A stretch of DNA of 64,000 nucleotides. Source: Oidiodendron maius Zn (Eukaryota; Ascomycota; Leotiomycetes; Myxotrichaceae). Positions within the stretch are counted from its first letter, which is position 1; the number at the start of each line of letters is the position of its first letter. The stretch lies in NCBI GenBank assembly GCA_000827325.1, contig KN832878.1, positions 620,001 to 684,000 on the forward strand. The letters run 5' to 3'. Below are positions 1 to 64,000 of this stretch, in pieces. The translations under genes were made by a program, and so were the position numbers. Under the pieces are notes generated by a model. It saw nothing but the letters and a program-made list of their open reading frames with translations. It was not told the DNA's origin and did no database searches.

Positions 1-980
1 CGGTATTTCTGGCGGTGATCGGAAGCAAGTCAATATTTGTCACGTGATCAAACACCTCTTCGTAGCAATACCAATGCTTCTTGGTTTACTCTCTTCTGCC
101 AAATATCATTGCTAATATATTTGAGATAAGTTTAGCTTTAGATTCATTTGATTACATAACTCGTTTTCGCTGTCGATTAAAATGCGCAAACCCCGTGACT
201 GATACCCCTCTCTCATAGGACCCGAAGAGGTAAGTGACAACGCGACAAAAGCAATATGTCAGTTTTTGTTGCACATCGCATTTCGACGGCCTTTCTTAGA
301 CTGTTGCTAGAGGCTACTAGGGCTTTTATGGGATCCTTTACTGCAGCCTCTTGGCGCCACCTTGCGAGGAGAAAAAACGAGTTGATAGGCACAGAAGAGG
401 AAGCAAAGTAGAATTGAATAGGTGCCGAATCTCAATTATAAGCTATTCTTCAACTCTTCTTGTAGGATGGCGCTCAATTGCATGCCGATTGCGTACAGCA
501 CGTCCTCTCTAATCCATGCCAATTAATACCATTTCTAGTAATTCCTGGGATAGATCCACCAAAGCCTGTCATAACTAAGGCTTTGCACAGACGCCGCAGG
601 TCATTGCGCACTAATGAACCGACAGAAGCGAGCATATCCTGGTGTCGTTAAGTACCTATGTAACACTGCTTTCGTAAGGATCGCTTCAAGTGTAATCCAT
701 GCGCGGATCTTTATTTACCCCTTTTTCGTTTCAGATATCCCACGAATGACCTTCCGGCAAACCCATCACAAGGCGATCTGGGGTGCTGGTTATTCATTTC
801 CGAACTCGGTGTTAAAAACTGCGAGTTATAGCCTCTAGTCGTGAGTCGTAATTCGTGCGGAACAAAATTTCTCCTTTCATAACAGGCTAAGTTTGTCTTC
901 TCGTCTCATATCCTACATTCCAGATTGCGATGTTTTGGCTATGCTTTACTCTGATATTGCGGGGAAAGCACAGTATTAAA

Positions 981-996
981 ATTTATATATATATAG
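981..996 (+). promoter_or_regulatory. TATA-like stretch upstream of the rhamnogalacturonase gene
   Basis: An alternating T/A run lies about 85-100 bases before the ATG at 1081, a usual distance for a fungal core promoter. Only the base composition supports this. The preceding 980 bases (1-980) hold no reading frame that I can recognise as a gene. Confidence 0.35.
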
Positions 997-1080
997 ACTG
1001 GAGCTTCCCTTGTCATGTCGCGATAGCTTATTTATATTATTTAAGCAGGCGTAGTTTGGTAATCACAATTTCTTCAAGCC

Positions 1081-2809
1081 ATGAAGCTGTTCAAAGTTGT
1101 TCCTCTCATCACGTTATCATTTGGGCGCATTGCCTCTGCTCAGTTGGCGTCTGGGTACCCCCTCGGCCCTCTGACGAGTTCAGATACAAAATGGGGTGTG
1201 AAAGTGTGCGATGTTACAAATTATGGCGCTGTGGCAGATATGTCTACAGATCTTGGTCCGCCACTCCTAGCGGCATTCAATGCTTGTAAGGATGGCGGTA
1301 TTGGTAACTGAACCTCTATTTTACAAAACAAACTTTAATCTAACCTTTTGAAGTCAATATCCCACTTGGAAATTTTGCGATGGCGACCTGGGTTACGTTG
1401 AGCGGCGGTAATGCTTGGGGTATTAATCTCGAAGGCATTATTTATCGAACTGGGTAGAATTACATTTATAAACTTGTGTATCTAATCCCGGACTAACATA
1501 ATTTATAGCACTGCTGGTGGCCACATGATCATTAGTAAGTTTAATCTCCCCAGGAATCTAAATTCGGAGCTAAGAAAATGCAGTTGAGAATTCTACCGAC
1601 TTCGAGCTCTATAGTAGCAGATCCAGCGGAGCCATTCAAGGCTATGGCTATCAATTCCACTCTCAGGGGACATATGGGTAGATATTGCTTGAATCTCCGT
1701 GAATGAAAATAACTAACGTTAGCTTAGTCCCCGACTCATCCGCCTTATCAATGTGATCAGCTTCGCCATTCATGATATCGCCCTTGTTGACTGTTAGTAT
1801 GAGAATCTCCCCTACTTGTTATTGTCTGACAGATATCCAGCACCGGCTTTCCATTTGATTCTGGATACTGTGCAAGGTGGTGAGGTGTACAATCTCATCA
1901 TACGTGGTGGTAATGAGGGTGGCCTGGATGGCATCGACGTTTGGGGCTTTAACATGTACATTCATGATGTGGAAGTTACGAACAAAGATGAATGCGTTAC
2001 GGTTAAAGCAAGTTTTGTTCCGTTCCTATACTCTCATTGCACTTTACTAACATATACAAGGATGGCAGCAATCACTTCCTCATCGAAAATATATATTGCA
2101 ACTGGAGTGGAGGCTGTGCCATTGGCTCCCTCGGGGCGGACACGAGCATTACTAAAATTACCTACAACAATATCTACACCTGGCAATCGAATCAGATGTT
2201 CATGATAAAATCGAATGGGGGCTCCGGTTCGGTTTCTGACTGCGTCTTCGAGAACTTTATAGGCCACAGTAATGCCTACTCTCTTGACATCAATGGGTAC
2301 TGGTCAGATGAGACTGCGGCAGCTGGAAATGGCGTTCTCTTCACTGATCTAACATTCAACAACTGGAAGGGAACCTGTGCGGCTGGTGCGACCAGAGCTC
2401 CTATCAATATTATCTGCCCTGATGGGAATCCCTGCGACGGGATCACCATCGAAGACTTCGCTATGTGGACTGATACGGGAAGTTATGAATACTACAAGTG
2501 CGAGAGTGCCTGGGGTAGTGGAGGCTGTCTGAGAGGTGGGAGTGCGCACACAAGCTTTGCAGTTAGCACTGTAACTGTCACTGCAGCACCGTGAGTTACC
2601 ACTGAACCCTTAAAGTCTCATTTTTTGGCCTATGATCACGTAGAATATTATATTTACTGATAATACCCGATAGGTCCGGCTATTCGGCAGCAAAGATGCC
2701 TAGTGACCTGCCAAGTGGATTGGGGATCACTACCAGTATTGCCATTCCGACTGTCCCAACTACGTTCTTTCCGGGTGCAACGCCGGCAACTAAGAGAGCA
2801 TATCCATAA
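1081..2809 (+). CDS. Rhamnogalacturonan hydrolase, glycoside hydrolase family 28, secreted
   Basis: This endo-hydrolase would cut the rhamnose-galacturonate backbone of pectin outside the cell. Eight exons fit: 1081-1303, 1354-1453, 1509-1534, 1584-1677, 1728-1792, 1841-2007, 2061-2590 and 2674-2809, giving 446 residues with no stop. The start is an ATG followed by a typical signal peptide ending in ASAQ-like residues (RIASAQ). GH28 landmarks are visible: [14 protein letters not shown], then NKDECVTVK with the catalytic Asp region, then [12 protein letters not shown], then SNGGSGSV. The tail, with [11 protein letters not shown] and a Pro/Thr-rich end, matches fungal rhamnogalacturonases (rhgA/rhgB type), not polygalacturonases. 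The intron at 2008-2060 uses a GC donor (GCAAGT) with a good TACTAAC branch site. All other introns are GT..AG. The gene looks intact and stands alone, with no pectin gene next to it. Exact splice choices are my inference from homology. Confidence 0.9.
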
Positions 2810-3669
2810 GTAGAGTTAGGAGAAGAGCTTCAGTCGCACCACAAATTACCACTTTGACAGGGTCAGGAAGAAACATCATGTCTCTCGTCGGAGCCCGAGT
2901 ATGGAATTTGGGCATATTGAATAAGTGACAGTCAGAAGTGCACGTATCTTTTGTTTGCGCTAATCCAATCTCCTTGTGTAAAATAAAATCAAAATTCGGA
3001 GTGCATTTATGGCACACTCAAATATAGCGTATCCCAGAACTCTAAACGCACATGCATGTTCCTTCTGACAGCTTGCCCGAATTCTTTTATATAGCTTGGC
3101 AATGAATATACTTGAATATAACTGTCTACGTAGCGCCGGACAACAAGTGTCTAATTTCCTAAACTTTTGGTTTACCATAAACATATAGGCATGCTGCCAT
3201 TTAGAATACTACAGCAGAGGTTTGCGCCTCGAGTGCCATTGCCATAAAGTATCTCCGTCCTTGATAAATGTTTCCATTATTATTAGGCATCTATGATATA
3301 AAGGACTCTTCTAACTGGACTTATAGGAACTTAGAATTTATGTAACAATATCTCAACTTAGTCTCTTTTAGCCAAAAATTAGTATCATACATTAGGCTAG
3401 AGGAATATAGCCTAGGAAAGAGAGCAACTAGATACAGCTCTAAAATTACCCAACTCTATAACAGGGAACAGAGGATAAGGGGCGCAGTAAACTGCCCAAT
3501 AATAGATCAATCTCACCTAGTTGGGCCGCAGGTCTAGCTAGGAGAGGCCATCTATTTGCATCTACGTGTATTAGTACCGGTTTACGAGACCTATCGCTAT
3601 TACTTTCGAAATGGATTAGAAACTGGCGATTAGTGACCCGCCTTGTCCTTGCTCTCCTTTATTCTCGCT
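2810..3669. other. Intergenic, no gene seen
   Basis: This AT-rich stretch holds only short frames without recognisable families. It separates the rhamnogalacturonase from a decayed methyltransferase on the opposite strand. Confidence 0.6.
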
Positions 3670-4290
3670 CTAAAGCCTGTCTAGGCACTTCCATGCAGGC
3701 AGCTCGCACTGTATCGCCGCATACCAGGCATCCTCCTTTTCGGCCCCTTTCTCTATGGCGAGCAGCGTCTGCTGGATCTCGTCCTCAGTGATGTCATTGT
3801 CAAGCCAGTTCTGCTGGAAGGCGTCTCCCTGTTGCAGTTGACTGGCGCCGCGCTAGGCCAACCACTGTCGGGTTTCTGGCCCCGAGTAAACTGAAGTTGA
3901 GGCACCGATACCTGAAGAGGTGAGAGCAGTATATGATATCGAACATATCGTCGAGATATATTAGCCCCTCCCAGGATGTTTCCTTCGTCGAACATGACGA
4001 ATGCCTGGCCTTTGGGTAGGGACGTTGGCCTCGGCTGCCACTTTGCTCGCCTTCTGGAAGACCTCTACGGAGATATCGACACCGACTGTCGCGCCTTCGC
4101 TAGCATACCTGGACAAGCCCGTAGTGATGTTGCCAGGCCCGCAGCCGACGTCGAGAATGTGGTCAGTTTTCTTGATAGCAGTAGGGGGTAGGTGGTATCT
4201 GACTTGGCCGTGCGCGACAGGTGAGTTGCGACGGTGCAGTTGAAGTAGCCCTCTGTGTAATTACTCGGTTGACTGCGATACGCCATGTTT
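3670..4290 (-). pseudogene. Decayed SAM-dependent methyltransferase (UbiE/COQ5-like fold)
   Basis: Read on the minus strand, pieces of one methyltransferase appear in order but in different frames. First comes YTEGY..AT.LSRTA (about 4280-4200). Next, in another frame, is the SAM-binding motif HILDVGCGPGNITTGLSRYA followed by GATVGVDIS (about 4180-4070). A third part reads DEGNILGG (about 3990). Last is a C-terminal piece, ITEDEIQQTLLAIEKG with DAWYAAIQCELPAWK, ending at a stop at 3670-3672. Fungal enzymes of this family are about 270-290 residues and methylate secondary metabolites or quinones. Introns alone do not repair the frame changes, and several shifts lie inside conserved motifs, so this is a pseudogene. 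No start codon can be assigned. Confidence 0.75.
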
Positions 4291-5194
4291 GCCACTCTTG
4301 GATAGCGGGGTCAATATCTTACAAAGTGAAGGCTGTTATATTTATATCCATCGACTCGCCTCCTAAATTTGTTGGACGAAGGACTGTGCGGGACAACCGG
4401 CAGGTGTGGTGCGAATGCTGTAGATACACTGACTTGCCAAGTGTCTCGTCAGATGATAGCCGCGTCTATTTTAAGGCCCGAGAGTTGCTATTAATGTTAA
4501 GACTCTTGAATGGTGAATATGCGACTACATTGCGAACACTTGCTGACTTCCCTCCATCTGTACCTGTACAGGAGCTCAGCCTTGTAAATGCACGTCTTTC
4601 TGCCTAACTTACCCCACCCCACCAATCCTGCTAAGACTCGGTAAGCGCTGCCGTCTAAGTAGGCTGTACGTTTTACAGCCTTAGTTTGTATGCACCAACT
4701 GGACGGGAGAAGACTTTTGAAGACAATCCTTCATAGAATGCAAAGAATTGTTGCTGAAACAGTTTATGAGTAGTTTTGTGTGGGTGTTGCTGTATGAATA
4801 TTTTCGATTGAGTGTTGTCCCAAGGAATTGAGGCTCGCGGCGAGGCGCGTAGCTGAAATTATCCTTGCCGGCGATTCTGCAGGAGACACATCCGCCCGAG
4901 CCCGGAGCGCTCTGAGTGGCCATGTTTGGGGCAATATGGCCCTTAATTTATATTACAGTGTGGGCGCTTGCTTCCATTGGCAGAGAGTGCCCCGAGTATT
5001 TAGAGAGTAGCCTGAATATGTCGAAGCCTTGCTGTCAAAAATGACACGTCGAGTGGCAACGCTGCTAGACCGGGCGACGCTGATGTTGGATCTGTTTCAG
5101 CGCCCTGTACCTTGAGTTGCGGTGCCTCCAATATTTTCAGGGTTGTTGTGCTTCTCTTCTATCTAAAGAATTAGTTCGTCTCTATCGCAAACAC
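4291..5194. other. Intergenic, no gene seen
   Basis: Several overlapping short frames occur on both strands, but none shows a recognisable domain or a consistent splice model. The last part is probably the promoter of the modin-like gene. Confidence 0.5.
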
Positions 5195-7073
5195 ATGGGC
5201 AACATGGCCTCCAACGACAACACCCTCAATTTGACATACGCTGCTCTTGCTATTTCGATTGGTGCATTTATCCTGTCTATATTGCAGGCATTGTTAGCTT
5301 ATTTACAGTTCGACACTCCAGCAGCTGGGTCAGCTTCCTCTGTTAACCCAGGATACTCACCAGGACCATCGCTACAACAGCAGCAGCGGCTTTCCCTGGA
5401 GCAAGCACGACTTCGAACACAGACCACAACAACAGCGCCTGGCCACACCACAGTAGTACAACAGTCGCCGACACCACCGCAGGCAGCCCTACAGCAGGCA
5501 TCACAAACACCAAATTCGAATACACAACGAAATAGCGATAGCAGACTGCAGTCATTGTGGAAGAAAATTGTAAAGGAGCGTGGATTTGAAGTTGCTGTGG
5601 TTGGAATCATTCTTGCCGTTATCGTAATGGCGCCGACATTCGGCTCATATGCCACTGGGGTATGGTCCTCTGCTAAGGACTACCAGGACTGGTGTAAGAG
5701 CGAGAAGGTGGGATCCTTTGTCTGGAATTGAGCAGATCACAGACTTACAAATTTCTCACTTCCAGAGCGCGAATCATACATTTACTCGTGTCTGCAGCCT
5801 GATTGTGAACAGGCCTTTACCTCCGCCCCCCGGACTGGACCAAGTATTCAAGGACATCGCGCAGCCAGAGCCGATACCAGCGAGGTTGGCAAGAGACGAT
5901 GCTCGGAAGAGGTGATAGGAGAGCTATGGGCCGAAAAGACTACAAGAAAGTTCAAATGGCGAGAATGGAGATACCAAATCTTCTTTGAAGTACCAGTCTT
6001 TTATACTGCTCCACCAGGGTATATATACAATTGCTATCGCGCATATCTGTGTTTTAACATGTAGCTAAATCAAACATAGAATTACCATAGGGCCTCTTAC
6101 CAAATTGAAGCCGAAAGTACAGCTGCTCGACCGCTTTCGGCGAAGTTCCGATGCGGAGCCAGACGGTAAGGACAGCCAGACCTTTCAGGACAGGGCCATC
6201 CCAATGGAGGTTATTGAAATCCAGAAACATGTTCAGCCTATTTACAAGATCACCGGCACGAAAAATTCTTGCAAGCATACCATGACCAAATTCAGTAACA
6301 GAGACGAGAAATGGGCAAATGTCCACACAGCAGAGGATGAAGGATGTTCATGGGTCCTGCTCTTGGATGCGCTCCAAGGGCAGGAGAAGGCATCGCGTGA
6401 ATGGGATCGAGCAGATGAACTGGGAACAAAGCACACAATCTGCTATTTAATACAAAGGAAAAGACGCTGCTGGGACTTTATACCTCTCAATGTTACGAAA
6501 TCTTTTGCAACGACAACCATCTGTCATCTTGTAGAGATGATGTCGATGTTAGGTTTGATCTGGAAAGAGTTTGACGTAAGAAGGTCATCTTTGAGTGCTG
6601 AGGGCAATGGTTATATGTTAAGAGGCGAATATGTGCCAGTCCTCGGTATTCTGACCAGGTTCTTCCGCTTATCGAAACCAGAGCACAGAGAGAACAGGAT
6701 TATTCCTTGTAACGAGATCAAGCGACTGTGTTTTGGGGAAGTGCCATCACTATTTGATACCATAGAGGAGAATTTGCGGGTTGGTCCAGGTCGATTGGAA
6801 TACTGCCTCAAACGTTTGCTTCCAGATCTGGATGAAACGCATCGAAACCCCTTTTTGGATCCAATTGCAAGACCGCCAAGGCCCTTCATGTTCCCGAGTA
6901 AGTTCTTAGTCAAGAATCTTGCGTCTTTTCCTTATCACATATTAGTCACATTTGAGCTTATTGCTATGTTGGCAAAATCTCCAATGATAGCACAAGTGGC
7001 TAAGACGATGTTGGTAATGATTGTAATTTTTTCGAACAAACTCATTCCGGCCACCCTCGCCCTCTCCCCTTGA
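5195..7073 (+). CDS. Modin-like membrane protein
   Basis: A three-exon model (5195-5707, 5768-6018, 6080-7073) gives 585 residues without a stop. The N-terminus has a hydrophobic segment (LTYAALAISIGAFILSIL, about residues 11-32), then a Gln/Thr/Pro-rich linker. A second membrane segment (VAVVGIILAVIVMAP) follows near residue 140. After the first intron the protein reads KRRCSEEVIGELWAEKTTRK, FKWREWRYQIFFE, and later WVLLLDALQGQEKASREW, KRRCWDFIP and a FATTTICHLVEM block. From memory, that order and wording match the fungal family annotated as 'modin', whose biochemical function is not known to me. The first ATG of exon 1 (MGNMASNDN) is preferred over an upstream frame extension. The intron 2 donor (GTATAT) and both acceptors are weak, so the boundaries are inferred. 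The C-terminus runs up to low-complexity DNA and may be extended or altered relative to relatives. Confidence 0.7.
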
Positions 7074-7470
7074 TCTCCCGTCTTGCCCTTCCGTCCTTGC
7101 TCCCCCTTTCTCCTCTTTCTCCCCTTTTCCCTCTTCCCCCCTTTCCCCATTAGGCCCCTCTCTCCTTGCTGACCCGCAGGCCTAGCGCTACTACCTCTAC
7201 CGCTGCCACTGCCTCTACCGCTGTCACTGCCTCTACCGCTGCCACTGCCTCTATGCCTTCTGCTGCAGATATTGCTCTTGCTACCGCCGCTGCCGCTGTT
7301 GCTGTTACTGCTGCAGCAGATTCTCTTTAGAATAATCGTTATTGGCATCAACGATAGTATTAACTCTAAATACGCGGTTAGAAATATCGTGACATAGGAA
7401 GATGAGGTAAAGAAAGGAAAGGAGAGGAAAGGAGAGGAAAGGAAAGGAAAGGAGAGGAGAGGAAAAGAAA
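7074..7470. repeat. Low-complexity DNA: polypyrimidine and CTGCCACTGCCTCTACCG-type repeats, then GA-rich tract
   Basis: From 7074 to about 7150 the + strand is almost pure C/T. From 7190 to 7260 an 18-30 base unit (CTACCGCTGCCACTGCCT) recurs about three times. From 7400 to 7465 there is a GGAAAGGAGA-type purine tract. On the minus strand the first part reads as a Gly-rich, collagen-like frame, discussed among the findings. Confidence 0.7.
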
Positions 7471-7848
7471 GAAGCTTTTACCGCAAAGTCAGGCCGGCGA
7501 AGGCCATAGTGAGATGATCTATGCTATTCGAGCATGAATATGCTGTTTCATATATTAATTAGAGTATTGAAGTACTTATGTTGGTTATTATTTTTGTGAC
7601 TAAAGAGAAAGAGGAGAAATGAATCTAAATTTTCTAGTCATATACATACGTAGGTGCTCTTTCCTTCCCATTAGAGGCAGGGACATCGATGTACAATTAA
7701 ACACGTCGTTATGATCGTCAGTCTGCTCCTGCTGATTTTTGACACACGTCTCTTCGTAAAACACAAGCTGGGTGCAGCATCAGAATGAGATGGGACCCTC
7801 CTTTCGTGCCTTAAGTTTTAAAGCAATAATATTATTAGAAATAACAGT

Positions 7849-8462
7849 CTACTGTTTCTTAGTACATGAGTACTTATCTGGCTGCCCGCGGTGACTATGG
7901 TAGATGCAGCGATCTTTGTTCCATGGTGCATTTAATATCCTTCCTTGCTCATATTCAACTATAACGTGACGAGATAATTGGTGATAAAACTCTTTAGGTA
8001 TATCATCTGCTATAGTATTCTCTTTGCCACGAAATATTGCCCAATAGTCATAGAGCATTCGTCGTAGTAGAGAGTCGGGGAGGGTATTAGATATGACATA
8101 ACTGATACTTATGGGATCTATGCCAACACATCGCGCGTAAGATTGAACATATAGATTGCATCTCGCGATTAAAATATCCATAACCGAATTTTGAAATTCC
8201 TCCACTAGTAGGAAATCGCCAAGGACATAACACTTAAGAAGTCGGATTATATATGCTGCATCTGAAATGTATTTGTCGAGATTTAGAGCGAGAACTTCCG
8301 TAAGAGTCATGCTTTCTATATCTCCTAGCTCTAACCAAGTCAAGAAAGTTTTAAAGATAGAAGGTTCGACATCTTCTAGTGTAATAGTGTTCGTTTTGCC
8401 GCTTTCCCAGAGTTTATTACAGGCTCCTTTAAAAAAACTAGATGATCTGCATATTACTCCTC
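7849..8462 (-). pseudogene. BTB/POZ-domain protein, N-terminally truncated
   Basis: The open frame reads, in order, CRSSSFFKGACNKLWESGK, TNTITLEDVEPSIFKTFLTW, then an alpha-helical part with KCYVLGDFLLVEEFQNSVM. These are the second half of a fungal BTB domain (S-FF--A----W-E-- followed by D-P--F--F--WL) and the helices that follow it. The frame opens after a possible acceptor (TATAG at about 8463, with a CTAAC branch site upstream), so one or more 5' exons are expected. In the roughly 150 bases upstream I could not find the missing N-terminal strand that would read as 'D-TI-CG---F-VHK'. Either the first exon is distant or it has been lost; I favour loss. BTB domains mediate protein dimerisation, but the target is unknown. 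Confidence 0.6.
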
Positions 8463-8814
8463 TATATCAAAACAGTAGTTAGTAAGTGCTAAACTTAGGT
8501 ATTGCTAAAACTCAAATACAATACGATATCGCTTTTTAAGCTCGTGAAAAGAGACGTTAGAACTACTCTGAATACAAATTTATAGATTTCCTGAAACTGA
8601 ATCACGTTGTCAGGTATCTCTCATGCGGGGTGAAAGGATCGGCCTGATAATAGGTATTTAATAGGAAATTGAGCAGTAGCTACAGCCTCACTGGAGGCTC
8701 ACTAGCAAAGAGTAGTGACAGATTTGTATTCAAAAACAGCGGACTGATCCCTGGCTATTCCTGAGTGATGCCGCCACTCATTATATATGGAATGTACAGA
8801 GTCAGCTCTGCCAG

Positions 8815-8872
8815 AGTCTAACTCGTGCCACGTAGCTAGGGGCAATCTCCCTACGATTTCCTAGGTATGCAA
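8815..8872 (+). repeat. Partial copy of dispersed repeat (see 27835 and 34423)
   Basis: The words CTCGTGCCACGTAGCTAGGGGC and then ATTTCCTAGGTATGC match the middle of the longer repeats at 27.9 kb and 34.5 kb with a few differences. Only this ~58 base core is shared. Confidence 0.55.
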
Positions 8873-10198
8873 AATTGACACAGGTATTCATATTTATGTA
8901 TACTGTTCACTTACTTAGGGAAAAAGAAGAGCTTCTTTTGTGGGCCAACAAGGATTTTTAAGGAGGGAGAAAAGATTTCTCTGTCATTATTATTAGTAAA
9001 TAGTAATCAATAGAAAATGAAATCTCACGTAGACAAATGTCCTTCAGAAGATGACCACATTGTAAGGGAGCAAATGCACTCTATAGACAAATTTCGTGGT
9101 TACTGAGAGTATATTTGGGTTGAGAAGAGAAAGTTTTCTGGTGTAAACGGGATAGGTTCTAAATATTTAGCAATATATATTATAGTCTAGGTATCTTATT
9201 AGAGTCATGAAGGTCTTAGCGTTTAGTTTAGTGATATTTACTAATTTACCAGGCTAACACGCTGTCACGATAATGACATGCGTCTGGAGGATAACACAAT
9301 CATTAGGACTGCGATTATTTAGCTAAAGCTTAATGAACCGCCTAGTTATATACACTTTACATCATTATTAGAACATGTATAGAGTTGACGATTTGATTTA
9401 CCATTATGACTAAACATGGACAGGAAACCGCGGTAACCCGGGAGGTGTTGCTGAAGCTCATACTTATAAACCAGGATCTTCTTGAACAAAAGTAGATTGA
9501 TTCATAATTAATTATCTAATACCATTTCGGAGTAACAACCTCTTAACCCCTGTCTAATTCCTTTCTTATTAATGATAGCTATTTTTGTCCTTATACTACA
9601 GAGAAATAGAGTTAAGAGTTATAGTCGTCACCTAATTAATAGTAACGTCATCCGAATTTTACGAAAGCCACCTGCATATGGCATATGGTAAAACCTGTAG
9701 CACTTTTTATTATACTAACTAGAGTAAACCATAGAGATAAGCTGTAGCTGTCACCTGAATATTGTCGTCAACACTAAAAGAGATCCGCCCAAATGACCGC
9801 GTGATTAGCCTAGAGGATGTTGCCCAATGCTCAGCAAGCTGCTGTATATCAAAAAATTCATCAAAAGTGCTCGTATCCAAACATTGCCTTGGGCATTTGG
9901 ATGGATTGTACTTCTTCAAGTACTTCACACTATAATCGCCGATGCTTCCTCGGCCTCGAATGTCACTGCTTAACCTCATGTACTAGCGAACTAAAATCGA
10001 CCTAGGTGTAGGAGGTAGTACATTAGAAATCTCTTCTTACAATAAGATTATCTTCCTTTTATCTTTACTAAAGTTCCCCTCTCTTCTTCTGTCTGATGTT
10101 CGCGCTTTGTTGATGCGATTACGCAAAGGTTGTAAACTATGGTGCCGCTTAATGTCTATAAATCTTAGATTCTCAGTCGGATACTGTATATCTTGATT
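8873..10198. other. AT-rich gene-poor DNA
   Basis: Both strands are dense in stop codons and TA steps. The only frame of note is an 86-codon one on the minus strand (9719-9979) that I cannot assign. The composition is what RIP-decayed repeats look like, but no parent element is recognisable. Confidence 0.5.
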
Positions 10199-10560
10199 TA
10201 TCTAAATACTACTAATGCAAGAGGCCCGATTTTGAGCTTCCATTTCTGCTTCTGGGCAGTTCTTAGGCCTCTTTCGCAGATAGTGAAGGCAGCTTCTGTC
10301 ATTTCGAGGCGGAGAGCTCCCATCCTCCACGTAGCCCTTATTGTCCGCACGAGTTCCGTCCTCGTCGTTGGAAATGTCAACTGTATCCTACTTCTCCTGT
10401 GGATCCTCGCCGAGGGCGATGGTGGAGAGACAGCGTCTATCTATGCCTAGTAGACTGCCCGGCCAGTCATCGTTTATGCCAACAGCGGCAAGAGTGGTGG
10501 ATTGCGCAGTTCTGCCATCATGGGCGACTTTAGGGCCTCGTTGGCTGGAAATCATTATCT
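10199..10560 (-). pseudogene. Possible decayed coding exon, unknown family
   Basis: On the minus strand a frame of about 118 codons is interrupted by a single TAG (10388-10390). It reads with coding-like composition, including SLLGIDRRCLSTIALGEDP before the stop and SSPPRNDRSCLHYLRKR after it. The stretch is markedly GC-richer than its surroundings. I do not recognise the family and no start or splice sites are convincing. It may be a relic exon of a regulatory protein. Confidence 0.3.
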
Positions 10561-10881
10561 AATTAGGCTTAGAAGCAGTAGTAGATCTGCTTTCGGATGT
10601 GGTACAGGTACCACTCAGGTGGTCAGTAAGGGTCACTTTGCCTATCTAATAAACTGGTATCGCCTGTGTTTTCTCATCTGAAGATATGGCAAGTGCTCAT
10701 GAGAAGTGATGCGAAGGATACGTGAAGTGATGGGCATAATGTGGGCAATGGAAAATATAGTGGATATCGATCTACGAGCTATGTTAGTGGAGTTCAATGC
10801 ATACTCGGTCTCAATAGAGAGGAGATTTAGTTAAAACGTAGGCTCAAGTGTTATTTTATTCTGAAAGTCGTTGTCTCGTCT

Positions 10882-11940
10882 CTAGGGTGTTTCCGCGACA
10901 TTGTACACCAGCTTCTGGCCACTAACCTGCTGTCGCCTCAATAAATCCAATCCATCTATCACTCCCTTCAGTCCGTCCTTGCCCACAACGTAAGGATGCA
11001 CCTTGATCTTGTCATCGGCAAGCAGCTTCTCGGCAAGGGACCAGAACTGCTCTGCAAAAGCCCTATTTTCTGGCTGTGCGGGAAATTTGTGAGGACCAAA
11101 CATGAAATCTTCACCTAAGAGAGTGTAGGCAAGGGCAAATCTCGAATTAATATCCTTACGAGGTAAAGAAACTTGAAGAAGGGCGGTGTTTTCGCCGCCC
11201 TCCGTGGAGACAGCATCGGCACATAAATTGGCGCTTGACTCGATAGATATAGTGTCGAAAACAAACTTGAGCTTATTGTTCGTGAACTTGCGGATCTCGG
11301 CGGCAGCATTGGGATCCTTATAATCGAAAGCAGCATCGGCTCCTAGGCTCTTAACCAGATCATGGTTGTGAGGGGAGCATGTGGTAATAACCTGATAGTT
11401 TGACAGCTTAGCCATCTGGATCGCCAGCGTCCCCGTAGCCGTAGAACCACCGTAGATAAGTAAAGGTTCCGGCTGAGCGACTGGATCTGAGGGAGGAGCT
11501 AATTTTAAGCTCTGGTACAAAACTTGGCCAACAGTGCTCATTCTGATCCCCAATGTGGCCGCCTCCTGGAAGCTGAGATTGTCCGGGATGTGGATCTAGA
11601 GATCGCCCTTCACGACAATGTACTCTGCAAAAGCGCCATCTTCGAGCTGGACGGCATTGCCTCCGTGTGCGAAACCGCACACGCGGTCGCCCTTCTTGAA
11701 TGGCTTCTTCACATCTTTGCCGACCTCCTCGACAATGCCGGCATAGTCGCATCCTATGAGGGCTTCTGGAGGTGCGAAGTAGTCTACATGTTTCCAGTCG
11801 GTGGGATTGAGAGCTACAGCAACGGTCTTAACGAGTATGTAGTCGTCGCGGAGGGTGGGAACGGGTCGATCACTGATCAGCTCCGCCTTCTTAAGAGCCA
11901 CCACTACGACGGCCCTTTGAGCGTTTGGGACGAAAGACAT
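10882..11940 (-). pseudogene. Zinc-independent MDR enoyl reductase / alcohol dehydrogenase-like gene with one nonsense codon
   Basis: The frame from the ATG at 11940 to the stop at 10882 is 353 codons, the usual length for fungal medium-chain reductases of the trans-enoyl reductase type. It is a single uninterrupted frame except for a TAG at 11596-11598. Before the stop lie LVKTVAVALNPTDWKHVDY, IGCDYAGIVEEVG and DGAFAEYIVVKGDL. After it come IHIPDNLSFQEAATLG, LLIYGGSTATGTLAIQMAK (the nucleotide-binding loop) and HDLVKSLGADAAFDY. The site of the stop is normally Gln in this family, so CAG-to-TAG is the simplest reading. The family reduces double bonds or carbonyls with NADPH, often beside polyketide synthases, but none is present here. 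Apart from this codon the gene looks functional, so the loss is recent, or the codon is an assembly error. Confidence 0.8.
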
Positions 11941-12244
11941 AGCGAGGATGATTTGTATGTAATCCGGTGGTAAGATTGGGGAATTAATGGAGCAAGCTAG
12001 GATTAGAAAACAACCTGAAGAGACTGTAGTTGTATCATGGCGTCGGATCTCATATCACTGTGAGCTTCTAATTAGACGATCAGTTATGGCAAGTTAAATG
12101 CCCCGACTTGCTCCGAGGTTAACAGTACCTAGAACATACGTGTACTTTGTACATCTGGCATCCGGCACCCCGGCTCTGCGTTCTTTTTCTGTTCGTCTGC
12201 TTTGTGCCGTAATGCACATAAACCATGCCCAGCGTGTTCGTTTA
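11941..12244. other. Intergenic, probable promoter of the reductase gene
   Basis: No coding sequence is recognisable between the reductase start and the MITE. Confidence 0.4.
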
Positions 12245-12612
12245 CAGCAATCTCTGGATAATCCGGAACTGTTTTGTCAGAGAATTATTTCCGGTAAAAA
12301 GAGAGTTCCGTATAAGTTATTACAGAGTACGACTAAGGTAATTATTCCACTAAATAGGTATAGTCAAGACTTTTCCTCCACTAGCTACCTCCTAAATAGG
12401 TATAGTAAAAAACCAATAACTAAGTGTTCAATAAAAAGGGCGTATTGCATATAAAATGACTCTTTTTAATCCAGAAAATCTAGAAAATCATTCCGTATTA
12501 CGGTAAAGAGAGAGATTCCGGACAACCATACAAAAAGTCAGGGATTTCAGCTACGTTCCGTATAAACGAGAGTTCCGGATTAACCAGTTCCGGAATAGAC
12601 AGAGATTGCCTG
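12245..12612. mobile_element. MITE with ~29 bp terminal inverted repeats and TA target duplication
   Basis: The left end reads CAGCAATCTCTGGATAATCC, followed by GGAACTG. The right end, read from the other strand, is CAGGCAATCTCTGTCTATTC, followed by CGGAACTG. Both ends are flanked by TA (12243-12244 and 12613-12614), which is what Tc1/mariner/pogo-type transposases produce. Inside are further CCGGAA and TTCCG words, AT-rich DNA and no coding capacity. The 368 bp length is typical of a non-autonomous element. The ends do not match those of the pogo element at 21.7 kb, so a different transposase family moved it. Confidence 0.75.
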
Positions 12613-13063
12613 TATCTGGGTATTAATGCAGTACATAGGTGTAGAATAGCAACTGTACGACTCACGCTTCTGCAGGAGCGTCGCAGTAAGAGTCCTGGCA
12701 CAGGTGCCGTGTTAGGTACTACTGTGGCAAAGTCTCACCTCCCTGACAAGCATTTGAGACCCCCGGACGACACGGGGACCCATGCTAAGATCTCATTTCT
12801 GTACAACTTCATTGTACGTAAATCCAGTTACCCTGGAGTGGACTGAGCTTCTGCCTTAGTGTCTGACGTAACACCCTTAGTCCGGGAAATGATTTACCGC
12901 CGGCTGATGCATATATCGTCTGGAGGCTCTGCAGGCTACCATTCTCCAGTATGCAGTAATAGAGTGCATAGTACAAGGTCTATTACTCCTGTCCGCATTA
13001 ACAGACAAGGGATATATTGATCAGCCTCGCTACACAAATGGGGATGACCGCGGTGGCGGCTCT
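12613..13063. other. Intergenic, no gene seen
   Basis: Short frames only. This is the 3' flank of the HET gene. Confidence 0.4.
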
Positions 13064-14956
13064 TCACACTATCATGAATTGCGTCCGCTTGTATCCGGGC
13101 ACTCGAAATGCTTCCCCATCCATTAATTCATGTAAGTAGCACTCGCCGACAAGCTCGAATAATTGTTTGTATGTTCCATGCTGTGTTGCACCTACAATTG
13201 GCCGCAGGATAAAAGGTACTTCAAATCCAAAGAAGATGGCAACGAAATCTCCTGCACGAGCGTTTGGAGTACAGAGTCCCATCCTCTCATTATCAGTAAC
13301 AAAAAGTGCTCGATCTTGAACAGTCATGAGGTGTTGCGATACCAGATCTTCGAAGAGCTGGGGGTCACCATGAGAAGGTAGTTCCGATATCCTGGACAGG
13401 ATGGTTTGATAGTCGAGTTCCCAAGACACACAAAAGTCCTTCAAAGAGAGGATCCATTCTGCTAAAGCTTCATGAGATGGCCTAGAGTCTTGATTTTTGA
13501 CAATTCGATCGTTTTCTTTGTTTGCAGTTATGATTCGGACAAACTCCTCGGCCAGGCGAGAAGACAGATTATCAATTGATGGTCGCCCTTTATATTCAAG
13601 AAAAAGTAAGCACCAAAGGGTCATATGAGCTTTCATCTCATCTGCAGAAACTAGCCCTAGGTCCGGTATGGCCGGGCTGCGTTTGGTTATCTGGCCGACC
13701 ATGAAGCCATCAATTTCGAGATGGGCGTGTGTACTCGAAGGCGATTTTTTTGATACGCGGAAGGCAGCCTTCCTCCCGCCAGCATCAAATCGGCTTCCCA
13801 GGTCATTCCACTCTTCGACAAAAGATTTTGATATTTGAGGTTGCCGCCAATCAGGAACCCAACTTGGCAGCTCTTGAGGTGCCGGAGACTGCCTTGGAAT
13901 TGCAATAGCATGTCTGAGAACTAAAGCGGGCCCTAAATCGTGTAAAACCAGGAGGAGTTTTGCAAAACGTGTATAAGTCCTCACCAGTGGTTCCTCATAG
14001 TCAACATCAAACGTAAAACGCTTAGTCCGGCCTCTTCCACCTGGACCTGTTCCGTACATATTGTTTAAGATACCTATAAGAGCATATATCCGATCATGAT
14101 CCACAGAACACTTTGCATAAAAGAAGCTAGTGAGGGACCTAAATATAGCAGCTCGGAGGTCCCATTCAGATTCCTTCTCCTTTCCTTGAATAAAGCTAAG
14201 GGCCCGGAGAGTTTCCAGTGGAGTTTGGCACTCTTCGGGCAAGAAGATGTTATAATAGTTAATGATGCCGAAGAAGTGTTGGAAATCTGAACTCTCCTTT
14301 CCGCATATCATTGTCGCTTCTTTTGCTAGTGCTAGTTCTTGGATCACCCACCGTCTTTCAAACCAGGATCGTTGGAAGAAATGGGAAATGAGCTCGGGTG
14401 ATTGCTCTATAAGATCCTTAGTATCGTTCTCATCCTCAAACGATAAAGAGCTGGAACTTCCTGTCGAGTTGGGGTTTCCCGTATTGTTGACTGCTTGAAA
14501 TAGTTTCTGAGATCTTTGGTCGCTTTCCCCCACCCAGACCAGCACACGCTTTGCCCGCCGATAAATTTCGGCCATATGTTGGACTTGGTAGCTCTTTTCC
14601 TTTTCATCCTGCTGATTGATACAGATAGCATCTATCCATAGTTTTCGCTCGGACGAAGGAAGACGAACTGCCTTAAGTAAGATACCTAGGCTTGGGGTGA
14701 TGCAAAGGTATGAGCCGTCATCAACTATCAGCCTGTCTGTATATTTTGGTTCCCCCCAAGCGTATGAAACCGCTTCCAGATCTCCGAGGTTGTGCAATGC
14801 GATATTTTCAATGCTACATTTGAGAGGCGCCGCTACATCAATGGCTGGGTGGAGGCGAACAGTGCGAGTCCAAAGAACCGATGGATGCAGGGCAACAGCG
14901 CGAGTCCAAAACAAGGGGAGACGCTGGTATTTGTAAGGTCGAGCCACCGAATCCAT
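13064..14956 (-). CDS. HET-domain (heterokaryon incompatibility) protein
   Basis: An intronless 630-residue protein. The HET domain begins with LEAVSYAWGEP (about residues 60-70). It continues with the hallmark LWIDAICINQQDE (about 106-118) and QVQHMAEIYRRAKRVLVWVGE (about 124-144). A RSWFERRWVIQELALA motif follows near residue 200. HET domains act as cell-death triggers in fungal non-self recognition; the C-terminal half after about residue 330 is the usual variable part. Near the N-terminus a 12-residue unit is duplicated (WTRAVALHPSVL then WTRTVRLHPAID), encoded by a 36-base imperfect tandem repeat at about 14860-14912. The ATG at 14956 is the first in frame and precedes a typical HET N-terminus. 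The gene appears intact. Its partner, if any, is not identifiable, although several NLR-type genes lie in the window. Confidence 0.93.
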   Translation of the reverse strand: MDSVARPYKYQRLPLFWTRAVALHPSVLWTRTVRLHPAIDVAAPLKCSIENIALHNLGDLEAVSYAWGEPKYTDRLIVDDGSYLCITPSLGILLKAVRLPSSERKLWIDAICINQQDEKEKSYQVQHMAEIYRRAKRVLVWVGESDQRSQKLFQAVNNTGNPNSTGSSSSLSFEDENDTKDLIEQSPELISHFFQRSWFERRWVIQELALAKEATMICGKESSDFQHFFGIINYYNIFLPEECQTPLETLRALSFIQGKEKESEWDLRAAIFRSLTSFFYAKCSVDHDRIYALIGILNNMYGTGPGGRGRTKRFTFDVDYEEPLVRTYTRFAKLLLVLHDLGPALVLRHAIAIPRQSPAPQELPSWVPDWRQPQISKSFVEEWNDLGSRFDAGGRKAAFRVSKKSPSSTHAHLEIDGFMVGQITKRSPAIPDLGLVSADEMKAHMTLWCLLFLEYKGRPSIDNLSSRLAEEFVRIITANKENDRIVKNQDSRPSHEALAEWILSLKDFCVSWELDYQTILSRISELPSHGDPQLFEDLVSQHLMTVQDRALFVTDNERMGLCTPNARAGDFVAIFFGFEVPFILRPIVGATQHGTYKQLFELVGECYLHELMDGEAFRVPGYKRTQFMIV

Positions 14957-17003
14957 GTGGAAAGGATGGACAATAGATTATGATTTCATTCAAGGGTATT
15001 TACGAGTTGGAGGTTGTGGTATGAGAACTTCTGTTGGGTTAAAATTTGTGCCCAACGCCCGATTTTTAACCTCGCCCGCCTAAGGCAGAGATGAACTATT
15101 GACGAGTCACCACGCCCTTTGCAACCTTCTCACGTGCTTGGGTGCCGGAGATGCTTGTGGGACCTTTGAAAGTAATACCTCCTATTGTAATCCAAATGAG
15201 AAAGAGCATATGGAGGCTAAGTGAGCATAACTAAAGTCACATACCCGAGGCGTTGCACATGTTATAACCAAAATCTAGACTCGAAGATGATTCGACAAAA
15301 TTCCACTCTGGCTGTGACGTATTGATATGGAATTCTGAAAGCCTATGCAGTTTACAGCATCTGGAAAAACCCGGCCAGCTTCCGGTTTGAAATAAATGGC
15401 ATAGTTGACAGGCACATTGATACCGACTGATAGTAGAATAATCACAGAGTGTTGAGAGGCTGGCTGAAATGCCACTGATATGCTTCCCAGCGCCTCATTC
15501 GCACGAGAAGGTTTAACAGAAATATCCGCAAGCGTAATATGTCCTTCCTGATAGATCTCCTCAAGAAGAGTTCATTATTGATGCTTTCGGTCCACCAGGC
15601 TGGGTCTGAAGCAGCGATTGAGGAAATGGCGCGGAAACCATCATTTCAAACCTGGCTATCGGAAGTGGAACGATGCCGAATGCTGGTATTGTATTGGCTA
15701 AGGAAAAACTCAGACTTGTTAGATTTACATGACCCGCTTAGTTCTAGGTCATGATCATGATAATTTGGGGGGATGGTGGGGATGATGAAGCGACCGCGAA
15801 CCACTTCATCCGGGATTTACCAACTAAAGAGAGAAAACTGCTTGGAACATCGTTAGAATCAGCGGTGGCTTTCAAGTTTGTTGCTGTGGTAAACCGGTAT
15901 ACATACCAACTGATTACACACACCAAATTCATAAATTACAGGCTTTATTCTAGTGTAGTATATTGGACTTAAAGGGGATACTGGCCAGAAGGGTTATTTG
16001 CACCACTTAGCTAAAAAGGGAAATTAGTTCGTGGTAATTGGTGGTGCCAATGTAATGGGAACCTGAATATCCCCAGCCGTGAAATGGGGCCTCCTTAATA
16101 GCCATTTAGTGCAGGTTGATAATCCAAGAAACGACGGCAAGTGTGGTGTTGGAGGCCCCATTTTAAACATATGCACATGCGCACACCCTCGACACGTTGA
16201 AAGTTGGGGGGTGATTGGTTAGTGCGGGTGATTGATTGTTAGAGGTTGAATTATAACTGGTAGTGATTTGCTGGTGGTAGTAGTAGGTGTTGGTGAAGAT
16301 AACTAGCGGTGATGGGCTGAAGTGTTGGCTGCCGCCGAGATAATTCCGATGGTATTTTGGCTGAGGTGATTCGCTAGGGTACGAAGTAAGCCAACATACA
16401 AAAACATATACACCCCCAACGGCCTGGAGCTCATTACTGAAGAGGGCCTGTTGGTGCAACAGTCCACGGATGACAAGCGCGCGGAGTTTGACCAACCAGC
16501 TGCCACATCCAGCGCTCGTTGCGCGTCGGCCGTGTCGCCAAATGTCGAAGAGTGGAGAAGACCGGTGATTGCAAAAAGTCCCGCGCGTTTACGAAGTGAC
16601 CGAGAACATTAGTAGGGCGCCAAAACCCCCGCTGTTTTGTAGGATTCGCCAGTAACTTAGGCTAAATTGTCAGCGGGGTGATAAGTGGTCGTGGTATGGA
16701 CTGATAAGGTCGTTCTGAACCTTCCCACCATTCCCCCACCATTTAATAACCAACAGCCATCAGTAGCCAATCGGGGAGCAGGGCTGTGCCTTCGCTCGCT
16801 ATCGAAGCATATAATGTGACCATTGATGGCTTTAGTGAAGTTGGCCGAGTCAAGACGACCACAATAGCCATCCAATTCCTTCCCCCTTCAACCGTGAAAT
16901 ATACAAGTACACACCCACACCACTGTGTCCGCCAACTGTCTAGTCTTGCCTTTAACCATCAATTATCGACACCGTTGTATACTTACAGTTACCGACAATC
17001 TCC
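14957..17003. other. Long gene-poor interval
   Basis: Frames at 15275-15475 (minus), 15539-15754 (plus) and 16163-16506 (minus) are each under 111 codons and show no family that I recognise. A GT-rich, trinucleotide-like stretch (GGTGGTAGTAGTAG) sits at about 16265-16290. The last 200 bases are likely the promoter of the next gene, with pyrimidine-rich patches. Confidence 0.4.
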
Positions 17004-17616
17004 ATGGCTCCCATATCTACGCGCATTCATAAACGTCCGGCTCTTCGGCGACAGCAGACGACTCTATCCCAGGATATTTCAGGTAAGCTGGATGTCTTGT
17101 TATTGCGCGGATATTGACCCCTGCGTAGCGCCACGGAGAAGAAGCTCCCGGGTCCAGTCAAGACAACAGCGCGGTCTTGATAATAGGGGTAGTGTGGGTA
17201 GCGAGACTCAACAACAGCAGGTCAATCGATTTTGTTGCCAAGGTCTAGAAAGCAAGGTGGCCGCACTCCTCACCGCAGAGTTCAATAGGATGAAACAGAA
17301 GGAAAAAGAATTGGACGATAGAATAAAGCAGAAGGAAGAGAAGTTGGACCGTATGCGACAGACTATAGAAAAAATGGAGACGAAATTAGAGATAACCCGA
17401 AAGGTGGCTGAGAGGTTATTTCGTGCTCAAGCGAGTACTGTTAAGAGCTTAGACGGCCGAATTCAGGATCTGGAGGGGATGTCAACTACCAACGTTGAAT
17501 CATTTGAGGAGGAGGAAATGTTAGATACTAGCCCAGAAAGCTTTCGGGAAATTCTGGAAAGGATAAGGAACCTTGGTAAGAATAATAGGGGAAGTAGCAT
17601 TCGGTATTCCGCTTGA
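17004..17616 (+). CDS. Small coiled-coil protein, unknown function
   Basis: Two exons (17004-17082 and 17129-17616) give 188 residues. The start is an ATG beginning MAPISTRIHKRP, and the 46-base intron has a consensus GTAAGC donor. The N-terminus is basic (RRRSSRVQSRQQR). Residues about 65-140 form a strongly charged heptad region (KEKELDDRIKQKEEKLDRMR, then MRQTIEKMETKLEI) typical of a coiled coil. The C-terminus is acidic. A longer unspliced frame upstream of the ATG exists but has a non-coding look, so I chose the spliced start. No catalytic motif is visible. A structural or scaffolding role is only a guess. Confidence 0.6.
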
Positions 17617-18306
17617 GGTCAGAAATGGAAAGCTACACGATTGTTTTGGGTACAGGAGTGTTCCCACGTGGATGCCGAGACAATAAGCTGTCAAGTGGGG
17701 TCAGATATAGGATTGGTGCTGGATTTAATTACACGTATTGCACAACAGAGATATTTTTGTTTAGACTCCACTGATCATGCGTGAATTTGATGCAGTCTAG
17801 GGTGGTTAAATATCCTGAAAATAAGGCTCAGGACGGCGGAGAGCCTTTGCGAAGATGTCTATAGCAATGTAAAAGAGTCTTAAGACGAAACAGCCCTTAT
17901 AAATCGTGGGCTCGCATCCGATAATTCCCTTAGAATCCAATATCCCATTCCCTTTAAATGTCTCTACACACTCTCCAACTCTATCTACAAACTTTTCACG
18001 GCACTCCTATATAGTAGCCTGCCGATTTTTTTGGGAAGTTCACTGCACTGTAATGTAAGGTACTTAGTGAGGCACAGAGATATATGCCCGCGGTGTAAGG
18101 CAGAGCTTTGGTTTAGGGCCGGCAGTTATCTAGAAGGTTTTGGCGAAGATAGTTCCAGAAAATGAATTGGAATGAATTTGGGAGTCACTCCCCTTACCCT
18201 GGTCGTTTGAATCAACTCTAGAATCGGGAACATAGCCATTTGCTTTTAGTGGAACATTCTTTCAACTCTGAGCCTCTATTTATCACATATTGACTTCTAA
18301 AATGGA
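17617..18306. other. Intergenic, no gene seen
   Basis: No conserved frame. TATA-like and CT-rich patches occur at 17.9-18.0 kb. Confidence 0.4.
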
Positions 18307-18510
18307 ATCAGTACGATTAGTGGGCAATCGGCTGGAAAGGGCTCTGCCCTTGAGGCCATATCAGGAATATCATGTCCTACGAAAGACAGTATCTACACGT
18401 GGTTTCCAACAGAGCTGGTCCTTCGCCGAGACGACAGGTTTGTGATCAAGGTCTCTATTAACCCAGGTCGCGAGAGATCAGCAGATGAAATGGAGGGTCC
18501 CTCTCACTAA
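18307..18510 (+). pseudogene. Fragment of a dynamin-family GTPase
   Basis: A 68-codon frame reads GQSAGKGSALEAISGIS, then PTKDSIYTWFPTELVLRRDD and KVSINPGRERSADE. This is the start of a dynamin GTPase domain: the P-loop, the LEAISG segment, and the T-FPTELVLRR switch-I region found in fungal dynamin-like and Mx-like proteins. The P-loop serine after GK is changed (GKG), which would damage nucleotide binding. There is no start codon of the expected kind, and the frame ends in a stop 68 codons in. The rest of the protein (normally over 600 residues) is absent from the flanks. It ends about 55 bases before the inverted repeat at 18565. Confidence 0.65.
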
Positions 18511-18564
18511 ATCGAGCTCAGCAGGTGTAGGACTTATGTAAATCTTATGCAAGCGGTCCCCACC

Positions 18565-18608
18565 TACACCGTGTCAGCTCTTAGCTACGTACGCTGAGCT
18601 GGGACCCG
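18565..18608 (+). repeat. Left 44 bp inverted repeat of a 2.8 kb unit
   Basis: The sequence runs from TACACCGTGTCAGC to GAGCTGGGACCCG. It matches the reverse complement of 21332-21375 at 42 of 44 positions by my count. Just upstream, AGCTCAGC and AGGTGTAGG (18516-18535) form smaller inverted pairs with parts of this repeat. Confidence 0.8.
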
Positions 18609-19112
18609 TGCCGTATCAACAAAAAGGATGTCCAAATTCAGATGCGAAAACATCACAGTTCGCCTCACTTCACCAAAGGATACCAATTATTGGTTTGGGG
18701 GATCAGGCTTTCAAATATTAGGTTACAGGAGTACAAGAGTCTGATCTCCAACAGCCAATCGTTTTACTGGGCACCACACATGGGGCGGAGCCTTGTGGAG
18801 GAAAAGCCAGACTTGTGGATACGCAGCACCACATGGGCATTCTTATCTTCGTGTGTATATCTGCTCTCATTGACCAAACTAGGCAAACTGACTACTGTAC
18901 GTGTCCTTTCCAACAACGATGTGGGAGTTGACGATGCGAGAAGTTGGAATGTGAGGACTTCTTGATGCCCACTAAGAGAGGTGGTTGTTCTGTAAGGCTG
19001 AGATTTTTACTTACTGCGGTTTCTCTTTGCCTCTAGTGATTTCGTGACGTCTCCTTCTATCTCTGGGGCCTGACACTGAGTTTTGGAATCCAGCTTCCTA
19101 TATCTCGCCGTC

Positions 19113-21243
19113 ATGGAGCCCATAAGCGGCATTGCTAGTATCTTCTCGGTCATCTCGCTGGCATTCCAGCTAGGGCAGACGGCTCTCGGCATCAAGAGAT
19201 TCATCGAAACAATATCTAATGCTCCGTTCGAAGTTATCCGGCTGAGAGATGTTATATTTCATCTCCATATTATTGCGGATGGTGTCACGACGCTGCTGGA
19301 CCGACAACAAACATTGCACAACGAAGACAATTCCATCTCCTGCGATTTACACCACGCGTTGAAGACATGCCAGAACAAGCTGGAATTAATTGAAAATGTC
19401 TTACGGAGAGCCGACGAGTTCAAGAAGGGTCGAATCGTATCGCGCTGCTGGGCAAATTTGCGCTTGGCATGCAAGAAAGGACAAATCGAGGAATTAGAAA
19501 GGCAGCTAGAACAGGCAATCTTGATCCTCAATGTAGTTATTACTACCAACTTAATGTATAACTATCCCCTCGGATTCTTCAGGACAGATGCTAATGCTGC
19601 TTGTTAGGTCCGGCCAAATGCGGATGACTCGACTATTGGTCGATAAGATTCAGTCCGAAGTACCATCAAGTATAGTAGAAAGTCAAAGCAGTTTTCGTCA
19701 GCTCGAAAATGGCTCCATTCAATCACTATCGACCCAAAACTCCCATACAATACCACTGATGGCACTTCGCGAGAATACTTGTCATATTAGCAAGATTCGG
19801 TCAAACAAGCTCGTATCAACGGTAGTAACCACTTCATCAAGCAAGTGGAGTCACCAAAGTGCACTTGGAGTACTATCCCTTCAGAAGGAAGAAAGATCTA
19901 AGACACATCGGCGGAAAGTACTTGAAAGGACAGTCGAAGCCGAGATGCAATATTGCATTCGGCCCTCCTTCCTCTCATGGTGCTTTGAATTTCGAATCAC
20001 AAAACTTAGTTACGGTCTACCACAGTATACATTGAAGGCTATTCAAATCATGGACAAAGAGACAGAGAGGGATTTACAAGTTATCTTTTACGACAAAGAT
20101 TTGGCTAGATTACAGAAGAAGTTAGCAGATGGAACTGTAGCCTTGAACGGCATGAATTCGCGTGGAGAGTCTCTATTAATGGTATGGGACCCAGAGTTTT
20201 GTTCAGTCTACTGGCTTCTAATTTTCTGAGTTCAGTTCGCACAACATTGTTTGGACGAAGATGCAGCAGCTTTCCTCGCTCAACAAGGCTGTCTTGTCAC
20301 TAGAAGCAATGTAGAAACCTGGTAAGAAATTTAATCTTCCCGCCTGACATCAATTTGCTTACTCAGTGCCAGTGCTTCATGGGGTTCTTCATCGGAATGG
20401 GCCTTTCAAGAACTTTGCTCAAGAGCAGATCTTGATGACTGCTGTGTGGACGAAATATTTACGGACCCTGAAGATATAATGAATAGACCATCCATGCTGG
20501 AGTGGTATATCACCACCAGACTTGATAATACCTCATTGGATCCGAATGAATTCCTAGGTTCCGCTCTATTAGTAGAAGCAGACGCATGGGCATGCATCAT
20601 CGATGAGATTGGAAGATCAGTTTTGCAAGGCAGTGACCTGGAGGTCCGAATAAATAGAAGGGGGCGCTGGGAACACCTCTTGAGACGATCAATCTATGGA
20701 GGAGCTAACCTCCATTACTTGGACCAGCATGGTTTGACTATTCTCGAAAGATGGGTCGAGGCTTTCCATATACTCGACGCTCAAGAAATCATCCAAAAAT
20801 GGCTGCAGTTTCTGGAATCTTGTGATGTTGACACTTATCAATATATACTCAACGAGTCCCAGGTACTTCAAGCCTGTCCCCGGTCAAAAGATTGGATATT
20901 ACGGTTTTGCTGTAATAAGACGGTAAAAATCTTCTTCGACTCATGTCGAACCTCAGAGGTGAGAGTTTCATGGTGGGCTGACTCTAAATGTCCTGGTGCG
21001 CTGGTTATTGAAGAATTTTCGGGCTTAAGAGATGGTATGATCGATTGGAACTGGAAAGCCTGTTGGCCATTCTCCTACGAAACTCACCCGAAGAGTCAAG
21101 GTGTTGATCGCAGGATAAAATCGTTTGCACAGAGATGCCACGAACGGCAATCCCGATTCGAGCGGCGGCAGGCGAAGAAAGAACGGAAAACTAGGCGGAG
21201 TCAAGGTTCCACGTCTGTGATGCCGGGTTCTTGGGTTTTCTAG
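19113..21243 (+). CDS. NLR-N-terminal-like / ankyrin-type protein
   Basis: Four exons (19113-19555, 19608-20181, 20236-20321 and 20367-21243) give 659 residues with phase-consistent GT..AG introns. The N-terminus (MEPISGIASIFSVISLAFQL, then a helical region to about residue 145) is the domain placed ahead of NACHT or ankyrin regions in fungal STAND proteins. The middle has KKLADGTVALNGMNSRGESL followed by a CLDEDAAAFLAQQGC segment, which reads as degenerate ankyrin repeats. The C-terminal part has GGANLHYLDQHGLTILERW, another ankyrin-like unit, and ends in a basic tail (ERRQAKKERKTRR). There is no Walker A motif, so it is not a complete NLR. The gene lies wholly between the inverted repeats at 18565 and 21332. 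Relatives probably act in immune-like signalling; its exact role is unknown. Confidence 0.8.
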
Positions 21244-21331
21244 GCTGAGTTTCATGCGTTTACTCTCGTTTTATCTTCTGCCTCGTAGGATGTTGAGGTA
21301 AGAAATCTGACGAAGACTAGTACACTAGTAT

Positions 21332-21375
21332 CGGGTCCCAGCTCAGCGTATGTAGCTAAGTGCTGACACGGTGTA
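21332..21375 (-). repeat. Right 44 bp inverted repeat of the 2.8 kb unit
   Basis: This is the reverse complement of 18565-18608 with two differences. The 89 bases before it and the DNA after it hold no coding sequence. I found no clear target-site duplication outside the pair. Confidence 0.8.
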
Positions 21376-21605
21376 AGTACTGTACGAGACAGTGGTTGCT
21401 CTAGTTCATGGGACACCTGAACTTTATCACACGCTTCTAACTTTACAACACAGCATAATTAAAGCTTCTAAATTGATGAGAACATTCGCTGTACTTAGCT
21501 CTCTATTTTCACCAGCTTTGGTTTTGTTTTAAGCTCGAAATTGTGAAAGAAATCCGGGTTGTTCATTTCAGGTGTCTCCATGAATTAGCGCAACTGCTGG
21601 TGCGT

Positions 21606-21650
21606 TAACGTAGTGATTAGTGAGCCGGTCAGCATCAGTAAGCTGGCCAG
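21606..21650 (+). repeat. Solitary pogo-like terminus
   Basis: TA followed by ACGTAGTGATTAGTGAGCC and AGCATCAGTAAGC resembles both the pogo element end at 21702 and the MITE end at 23567. It is probably the remaining end of another related element into or beside which the pogo copy landed. Confidence 0.5.
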
Positions 21651-21701
21651 CTTAGTGCCGTATTTAGACTAGCTGATGTAATTACACCTGATGTGTCTGT
21701 A

Positions 21702-23560
21702 ACGTACTTGATCAGTAAGCCGGACAGATCAGTCAGCCGGACAGGCTCCCGAAAACCACACTCAATTCTCCACTCTTGACTAATATTACTCCACAACCAA
21801 CGCTCCAAATGTCTCAAACCGAGGGTCGAATCACACTTGCACTTCAGGCCTATCAGAAGGGCCAATTCTCAAGTTTACGGGCTGCAGCACGTGTATATGA
21901 TACTCCACCTTCAACCTTGCATGACCGATATCATAGGATTACCTCTTGATCCAATTCTAGATCTCCTAACCTTAAACTCACTCAAACCAAAGAAACTGTA
22001 CTTATCGAGTGGATATTATCCCTTGATATATATAGTATACCACCTACACAAATCTTAGTGCAACAAATAGCTGAATTACTCCTTGCAGAACGTGTCCAAA
22101 ACACGTTGATTGAACAGACAACATTAGGCCAGCGCTGGGTCTACCGCTTTATAACTCGATACCCTGAAATCAAATCCCGATACAGTCGAAAGTACAATTA
22201 TAAGCGCGTAAAATACAAGGATCCTAAGGTTATTCGAGCCTGGTTTCGGCTTGTATAGAATATAGTGATAAAATATAGGATTCTAGATAAGGATATATAT
22301 AATTTTGATGAGACGGGATTCCAAATAGGCGTGATTTCTATAGCAAAAGTAGTTATATCTGCTGAGAGGGATCATATAGTGTCACTTCAGCCTGGAAATC
22401 GTGAATGGGTTACAGCAATTGAGTCAATTAATTCTATAGGCTGGGTCTTGCCCCCTATGATTATCGTTAAAGGTATCAAGCACCAATTGAGCTGGTATAA
22501 GGCTTTGCCTTGCCACTAGCCTATTAGAGTCAGTGATAATGGCTGGACAAATGACGAATTAGGCTTTACCTAGCTTAAGGATATGTTTAATAAGTATACT
22601 CAAGGTTATACAGTTGGGATATATCGGCTTCTACTTATAGACGGCTATAGAAGTTATGTTATAGCTGAATTTGACCAATATACCAAACAAAACTCAATCA
22701 TTGTGCTCTGTATGCCTCCCCACTCCTTATATATTCTATAGCCTCTAGATGTAGGCTGTTTTGCAGTCTTAAAACGACTTTATAGATATGCTATAGAGGC
22801 GCAAATGCAGGTCGGTATTAACTATATTAACAAGGACGACTTTCTGACCCTATATCAAGAGATCCGTCTAGCTGTATTTCAATCAGCTATAATTCAGAGT
22901 GGTTTTAGAGCCACTGGGACAGTTCCATTTAACCCGGATTGAGTTTTGTCAGAATTATATGTCCAAATCCAGACGCTATTACCTCCTCCAGCATTAAATA
23001 TCCTACGTCCCTGGGACCCTGAAACACCGTATAACATTGCTGAATTATAGCTTCAGACTAAGGCTATACAACGATTAATTCGGTATCAAACACAGAGTCC
23101 TCCTACTCCAGCTATTCAGGCAGTCAATCAGCTAATTAAGGGCTGCCAAATGGCTATATATAACGCGACAATTCTTGCAGCCGAGAATAGGCAATTACAG
23201 GCTGCAAATACAAGGGTACAAAAGAATAGGGCTAAGAAAACAGTATTTGTCGGTAGAGGAGGGGTTTTGATAGGTGAAGAGGTTCTAGAGGGTCGGAATC
23301 AACCTACAACTCATGATAAGGTTAGAATTCAGGTAGTTGAGCAACCTATAACGTCTGTATTAACACGTACGCCACGGACGTATAGTATATATAGATCATT
23401 AGAACATATTGCTTGTACATGCCCAGAGCGTCAATAAATCCACTGGTTCAATTAGCTAGTTAGTATTTAAAGTGGTTGATTTTTAATTAATTAATATATA
23501 TGGTGATGGTGGGGAGCCTGTCCGGCTGACTGATCTGTCCGGCTTACTGATCAAGTACGT
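21702..23560 (+). mobile_element. Pogo/Fot1-type DNA transposon with perfect 49 bp terminal inverted repeats
   Basis: Bases 21702-21750 (starting ACGTACTTGATCAGTAAGCC, ending CAGGCTCCC) are identical to the reverse complement of 23512-23560. TA dinucleotides flank both ends (21700-21701 and 23561-23562). The 1,859 bp length and a single transposase frame fit the Tc1/mariner-pogo superfamily. The intact ends suggest that the copy could still be mobilised in trans although its transposase is broken. Confidence 0.93.
21809..23437 (+). pseudogene. Pogo-type transposase with seven in-frame stop codons
   Basis: One frame of 543 codons runs from the ATG to the TAA at 23435-23437 with no indel. It is interrupted by stops at 21947, 22256, 22517, 22571, 22739, 22940 and 23048. 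The N-terminus (ALQAYQKGQFSSLRAAARVY) is a psq/CENP-B-type helix-turn-helix. A second DNA-binding helix region contains LGQRWVYRFITRYPEIKSR. The DDE catalytic domain shows FDETGFQIG, then IDGYRSY (normally DGHxSH), then PPHSLYIL-stop-PLDVG (normally HLLQPLDVG). Each stop can be explained by one C-to-T or G-to-A change (Gln, Arg or Trp codons), and His-to-Tyr changes of the same type hit catalytic motifs. That is the pattern of RIP. The C-terminal 95 codons are open. Confidence 0.9.
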
Positions 23561-23566
23561 TAGTTA

Positions 23567-23990
23567 ACGTAGTTTATCAGTAAGCGATACACACCAGTAA
23601 GCGATACAGCTAAATTTACTGCAAAAATCACGATTTTGAAACTGCAATAACTTAACCATTTCTAAATATTTTAATATAAAATTAAAACTCCTAGCTATTT
23701 ACTTATATCTGATTAATGTTTAGGGATTTAAAAGAAATTAATCTATAAACTTTTAAGATACTAAATTTTGGCTCTAATATTTAGCTATAACCTTTAGAAC
23801 TTAATGACTACCTAATAGATAAATAAGATAAGCTCAAATATTGATTAAATATAGATAAATAGGTAGAGATTTTAATGTTATACTAAAGTATTAAGAAATA
23901 ACTAAGTTATTGCAGTTTCAAAATCGCGATTTTTGCAGTAAAATTAGCTGTATCGCTTACTGGTGTGTATCGCTTACTGATGAACTACGT
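23567..23990. mobile_element. 424 bp MITE with ~88 bp inverted ends, related to the pogo element
   Basis: The left end starts ACGTAGTTTATCAGTAAGCG and continues through TACTGCAAAAATCACG to AACTGCAATAACTT. The right end repeats this in inverse orientation over about 88 bases with about four differences. TA flanks both sides (23565-23566 and 23991-23992). The first 20 bases resemble the pogo element ends 21702/23560. The core is very AT-rich and non-coding. It lies four bases from the pogo element, so the two are side-by-side insertions. Confidence 0.85.
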
Positions 23991-24346
23991 TATTTGCTTA
24001 TATAATACGTAAACAAACGCTTCGGGTTAGCTTCTAGACTAAGACTATTTAGGCTAGCCATGTTCTAATGTCAACACTGAGTATATTCCTGTAGGCAGGC
24101 ACGTGACTCGCTTAGGTCCCCGCCATGCATTCAGCTCTCATCTCAAGTCTCTAGGATTCCTTTCTTTTAGACAGACGCACCATCAAGAGATCATACTCTT
24201 CAAAGTACTTCATCGTACATTGTGAGATCGTGACACCTCAGCACATACTCACGCTCTCTTGAAACAAGATCACCACGTCGCCTACAACTGCGCGAGGTAT
24301 GTAAAATGTGTATATATGGTGTGAATATTGCTAACATTTGCTTAGC

Positions 24347-24607
24347 ATGCCACTAACCCATGCTGATTTCGAGAACGCCTCGGTGACCGCCGCGGCCAAT
24401 CCCTCCCGGTGGGTATATCACCATGGTAGGCTTATGCCTTTCACTCTACGTACAAATACTAATGGTATACAGGTCCAATCCCGAACCCCAATGTTGGTTG
24501 GATTCCACCCTCCCGATAGTATTGAGGTGATATTGAGCCGATCGGGTTGTAAGGGTGTTATAAAGCAAAAAGATATACGGCGTCCTAGTCTTGGAAGATA
24601 CTTTTAA
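24347..24607 (+). other. Short candidate gene start, unknown
   Basis: An ATG directly follows a plausible 5'-UTR intron (GTATGT donor at 24299, CTAAC branch site, TTAG acceptor at 24345). It opens a GC-rich coding-like stretch (MPLTHADFENASVTAAANPS). A donor-like GTGGGT follows, and the frame becomes AT-rich. No downstream exon could be joined with confidence and no family is recognised. It may be the 5' remnant of a lost gene. Confidence 0.3.
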
Positions 24608-26260
24608 TGTGGACTTGCTTATGCAGCAGCTCCGAAAAGGTGTGGCAGATCTAGTCAAGTATGTGATGTGGTTAATCTCAGCTGATGTGCCGCTTTGCTC
24701 AATTTGGAGAATCATGACGTATGAATAATTATCCGTTCTATAAATGTCTCCAAAAATAGCTACCAGGGCATAGGAATCTATTTACGAATAAAGTGTATGT
24801 GCCCCGCGAACATCAACATGTCGACCCCAAATCTCCGCGGACCCTCATTGTCTGACAAGACGCGCACCGGCGATGGTCACAGTCGGGACACGTCTCGATC
24901 TTTATACAAATGTGCGGGCGCCCACAGCTACACTGTCCGAGAATGTGGTTAATATTTGTTTGAGTTTGTTATTTGAATACTTCACTTACACATTCCCATT
25001 CCCACCTATACCTTCTTCTCGGGGGCTAGACTCGTTAACATAATAAATCCGGTACTGGGTTAGTGGAGCGTTTAATCAAAAGCATCGCTTACTAGTTCTA
25101 GTATCGGAAAAGATAAAGAATTAGGCGTGAATACCAAGTGCCATATTGCTTCTACTCGTTTCTGACGAGGTTCGCACGAATAGAGATGCCCCTGTAGGCT
25201 AATCAAAATGATTTCCTTGCAGACTTCCTCAGACTCGTGTTTTGATCTCTTGGCTAGACACTGTACAGCTAACATGTTCTTGCTCTGCATCATGACTTCG
25301 ATCTCTCATGTCGTTTGTGGTAAGCGATGAGGTTTGGTGATACTTTCGATGCTATTAGAGTCAACACCTATTAGCGCTTTCCACGAGATACAAATATGCC
25401 AGCATAATACCGTCTTAGTATTTAGACTAATTTGCCTTGGTGCGCCTTAATTGAAAGTAATCATAAATTATTTCCTAGATAGCATGATAATAGTTATATG
25501 CTCAATGATAACAACTATGCTATAAGCCGCTCTTAACTAGTGCTAATCAAGGCCGACAGCATTTGTATGATGGTACGATGATTGGCCTTTCGCAGCCCGG
25601 AGACGAATCTTGTAGAGCTACCGAATAGAGCTAAGGGGTGAGGGGATGGAGGCCTTGATTTGCGATTCTCCGGACATGTCGGGGGATGGAAAGAGATCTA
25701 CGTGGCCATGTAGGTAATATTATAAACTGGAACGTCCCTAGTCTACCCAATGTGTGCTTCGAAGAAATCCTTTCTGGTAGTGGCATAGCTCTAAGTTTCA
25801 TTTCCCTAGCTGGCGTCGTACACCTGGCCCGCAACTGGTGTTTATAATATCATGTAGTACAGAAAATGAACAATGTAATTGCTGCCACCCCCCCTGCATA
25901 CGTCAATAGAGCCGCCATGGCGCGTATTCTCCATATAGTGTGTGGTATTCTACCAAACCTGATACAAAGTGAGGAACGACATTGCCCAGACATCCGCGCT
26001 CGTACTTTTGTAAACCAGATCCAAGCTCCCCAGATGAGTCAAATTCTTACCGAGACGCTCCTGTCCATCCGTACTATGGTTGCCACCTTTGGGCGAGACA
26101 CCTCCGACGAAGGCTCCTTTGACCAATGACATTGCTGTACTTTTGCCCTTGCTTGCACGTCTTCCCAACCTCGTGATATATAAAACCTGCTCTTCCCCGA
26201 TTACAGAGTAGGATCCTTCTCAGCCTAGCAACTCATCTGGATGGACCTTTTCCATTGTCG
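24608..26260. other. Gene-poor interval
   Basis: Only frames under 90 codons occur, for example 25866-26129 (plus), none recognisable. The last few hundred bases are probably the promoter of the Clr5-domain gene. Confidence 0.4.
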
Positions 26261-27121
26261 ATGGAGACCATGCCTGATCCTCCTTCCGCGCCAAGCAGTC
26301 AACCAAATCATTATGCGAACAGCTTCAACCGATATCGTCCCATAATCACAAGGCTGTACATCACCGAAAACAGGAAGCTTTCTACTGTTATGGCCATTAT
26401 GGAGAAGCAACATGAGTTCTACGCAACGTATGTACCACGTGCTAATACCATGGTAGACTGACTTAGCCATAAATAGCCAAAGAAATTACAAGAAGCACTT
26501 CAAGGCCTGGAAGCTCTCTAAAAATATGCGTACTGATGACATGATGCACCTTGCCCGTATCAAGGCGAAGCGCGATGCAGTGGATAAGGCCACCAAGTTT
26601 ACGGTGTATGATACCAAAGTCGACAGTTCTAAGATTAATCGTTTTATCCAACGACAGAAGAAGAAGCTTGGAGATCGCTTCGCTGTGTTAATCAATGACG
26701 AAGGTGAGCTTCGGTCTACGAAATCTTTGCCAATATGAACGTCTACTCACGCACTTTCTCAGTCCCAACACCACCCCATATCATGTATGAGACAGAAGAT
26801 GAGGGACCACTTCCAATGCGGAACGAAGCTAGACATCCCGGCCCGGGCCCCGCATCTTCCGTCTTAAGGACGTCACCGACCCAAGACGAAGTCTGGGAAT
26901 CCGAGCTTTATCTTCAGGATGAGGAAGGCAGACATAGCCCGCGAGACACCGGGAGCTCATCCTATGAGTGGGGAGTTGACTTGGTGGATGGCGGGTTCTT
27001 GGATGACGAGACCTATCACCATACGCTAGTCAATACCGGTGCTATCGAGGTCGCGGAAATAAACCGTACAAATGATGATGACCCTGGCGAGCCTGATGTT
27101 TCAGACGATGCAGTCCTATGA
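26261..27121 (+). CDS. Clr5-domain protein
   Basis: Three exons (26261-26427, 26477-26703 and 26763-27121) give 250 residues. The N-terminal Clr5 domain is clear: RYRPIITRLYITENRKLSTV, MAIMEKQHEF and, across the first intron, ATQRNYKKHFKAWKLSKN. This helical DNA-binding-like domain is widespread in filamentous fungi. It often sits at the N-terminus of ankyrin or TPR proteins, and is named after a fission yeast silencing factor. Here it is followed by a Lys-rich segment (RFIQRQKKKLG) and an acidic, low-complexity C-terminus. The protein is short for the family, and a coding-like segment lies just downstream (27181-27441). The original gene may therefore have been longer. Confidence 0.7.
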
Positions 27122-27180
27122 CTGATCCTGACAGCAAGGTAGGATCAGGATATGTGAGTCTAACCAGGACAGCATGAGGC

Positions 27181-27441
27181 GCTGATTACCAGAATCCACC
27201 TGCGGGCAGGGCCTCAGATAAATTCAAGACTCTCGAGGAACACATTCAGGTTCTCGATAAAGCATTCAATGAGCTTGATCAGTTCGGGGAGACCTTGGCT
27301 CAAGATACCGACTCGATCGCCGTCGAACAAGCTTCGGACAATAATATACTTCTAGACAATTGGGCCTGTCAAAATGGCGCATCCGTGTATAAAGCATCAA
27401 GAATCTCGAAGAGGATCACGGCAAATTCGCAGCTGACATGA
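27181..27441 (+). pseudogene. Coding-like fragment downstream of the Clr5 gene
   Basis: An open stretch reads FKTLEEHIQVLDKAFNELDQ then DNNILLDNWACQNGASVYK and ends in TGA at 27439. The composition is strongly coding-like, but there is no start codon. The preceding sequence contains a GTAGGA donor-like site and an acceptor-like GCATGAG. It could be a last exon of the Clr5 gene or the debris of a second copy. I cannot name the family. Confidence 0.35.
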
Positions 27442-27834
27442 TACGGGAGGTTAGCAGCAGTATCACTCCAGGCACTCCTCAACTTCGGCATTTGGACGTA
27501 AGAAACCTCCAAAAGTTCGGAAAGCTCCACCTAGGAGTTAATCGCCACTTTCCGAGGGCTCAATCAGAGGGCCAGAGCTCTAATTCGAAGTTTGGAGACA
27601 TTTGGAATAAATTTGGAACAAATAGAACGCCGTGGGGTATGGTTATTTCGACATTGTAAGGGTTGCGCAACCTACACAAGCCCTCAAGCCTAGAACGCGT
27701 TTTCTTATTCTTCTGCCTCGCCCGAGCTTTTGCAGAGAATCTCAACGACCGAGGTAAGGATTTACTTGGAGTGTTGGCCGACAATCTAGACAATGGTAGC
27801 ATGTTTTCGAGGACAATGAAGATATTGTCCTATA

Positions 27835-28095
27835 GATAGACTAGTCGCTAGCCCCTTATATAGGGACTTGCTTCGAGAGATATATAGTAAGCTCAGTCCA
27901 TGCTACGCAGCTAGGGGTGACGCCCTAATGATTCCCTAGATATGCACCTAGATATACACCTAGCAGTCTCTCGGAAGTAGTCTTACACGCACGGGCCGTT
28001 ACCGTTGAGTTTTAGTTGGTAGTCTGGGCTTAGGTAAAAGAGAGGGGAGGTGGGGCCTTAAACCACTAAGCAATTCGGGGGAAAAATCATGCCCT
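27835..28095 (+). repeat. Dispersed ~260 bp repeat, copy B
   Basis: Shared blocks with 34423-34698 occur in the same order: TAGATAGAC, GCCCCTTATA.AGGGAC, AGATATATAGTAAGCT, GCTACG.AGCTAGGGG, TGATTCCCTAG.TAT, CAGTCTCTC, AGTCTGGG and GAGGGGAGGTGGGGCCTT, and finally GGGAAAAATCA. There is no coding capacity and there are no clear inverted ends. Confidence 0.75.
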
Positions 28096-28648
28096 CCCCG
28101 CCCCCCGTAATTAAGATGTAACCGTGGTCTATAGAGCACAGACATTCTACCATACATAAGCCCCCGTCAAGAGGACCCACTATTACATTTATTAGGGCGG
28201 GGAAAGTACTTATGACCGACTATACTTGTAGTCGCACGAGTTGCCGTTGTAGCAAAGCGCTACACTGAAAGGTTTTTCTGGTCTGTGTATTTATATTCGA
28301 GTCATCCTTTGGCTTCGACTCCTCCTCTTTTCTCCTTAGCTTAGTATTCTCGTAACAATACAACATTTATTCTGCGACTTTATCATTTGAGCTTATCTGC
28401 AGTGGGGTCTTCACATGCATTGAGGCTAGCCATATTTCCAGTGTTACTAACGTCTTGTGAAATTTTACGGAAGGTAATCTCACTCTAAGAATAAGTACTG
28501 ACATTTAAAACAAGGTCTAGACAGTATATTAAACGTGGGTTCCAATTGTAGACGCACATGCCTTGCCCCACCGGCAATACTCCCTGCGTGGACGATGGTA
28601 GTATTAACGCGGCCACATAGGAGCCATCCATCATCTTGATTCCGCATC
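28096..28648. other. Intergenic, 3' flank of the receptor gene
   Basis: No gene is recognised on either strand. Confidence 0.4.
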
Positions 28649-29806
28649 CTATCCGCTGGATGATGTCTGTCCCGCATATCCTCCTGACCACCACATTCGA
28701 TCTCGAAAATTTCTTTCATCACTCTGATCGTGAGAAAATGGTGACTTGGTAACAAGGAAGTTGATATCTGGAAGGCAGGCACAGATGATCCCAACCGCAA
28801 TTTCCGCACAGGTAATCATATCTGTACGTTCGGTTGTCCATGTCTCATCAGCCGAGTTTCGATATAAAATCACCCACACCAGCCGGAGAATGGTCACAAC
28901 GCACACTAGACCGCCTGCCGCTAAAACAACAATAATCTTTAATTTTTTTATAAGCGGCAAGTGGAGCACTGAAATCAGTGTCATTGGCAGAGCAAAGAGA
29001 GTCAAATCGGTGATTACACTGAAAACCGTGTCGCTAAGGAAGACTTTTAGTATGTCGAGACACGTCCCATTGGTAGCGTCTGTACCGTGCCAATATGCAT
29101 CGATAGGCTTGCAGATGTTGATCTTCACAATTGTTGCTCCGACAGTATATGCTGCCAGTACTGCAATGAATATGTGTATAAATATAACCCATGCCCGATA
29201 TAGTGCGAAAAACCGTGCGAGCATAAATAGAATCGACAATTTGACGGTAAAAATGAGTGGACTGTATAGGACATTTATTATATAGGTGGTCTAGATGAGA
29301 AGTTAACCGAATAGTCTGTATGCTCAAGTGTTCCACTTACCTTCAAAAAGCGAACTATTCCATCTTCCGTAATATCCCATTGATGGTATCCTCCACCATT
29401 AGATGCGGCTGAAAAGACAAAGGTCAAATTTTATTGTACCAAGATATATTCTCGGAAACGAACCTGTTATCTGAAGTGAAAACCACGTCATTGCTAGGAT
29501 CTACATTACTATAGTTAGAATGACAATCCGCTATAGGAGTGAAGTCCTTTACCCAAGATATTATACATAACCCTATTCCAATTAGCATGCATATATGTTA
29601 GGCAATCCGGGCAACTGCTTACAGTCCTCAATATAAAACACATGGCGCATTAATAGCTTGACATATAGCCTTATTATAACGAAGCATGTTACAAGAGGGA
29701 TGCAAATAAACTGGGTCACTTTCAACCACAAGTGGATGCCTTCTGATGGATTACTAAAATCCGGTATAACACCTGGCGGCGGCTGAGCAGCTGGCGCTTG
29801 CGACAT
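28649..29806 (-). CDS. PTH11-like integral membrane protein (fungal rhodopsin-domain family), copy 1
   Basis: Five exons on the minus strand (29806-29623, 29572-29553, 29500-29464, 29408-29341 and 29290-28649) give 316 residues with all phases consistent. The start ATG precedes a Pro-rich N-terminus and the first membrane helix (LWLKVTQFICIPLVTCFVI). The tiny 20-base second exon encodes the WLCIISW core of the second helix. Exons 4 and 5 carry GGGYHQWDI and TVKLSILFMLARFF, the signature positions of the seven-helix fungal rhodopsin-like domain found in PTH11-type receptors. Later come a Cys-rich loop (KINICKPIDAYW..NGTC) and helices SDTVFSVITDLTLFALPM and IIVVLAAGGLVCVVTILRLV. Such proteins sit in the plasma membrane and are thought to sense host or surface cues. 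The C-terminal tail is short and its exact end is uncertain. Confidence 0.85.
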
Positions 29807-30446
29807 GACAACAGTTAATATGTCATCCTCTCATAGTTAACGGAAGATGGGAAATTTCCGCGACACTATTTAGTGTTGGGCGCAGAGGAGCAGCAGAGGC
29901 GCCTGCCTGCCGCTCTCAAGGTGATGCAGGACTGCCACGAAAGAGGATGGAATTCGATATGGAGTTGCTGTCGCGGCGGAGCTCTGAACTGACTAGGCAA
30001 CTCTTAATTGACGAAGGAGATCAAGATACAGAAGAAAGAAAGAGTGAGAAACAGATCGTTTAGAATATCAGCCGTGCGCTCAGACCTCCTAACTACGTGC
30101 TAAGCCATATTTGTTACTATTTCACGCCTAATATGTAAGGCATGAACTATAGAAGGGTGAGATTTTAGCGTAAAACAGGTGAGGGGGGTCAAATTGATTT
30201 AGATTGTTAGAATTAAGGTGCAGTAGGCCTAAGGTAGGCCTAAATTAGACAACAAGACAAGTAAGTCAGCAGTATTACATGCCTGGCCATTAATTTCATT
30301 AGAACCCCATTATTTGGTTAATTATATGTGAAGGATATTCGGGCATTCGGATCCAAACGGATGATCCGCGTATCCGTAACGTAGCGAATGGTGGCGTACT
30401 ATATATTGTGTGGTTATATACAGCTAGAACTCTGTAGTCAACTCAA
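29807..30446. other. Intergenic, receptor promoter side
   Basis: No gene seen. Confidence 0.4.
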
Positions 30447-30448
30447 TA

Positions 30449-30626
30449 CCGTATTTACTGGCATAAGACCCCCCTATGTGGCCCGTGCGAGACAAATGAC
30501 CACCTCTAGGGGGGTCTTATAGCAAAGGGGATTTACTATGTAGATGGTCTGTGCGCCATACAAATTTTGTTAGGGCGGGACAGCGACCCTCCACTAAGGG
30601 GGGGTCTTATATTCCAGTACATATGG
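30449..30626. mobile_element. 178 bp MITE with ~30 bp imperfect inverted ends
   Basis: The left end CCGTATTTACTGGCATAAGA plus CCCCCC pairs with the right end read inversely, CCATATGTACTGGAATATAA plus GACCCCCCC. TA flanks both sides (30447-30448 and 30627-30628). An internal AGGGGGGTCTTAT copy adds a further palindromic segment. There is no coding sequence. The family is distinct from the MITEs at 12.2 and 23.6 kb. Confidence 0.75.
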
Positions 30627-30628
30627 TA

Positions 30629-31655
30629 ACAACGCACATCACGATGAACCAGCTCACCCTATAACCTCTGACATTATATGATTATTTAGTTGATGGGACG
30701 GCCTGAACCCAGAGACCGGGCCAGGCAAGTAAGATCGACGTCGCATCCTACAAAGCGGGAAATTAACCCAGGAAAAAAAGCAAAGGGTAAAAAGCCAACC
30801 CAAACCGTACTCCGTAGAGGGGGTCAAGATGTGTTACGATGAGTAAATCCGTAGAAGAGCATTCCGAATACTACAGCCATTTAAGATGTTTCTATTGTCC
30901 ATTGCCAGCATTTTTTAGTCCATGGCCCGGAGCACAGTATTAAATCCATTTTCCAGCTCTTGGACGTTGGGTGAGGGACTACACTTGCCAGGCGTCCCTC
31001 ATCTGTAGATGAAAGGGTCAACCGGGCAGTAGATATTCGCTAGGAATTGCGGGTTCTTCGACCTCGCTAGAGGCCGACCATAGAGAGGTAGCAATAAAGA
31101 CATATTTATCCACTGAAGAAGCTTGATTGCCGGCTTCCTCAAACAGAGGGGCCTGTTAATACACTGAGCGTCCGTGAGTCCGACCAGACAAGATTGTTGC
31201 CCCTGGAGGTGACTTCCCGACACTGCAAAAGTTAGTTCGCGTTGTTCATATATCGCACGCAGGGTCAACTGACATTTCTTACCTGCGGGGGCAACCGTCG
31301 TGTCTTTTCGGCTCCTAGGGTAAATGCCAAGACCAGCTTTTAGGCACATAGGCAATATTAGTTATCCTTAGTTAAGCAAACGAAATAGCTGCACATAAAG
31401 AAGAAACTTTATATTATCTGCTCAGTTTCGTCCCAGCAAATATAGATTTAGGATAGGAATAATTATAAGATTGGTAAGATATAAAGTAGTATCTACAAAT
31501 GATGCCTAAATATCTAATACAGTCTATTCCAACTTCTCACACTATTTTAATTGGAACGAGATAGCGTGACCTGGAAAGTATTTTTGAGTCTGAGTCGGGG
31601 CAGTGGTATTGATTCTGAGTTAAGCAAAGTGTAATTTCTTTTAACATCAAAAAGG
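30629..31655. other. Intergenic, no gene seen
   Basis: A 118-codon minus frame (30999-31355) has no recognised domain. The rest is AT-rich. Confidence 0.4.
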
Positions 31656-32832
31656 TTAAGCCTTTGAAGTTCCAAGCAAACCATCTAGTCCTTGCAGCAG
31701 TTCCCTTAGAGCCTTCTGTCCAATATCGCCCGTTTCTGGTACCTCAGGATCTGCATTTTCCAGATCAGGATATCCCAAATCAAAGTCATGATCAAATCCT
31801 TCGAGTCGCCAATATCTGGTGGGAATTCCCAATGTCTTCGTTTTCTCGACCAACTTATCGCTATCTTCAAATGGCACAGCTGTGTCTGCTAAACCATGAA
31901 CGACAAACAATGGTGGAAAGTCAGACGTCAGATTATCAAAATCTAAAACGAAAAGATGGCGTGCTTTAGGAGGTACAGTTTCCTCTTTGGCGGCTTCGTA
32001 TGAAGGAGAGGTTAATGCGGCAGAAGCAAGCTTTTTTCCGAGATCACTGATGCCAGTCAAATAGTTAACAAAAAGCGGTATCTTTACAATATAGCGCATT
32101 AGATCCCAGCGACCGTGATAGATAATGTCCGCTTCGTTGTCCGGGAACCTCTCCCCGAAACTGATTTCTTTCGACGCCAGCCTTCTTTCCAAGTCCTTGC
32201 GGCCAGCTTCAATATCTGCCCTGGACGCCCCCAAATCAATGCCCTCCGATGTCCATTTTGGCGACAAAAGGTCCAGCATAGGGTACACGGCAACGGTAGC
32301 AGCTGGCTTCCTGAACTCCGGGGATGCTGAGATCCTTTTGACGATTTCAATCGTCGCTAAGACTGCACTGTATCCTCCACCGCTGTGTCCCGCAATGATA
32401 ATGCGGGATGGATCGACCAAACCAGGTTTGTTGAGATCATGTGACAGGCCGCCGTCTCCAGACCTGGCAACATAGCGAAAGGCATCCAGAAGATCTTCAG
32501 CTACTTCGAACCCAGATGATTCCGGGAGAGTACGGTAATTTGCTGAGACAAGTGTCCACCGTCGCCTGAGAGCAGCCTTGATAAGCCAATTGGGCACTGC
32601 ATTCGAGTCTCCGGAAATCTGACGGTAGGTCAGCGTTATTCCCGTTTTCTTCACTAGCCAAAGAGAAATTTCTCACCAGAAATCCGCCATGGAAAAATAG
32701 AATGACTGGTCGAGGTCCCGGAATGTCCGAGTTGACGAAATAGGCATCCACTAGAAGATCTTTTCCTTGAATCTTCTTAATTGGCAGCGTCTTTTTGACG
32801 TGGTTGACGCTGGTGGATCCAAATTCGGCCAT
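31656..32832 (-). CDS. Alpha/beta hydrolase (hormone-sensitive-lipase-like / fold-3 esterase)
   Basis: Two exons (32832-32677 and 32618-31656) give 372 residues. Exon 1 ends in the oxyanion-hole motif FFHGGFL, and exon 2 begins ISGDSNAVPNWL. The nucleophile elbow is GHSGGGYSA (catalytic Ser), the acid is in FVVHGLADTAVP, and the His is in GFDHDFDLG. This order and the about 370-residue size fit fungal cytosolic esterases of the fold-3 group, which hydrolyse short-chain esters or act in detoxification or tailoring. No signal peptide is seen. The 58-base intron has a GTGAGA donor and a GTCAG acceptor. The gene appears intact. The natural substrate cannot be told. Confidence 0.9.
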
Positions 32833-33524
32833 GGCTAAGGTATTTTGAATATCTTTGGTGGTTAGGTCCTAAGAGGGAAGACCACGAATATATAGAGCTG
32901 CTGTGAGTCATCCAGCTGCCTCCTACCCGTTTCAACAACTCCGGTCGTATTCGCGTTTACGCCGTGTGCGAATGGCCGTTTATTTGTTGGTTCATTACTC
33001 TGTGTGCGAATGGCCTCATTTGCCTGATGGAATTGCGATTCTGAATCCTCCGTTGCCGGAGTTCGGATATGACGCTCGGCGTTCAAAACGTCCAATACCG
33101 CACGGAGAATATAGGGCGGTGAGGGTCAAAGCGCATACTCCTTTAAAACACAACACTTTACACTTTTCGATCAGATTGCTTCCTTATAGTACAGTATATT
33201 AAAATACTTTCTCTAAGCTTCGTCTGAGTTTGAAGTCGTAGAAAATGTATGCAGTAGATAAAGAGAGGTTCAATGGCATAACACTTATAGCACAAACAAA
33301 AATCCACCATGCGAGCTTTGAAGAAGAGACTGCGAAGGCAGGTAATAGGGATATATAGGCGAGGATGTCCGACGGAAGGACGGGTCAGAAGACAAACAGA
33401 CGAACAGCATAGACAGTCAAACAGGAGATACCGGTTATGCAAACTCACAGCGACTTATAGAACCACCAGAGGCTCTTTGTTCTCCTGTAACGAGCGAAAA
33501 TGAAGAACAAGGTGAGCTTTCAGG
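32833..33524. other. Intergenic, no gene seen
   Basis: Short overlapping frames only. This includes the hydrolase promoter and the 5' flank of the ankyrin relic. Confidence 0.4.
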
Positions 33525-34280
33525 CAGGTGCAAAAACTTCAAGCTGAAATCCAGATCCTGAAAGGGGATGTTGCTGAGTGGACTGGTACAATCGCTTGTA
33601 TTGATGGCCACGTCGCAGCAGCAGTGGCTTTGCTGAAAGTAGGAGCAATTCTAGAAACACATACTACGGACGATGGACTCACCCCACTTCATCTGGCAGT
33701 CAAGTCTGGCTCTCTGGATCTTGTTCAACTGATGTTAGAATATGGCGGTGATATAAAGGCACAGACAGCTTAACAACGTACAGTGCTACACCTCGTGACA
33801 GCGCTAGGGAACGAAAACCTTGTCAAGCTTGCACTGGACAGGGGAGTTGAGAAGGATTCAAGCGATATTTACGGGATAAGACCTATTCATGATGCCCCAA
33901 ATGCGGCAATCGCTCGATTACTTCTAGATCACGGGGCAGATCCCCACAGCCCAGACAAATTTGATGAAACCCCTCTTCACGCTGCAGCGCGGAGGAACGA
34001 TACTGAGGTCATTACGCTCCTTCTAGACCAGAAAACTAATGTTGATGCACAAGGTGACCAAGGAAGAACCGCTCTGCACAGGGCCGTGTCAACAAAGCGA
34101 ATTCATATTGTTACCGCTCTATTAATGAGGGGGGCGGACGTCAATTTACAAGATTTAGAATTCAAATAGCCGTTTCACATAGCAGTCCACTCCAAACATG
34201 AGGAACTTATCAACATTATGTTGAGAAATGGAGCGGACTGAGGAATTGAACAGTTCGGACAAGTAGCCTTGATTACAACG
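33525..34280 (+). pseudogene. Ankyrin-repeat protein relic with three in-frame stops
   Basis: One frame, without frameshift, encodes about seven ankyrin units: DDGLTPLHLAVKSGSLDLVQ, RTVLHLVTALGNENLVKLAL, LLLDHGADPHSPDKFDETPL, HAAARRNDTEVITLLLDQ, QGRTALHRAVSTKRIH, LLMRGADVNLQD, and PFHIAVHSKHEELINIMLR. Stops fall at 33771 (TAA before a Gln), 34167 (TAG) and 34239 (TGA after a conserved GAD). Two of the three are easily explained as C-to-T at Gln and Arg codons. No start is visible, and upstream helical sequence (VQKLQAEIQILKGD) looks like the end of an NLR middle region. This is probably the 3' part of a former NLR-ankyrin gene. Repeat copy C follows about 140 bases downstream. Confidence 0.85.
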
Positions 34281-34422
34281 AGTTTGTTTTAAAACTATCC
34301 CCTCAAAGGATCGTCCATGCAATGGGTATTCAGCAGGGAAGTAGACTACTAGCTAGGACCTCGCTAGAATTTCTCCAGGAAGACTTAGTAACAGAGTTAC
34401 CTCGTATATTTATTAATAGATA

Positions 34423-34698
34423 GACCGATCACAAGCCCCTTATACAGGGACCTACTTCGACAGATATATAGTAAGCTTAGTCCTCCCTAATATTAGCTCG
34501 TGCTACGTAGCTAGGGGCGACCCCATAGTGATTCCCTAGGTATACACTTAACAGTCTCTCCGCAAGTTTATCTTCCGCATACCCGGTTATTATCGTGGAG
34601 TTCCAGTTGGTTTAATTTATTCTAAAAGTCTGGGTGTGGGTGAAGAAGAGGGGAGGTGGGGCCTTGAAACATTAAGCGATTTCCGGGAAAAATCACGG
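34423..34698 (+). repeat. Dispersed ~275 bp repeat, copy C
   Basis: This copy is in the same orientation and block order as 27835-28095, with a few short indels. It ends 57 bases before the ATG of the serine dehydratase, so it may supply part of that gene's promoter or leader. Confidence 0.75.
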
Positions 34699-34754
34699 TG
34701 AGTACCTACGTACTTGTGACGGACTATACATCATCACTACCATTGAGCGTCACA

Positions 34755-36944
34755 ATGCACCGCGCGGCAGTCCGGCAGCTCGGGCTCTTGCGTAGCCCTA
34801 CTGGCCGAGCATCATCATGGCGGGTAAATAGCAAATGGTCGAGCAATGCAGTCGGGCCGAGGCCGCATGGATGGGACCGAGCCGCAAGATGTGCCCCACG
34901 CGTCATGCAAGTTCGACACCTCAACACCACGACGGCGGTCAATTTTGACGGAAATGATGGCAACGACGAGGCGGAGACAGGTACATACAGCGAAGCTGAT
35001 CACGAGCATGCCGTCATCTCGACATTTGATCTCTTCTCCATTGGCATCGGCCCATCGTCGTCTCACACGGTTGGGCCGATGCGCGCCGGCAATATCTTCG
35101 TGGCTGATCTGATCGAGGCTGGCTTGCTGCAGAAGGTGAACAAGATCCGCATCTCGATCTACGGCAGTCTGGCGCTCACAGGTGAGGGCCATATGACGCC
35201 CTCTGCGCTACTACTGGGCCTCGAAAGTGCCGAGGTGGAAACAGTCGACACATCTTATGTGCCAGCCCGATTTGCCCGGATTAAGGCAGACAAGCGCCTG
35301 TTCTTGGGTCACGGGCTTCCCGAGGGCAAAGGCAAGGAGATTGTATTTGACTATGATCGTGATTTCATCTGGGAATGGGGGAAGAAACTCCCGATGCATA
35401 GCAACGGCATGCGTCTCACTGTGTTTGACGAGGAGGGTGACATGCTGGCTACCAACGACCTGTTCAGCGTAGGTGGCGGGTTCGTGGTAAATGGCGCGCT
35501 GTCCACTGCTGCCACTGCCGCCGCTGCCGCTTCGTCAAGCTCAATCCAAGCTTCGGGAGGCGCTCTGGGCGACACTCGTGAGCCGCAAGCCGAAAGCAGT
35601 GCCGGCCACCCAGTTGACCTGGCCGAGAACATGTTCTATAAAGAGATCAGGCGATCAGATGCGGCTGGTGATCGCAGAGCTGGAGCTGAGATCAAGCCAT
35701 TTGAAGACGCCGAAGATGGTACCGCAGGCCTACTTGAAGCTGGCCAGAGCCTGCCAAGCGCTCTTCCTCCTGTCGCGTCTGTAGCGCTCGACACTGAAAC
35801 AGCCAGAACCCGCACCAGCACCCAGCAACCTCGGTTTGCGTTCCGTGATGCGAACAGCCTGCTGGCATTGTGCAACCAACACAACCTGACCATTGCTCAA
35901 TTAGTGTACGAAAACGAAAAGAGCCACGGGTATACGGATGAAATGATCCGCGACAAGGTATTCCGCATCTGGGAAGTCATGGACAACAGCATTCTGCAAG
36001 GTGTCCAAGCGCCTGTAAATTCAACGCTGCCCGGCTCGCTCAAGTTGCATAGACGAGCGCCAAAACTCTACAGACGACTAACAAGAGGCTTGTACCCTTC
36101 CGATGAGCAGGGGGTTAAATCATGGAGCTCAACCGGACCGAAGACTTCGACTAGCGGCCAAAATACGACTATACCAGCCGGGACTAATACACCCGAAATA
36201 TCAGAAGTATCTACAGCGACGAGTTCACTGACCCGGAAGGAGACTGCTAGCAGGCGAGGTCCCCCACGCGTACATGGTTCCTTCTACCACTCAGTAAAGC
36301 CTTCACCACTGCGCCGCACCACCTTCCCAGCCATGGATTACCTTGCCGTATACGCAATCGCCGTCAACGAGACAAACGCAGCCGGGGGGCGCGTCGTGAC
36401 GGCGCCGACAAACGGTGCGGCGGGCATCATTCCGGCCGTGCTCAAGTATACCCTCGAGTTCATCAGCGACGACCCAGAGCGCGATATCCTCAACTTCCTC
36501 CTGACCGCAGCAGCCATCGGCATGCTGTATAAGCGCGGTGCCACCATCTCAGCAGCCGAGGGCGGATGTATGGCCGAAGTTGGCGTGGCTTGCTCTATGG
36601 CGGCCGGGGCTTTTGCTGCTTGCATGGGAGCCATCCCAGAGACGATCGAGCAGGCGGCCGAGATTGGCATCGAGCACAACCTGGGCCTGACATGCGACCC
36701 CATCGGCGGGCTTGTGCAAGCACCCTGCATCGAGCGTAATGCCCTGGGTGCTATCAAGGCCATCTCGAGCGCCAATCTGGCTCTGAGCAGTGAGGCCGGC
36801 ACCCAGAAGGTCAGGCTCGATGATGCTATCCGCGCCATGCGCGTCACTGCCAAGGGAATGAGGAACGAGTTTAAGGAGACGAGTCTCAGTGGGCTTGCGA
36901 CGACCGTGCCGCTGAATATCCCCGTCAGCGTGCCCGATTGCTGA
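34755..36944 (+). CDS. L-serine dehydratase (L-serine ammonia-lyase), iron-sulfur type, fused alpha and beta domains
   Basis: An intronless protein of 729 residues. The first ATG gives an Arg-rich N-terminus ([18 protein letters not shown]) that resembles a mitochondrial presequence. The N-terminal domain has [20 protein letters not shown] and [15 protein letters not shown]. The C-terminal domain has [17 protein letters not shown], then [20 protein letters not shown] and [19 protein letters not shown], whose cysteines bind the [4Fe-4S] cluster of the SdaA family. The enzyme converts L-serine to pyruvate and ammonia. Bacterial single-chain forms have about 450-460 residues. Here about 200 extra residues between the domains are low-complexity (Ala-, Ser- and Thr-rich), besides the presequence. 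The gene is visibly GC-richer than its neighbours and lacks introns, which fits old transfer from bacteria or strong codon selection. The reading frame is intact. Confidence 0.92.
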
Positions 36945-38513
36945 GTTAGACTACCGACATCGCGAGGGGCAAAGAGCATGCGACCAAAACAAATAATACA
37001 TGATAGTGCCATAGCGTGCCATATCTTAAATCTCGCTCACGGGCCGTCTGTGTCGTCTTCTGCGTTGGTCTGATCCGACCGGCTTCCATCCCTCCTCATA
37101 GGGACTTGGATCGGAAACTAATCTCAGACACGATATTATGAAGAGGTCTGATCCTTAGATCTACGCATTTGGTGCTTTGAGTGACAGTCATGGAGTGCCT
37201 TCTGGGTAGTCGCGAACTCTTCTAGATGGAGGAAACCCACATGTCGCGTACAAAAGTCTCTATTTGTTGTTGCAATAATTTATGCGGCCCACTGTATGTC
37301 TTCGATCAAACCCTATATGCTCGTCAGGTCGCTAGAGTTCAACTATATAAATCCTGTTGGAATTCCCTGTCCCGTATGGCCGGACTGTTATTGCAAAACT
37401 ACAAGCTTCTTCAAGAACTCCAACGGGTGTATATTGTAAATTCATGGCAGGTACAGTCCCATGTTAGTCTTAATATTGAACCTTGTCTACGCAGGCCAAG
37501 AGGCTATGAGGCCATCCCAAGTGACTATATCGTGATGTAGACGACGAGCTCCCTTTACCGCGCCATATATAGAAAGTCAAACTTCCTTTTTTCCCCCGTA
37601 AACCCAACCTTCAAAGCGAGAGGAACCTAGTAGCGTTCTGAGAGTCTAATTTCAATCTCGTATTATTACCGCCCTTAACCGCAAGCCACCCTCTGCACGT
37701 CAACTTACCTATTTAGTCTCGCCGTCGCCCATGACCTCTTCCTCTTCCTCCTCCTTATTCTCCTCCTTGCTATTTTCTCTCAGCCATTTTTGGTTGTGCC
37801 CCTGTCTATATTTTCCACCTTCAAATGTCCAATGCGATTAATTCCGGTATTTCACGATCTCATCACAAATATATTAGTCCAGGATATAGAGTACGAATAG
37901 CGGATTAGAGAAGGAAAGACTTGTACACTACAAATGTTTTACGGCAAGGTGAAGTGGGGTATTGCCGTCAGCGTCAGTATCGCCTATGTCGGCACCCTGC
38001 GTTAGAAGTAGGGATATTAGGCTCGTGTCGATCAGCTCCCGGGTCTGCTCCATTTTTGTACAAGAACTTCAGTGCCAGAATTCTTGCTGCAGCGTCGTGC
38101 GTGCCTTCTAGCGGCGGAGAGACGCCCGCTTTAAATTCTGCTCAAAGTATATTACAAGACAGTCGTCCAGTAGGCGTCCGATCTGTTGATAAACGATAAT
38201 ATTCCCTCAGTATACCAATCCTGAAAGGACGCAGGATTTCGTGGATCTCCACCCTTCACTTGTTTGGCTATGAATGTGTTGATTGGTTGCGAGGTTCGGG
38301 CCAGGACTCAGCCATAGCGAGATAAGCGCCCACACTCCCTACCGCACCTCAGCTCCATCTTCATCATTTCCATATCTTCGTCCAAGCTTGCACTTCAGGG
38401 GAGGCCTGCCACCTCAAACTGGGAGTGCTCAACTATAGGATCGACGGTCCAGAATACAGGTCGTAAATATATTAGTCGTTGGGTATCGCAGCTTTGTCTT
38501 GACACTCTGCGCC
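36945..38513. other. Gene-poor interval
   Basis: Frames at 37226-37540 and 37921-38199 lack recognisable domains. The final part is the promoter of the NLR gene, with pyrimidine-rich stretches at 37730-37800. Confidence 0.45.
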
Positions 38514-41500
38514 ATGGATCCACTCTCAGCCTTGTCCGTAGCAGCGGCTGTCATCCAGTTCATAGATTATAGCACCAGGATTGTATCAAAAGGGAAGGAG
38601 CTTTACAAGTCAGCTGATGGGGCATTAGCTGAGAATATCGAGCTTGAAACAGCTTCTGTCCGGCTTCAAAATCTCAGCCGTACTTTGAAAGATTCTCTTC
38701 GAGCTAATCAGCAACCCCCCAAAGAAGGAGTCGCAAGCAAAAGCGACGGGGCCTTAGATACAATTTGCGAAGCTTGTGTAACAGTTTCGAAGGAACTCGT
38801 CGACAAACTTGAGAATTTGAAAGTTCCTGAAGGCCATTCACATAAGAAGTGGAAGAGTTTTCGCCAGGCTCTCAAGACGGTCTGGACAAAAGAGAAAATT
38901 GAAGAAGTTGCCCAAAGACTGGCCAAATTGAGAGCGGATTTGGATACAAACGTTTTATTATCTATCAGGTAAAATTTTCCGTTCCGTGGTCCGCATATTA
39001 GTCACTGATAAAGCTCGCAAATAGGGAGAGTGTGACATCCTCATCCGTACGGCAAGATGCACGCTTCACCTCGCTGGACGATTCCTCTCAAAATATCATC
39101 AAAACACTTTTAAAAAGCAGAAAAGCCCTCCAGGGTGAAATAGAGGCTCATTTCAACGCCCTTAATATATCTGTGGAAGAAGAGCATGCCAAAACTCGGA
39201 TTGCCCTAAAGAGTCAGGCGGAAGAGCATTATCAGAGGAGAGCCGAGCTTCATATTCTTGTAAGCCTTTCTTTCGAGAATATGACACATCGACATGACGA
39301 CATACCTGAAGCACATCGACTCACGTATGAGTGGATCTTTGAAACTTCCGATGCAGTCAAGCCCTGGAGTAACTTTTGCACGTGGCTTGAGAATGGCAAC
39401 GGCGTTTATTGGATCAATGGCAAAGCTGGCTCCGGGAAGTCAACCTTGATGAAATTTATCATTGATGATCCACGAACGCGAACTCATTTGGGACAGTGGA
39501 CACCTAGTGATGCGTTGGAAATTCCAGCCTTCTTCTTCTGGAACAGCGGCTCATCGGAACAGCGATCGCAGGCTGGGCTATTCCGATCAATTCTACATGA
39601 TATCTTACAAAGCCATACCAGTCTAATTCCGACAGTTTTCCCAGAGGAATGGCAAAAAGCTCTCGAGCTGTCAAGGCACGAAGTCTCAGCTGATCCTGAA
39701 AAGTGGTCATTATCAAGGCTCCAAAAAGCCTTCAAAAGATTAGTTGGGTGTGCATCCAAAGCACTGAGCTATTGTTTCTTTATTGACGGTCTTGATGAAT
39801 ATGAGGGAGATCACGAGGAAATATCGGACTACTTCTCCGAGCTTTCGAAATTACCGTTTATCAAATTCTGCATCGCTAGCCGGCCATTGATTGTGTTCAA
39901 GGATGCTTTTTGCGACAGCCCAAGCCTTCAACTTCAGAATTTGACATCTGACGACATTGCAAAGTACGTCGAGGACAAGTTGAATGGTCACAAAAAAATA
40001 AGGCTCTTGGCAAAACAAGATCCCAAGCAAGTGAGAAAGCTGGTTGGAACAGTCATCTACAAAGCTGAAGGGGTGTTTTTATGGGTTACGCTAGTTGTCA
40101 CATCCTTGCTAAAGGGCTGTAGTCAGAGGGACGGGTTCCCACAGCTTTTGAAGAGGCTAAATACATTTCCCTCCGATCTGAACCAACTATATGAACACAT
40201 GCTGAGTTCTATTGATCCAATTTACATGGAGGAGGGTTCGAGAATATTTCAAATTTACCGCGCAGCAGCAAGTTATAACGGCGCATTAGTCGAAACGATA
40301 TACGTTGCTCTCATCGCAGACTTGCAACGAGTTATTGGCCCGTCCAAACTCGATCTCCAAAGGGCGATGGAAGAGCCCGTCGAGGTCAAGGATATTAGCC
40401 TGCATTCCGGAGGTTATGGCTATTCCATCTATAATTTTGAGAGCCTTTATGAATATATGGATGACAAGGTGCGCACGCATTGTGGTGGCCTTATCGAGTG
40501 CAATAGATACACTTCAAGATCCAATAAGGTTACACAGGCCTACCTTTCGTACGTCCACCGAACAGTCAGTGAATACCTGACTCGTGAAAATGTTTGGAAT
40601 GATCTCTGTGGACGCACTGCGAATAATCCCAACCTCAATCCGTATCTACAAGTTCTTATGTCTCACGTTCTACAATGCAAAAGAATATTGCTTTTTGAAG
40701 CTATTCCGGCAGGCAAAATCGGAAACACCATCCACAATAAATGGAATGCGACATATAGGCATTTATGGTCTATTAAACGCAGGGATTTCGACCTCAATAT
40801 TGAATGCCTTCTACTCGACGAGTTCAATAAATCCGCATCATTTCTCAGCAAAAGTGCAGACACACATTCTCCTCTTGAAACAAGCTTGCACTGGACCAAC
40901 TCCAGCCTCCCTCCTTCATGGAAGACCAACTTTTTGTGCGAAGCAGTCCGACAATGTATTCCGTCATATGTTACGCAGCACGCTATAACCAGCATTGCAT
41001 TAGATAAACGAAAGTCCGGGTTACCACTACTTGCATTCACGTTCATGGCAAAATGGACTGGTGTTTTCCCTGACGAAGGGTTGGATTTGATTGAAATTTT
41101 GCTCAAACAAGGAGAAAATCCAAATGAGATTTATGAGGGCTATACCATTTGGCAGTATTTTATCCATTCGTTGCATTCGCGATTGCCGTGGGCGAAAGGT
41201 AACGCCCTTAACGCAGACTACAGAGCCGACCTGAAACGACGAGTAAGACTTCTCCTTGAATGCGGAGTGGATCTCGACGTCTGTTGTATTAAGGAGTCCC
41301 AGACATGGAGAAAGATCTACGATAGCCCATACAAGCTAAAAAATAGTCTCGAACTGCTGAGGGACTTCCATATCAAGCATGCTTCCCCGGAGAATGCAAG
41401 CAGTCGAAGAGATTCGGTCAGTTCACGAATTTCGATTAGCACGTACACGAGCAGTGACTCTTGGTTCCTTCATTATCCCGGCCCAATGAATCCATTCAAA

Positions 41501-41800
41501 GAATATACTGCTTTGGAAATGGCCGGCAGGTTAGAAGAAGGTAGCCAAGACGGTGACGGTTCAGAAGCGCAGATTACCCTCCTAGATAAATACGACGTTT
41601 GGTCTCATGACGAAGCTGTCAATTTTACAGACGACGAAGAGGCAGCAGAGGAGCCAATTGAAGAAGATCCTCTCTTCAAGGAGCACCATTCCCTAATAAC
41701 GATACTCAAAGAGTACTTTGAAACCGATGATGATCCACATGGAGCTGACGATCTTTTGGAATTAATAGCAAAGTTGAAGGAAGCCAAGGGACTAAGATAA
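38514..41800 (+). CDS. NACHT-domain NLR (STAND NTPase)
   Basis: Two exons (38514-38968 and 39025-41800) give 1,076 residues. The N-terminal domain (MDPLSALSVAAAVIQFIDYS to about residue 150) is the helical domain common at the start of fungal NLRs. The NACHT domain has Walker A GKAGSGKST (about residue 284), Walker B YCFFIDGLDEYEG (about 402) and a sensor-like KFCIASRPL. A winged-helix and linker region follows (FLWVTLVVTSLLKG, RLNTFPSDLNQLYEHML, YLSYVHRTVSEYL). The C-terminal part lacks obvious WD, TPR or canonical ankyrin repeats, apart from an LLLECGVDLDV-like unit near residue 830. It ends in an acidic tail. Such proteins oligomerise on ligand detection and trigger responses including cell death. 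The gene looks intact. The start ATG is the first in frame and matches the usual MDPLSALS beginning. Confidence 0.93.
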
Positions 41801-43714
41801 ATCGAGTCCCATCACAAGAAGAGACATATATTTGGGAGGGATAAGGAGTAAGGATAGCTTGTTTGGACTGTTGAGATTTTCTGGAGTGAGCAGAAATGGG
41901 ATGTTGTGGTGCTAAATATTAGAGCGAGTGGACTCTGAAACGAGCAATATTTTTAACCGAAGCTTCTGGTAAATACAATTTAAAGTAAGAAGCGTGGCCG
42001 AAATGTTAGGGGAAGCCTGCTGCCTAGGCAATTGCAGCGAAACGGAGGAAGAGTTAGAGCGAAGGAAAGTGATGGTTGAGTATGAGAGGTTAGAGGATAG
42101 AAGATTGAGAAGGGAAAGAGGATAGCGGTGAATAAATATAAGTCTGCCATCTTGAGTCATGAGGGCATGGAGGATAGCCATTTTCTGCTCCGCTCCTCAG
42201 AAAGTGAGCAGGAGGACCAGAGCGGCGACTTTTAGTGTTCCTGCAGCAGTCAGCTAGTGTCACACGGGCCGTGCTGGCTTTGGCTATCAGGTATACAGTA
42301 CGAGCGCTAGAACAGCGGATCTGAGTCCCTGTAGGACACAGGTAATTATTTCCATTGACCTCTCACTTGTCTGGGCTCATCGCGATAGCAAACCACCCCA
42401 CTCGAGTAACCCGTTCCTCGAGCTTGCACAGTATGCGACATACATCTAGATACGGAAGCTCGAATTAAGAATCTTTCGTAATGTGCGTGGTCTTATGGGC
42501 TGTCCTCTCCAACACAAACCACGACCATATCTTTGGTGAAGTATCATCCGTTCAGTTACTCGGCCTTCTCCCACGATTCCTGCCATGAATCTAGAGTCTT
42601 TCTTATTTCCTTCTTCTTTTCCATCTTGCTGCCGGCGATCGATGTCTTAGAGCCGTTCGGCGGGTACAATGCAAGTTTTTCGGTGATCGATGGGGAGCTC
42701 TCTAGATACCTGTCAAGCATCGCTGTGCAAGTCTCTTTCTTAATCCTTCCAAACTTCAGTGTTAGCCCTTAGGGTAAATTTTCGGCATCTCGAAATTAAC
42801 CCACATGCGGTCATCAGTACGTGCTCCTGATGCATTCAATCTAGTCGACATGATGGCTTTTGTTGGTACTACCGACTTTATCTTTGGTTCAACGCTACTT
42901 GGGATTGTAATAGTTGTTGCATTTGCATGCTACTTCATTTCGATCTTGGGACTGAACTGGCCAAAGCGAGCTTCTTATATTTGAAGCATGTCCCATCTTG
43001 GAGGTACTCGACACCATTGTTGAAGATCTCATTTCCTTCCGTTGCACTTTACTCCCGATGAACAGGTTTAACACATTGGAGGCTCACCTCATGCCAAGGT
43101 CAATATCGCGCACTGCACAAAAAGCGCGTGGGTTGATGATCAACACTTCTGTGCCTTTACGTGTGATTGGATAAAGTTTTGCGACGGCAGGGTCCGGACC
43201 AACTAGATGCAAAAGCACAAATGTGTTGTCGGGTGTGTTAGCTGTGCCACCCAGACCCTGGAGGCTCATCTACCTGCCTCAATTGCCGCCCATCTCTGCA
43301 TTCTGGAGAAATTTTCGTCGCTTGGCGGCTCCAAAACAATTTTGTCGACACTTGAAAGCCCGAAACAGTTACTGCTACTTTACCAGCCTTTTGCGCGCCC
43401 TGATGGGCGGATTTGCATTAACGTAAAGTGGCTTGAATGTGAGTTCCTTTTCGTGGCGTGTGTTTCGAGGCCACACGATAAGTGGTTCACAAAGCATCAA
43501 GGTGCCAAATTCATTTTAACATCTCACACGTTTGGACAGCATCGCATCAGAAGAGGCTAGGGCTATTAATTTCAAATCCGGATTCGTATCGAAGCTCATC
43601 AAGGCGCTCCCCGAATACCCTACGCTCAAACCATTCCGCTCCCAAATTGGTCTCAACAGTCCTGGAGGATGTTACTACGCAAGCGCGCTTGTTAGCCATC
43701 ATTTTGCAGCGAAA
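41801..43714. other. Interval with one small membrane ORF
   Basis: No large gene is seen. At 42850-42984 a 44-codon frame starts with two Met codons and carries one hydrophobic helix (LLGIVIVVAFACYFISI) and a short basic end. It could be a real small membrane protein or chance. A 117-codon frame at 43207-43560 overlaps the region where an upstream exon of the zinc-finger gene might lie, but shows no motif. Confidence 0.35.
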
Positions 43715-46700
43715 ATGTCGTATGGCACCCCTTTCCGCCCTTTGACAAAGGCAGTATCATTCTCTCCTGGCAGCATGTCTATACAGCCATTGCATCCGCT
43801 GGACGAATGTGTTGGGGACGACCAGGAGGCCCAAAGACCTTTCAATTCGTCGGGCCCTACTTTACCTGCAAAACTTATCAACAGGCCTAGCGTGGATGCT
43901 ATTCCGTCGTTTCCTTTCCCTGCTGACCCACGTATGGTATCACAAGGTCCTTCACAAGGACTCTCAACACCCACAAGTAGCAGTGCTAGAAGCCTAGGTA
44001 CAGACCCTGATTGGTATCCCGATGCATATAACATTCGCCAGGCTCATGACAATTTGCCCTTTCCTAATAATATGCCTTACATGAGCCCAGAGCTTGAAAC
44101 TGTTTGCACTGTACAGCCTCAAGTGGCTATCTTTGGTAGCTCTGCCGGATTCCCCTACATCAATATAAGCCAAGTTGAAACGTCTAGCGACCCGCTAGAC
44201 TATACCGAACTAACAGATAATGTTTTCGAACCTGGTGAAAGATACTTAGATCTTGAGCAGACTGAATTCGCTATTAAGGTAGACCCTCGACCCTCAAGAG
44301 GCAGTAAAGCCTATAGAGCAAACCGGCGCTCCCTTGCAAGTAACGGAAGGCAACAGGGCCCGATAGACGCGGGCTACATCCAGGAACAGGATCTATTACA
44401 GGTTACGACCGATATAGATAGGGATATTGAGGAAGATGATGAAGTTCCAGAAGAGGAAGCTTCAGACACCAATTACACTCCGAAACGATCAAACAGGCAC
44501 CATACCACCTATACCTTTATGTCCGTGCCTTTATCCTGCGCCAGATGCAGTTGCGGTATCAAGTCCGAGTCTCTACGGGCTAGCAAGTCTTCTAGGGGTC
44601 TCTCAGAGCTCATGTGTAAGAGTTGTAGGGCGATTGTTAAGGATCAAGCGGCCCGTCAACTCCATGTTAGAAAAGAGCACACTAGAGCTTTCACCTGTGT
44701 ATTCAACTTCGCGGGTTGTCCGAGAACTTTCGCCAGCAAGATCAAGTGGAAGCGACATGTTGCAACGCAGCACTTGAATTTCAATATCTGGGTCTGTAAC
44801 TTGGACACTTGCGGAAAAGCCCATGCAGAATCGTCTTCGTCCCTAAAGAAAGAAAGCGAAGGAATGTCTATCAAAGGAGCCATCTTCAACCGCAAGGATC
44901 TATTCACGCAGCATCTCCGTCGCATGCACGCACCCAATCGCAAACGACCCGATAACCAGAAGACCACGTGGGACGACAGGATCAAAGAACTTCAGAAGGA
45001 ATGCCTGCATATCAATCGACAAGGTCCAAGAGCTTTGAAATGCCCAGTTGCAGACTGCTTGACTTGCTTTAGTGGATCTAAGTGCTGGGATGACTATATG
45101 GAGCACGTGGCAAAGCACCTAGAGAAGGTGGCCGAGACTAGAGGTGCCGCCAGTGTTCGGTATGAAAATGACGAGCTGTTAGTTAAGTGGGCACAGAGCG
45201 AGGGTATAACTGATCACGTGGATGGAGTGTACCAACTTACCCGCATGAATATTTGTCTTCAGGGCCTTGATGAAGATGCAGAGGCTAGTGGCCAGGAATC
45301 CTGCGCATCCGCCACACCCCATTTTCCAGCTCTAGACTTGAGTGCAGTCACATATTCTGAACAAACAGTAGTAACTAAGCACGAAAAGCTTCCCAATGTC
45401 CAGGCAAACAAAATAGAGTACACGGACTCCGGATACGCATCCGCCCTGAACTCAAATTACTCTTTTAATGGGCAAGGAGTTTTCGATAAAGCAGAGTTTA
45501 GTAACCCAGATGCAGCTGACACTGTTGGAGATGACATACAGACCACATACTCCGCAGCAACCACTGTCATACCGGAAATTGCTCGGCAGTCCATCTCTGA
45601 CGTGTGTAAAGATATCTACAACAGACTTGAACCGCATATAGATAACAAGACCTGGGAATCTCTATCCAGCACAATCCCGGAGCGAATTAAAATACTTGCT
45701 CTCAAGATTGGGTCAGGTTCTTCCGACGAGTTTAACAGGAGGATCATGCACTTCGTTCACAAGCATCATCAGTGAGTCTCAGCATAAATTAATTACTTAA
45801 GAGTAGTTAACATATTCTTTCAGGGCAATCACCTCACAATTGCACCTCATGTTCCATCAACCTGAAAGCCGGACAGATGCTCCAGAGTCCATGTCTCTTC
45901 TTGATAAGATGAGCATGTGGGTTAGAAAACCTGGCAACGACGAGCAAAAAGTTGACAACTCTAGTTTCTTCGAGGGCATTGAGGACCTTGAAGAAGAGCA
46001 TCAGGCGGAGGAAGATGATATAAATGACCCCGAGTTATCAGCATACAGTAAAGCAATCATGAACAGCAGAGCATACGAGTGGCTTATTTCAAGCTTACTG
46101 AAAGAATACTCCCTTCACTGGGACAAAGCTCAGCCACGCATCATGATGCAGGAAATACGAGAAAAGATCTTGAAGAAGCTCCCGACAGGGACCATCAGCA
46201 AGAATCGCGCACCGAGCACCTACAAAGTCGCTTTCCACCTTCCATGGGCACCGTTAAATTTGGATCTCGAGAACGGGGACAATAAATGCCCAATTCTACC
46301 AGGACAGACACTTTCCGAATGCATAGTATTGACTTGCTCCTCTGCGGATCAGGTTCAAGTAACAACAGTCAGGCAGTATTTGGATCAGATATGGCCCTCC
46401 GGTGGAACAGAACTTCTGTGTATCTTCCAGAAGGCACTTAGGGGCATATCTCACGCCACCATGCTACCAGACAAAACAGAAATTGGGGCCATCCTCGAGG
46501 ACTCAGGCATGGTAATTTGGGTTGCAGGGTCTCCATATTCTATTGCCGAGTGCGGCGAGCAGCTGGCATGGCTAGTCGCTGCTCTTCAACACTCCGACTC
46601 GGACACAGTCGTCTACAGCACGCCTATTATCACTGAGTATGAGACACATATGAACTACGACGAGCATCTAAGCGAAGTGCTGCAAAAACCCTCCCAGTGC

Positions 46701-49142
46701 GTGGATGTTTGGCAACGTCGCGAGCACAAGCAGACGAGTCCAGCCGAGGATGACAGGTCCGCAAGCACGTCCTATAGTGCGTATGGGACCGAACGGAGAG
46801 ACATATCTACTCAAGTAGATCCTAAAGATCGCAAGAGGAACTTTAGTAGTCGAACTAAGACGGGATGTAGGACTTGCGGAAGGCGGAAGAAGAAGTGTGA
46901 TGAGACACGCCCAGAATGTGAGTCCCCGTCGACGAGAATCTTTACGGACCTCAATATGAAGTGAACGATATTTAGGTTGATCTTGGACTAATACGCTCTA
47001 ATAGGCCGTAACTGTCTCCGTGGTGGTTTTGTTTGCTCTGGATATCAACAGCTTGGCCAGCGGCCAAAACTCGAGCAGACACTCGAGCAGAAGCCTGCCT
47101 CAATTTCTTTACAGTCAAAGACAGACTATACTAAAATTACCTATCGGCAGTCGGACAAGGATAAGTCCGCAGATCAGCCATGCCAACACCGTTGGAGCTT
47201 AGGAAGTGACCATAAATTCTTGGGTATGACGCCAGCCTTGTCCCCTCTGCAAAAAATGCAATGGCATAATACACTTTCCAAGTCGCCATCGATCATTGTC
47301 CGAGGATTCCCAACAGTGCGTCGCCCAGATCATTGCCCGGGCGTTGAAGTACCCCCAAAGATCCTCTTCGACTTGGTCCGACCACAAAATCTGAAGATCA
47401 CTGACGGACGTGTCATCCTGCAAGGGCAATGCAAAACACTTGGATTAGCAAGGAAGACAACTGGGGTCCTTTTATGGCACGTGCTACTTTCTACCCCAGT
47501 GTGCTCCTGTCGGCCTCACATCTTAGAGGACGAAGCCCTGCCTTCGATAAGTGTCGATGAACTCTGGCATTACCGCCACATCCTCGGAGATTGCGATAGT
47601 ACGAGAGCGTCTTTTGATAATGATGGATCGCCCGCCCTGCCTGCCTCCGAGGAAGGGGCGTTACGAGAACATATGGACTGTTCCAAGAACTCTTCAGTGG
47701 CTTGCGATTCGCCTCCAGACACATCAGGCTCTACGTCAGGTTCAGCCATGATCACTGATGCCTTAGCAGTGTCCCTTGATTCCGACCTTCTCTCAATGTC
47801 GGATACTTCGGAGGATATGATTATTCGGCCTTCAGACCCCGAAGATGCTATGTACCCTATCATCAATGCTGTAGTCTGTCGCCTACTTCGCGAATATAAA
47901 AGGGTAGGCAAGGTAGATGAGTTTGAAAAATTCGATTCTGCCGCAGACAACGAATTTACCAACGACAACAGGTCTCCTGGCAGGGGTGGTGGAACCTCAC
48001 AAGCCTCAAGCAACTCTTTTTGCGCGCCTCTAGCACCTAGTCAGGGCTCCCAGGGGTCATGCCGGAAGAGGAACCGTTTTGCAAAGGACGACGACGATGC
48101 CGACGGGGATGAGTCGCGTAGGCGACAAACCAAAAGACCAAGACCGGATGACTCTGGAAGGCCCTCGAAACTATTGGCCTGCCCTTTCTGGAAACTAGAT
48201 CCGGGTAAGTATAGTAGCTGTTTTCGAATGACCCTCAAAGGGATCTCTCGTGTCAAGCAACACCTGGACAGAAAGCATGCCCCTGATTTCTACTGTGAGT
48301 TCTGCCTTCTCGTCTCACTTGATGAGCAGAGCCACCAAAGTCATATCAAGTCCAGGAGCTGTTCTTTTCAATCTTGCGAATTTACTGGCATCACGCACTC
48401 TCAGCGACATCAGCTCTCAAGAAAGTCGAAACCCAATCTCCCGGAGTCGGACCAGTGGTTTGCGATTTGGGACATCGTGTTTCCGGAGCAGTCCCGGCCT
48501 ACTTCAGCTTACATGGATCCGGATCTGTCAGAGGACCTATGCCAGTTCCGCGAATATGCCCAGCGTCTCGGACCAGCCAGGCTGGCTGAGGTAATGCAAG
48601 CTAATGCGCCTGTGGCGGCCTTGGAAATGCTGCAAGAAGAGATAGGTTCGGTTCTTGAGAGTGTGATTTCACAAGGCTTGAACACGTTATTTGAAGAGTG
48701 GCTTTCGAGTCGAGCCTCTGCACCATTGATAGCATCGAGTGAAACTTTATCCTTGAGAGGTCAAGGCAACCCCTGGACTGTCCAGCCAACGCGACAACAG
48801 ACACCGGCGAGCTCGTTTGCCGACAGCGGCGTCGTACTGGGAAGCCAAGTGTTGTCCGGCCAGTCGCGAGAAGAGACATATCCACCCAGACCCTATCAAG
48901 AACCAATCGAAGACCAGCTTATCCAGACACCGAGGGATCTTACCACAATAGAGTATGTAAATAGTTTCTCCCAGAACGTCGGCCAAACCCCGAACTTTCC
49001 TGTAATCGAATCTATTCCGCAGGCAATATGGAGTCTTGGAGAGAATGTGGATGAAGCATTTGTCTTCGATAATCCCAGCTATCATGTGGATGACCCTTTT
49101 CCATGGCCCAATTCACGTTTCGAGGATCAGAGTTTAGATTGA
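43715..49142 (+). CDS. Giant multi-zinc-finger regulator: C2H2 array, Zn2Cys6 cluster and second C2H2 region
   Basis: Three exons (43715-45771, 45824-46917 and 47005-49142) join in one frame to give 1,762 residues. The first region (about residues 272-480) has Cys/His fingers, including CARCSCGIKSESL, CVFNFAGCPRTFASKIKWKRH and FNRKDLFTQHLRRMH. A helical domain follows (NRLEPHIDNKTWESL, IMHFVHKHHQ), then YLDQIWPSGGTELLCIFQKA. A complete Zn2Cys6 cluster lies near 1033-1065 and is split by the second intron: GCRTCGRRKKKCDETRPEC then RNCLRGGFVC. Next is SIIVRGFPTVRRPDHCPGVE, a block that I recall in fungal zinc-cluster proteins. Near 1440-1510 a second finger region reads LLACPFWKLDPGKYSSCF and VKQHLDRKHAPDFYCEFC. 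Both introns are phase-consistent with good donors. A more upstream first exon is possible because the ATG follows an acceptor-like TTGCAG. A role in transcription is inferred from the domains. Confidence 0.75.
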
Positions 49143-50071
49143 AACACGGCAGGGTATTGGTGCCGTGGAAGATATAACTGGGATTGCAGGCCCTGAGGGA
49201 TATCTGATGGTCTCCCGGAGTTGCATACAGCGAAAGCTCACCGGGCAGTAGTCTCTCAGGAGCCAGTGGGATTCCCATGGGATGCGGGATCTCGTTGAAA
49301 TTCTGCCTTCCTATGGAGAGCGAATCTAGTAGTGCTCATGGTTCTTTAACGGGCTTGGACACATATGAGATCCAACGTCTACCAAAGCCCTTCTGAGCAA
49401 GAGATTCAGTACTATTTCTCTGTTTACAGCAATAGTATATACAACTATTACAACATTTACGACAGTTACAGTCGCAGTTACAACAACCCTAACTTAGTAA
49501 CTCATAATACGATGCTGTGATCAATGGCTGATTTTGGTCTATGTTATCTCTATTCCGTCCACTATCCAAGGTAGGGGATAACTTTGAAGACAAATGTAAC
49601 GTCTTCGATAATGTTTGAATAGATGGTGGCAGATTTGAAAGTTCGATTGGGGATAATAACCCAATGTTCTCCATACCTAGGCTTGGTCTACTGAGATGCC
49701 AACTGCCTTGTCTTGCCATGGTAAATTAAACTCTCTGGATTATATGAAGTGAACTTAGAAGGCAGAGCTTGAGAGCGCGACGGAATCTGGTAGAGCAATG
49801 AAGCTCGTAGAGTTATTGGACTATTTATCGATAACACATGGCTACATATGAATTTGAATAAGAGAAATCTAATATTTGAATGGCCTCTACATTCGTTTGT
49901 GTCACCCGCTAACCACCCCGATGGCTCTTGTGTCAGTTTTGCATGGTAGAGGCTGACTTCATCAGGGTGGACAACAAGTTATGCTCGCCGATCCGGCTGC
50001 TGGGATTGGAAAGCAGAAAGCAGAAATTTCATTCAAAAATCCGTGCTAAATAATAACAAAAACAAGGATAT
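49143..50071. other. Intergenic, no clear gene
   Basis: A 76-codon minus-strand frame (49489-49719) begins MARQGSWHLSRPSL and might be a small gene or first exon, but no family or splice partner was found. A poly-CAG/TACAAC-like stretch occurs at 49430-49490. Confidence 0.4.
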
Positions 50072-51530
50072 CTAATCTCTAATTCTTCGTCCCACTTTCC
50101 TTGCTAGTCGAATTGTCCTCGTCCTCTCATCCATATCACACTCTTTCACTTGCTCACCTGTCATGCTATGCACCCTTCTCATATGTTTCCTGCATCCATC
50201 GTCCCTTCGGAAAGGCTTCCCCTGCCGCACTAAAGACCTTTTGCACGTCGAAACGGTGCAGTAGTACTTTTCAGTTGTGTCATGTTTCTCATTGATGTGG
50301 CGGTCGAGCTGTCGTTTGGTGGCGTGCCGAGCAGGACACGAGATGCATTGGAATGGTCGGGTGTGGTTCCTACTATGATGACTGGTAGGAGAGAGTCAGT
50401 TGGTTCTTAGAGACAGAAAGGGAGGCGCGTAGAGAGTGGCTCACTTATACTCGCCCCTTGTCACGAAACTCTTGCCGCAAGCCGCCCATGTACACTGGAT
50501 CGTATTCGGGCCAGTCGTTTCTGAGTGGGCGGGGCTTGACCGTGTTGCTGTTGTTGCACTTTCCTCTGAAGAATGATAGCCGGCTATGGAAATGGACTGC
50601 AAGGCGGTCGACGGGATCTCCTCGATGGGACTTACTGGTTCAGAAATTCGAGGAGCAGGATAAGTCCCATGATTGGCTAGGCTGGCAGGCAGAACATACT
50701 CTCTCGCATTGATTGCGGCTACACTGAAACCAACTTGGAAGGGGTGGGGATCCAAGACTGCATCTGCGGAAGTGCCGTCTACTTCGTAGAATGTGATGCT
50801 CTGAACATTTTCAGGTACCGATGAGACATTTGGCAATTCAACCACGTTTGGAGCTCTTGAGACAAGTCTCGGTGTAGAAGGAAGTGAAAAATTCCAATCG
50901 TGGGTTCGTGTCGTCGCAATGTGGGAGGGCGACAAAGCGCAACATACATCACCTAAGTCTGAAATATGCACATCTGTTTGGGTTTGACAGAGTAACCCTG
51001 AGCTGGGAATCTTCCGGCTAACGGAGGTAGATATTCCGGGCGATTGGCTTGGCAGCTCTTCTCTTCCAGAATCGATGAGCTCGCCAATAAAGAGATCAGA
51101 TAGACTGTAAAGAGGCCAGGTATCAGCAGGATTTTGTTTGTCAAGTGGAGAAGTCGTATGCAGTGACAATCCAACTGAATAATAAAGATTAGAGAAGTCG
51201 ATATTGCCAACCTGCCCTATATCTAACTTGGACGATTGATAAAAAGGATCAAAAATAAAAGAATCTAGTTGAGGAATCCCGTCTACGTCGATGTTATGAG
51301 ACTCCGAGCTGTTACAGGTCCTAAGGTGGACATTAGAATATCCACGACGGGCCGAATTTGAGACTTCACAAGTCTCTCCTGAAATTAATCCAGGTATCTG
51401 CTCGCCTGGAATTGGTCCAGGTAACTGCTCGCTAGGAATTGGTCCTAGTGGGGGTGGGTCAGAAGACTCGTAAGAAATTGGTAGTGCGCCAGCGCAGAGA
51501 GCCCGCCGTCTGCGAGGCGGACCTCTGCGT
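50072..51530 (-). CDS. C2H2 zinc-finger protein, 5' end unresolved
   Basis: The last two exons are clear: 51530-50445, joined across a short intron (50444-50382) to 50381-50072. The junction restores a finger: CTWAACGKSFVTRGEYNHH, then SRNHTRPFQCISCP, HATKRQLDRHINEKH and YYCTVSTCKRS. The C-terminus has GCRKHMRRVHSMTGEQ and a basic tail. The long Ser/Pro-rich N-terminal part contains no ATG. The frame opens after a stop at about 51531, next to an acceptor-like AACGCAG, so at least one upstream exon must carry the start. I could not place it, and a perfect hairpin (51549-51574) lies there. Near the N-terminus a ten-residue unit (PGPIPGEQIP) occurs about three times, encoded by a 30-base repeat at about 51390-51450. 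The protein is probably a nuclear regulator. Confidence 0.7.
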
Positions 51531-51548
51531 TAAATGAAAAAATTTCTA

Positions 51549-51574
51549 GTCCAAGGCCTCTCTAGGCCTTGGAC
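51549..51574. other. Perfect 11 bp stem hairpin
   Basis: GTCCAAGGCCT, a four-base loop, and AGGCCTTGGAC. It sits just upstream of the first recognised exon of the C2H2 gene. It may be the scar of a small element or an RNA structure. Confidence 0.6.
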
Positions 51575-52490
51575 CTATGCGTGGGGCCAAGCGGCCTCCA
51601 CTGAGGGAGGGAAGTCGTGCGAGTGCTGGTGTTAAAGTTGGGATCGAGGGGTGGTCGTTAGAAAACACGGCACGAAGCGGTGGGAGGTCATATTAAATAC
51701 ACCATTTGGCAAACGAGGCCTCCCATTACGCAAGACCAATGCTGCATGGATGTCATAAGCAACTAGGGTACCGCAATGGACAAGGAAGGAGCAATTGGCG
51801 ACGAAGGGCCAATTGTGTACAGGCGAGCCGGCCGCGCCTCATTGTCCTGCACCGTTTTATATCAGCAGCAGAGAGTTCGAGGTCTCCCAAAATGGATTTA
51901 AACAGGCGGGGCTTGGGACGTGCAACTAAATTGGCCATTCACAAAGCCCGGGAGCCAATGCCATAAGGGAGGGGAATGAGGGACCGCCATATGCTTTACG
52001 GTACTGGTAATCATGTGGCAGGCTATTTTGACCAGTCGTTTCCATTTTGAGGAAGGGCCTATGATAATCTGCCGCACCCGAGTGGAACATGAATTAGTAC
52101 TCATCATCGAATTTCTCTTGCTCCCACAATTGCGCTTAGTGGGCGAATTTGACATCGAGGGGAACCACGAGAAAGTTCAGCGGCGCCTGGAGAAGATAGA
52201 GAAGCAAGTAGGGAGCAGGTTCTCAATTTCATCCAGCATAATTCCATTATTGTCCTCAATTCATGCCGCCCATGCTAATGCCTCGGGATTTGACGCCGAG
52301 TCGATGCATATGGGAAAGGCTGTGACAATAAATTAATGTACCGTAGTGGGGTGTGCTGCCTTTTGGAATGACCCCTGCACTCTGCTATGACGACAACTCT
52401 CAACAGTTACGTGAGAGGTGTTAAATACCTCTCGTTTCTTTCCCCCCTTTTCACAGACTTATCCTTCTCTAACTTCAAGCTTTAATCACT
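51575..52490. other. Interval with one unassigned frame
   Basis: A 107-codon + frame (52013-52336) contains HEKVQRRLEKIEKQVGSRF, a helical stretch, but no recognisable family. The rest is GC-richer non-coding DNA. A 23-24 base tandem duplication (CTTCAAGCTTnAATCACTATGCA) spans 52478-52519, at the start of the next gene. Confidence 0.4.
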
Positions 52491-54785
52491 ATGCAACTTC
52501 AAGCTTCAATCACTATGCATATGCCTGCCTGTGTTATATGTGGTGATGAGTTTTATGCGGCTCACTCGACTGATAGATCTTCTGCTCCCTGGAACGCCTG
52601 GTTTCGCGTTGGTAGGTGTCTGAACTCCTTTGTTTTTTTCTTTTTTTTTCCAGCTCTGTGCCTCTCCAATACAAGTGTTAACACGCGCCGCCGAGCCAAA
52701 GTCACTGCTGATCCTGGCATCTACGGGCCAACGTTGTCCGAAGTTGGCTACTATAAGCGCTCCGGCCCCGTCCTCGTCCAGCTTCCTAATGGCGACGCCT
52801 TCGAATTGAGCCCTTTCGATGGAAGGGACAGTTTTATCATGCACGCCAACTGTTACTCTCTCCTCGCGCAGTTTTGGCACCCCCAGCCCGTACCTGTGGC
52901 GCGACTCTTGAAAGCATGCTGCTCCTGCGTGTTTCTGCCGAACTGGCGGGGCCTCTTGAGCTGGGGACCTGGCCACGACTACGGAGGGATAATCGGATTA
53001 AGAAATAAATACCCTTGGGATGAGCCGGACGATTTTAATGGTGAGGGGCCGGTACGCATACGCCGTTCCGATGACTCTCCCGAAGACCCTTGGAGCAAAC
53101 TAAAATTAGTAACAACATACCTGGAAAGGTCGCGACTGGACGGGTCGGCGACGCAGACCAAAGGGAAAAGATCAAGGAAAGCTAGACGGAGCATCCGGAA
53201 GCCCTCCGCACGAGGCTCAGAAAGGTTTACTACCGTCGGAAATATAATATCGAATTATTTCACAAAACTTCCCCATGAAATTTTCGAATTCATCCTAACC
53301 TATACGCCTACAGATGGGGTCAAAAGCTTGGCTCGAACCTCTAAGGGGTTGAATATAATTATACCTTCAGGATTAGGTCAATCGTTCTGGGCCTCTCGAT
53401 TTCAAGATCCCTTCGAGTACGGCTATGTCTTTGAGGCACAGACATATGGGGTTAGGTTCGATTGGAAAGCGCTTTATTTCTGTATCAAAAAGGGCAGCTC
53501 TCCAAGATTAAAAAATAGACGCCGTATCTGGCGCCTTATACAGTCACTGTCGGAGTTACTCTGCGTACAATGGAAGGGTGACCAGGGATTATTACCACTT
53601 GATAGGGACCAGAAGGAACTGAAGTGGAAAGAGGTACATGGGTTGATTGAGCAACCCAAAAGACGTCAAAACTTATCCCGATTTTGGGCGTCTCCAATTT
53701 GCAACCGATTATATTCACAGTGCACATCTATTCCGTCTGTTCTCTGTCGTATCGTTGTGTCTACCGTTTCAAGCGGGACGGCGACTTATATCACAGGGCT
53801 GTGCTTTATTTCTAATCAAGAGACGGAGATTAGTTTGGGATATAAAAGCAAGAGGGGGTCATCCCTAGAAATGACAGGACTACAAGGCTTTATCATAGCA
53901 GTAGGGTCAAGGGGCATTCATGCCATACAATTCGTCACTCCTACCGGGCAACTGTCCCAATGGTTTGGGAATCCAAAAGGCATGCCCATAACTCGACGTC
54001 TTGCATCATGTAAACCTATCACTGCTTTAAAGGGAGGTTTCGACGTAAGGTTTACTTCCTTCATATTATTTATTTCTAATAAATTTCTACTAGGGGTTCA
54101 AGATGGTGAGCCTGGCCATTGCAGAGGCGTCATCTCCTATGCTCAACGATCAGCCCAATGAGACGATATCCCTACGAGATAGCGCCTTATGGTTCCCGTA
54201 TATCCCTGAAACTGATCTACAGTTGAGCGAGACTGATGTTAGAGGCTTTGATAATGCCTCTTCTGGGTTTCGGCCTCTTTGTTGTCTGTTCGGCGACGTT
54301 GCAAATCCTACAGTGTTATCGAAAGTCTTAGTGACTTTGTCAGATAACCGGGTAGTGGATATTCATTGCTACTACGCTACTGAAGGTATTAGAACACTAA
54401 GTTCGGTTAGCTACCTTACTTCTGCGACAAGAACCTTAGGCTATCTTGTTAAGCGCGCAGCTGGAGAAAATAAGGATACAATTTCCTTTGTGCATAATAG
54501 AGAGTTGCGGGAGCCCAAAGTGAGTAATTTTTCCCAGTTTCTTGTGTCTCATGATTCAATAAATTGCATGCTTAGATCTTATAGACTCATTTTACATGGA
54601 GTATTGGGCTGGATAATATGTCAAGGCGGCGGCCTTCTCTGCTCAGTCCATTGGCGATTCCTTCCGAGTCGAGCCTAGCGGGTCTCTATGTAAAATGGGT
54701 ATGTAAATTCTACCCCAAGAGCAGCTTCAGAACCTTAATAGGAGATTACAGGAGGATGGCCTTTTCCGAAGCCTTGGTGCAATGA
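52491..54785 (+). CDS. F-box protein of a large fungal family (DUF7600-like)
   Basis: Four exons (52491-52611, 52654-54044, 54094-54519 and 54585-54785) give 712 residues. A zinc-knuckle-like CVICG lies at the N-terminus. The F-box is LPHEIFEFILTYTPTDGVKS followed by LARTSKGLN (about residues 246-275). After it come FWASRFQDPFEYGYVFEA and a long C-terminal beta-rich region with TALKGGFD joined to GFKMVSLAIAEAS across an intron. The tail has SSLAGLYVKW. Intron 1 (42 bases) keeps the frame open, so an unspliced reading is possible, but its poly-T tract and CAG acceptor favour splicing. The last intron is chosen because it leads to a tail resembling family members; without it the frame ends at 54678. 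F-box proteins recruit substrates to SCF ubiquitin ligases. The substrate is unknown. Later ATGs at 52515 or 52521 are alternative starts. Confidence 0.75.
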
Positions 54786-55698
54786 CAAAATATGCACCTG
54801 CGAGGACACGAAGCGTGACTAGAGGGACGCCAGATCTAAGCATGTGAAGGTACATCGATTTAGAAGACTTTTATTACTATAATATTTAAAACTTAAATTT
54901 TGGGACATAGCAAATTGACCTTCCATATGAGGATAGACGCTTGAATATGTTTAACGACCGTGGGTTTCTAGGCTGCAGATCTGGCACCACCAGATAAATA
55001 ACTTGCGTAGATACAGATGGTGTACACGTCTCGGAACTAGCGTATCGTATTTGGATAAGCTCTTAATCAGAAGAATATTCATATCCACGTTCATGTTTAT
55101 TTGCCAAGTAAGAGATTTTATCAAGTAATTATTGCCTGCTACGCCTCCGTAAGCATTGGGGACATTTTGTTCAAGTCTCGCAATTTCAGCCACCGCCAAA
55201 GGGGACCACTCCTGAACATGCTTTGACTACCCTCCCGGACACCTTTCTCCCCTTCCAGCTCTGGCAACATAGATCTATGCTTCGACTTCCTTAGCTATAC
55301 AACCTCGCATGCATCTAATAATAACCTTACCTATACCTAATTTTAAGCCGCTAAAATAGCCACGTGCGCTAGCCTGGCTCCTAGGAGGTACAGAATGCTG
55401 GTTCCGCTCCTCCCAGTTCAAGGCCCCTTGAAGTATGATAATTTGAGATAGTCCTTGCTACGACTTGATATTTGACGGCAGCTCTCCCTTCAAACTGTTA
55501 GGCCATAGCTACTCTTAAATTCTCGTGCAGTTTTCTCTACTCTACGTTTGCAACATTACACTTGACACTCAACAGTGATTGCCTGGGCGTCTCGTCGTTA
55601 CGTGGATCCGTATAATCGGAATACTAAACTCACAGAATATAGTATTAAATATAAACATGTAAAATGAGAGTCGGGCCGTACGTAAGGTATTGGTTGGA
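54786..55698. other. Intergenic, no gene seen
   Basis: An 82-codon minus frame (54951-55199) shows no known motif. Confidence 0.4.
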
Positions 55699-56771
55699 TT
55701 ATGCATCCTTGATCTGCTCCTTTGCAAACCTCGCCATTTCTTGCCTCATGTCCACCTCTCCATCTTCAATTCCGAAAACTTCATTATCTAGTTTTTTGAA
55801 TACCTGTAAACCCCCAAAGAATGGCGCCGTCAATGTTCCGAAAAATTCTTGGACCCCATATACTCCACTCTGCAGATTTACAAGTGCGGCCTCGCTCCCT
55901 TCTTTAATCGAGTAGGACGATTTCCCCCAAGACACTCCACTCTCCTTTTCAAAGATACGAAGCACATCCTGCAGAGTCAATACTCCGTCGGCAATATGAT
56001 AAAAGCGGTTGGAAAATTTCGAAGGGTCATTTAATAGGGACATAATAGCTTTGGATATTGTTACAAAGCTCGTGACAGCAAACGGATTTACGCCATTGTC
56101 AGGCAATACCGCCGTGTGCTGAGCAAAGTCGAACTGAAGGAATCCATTCCGGAGAACTCAAAAATAAATTGAGTTAGCCCAATATCGATAATGATAGAAC
56201 TGCATAGGTCAGACTCACCTGACTCAAGTATTACGCCAGCATAAATTACAGCAAATTTTATTTTTCCTTCAGCTGCTCGAGCCAAAACATAATTATGCGA
56301 TACTCTTTTGGGGGCCAGGACCATGTTTGTCAGTAATGTGGGCCCTATTTGTTCACTCGTGCTTCCCATATCCCCTGCAGTATCTAGCGCCCACTCGGAA
56401 GGCATAAAGTACTTCACACCAGCTTCAATAGCAGCGTTCACTAAAGCAATATGTTTGGTATCAAATTGCATACCAGGTAAGAAGCCGCTGAAGACTACTA
56501 CGGCATCCTGGCCTCGGAGGTGCTCCACGAGCTATTTGTGATTTCCATAGTCAACTTGATGGACCAAGGACAGCTGGGCCGGCAGTGATGAGTATGTAGA
56601 GACGGGATTATGGACAAGGAGCTTGATTGTAAACTGATTGCTGCTGAGGACACGCTCGAGTATTGGCAAGCTAGTAAGACCCGTCTTTAATGCGACCTTT
56701 AGTCAGAAACATTAAGACAGTATGGAAGCACGACCTACCCCAACCCAGACAATATCCTTCATTGAGGCCAT
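55699..56771 (-). pseudogene. NmrA-like / isoflavone-reductase-family gene with one nonsense codon
   Basis: Three exons (56771-56739, 56696-56219 and 56156-55699) rebuild a 322-residue protein in one frame, the normal size for NmrA-like NAD(P)-binding proteins. It begins MASMKDIVWVG (the start of the Rossmann fold). It continues with LPILERVLSSNQFTIKLLVH, GQDAVVVFSGFLPG, IEAGVKYFMPSEWALD and NYVLARAAEGKIKFAVIYAG. The C-terminal half has LQFDFAQHTAVLPDNGVNPF and YHIADGVLTLQDVLRIFEKE. The only defect is a TAG at 56532-56534, between the second beta strand and GQDAVV, most simply CAG-to-TAG. Members reduce phenylpropanoids or act as redox sensors. With the stop, only about 66 residues would be made. 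It could also be a population-level null allele or an assembly error. Confidence 0.8.
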
Positions 56772-56945
56772 ATTATCTCGAATATACTTGCTGAAAGGGG
56801 TTTTCTGAGAACAAAAATCAATAGTTCGCCTAGCCAAATTTTAGATGGCATTTTAACTGAAACTACCCGCATTTTATCAATGTGTTTAGCCTAGAGGTAA
56901 AGTAGCTGTATATAGCGTAATCACGTTCACTCATTAAGGCAAGAT

Positions 56946-57042
56946 GTAGCAGGTGATTTGTCTACGCGGTTACTGATCATCGCTTAATACGGCAAGGTTG
57001 TACTAGGCAATTTGTCTACTATGGACACAGTTACTGATCATC
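56946..57042 (-). repeat. Two imperfect direct repeats with GTTACTGATCATC
   Basis: Two ~35-43 base units share ATTTGTCTAC and GGTTACTGATCATC/CAGTTACTGATCATC. They lie 175 bases and more upstream of the NmrA-like gene. They could be duplicated regulatory sites or fragments of a repeat. Confidence 0.5.
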
Positions 57043-57113
57043 CAAAGCGGGCTCTCTGCTCAAGGTAATGTTACACCTTAGCTAACTAGTTCTTTTTAAT
57101 GATTACTTAGCAT

Positions 57114-57647
57114 CTATGCTACACATCGATCTCTCAGGCGTCCCGTCTGTGTCTGTAGCACAAACCCGTATATGTCCAGCTCGAATAAGGTCTTCTCTTC
57201 TCTAAGCTTCTGGATATCTTCTATAACCGTCTCATCAAGGTCTTCCTCTTTCCAGAGCTGGAAGGTCATCTTCTCCACGGTGTCTGCAGCATCCGGGTTC
57301 TTTGACTTTGCGAAGCGGCGGATCCCTTCTTCTGTTGCGTGGCCCGTGCCGCAATATGTCATGAGTTATATATGCAAGAATGGATCTCACGTCAGACTTG
57401 AAGATTTTCGCACCAGTGCAATGTATGATAAGCATGATTTCGTGTTGACCAAGGCACACAAGAGGTTCAGAGACTTCACAACGTCATCCGTGACTCTACT
57501 GCCAGCGTTTCTCAGCACACCAGCGTGTGGAGAAGCGCCGAGCTTGGAGCACACAATTTCGAGATCTTGTGTCCATAGCTCGCCCATATATAGGCGAACC
57601 AAGATGGTAGCTGCCCGTGATAAAGTACAGAGAGATGCTACTGGCAT
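57114..57647 (-). pseudogene. Beta-carbonic-anhydrase-like relic
   Basis: Minus-strand pieces of a beta-class carbonic anhydrase fold are in order but in different frames. First is HAGVLRNAGSRVTDDVVKSL, the conserved V-RNAG-R--DD block. A one-base shift follows at about 57455, then LGQHEIMLIIHCTG, the zinc-ligand region that normally reads HHTDCG. Last comes CGTGHATEEGIRRFAKSKNP with a C-terminal helix and FELDIYGFVLQTQTGRL, ending at 57114. The family converts CO2 and bicarbonate. The zinc-binding His-x-x-Cys is displaced and the frame is broken, so it is not active. An intron could explain one frame change but not the altered motif. Confidence 0.6.
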
Positions 57648-58127
57648 TCGTCTCTTGAAATAGATAGGTGGACATGCGTAGATTTTCCCGGATCATGGGG
57701 AGGGTTGACTGGAGAAGCAATGCCCCTTTCGAATTATATTTGAGTTCCTCGCCCATTGGATTTGCTATTTGTAGAGCAAGGAACAGAGAGCGTGTATCTT
57801 ACGAGATAGCAAAAGATGTACTCTCACAGTATGTATACGAATCTATCCCGGTCTTGGCTGTGCATATAAGGCCGCGGACTAGGTTTCTATTCAGTTATAT
57901 GTATCGCAATAAGTAGACCCAGACAACCGGACAGGTCGTGAATTATTAACGTACCCCAAGTCGTACAAATGAGCAATGCAACCCTCAAGGAGATATTAAA
58001 GCTCCGTTTTGGCCTCCTAGAAGTCTAGAAATGAGATAAGACACTCGGTATTGAAGCCGATATTTGGTTGCAACAATAGTGGCGTTGGACAAGTGAGACT
58101 CAACAGCACTACCGTTTGCAGGTCACG

Positions 58128-58394
58128 TCAACATTCAAATCGCAGCCAAATAGATATTCGCAACCCTGTCAAGAAGTACAATTGCCCACTGGCATGCCGA
58201 ATTCTCGCATGAAGCCCAGATAGATCACTCATCTCTTCAAAATCAAACCCCATCAATTGTGCGATGGCTACGCAGGTCGCCAAAGTTGCATGTGCCTCTC
58301 GTGGCAAACAATGTCCGCATGCATAGTAGGTAATGAGCAAACTAGCTTGAAGAAGCCCAAGCGTTACTTTTCTAGCAGCCTGGAACATGAACAT
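58128..58394 (-). pseudogene. Fragment of a zinc-cluster regulator (fungal middle homology domain)
   Basis: An 88-codon stretch reads VTLGLLQASLLITYYACGHC, LPREAHATLATCVAIAQLMG and FDFEEMSDLSGL. This resembles the alpha-helical region (fungal_trans) of Zn2Cys6 transcription factors, where LLQA-LL--YY--G---PEA and C--AQ--G recur. Neither the DNA-binding cluster nor the remaining several hundred residues are found nearby. It is a relic or a very short exon of a dispersed gene. Confidence 0.5.
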
Positions 58395-58716
58395 CTGCTT
58401 AGTTGCCTAATACGTCAAGTTATTCACTGAGTGGCCATTGTCTAAACATGGAAATCGCGTGATGAGGGAGAGGGACTAATCAAGTCGGCCAACGCCGTAT
58501 CATCAGTTTGTGGTCACAAGTAGAGCTGCGAGCGGATGTATTCTTGATTGATAATCAGTTGCCATGAAACCCTTTAACTTTTTATTGCATTGGGCCTTAA
58601 AGTTATAGTTATAACATGATATATATTCCGAGATAGTTAAACCACGTTATCCCATTAAAAAAAAGGAAGACAGAGAACATGTAGTATCACAACTTTGCTG
58701 TAACTTAAATAAGATG

Positions 58717-60128
58717 CTAACAGTTGCTTAGATTGCTGCCAACACTTCCACTATAACCACTAAGTGACTCGTTCCTCATAGACCCTACATCGATATAGAT
58801 ATGCTCCTGCATATGCCTCTTTTCTTGAAGTGGGAGGGAATCCTCTCCCTTGCTATTAGATTTAAAGCCATTAGTGACCGGGTTCTTGACTGATATGGAC
58901 GTTCCGTTGGTCGATGTTGTGAATCTAGAGATTAATAAGGTATATGCAGAAGAGCACCATTTAGTCAGACCTGTCCTCCGCATCAGCGCCGGGAAGACGG
59001 GCATACTACCGCACATTAGGCCCACAGAGATCTCAGTAGTTCTTTCGGGTCAGGTCAGAATTAATTCCCTCTAAAGGACTGAAATGCTTACAGAACAAGA
59101 TAAAACGGGACCAATTGCCAGAAAGCATCTCGCGACGTTGACACTGGTCCGAACCGGAACACTATGCTAGTAATACACGATGCAACCGCACTTTGGATGG
59201 ACCGCATTAGAATAGAAAACTACTACAGGCCAAAACACATCAACTTACAGCGAACCTGTCAGAAACACTGCCGTGACGCCTATCTTCTGAGACCGAGACA
59301 TCTTTAGGCCAGATATGGCGATAAGCGGAACGACGAAAATGTATACGTCGGTGGCCAGGTTCAGGATAGACTGAGCCAGCTTGATTCTATCGACCATGAC
59401 GATTTCTGCAAGGTGGTTTCGGATAGTAATCCATATGATCATAAAAGAGATGTAGATAATGCTACATGTTACTATGCCTACGATAATTGTGTACCTCATT
59501 GCTGGCTTGGGTGCAAAGAGCTGGTAGTATAATCCTAGGAGCGCCAGTTTGGTAGCAAGTAACGTAGGTTGCTGGATGATAACCAATATATTTATGACCT
59601 GTTTGTGGCGTATTAGAAAATGCTTTACGAGAAGATGTGCTCTGCGCAATACTTACTTTTTCCCCCTCTAAAGCGAGGGAGACGGGTATATCCCACATAT
59701 GTCGTCCGGCGCCGCGGTCCAAAACTGAATATGTTAAATTTTTAAAGAATTGGCAGGAAATGGACAACACTACACCATATGTAAATCCCCGTGAAAGCGA
59801 TTAAGCCAATCTATAACACATAAGTATTAATGTATTAAGAGCGGATCGGATGTGAGAGGACTTTACCAAACCGATGACACTGGCCACTGTCAAAAGATTA
59901 GATGAACTGTGCCCGGGATATGTCTTGGATTGTGAGCTTACAATCGTCCCATGCTAGTTTACGCACCACAAAAATTCTCATGCACAGCTTCGCAGTAACA
60001 AATAAAGCGGTTAATGGGACAAGGACGGAGCAGGTGGCGATATACAACACCGCGTGATTCTCTGGGCTATTGAAGTCCACAACTGCTCCTGGAGGCGGCA
60101 TCATAGATGGGATCTTACTGAGATCCAT
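58717..60128 (-). CDS. PTH11-like integral membrane protein (fungal rhodopsin-domain family), copy 2
   Basis: Seven exons on the minus strand fit. The first four (60128-59942, 59886-59867, 59810-59774 and 59724-59657) are 187, 20, 37 and 68 bases. Then come 59598-59249, about 59190-59093, and a last exon to 58717. The protein starts MDLSKIPSMMPPPGAVVDF, with helices AVLYIATCSVLVPLTALFV and ASVIGLIGLIAFTGIYIW. The family hallmark DRGAGRHMWDIP is present, followed by LLATKLALLGLYYQLF and later FRFGPVSTSRDAFW and GLMCGSMPVFPALMRR. The tail (about 85 residues) is cytoplasmic and Ser/Asn-rich. Exons 2-4 have exactly the same sizes as in the receptor gene at 28.6-29.8 kb, so the two are paralogues. 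The splice points of the last two introns are approximate. It probably senses extracellular cues at the plasma membrane. Confidence 0.82.
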
Positions 60129-62311
60129 CGTGGAGGGATTCGTTGCGGCCGTGGGGGGTCACGAAGATAGGACTGGACTGTACCGTAAATCTTACAACGA
60201 CGAAAACGGATGAAAGAGACTACAGCTAGCCATACTACCGGAATAAATGCTTAGCGACGAGCTTTTAAAAATGCGCGGAGGGGATGAGGCTGAAAGCAGC
60301 TGAGCGCGTTTGCTGTGGGCGAGGAGACACTCTCGTACACAACGAACTCTAATAAATAAATCAGCTCCGAAAACATGCACGCCAGTCCTGCAGCCAGATA
60401 ACGGAAGGGAGACTGATGGAGATCGGGGCCAATCCTCTGCCACGATGCCATTGGCAGATCGACGGGAGTCTGCGGAGCCTCGGGAGCTATGCGCGAGGTC
60501 GGGTTTAATGCAATGGGTCGGGTTTAACGCACCAACCAACTCGTTACATACTTCGTATATTCTAATAAACTACCAAAATTAGAAACCTGCTTTGTTGGGC
60601 ATATAGGTGCATAAATTGGCATCATCACTCGCATACAATCATCACTCGCATACTATCACCACTCGCCTGTCTAGGAATCGACGTGTAGTCAAACCAGAGT
60701 CGATGAATTCGAATCTGATGTCAGAATAATATAATATTGTGAGATTTTGATAGAATCCGGAATAATTAGCTTGTCTATAAATAAATTTCTAATCCGTCTT
60801 CATGGATTGATACATGAAATCATCAGAACTAGGAAGCTCTCTTTTTTGAACCATTTCCCCCCTTCCCTTCTAGCACTTTGAACTAGTGTCATTAATTAAC
60901 ACGCCTATTATTTTATTCGAAGAACTTTCTCTACTTAAAGAACCTAATGCAACCTCATTATAATTGATAGTTGTAGCCATTAGTAACTAAAACGATGTCA
61001 GAATCCCTAAGTAGAGGCAAATCTTATATACTCACGCGGCTAAACTTTTAACAAGTAACTAGTCTTCCTTAAACCCCGCGCATTGAAGCGATGATCGTCC
61101 TTAGAACAGAACTGCTTCTTAAGTAGCGAGTCTTCTTCGCCGAAAAGAGATTTTATTGTATCGCGACTCCATTCTTGGAGCTTGATAGACATTTCACGGC
61201 GTTTAGATATATCAGTCCAGCTTATTTCTATTTTGGTATTGGAAAACTGTTCCTATATCTTTTCTCGAACGGTAGTTTGCTTATGCTCTTAGCCACGTGG
61301 TAGAGACAAAAGCCACACTGTGCTGCAATATCTTCGGCGATTGAAACCATCCTCTTCCTGCGCCTAGGGTCTCTAACAACCTTGGGGATAAGTTCATCAT
61401 CGACCCACATTATTGTTGCTACACATAAGTCTATCACTAGTGCTTACTGCGAAGAGCGGCGAGGAATATCCGAATCAGGAGCTCCATCACCGTCGACGAA
61501 ATTAATGGCGGTCTATGGTCGCCATATGGCGCCTCCCTACTATAACCTCCGTGAACATAAGAGTAGAAATTTATGTCTCTTGCCATCATAATGCTTGTTG
61601 CTTTCCTTGGTCCCTGTTGTGCTCCAATACGCCGTGCGCCTTCCTCATAAATTCTACTGTATTATACCACGGGAATGTTTGCTCTCCCCAACCTATGTCT
61701 CACGTGAGCAGCGCCGCCCTTACACAGGCTCGGCTCAGGTCTACCCAGAGCTGCTCAGGGTCTGCTCAAGACTAACCTCACAAGAAATCATTAACTTTTA
61801 ACGAGGGGCCTTTTTAGGCCCCTCCCTAGCTAGGGATCCTAAATATATTAAATGGGTTCTGGCATGGATCCGGGCGACCGATCACAGTCCATCACTTGGA
61901 CCACAGTTACCGTCTTACTGCCATAAGAATCAAACCACTCCTGTCTAGGCTCACTTACACTGGCCAACTAAATGCACTCGCACTTAGTCGGCAAAAGCGA
62001 ATGCATCATGTAAGCATATGTAACGCGAGCCAAAGTGATGGTAGCTTAAGTAAATTGCTCTTATTTTTAAGCGGGGGCCGGGGAGAGGCACAGCCGTCGT
62101 TGCTTTTGCTTAAGTTAATTGTGGCGCACAACAACCAATAGGTCTTACTTCCACATCTCCTCTCAGAAATGGAATTTTGAAGGCTTTGCGGCAGTGCTGC
62201 ACAGCCTCCCAACTTGCCTAAGAGTCCATCCCACTACTATCCTCTAGCAACTCTGGCCCTTTCTACTTGACAATAGTATCATTTCTCTGTATCGTCTACC
62301 TCCGGTGAAAA
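60129..62311. other. Gene-poor interval with a perfect hairpin
   Basis: No gene is recognised in 2.2 kb. A minus-strand frame at 61228-61437 (EDIAAQCGFCLYHVAKSI) is short and unassigned. At 61803-61824, GAGGGGCCT, a four-T loop and AGGCCCCTC form a perfect 9 bp stem hairpin, followed by CTAGCTAGG. The part from 60.1 to 60.6 kb is the promoter side of receptor copy 2. Confidence 0.45.
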
Positions 62312-64000
62312 ATGTCGGTCGGGTTCGGTTTCTCGTTCGGTGATATCGTCACTGGCGTGCAGTTAATTTCAAAGATTGCCACTGCGATTAAAGATACCGG
62401 CGGTGCTTCCGAGGACTACCAACTCGTCATTTCACAATATCACAGGCTCCTGCAAGTTTTGCGGGAGTTGCAGAACCCTCCTCTGAGGAATTCCACCAGC
62501 CTTTCTTACGATTTGGTATCCCAACAGGCTTTCGCGTGCGAGAAGTCGCTTGAGGAGCTGCGGGCTCGGATTTCCAAATTTGACAGTGCTCTCGGACCGT
62601 CGGCTCGAAAAGGGATGCGTCATGGAACTGCACGAAAGGCACTATGGGCCTTGTCACCCCCGGACGTCTCGAAGTTGTACAAAACATTCCGAGACCAGTT
62701 ATCGGCCCTGCAACTTGCAACGGCGGCTACCCTAGTTTCTACTCAAAATGGTATAGGGCAAATAGCTAAATCGTCCTGATTCCAAGGGTTTTACTAATCT
62801 CTATCGCTCTGCAGAGAAGATTATTCAAGAAGCGTACGATTGGCTCTCGCCACTTGCTGGGGTGTTCGAAAGCAGACAAATGGAGACATTTAATCTCAAG
62901 GGCCGACAAGATAGGCTAGGGAATTGGCTGTTGGAGACAGCAGAATTCAAGAGGTGGATGAGTGGCACAGGCGAAATTTTGTGCTGTTGTGGACAACGTA
63001 TGATAGCCTTACCGCACTAACCTAGAGCAACCAGAGAGAGAGATGCTAACTGGAGTCTAGCCGGCGTTGGCAAGACTGTACTTGTGTAATACGCCATTCC
63101 CTGCAAAATATTTTAGAAACTGACGGAGAGCTTCACTATTTAGTTCGTTCGTTATCAATTTTCTACAACAAATTCGCGAGGACTCCGACATTGGAATAGC
63201 GTACATATACTGTAGCTATAAAGAGGCATCGAAACAAATACTGGTAAATCTCATTGCAAACCTAGCCCACCAGCTTCTCCGTCAGAAAGCAATCCTGCAA
63301 AGAGACTTGATGGCCTTGTATAAAGACCACACTGAGAAAAAGACACGACCAACACTTGGTGAATGCGCAAATTTACTTCAATCTGCTATAGATCAGTTCC
63401 CCAAAGTCTATATCGTAATAGACGCTTTGGATGAATTGCCCGAGGCCGGTCAAGTGAGGCAGAGCTTTCTGGAAGCAATTGGCGTGTTAGATCGTGTAAG
63501 CATCTTGGTCACCTCTCGGAATATACCTATTGAGAGCGAACTACGCAACATCACAAGGTTGGATGTGTGGGCTCACGATCTAGATATAAGAGAGTATCTC
63601 CAAGAGCGTATGTCAAAATCAACTCGATTGCAGAGGCTCATCGAGAAAGATCCAACCTTAAATAACGCTATAAAAATAGCTATTCTTGCAAAAGCAAATG
63701 GGATGTAAGTTTTGCTTCTCTTTCATACCAAATACCCATTTAACGTGAAAGGTTAGGTTTCTGCTAGCTGTTCTACATCTTGAGTCGTTAATGACCAAGA
63801 ACGACGTCCGCAGCCTCAAAGATGCTCTAAATTCTTTGCCAGAAGGACTAAATGCAACATATGATGAAGCTATGGAGAGAATTAGGTCCGAAAGCTCTGA
63901 CGATTGTGAACTAGCTATGAAGGTCTTGTACTGGATCCACTATGCGCTTAGACCGTTAACACTTGTGGAAATTCAAAACGGCCTAGCTGTCAGACCTGGT
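62312..64000 (+). CDS. NACHT NLR, 3' end beyond the window
   Basis: Five exons inside the window (62312-62750, 62815-62997, 63061-63085, 63144-63704 and 63757 to the edge) keep one frame. The N-terminal helical domain begins MSVGFGFSFGDIVTGVQLIS. A linker follows (KIIQEAYDWLSPLAG, NLKGRQDRLGNWLLETAEF), then the Walker A motif GQPGVGKTVL, split by an intron so that a 25-base exon carries PGVGKTVL. Further on are YIYCSYKEASKQI, Walker B VYIVIDALDELPE, and SILVTSRN. After the NACHT come KANGMFLLAVLHLESL and ALNSLPEGLNATYDEAMERI, the standard winged-helix region before ankyrin repeats. It is intact as far as visible. The repeat domain that would tell its recognition type is outside. The role is presumably immune-like sensing. 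Confidence 0.92.

What the first reader, a model, noticed from the sequence alone, without database searches (positions are those of the whole stretch)
18565..21375. NLR-like gene enclosed by a 44 bp near-perfect inverted repeat pair
Bases 18565-18608 and 21332-21375 match as reverse complements at 42 of 44 positions, 2.8 kb apart. The whole coding part of a four-exon NLR-N-terminal/ankyrin-like gene lies between them, with no transposase. This could be a non-autonomous DNA element that has captured a recognition gene and can move it, or two independent insertions of a solo repeat in opposite orientation. I saw no target-site duplication, so mobility is inference.
Basis: partly seen in the sequence, partly recalled or inferred. 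Interest (0 to 1): 0.75.

Follow-up and report, generated by a model that had tools for sequence, protein, structure and literature searches.

The report
Immune-like gene between mirrored repeats
In a fungal genome, a gene resembling part of an immune receptor sits between two mirror-image copies of a rare sequence of about 50 bases; the other copies found stand alone, two of them beside scraps of another gene family, so this may be a decayed gene-carrying element, but movement is not shown.

Summary
The inverted repeat is real: 18562-18608 and 21332-21378, 47 nt, 94% complementary. Between the arms lies a complete four-exon gene (659 aa). Its start weakly resembles SesA/HeLo-type fungal NLR N-termini; Pfam showed no nucleotide-binding or ankyrin domain.

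Eight searches of the 45.9-Mb assembly found five copies of the repeat: this pair and three lone ones (C11, C20, C22). No second arm was seen within about 5 kb of the lone copies. Two paralogous genes are not bracketed. The inner edge is the same in all five copies. On the outer side L, C11, C20 and C22 share about 6 bp beyond the TA tip and the right arm does not, so TA is not a simple target-site duplication; none was found. Two of three lone copies abut, at 0 and 11 bp, short pieces of one kinase-WD40 gene family, on the side that faces the gene here.

Best reading (0.45): a decayed low-copy element carrying a gene or gene pieces. Close rival (0.38): a short lone repeat, duplicated locally and caught in mosaic repair junctions. 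Mobility of the gene is unproven; no related strain was held for an empty-site test.

The parts
18559..18608 (+). Left copy of the repeat (core 18565-18608; outer edge uncertain by a few bases)
   Evidence: 47-nt inverted pair; 50-bp, 92% match to C11
21332..21378 (-). Right copy of the repeat, inverted (core 21332-21375); lacks the outer bases shared by the other four
   Evidence: matches C11 over 21332-21375 at 93%
19113..19555 (+). Exon 1, SesA/HeLo-type N-terminal region
   Evidence: SesA E 0.0036 below cut-off; helical model pLDDT 65.6
19608..20181 (+). Exon 2
20236..20321 (+). Exon 3
20367..21243 (+). Exon 4 with stop codon; no Pfam match

Best explanation
18559-21378 is most likely a decayed, low-copy, non-autonomous element whose ends are the 45-54 bp repeat and which holds a complete SesA/HeLo-type, recognition-like gene with its upstream and 3' region. 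The lone copies would be single surviving ends of sister copies that had picked up pieces of a kinase-WD40 gene. Shown: the pair, the gene, five copies, the common inner edge, the abutting gene pieces. Inferred: that the pair are two ends of one element, that it once moved, and that the pieces were captured. The class is open: no target-site duplication, ends of unequal outer extent and a possible hairpin resemble Helitron2-type ends more than a TA cut-and-paste element. The gene product probably acts, or acted, in HeLo/SesA-type self/non-self signalling (inference from the family).
For: Pair proximity is not expected by chance (0.0012 pairs). The arms enclose a whole, open gene. The inner edge is the same in all five copies while the next ten bases show no similarity, as for an end with changing cargo. 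At C20 the inner edge runs into a 46-column match to a WD40 repeat and a 70-bp match to the kinase part of the C8 gene; at C11 a 149-bp match to the leader of the same gene lies 11 bp away. Both are on the side that faces the gene in the window.
Against: All three other copies are lone within about 5 kb. No target-site duplication. L and R (42/44) are barely closer to each other than to C11 (41/44 each). The right arm lacks the outer bases that the other four share. Two paralogues of the gene are not bracketed. The unit was not seen at any of seven Helitron-type loci in the flanks held, and no transposase with these ends was found. At C22 no gene piece was recognised on the inner side. The drawn hairpin is not the predicted best fold of C11 and C22.
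Confidence: 0.45

Rival explanations
1. The unit is a short (45-54 bp) dispersed repeat that stands alone. The second copy beside the gene arose by local inverted duplication or a templated repair insertion; nothing moves the gene. The gene pieces at C11 and C20 are filler from the same kind of mosaic repair.
For: Three of the four loci hold a lone copy. Four copies share about six outer bases and all five a fixed inner edge, so the unit looks self-contained. C20 is a patchwork of short pieces joined within a few shared bases. No target-site duplication.
Against: Does not by itself explain why the two close copies enclose exactly one complete gene, or why gene pieces lie on the inner side in two of two cases.
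Confidence: 0.38
2. A Tc1/mariner-type (or other TA-target) cut-and-paste element with 42-44 bp terminal inverted repeats that carries the gene; TA at both tips is the target duplication.
For: TA stands at both tips of the pair (18565-18566, 21374-21375). Cargo between the repeats of a Tc1/mariner-type element is published for Pyrenophora tritici-repentis (PMC3538342, passages).
Against: L, C20 and C22 share CCCACC outside the tip (C11 CCCATC), which a target site should not; C22 has GA at the tip. Three lone ends.
Confidence: 0.1
3. The unit is a conserved regulatory or RNA element near gene ends, and its doubling here is functional.
For: A nine-pair stem can be drawn in all five copies, 44 of 45 cells paired. 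At C20 and C22 a coding frame ends about 180 and 130 bp from the unit.
Against: No Rfam match in 16000-25000 at E up to 1. Seven of nine pairs never vary and none has a compensating change. Fold z-scores of four copies are -1.49, +0.83, -1.62, -2.64. Neighbouring genes are unrelated.
Confidence: 0.05

Closest known systems
Transduplicating hAT and Tc1/mariner elements of Pyrenophora tritici-repentis (PMC3538342, passages seen)
   Same: A non-transposon gene lies between inverted repeats in a fungal genome.
   Different: Those families have tens of copies with the same cargo, and the hAT form keeps transposase sequence; here there is one pair, no transposase and lone copies.
Helitron2-type elements of Fusarium oxysporum (PMC5148889, passages seen)
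   Same: No target-site duplication, inverted ends of unequal outer extent, possible hairpins at the ends, gene capture reported for Helitrons in general.
   Different: The inverted repeats there are 12-16 bp, here 44-47 bp; no Rep-helicase gene is near any copy here and the ends of the C27 Helitron-type element were not determined.
SesA/HeLo-like N-terminal domains of fungal NLRs (PMC9815663, passages seen)
   Same: Weak SesA match of the gene; a paralogue passes the PigL_N and SesA cut-offs.
   Different: No nucleotide-binding domain and no recognised repeat domain, so not an NLR in the strict sense.

Membership tests
TIR DNA transposon (cut-and-paste, non-autonomous) | Terminal inverted repeats | tested here: met
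   47 nt, 94%, one pair only
TIR DNA transposon (cut-and-paste, non-autonomous) | Target-site duplication | tested here: not met
   None for the pair or any single copy; TA lies inside the shared repeat in three of the other copies
TIR DNA transposon (cut-and-paste, non-autonomous) | Several copies with both ends | tested here: not met
   Five copies, one pair; counts are lower bounds by the tool's own note
TIR DNA transposon (cut-and-paste, non-autonomous) | Empty site in relatives | not testable with these tools
   The genome has no relatives in the holdings
Helitron2-type element (non-autonomous) | Asymmetric inverted ends with hairpins | tested here: inconclusive
   Outer extent differs between R and the others; stem can be drawn but is not the best fold of C11 and C22
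Helitron2-type element (non-autonomous) | Ends shared with a Rep-helicase element | tested here: inconclusive
   Seven Helitron_like_N matches, six over cut-off; unit not seen in flanks of about 1.5 kb, best score 30 against a shuffled top of 31, nor in 2.5 kb beyond the C27 frame
Fungal NLR (STAND) protein | Nucleotide-binding domain (NACHT or NB-ARC) | tested here: not met
   No such Pfam match at E up to 1
SesA/HeLo-like domain protein | Profile match over cut-off and helical bundle | tested here: inconclusive
   Own match below cut-off; paralogue above; five helices at pLDDT 65.6; no PDB fold match at E 0.001

The most novel reading that the evidence does not exclude
An undescribed family of low-copy elements with a 45-54 bp end sequence that collects genes and gene pieces of the fungal recognition repertoire (SesA-type and kinase-WD40) and can bracket a whole, intact recognition gene as a movable cassette.
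Probability: 0.15. Interest if true: 0.65.

Novelty: new member of a known kind. Interest (0 to 1): 0.36.

Why it matters
How fungi spread and reshuffle self/non-self recognition genes is not settled; [quoted passage not shown] A sequence-defined bracket around one intact gene, with sister copies next to pieces of a second gene family, gives a concrete locus for testing this with strain genomes. If the lone-repeat reading holds, it is an ordinary rare repeat.

Tried and rejected
Protein homologues: none of 7,996 scored candidates reached E 0.001; how many fungal proteins that collection holds is unknown to me, so this says little. Rfam: no match at E up to 1 in 16000-25000. Origin of the unit from a WD40 repeat: the last 8-10 bases of the C20 unit match one C8 repeat, but the unit against the whole C8 locus scores 25, below the shuffled top of 31. 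Units near other loci of the kinase-WD40 family: 0 of 13 (C8 with 10 kb, 12 others with about 1.5 kb flanks). RIP: the bracketed stretch has TpA/ApT 0.72 against 0.85 for the window, so no sign that it was mutated as a repeat. A profile of the five copies was built but could not be run on this genome. The fold search of the N-terminal model gave no match at E 0.001; the C-terminal model was too poor to search. The ends of the C27 Helitron-type element could not be found in the stretches held.

Literature: six searches; the listings shown, which for the first four are only the best 12-15 of 41, 96, 17 and 49 papers, name no fungal NLR-like gene between such repeats. This does not show that none is in print. 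Passages, not whole papers, were seen of PMC5148889, PMC3538342, PMC9815663 and PMC12258605.

Full report
The observation. The two arms are present as described and slightly longer: 18562-18608 and 21332-21378, 47 nt, 94% complementary, 2723 nt apart. The window is C9:620001-684000 of an unnamed 45.9-Mb, 58-contig genome; that it is a filamentous fungus is my inference from a HET-domain gene in the window (PF06985, E 1.4e-30) and the short introns. In the core the arms agree at 42 of 44 positions.

The gene. Four exons join into an open frame of 659 codons with three GT-AG introns of 52, 54 and 45 nt. Pfam gives a SesA match under its cut-off (E 0.0036) and no nucleotide-binding or ankyrin match. 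Two paralogues were found, at C20:335606 (26% over residues 1-337) and C4:1189103 (28% over residues 2-150). Their first 150 residues are 33% and 32% identical to this one, their last exons 25% and 24%; the C20 one passes the PigL_N and SesA cut-offs, the C4 one has a PigL_N match below cut-off. So this is an intact-looking member of a small family with a SesA/HeLo-type start, not a full NLR. Neither paralogue has the repeat in the 10 kb held around it.

Copies of the repeat. One DNA search of the bracketed stretch, five pattern searches and two searches with lone-copy flanks give five places in all: left (L) and right (R) arm in C9, C11:164030-164080 (-), C20:146177-146230 (+) and C22:609160-609213 (+). 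each list all five; the others list subsets. Reversed-pattern controls gave 0, and 1. The tool calls such counts lower bounds. Around each lone copy (10 kb held) the best other score is 22 to 26, below the shuffled top of 31.

Anatomy of the unit. The inner edge (CCCG) is the same in all five copies and the next ten bases show no similarity. On the outer side the ten bases before the tip are GGTCCCCACC (L), CATACCCATC (C11), TAGACCCACC (C20), AAGACCCACC (C22) and GTACAGTACT (R). The TA that could pass for a Tc1/mariner target is thus inside the shared repeat, and C22 has GA there. No target-site duplication was found at the pair or at any single copy. L-R agree at 42 of 44, L-C11 and R-C11 at 41 of 44, so the pair is barely closer to itself than to C11. 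A nine-pair stem with a two-base bulge can be drawn in all five copies, 44 of 45 cells paired, but seven of nine pairs never vary and none has a compensating change. Fold z-scores of L, R, C11 and C20 are -1.49, +0.83, -1.62 and -2.64, and the best fold of C11 and C22 is a different one. The hairpin is possible, not shown.

What lies beside the lone copies. At C20 the inner edge runs into a 46-column match to a WD40 repeat of the gene at C8:1227709-1229092 and then a 70-bp, 87% match to its kinase part; by my reading that piece ends within a base of an exon end. The last 8-10 bases of the C20 unit are part of the WD40 match, so the join lies inside that overlap. At C11 a 149-bp, 79% match to the leader of the same C8 gene lies 11 bp from the inner edge. 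The C8 query has 15 matches in the genome including itself. Of the other 13 loci of this family none shows the unit in the flanks held. In the window, both inner edges face the SesA-type gene. At C22 no related sequence was found on the inner side; a weak methyltransferase-like frame ends about 130 bp from its outer side. At C20 a frame of the TPR-repeat gene ends about 180 bp from the outer side, with a HET domain upstream; I did not build that gene model.

Weighing. With five copies at random, 0.0012 pairs within 2.8 kb are expected, so the pair needs a cause: two ends of one element, or a local inverted duplication. Gene pieces at the inner edge in two of three lone copies favour an end with changing cargo. 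The lone state of three of four loci, the shorter right arm and the patchwork at C20 favour a lone repeat caught in repair junctions. I give 0.45 and 0.38. On either reading, mobility of the gene is not shown.

Comparison. Gene capture between inverted repeats is published for Pyrenophora tritici-repentis (PMC3538342, passages). Helitron2-type elements of Fusarium have asymmetric inverted ends and hairpins (PMC5148889, passages). This genome has seven Helitron_like_N matches, six over cut-off, one in an open 1506-codon frame at C27; none shows the unit in the flanks held. [quoted passage not shown] So the kind is known; this instance is of uncertain class.

Noticed in passing
window 21390-21607: A roughly 210-bp MITE-like repeat with inverted ends starts 12-14 bp outside the right arm; copies at C2 (88.5%), C17 (87.4%) and C13 (86.8%). 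Its flanks agree at only 5 of 8 bases as a possible duplication.
   Followed up: partly
window 21700-23562: An element with 60-nt inverted ends (93%) and a Tc5-type transposase DNA-binding domain (E 6.9e-9).
   Followed up: partly
window 23565-23992: A 157-nt inverted repeat pair (87%) directly beside the previous element; part of it recurs near the C20 paralogue (L034:1781-1854).
   Followed up: no
window 13067-14977 (-): A HET-domain frame (PF06985, E 1.4e-30), a second recognition-type gene in the same window.
   Followed up: no
L034:1898-1934 and 3213-3249: A 37-nt inverted repeat pair, 97%, 1.3 kb apart, upstream of the C20 paralogue and not enclosing it.
   Followed up: no
L047 (C8:1227709-1230430): A kinase-WD40 gene family with 15 genome matches, several of them short pieces; the leader matches C11 only while the coding part matches other loci.
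   Followed up: partly
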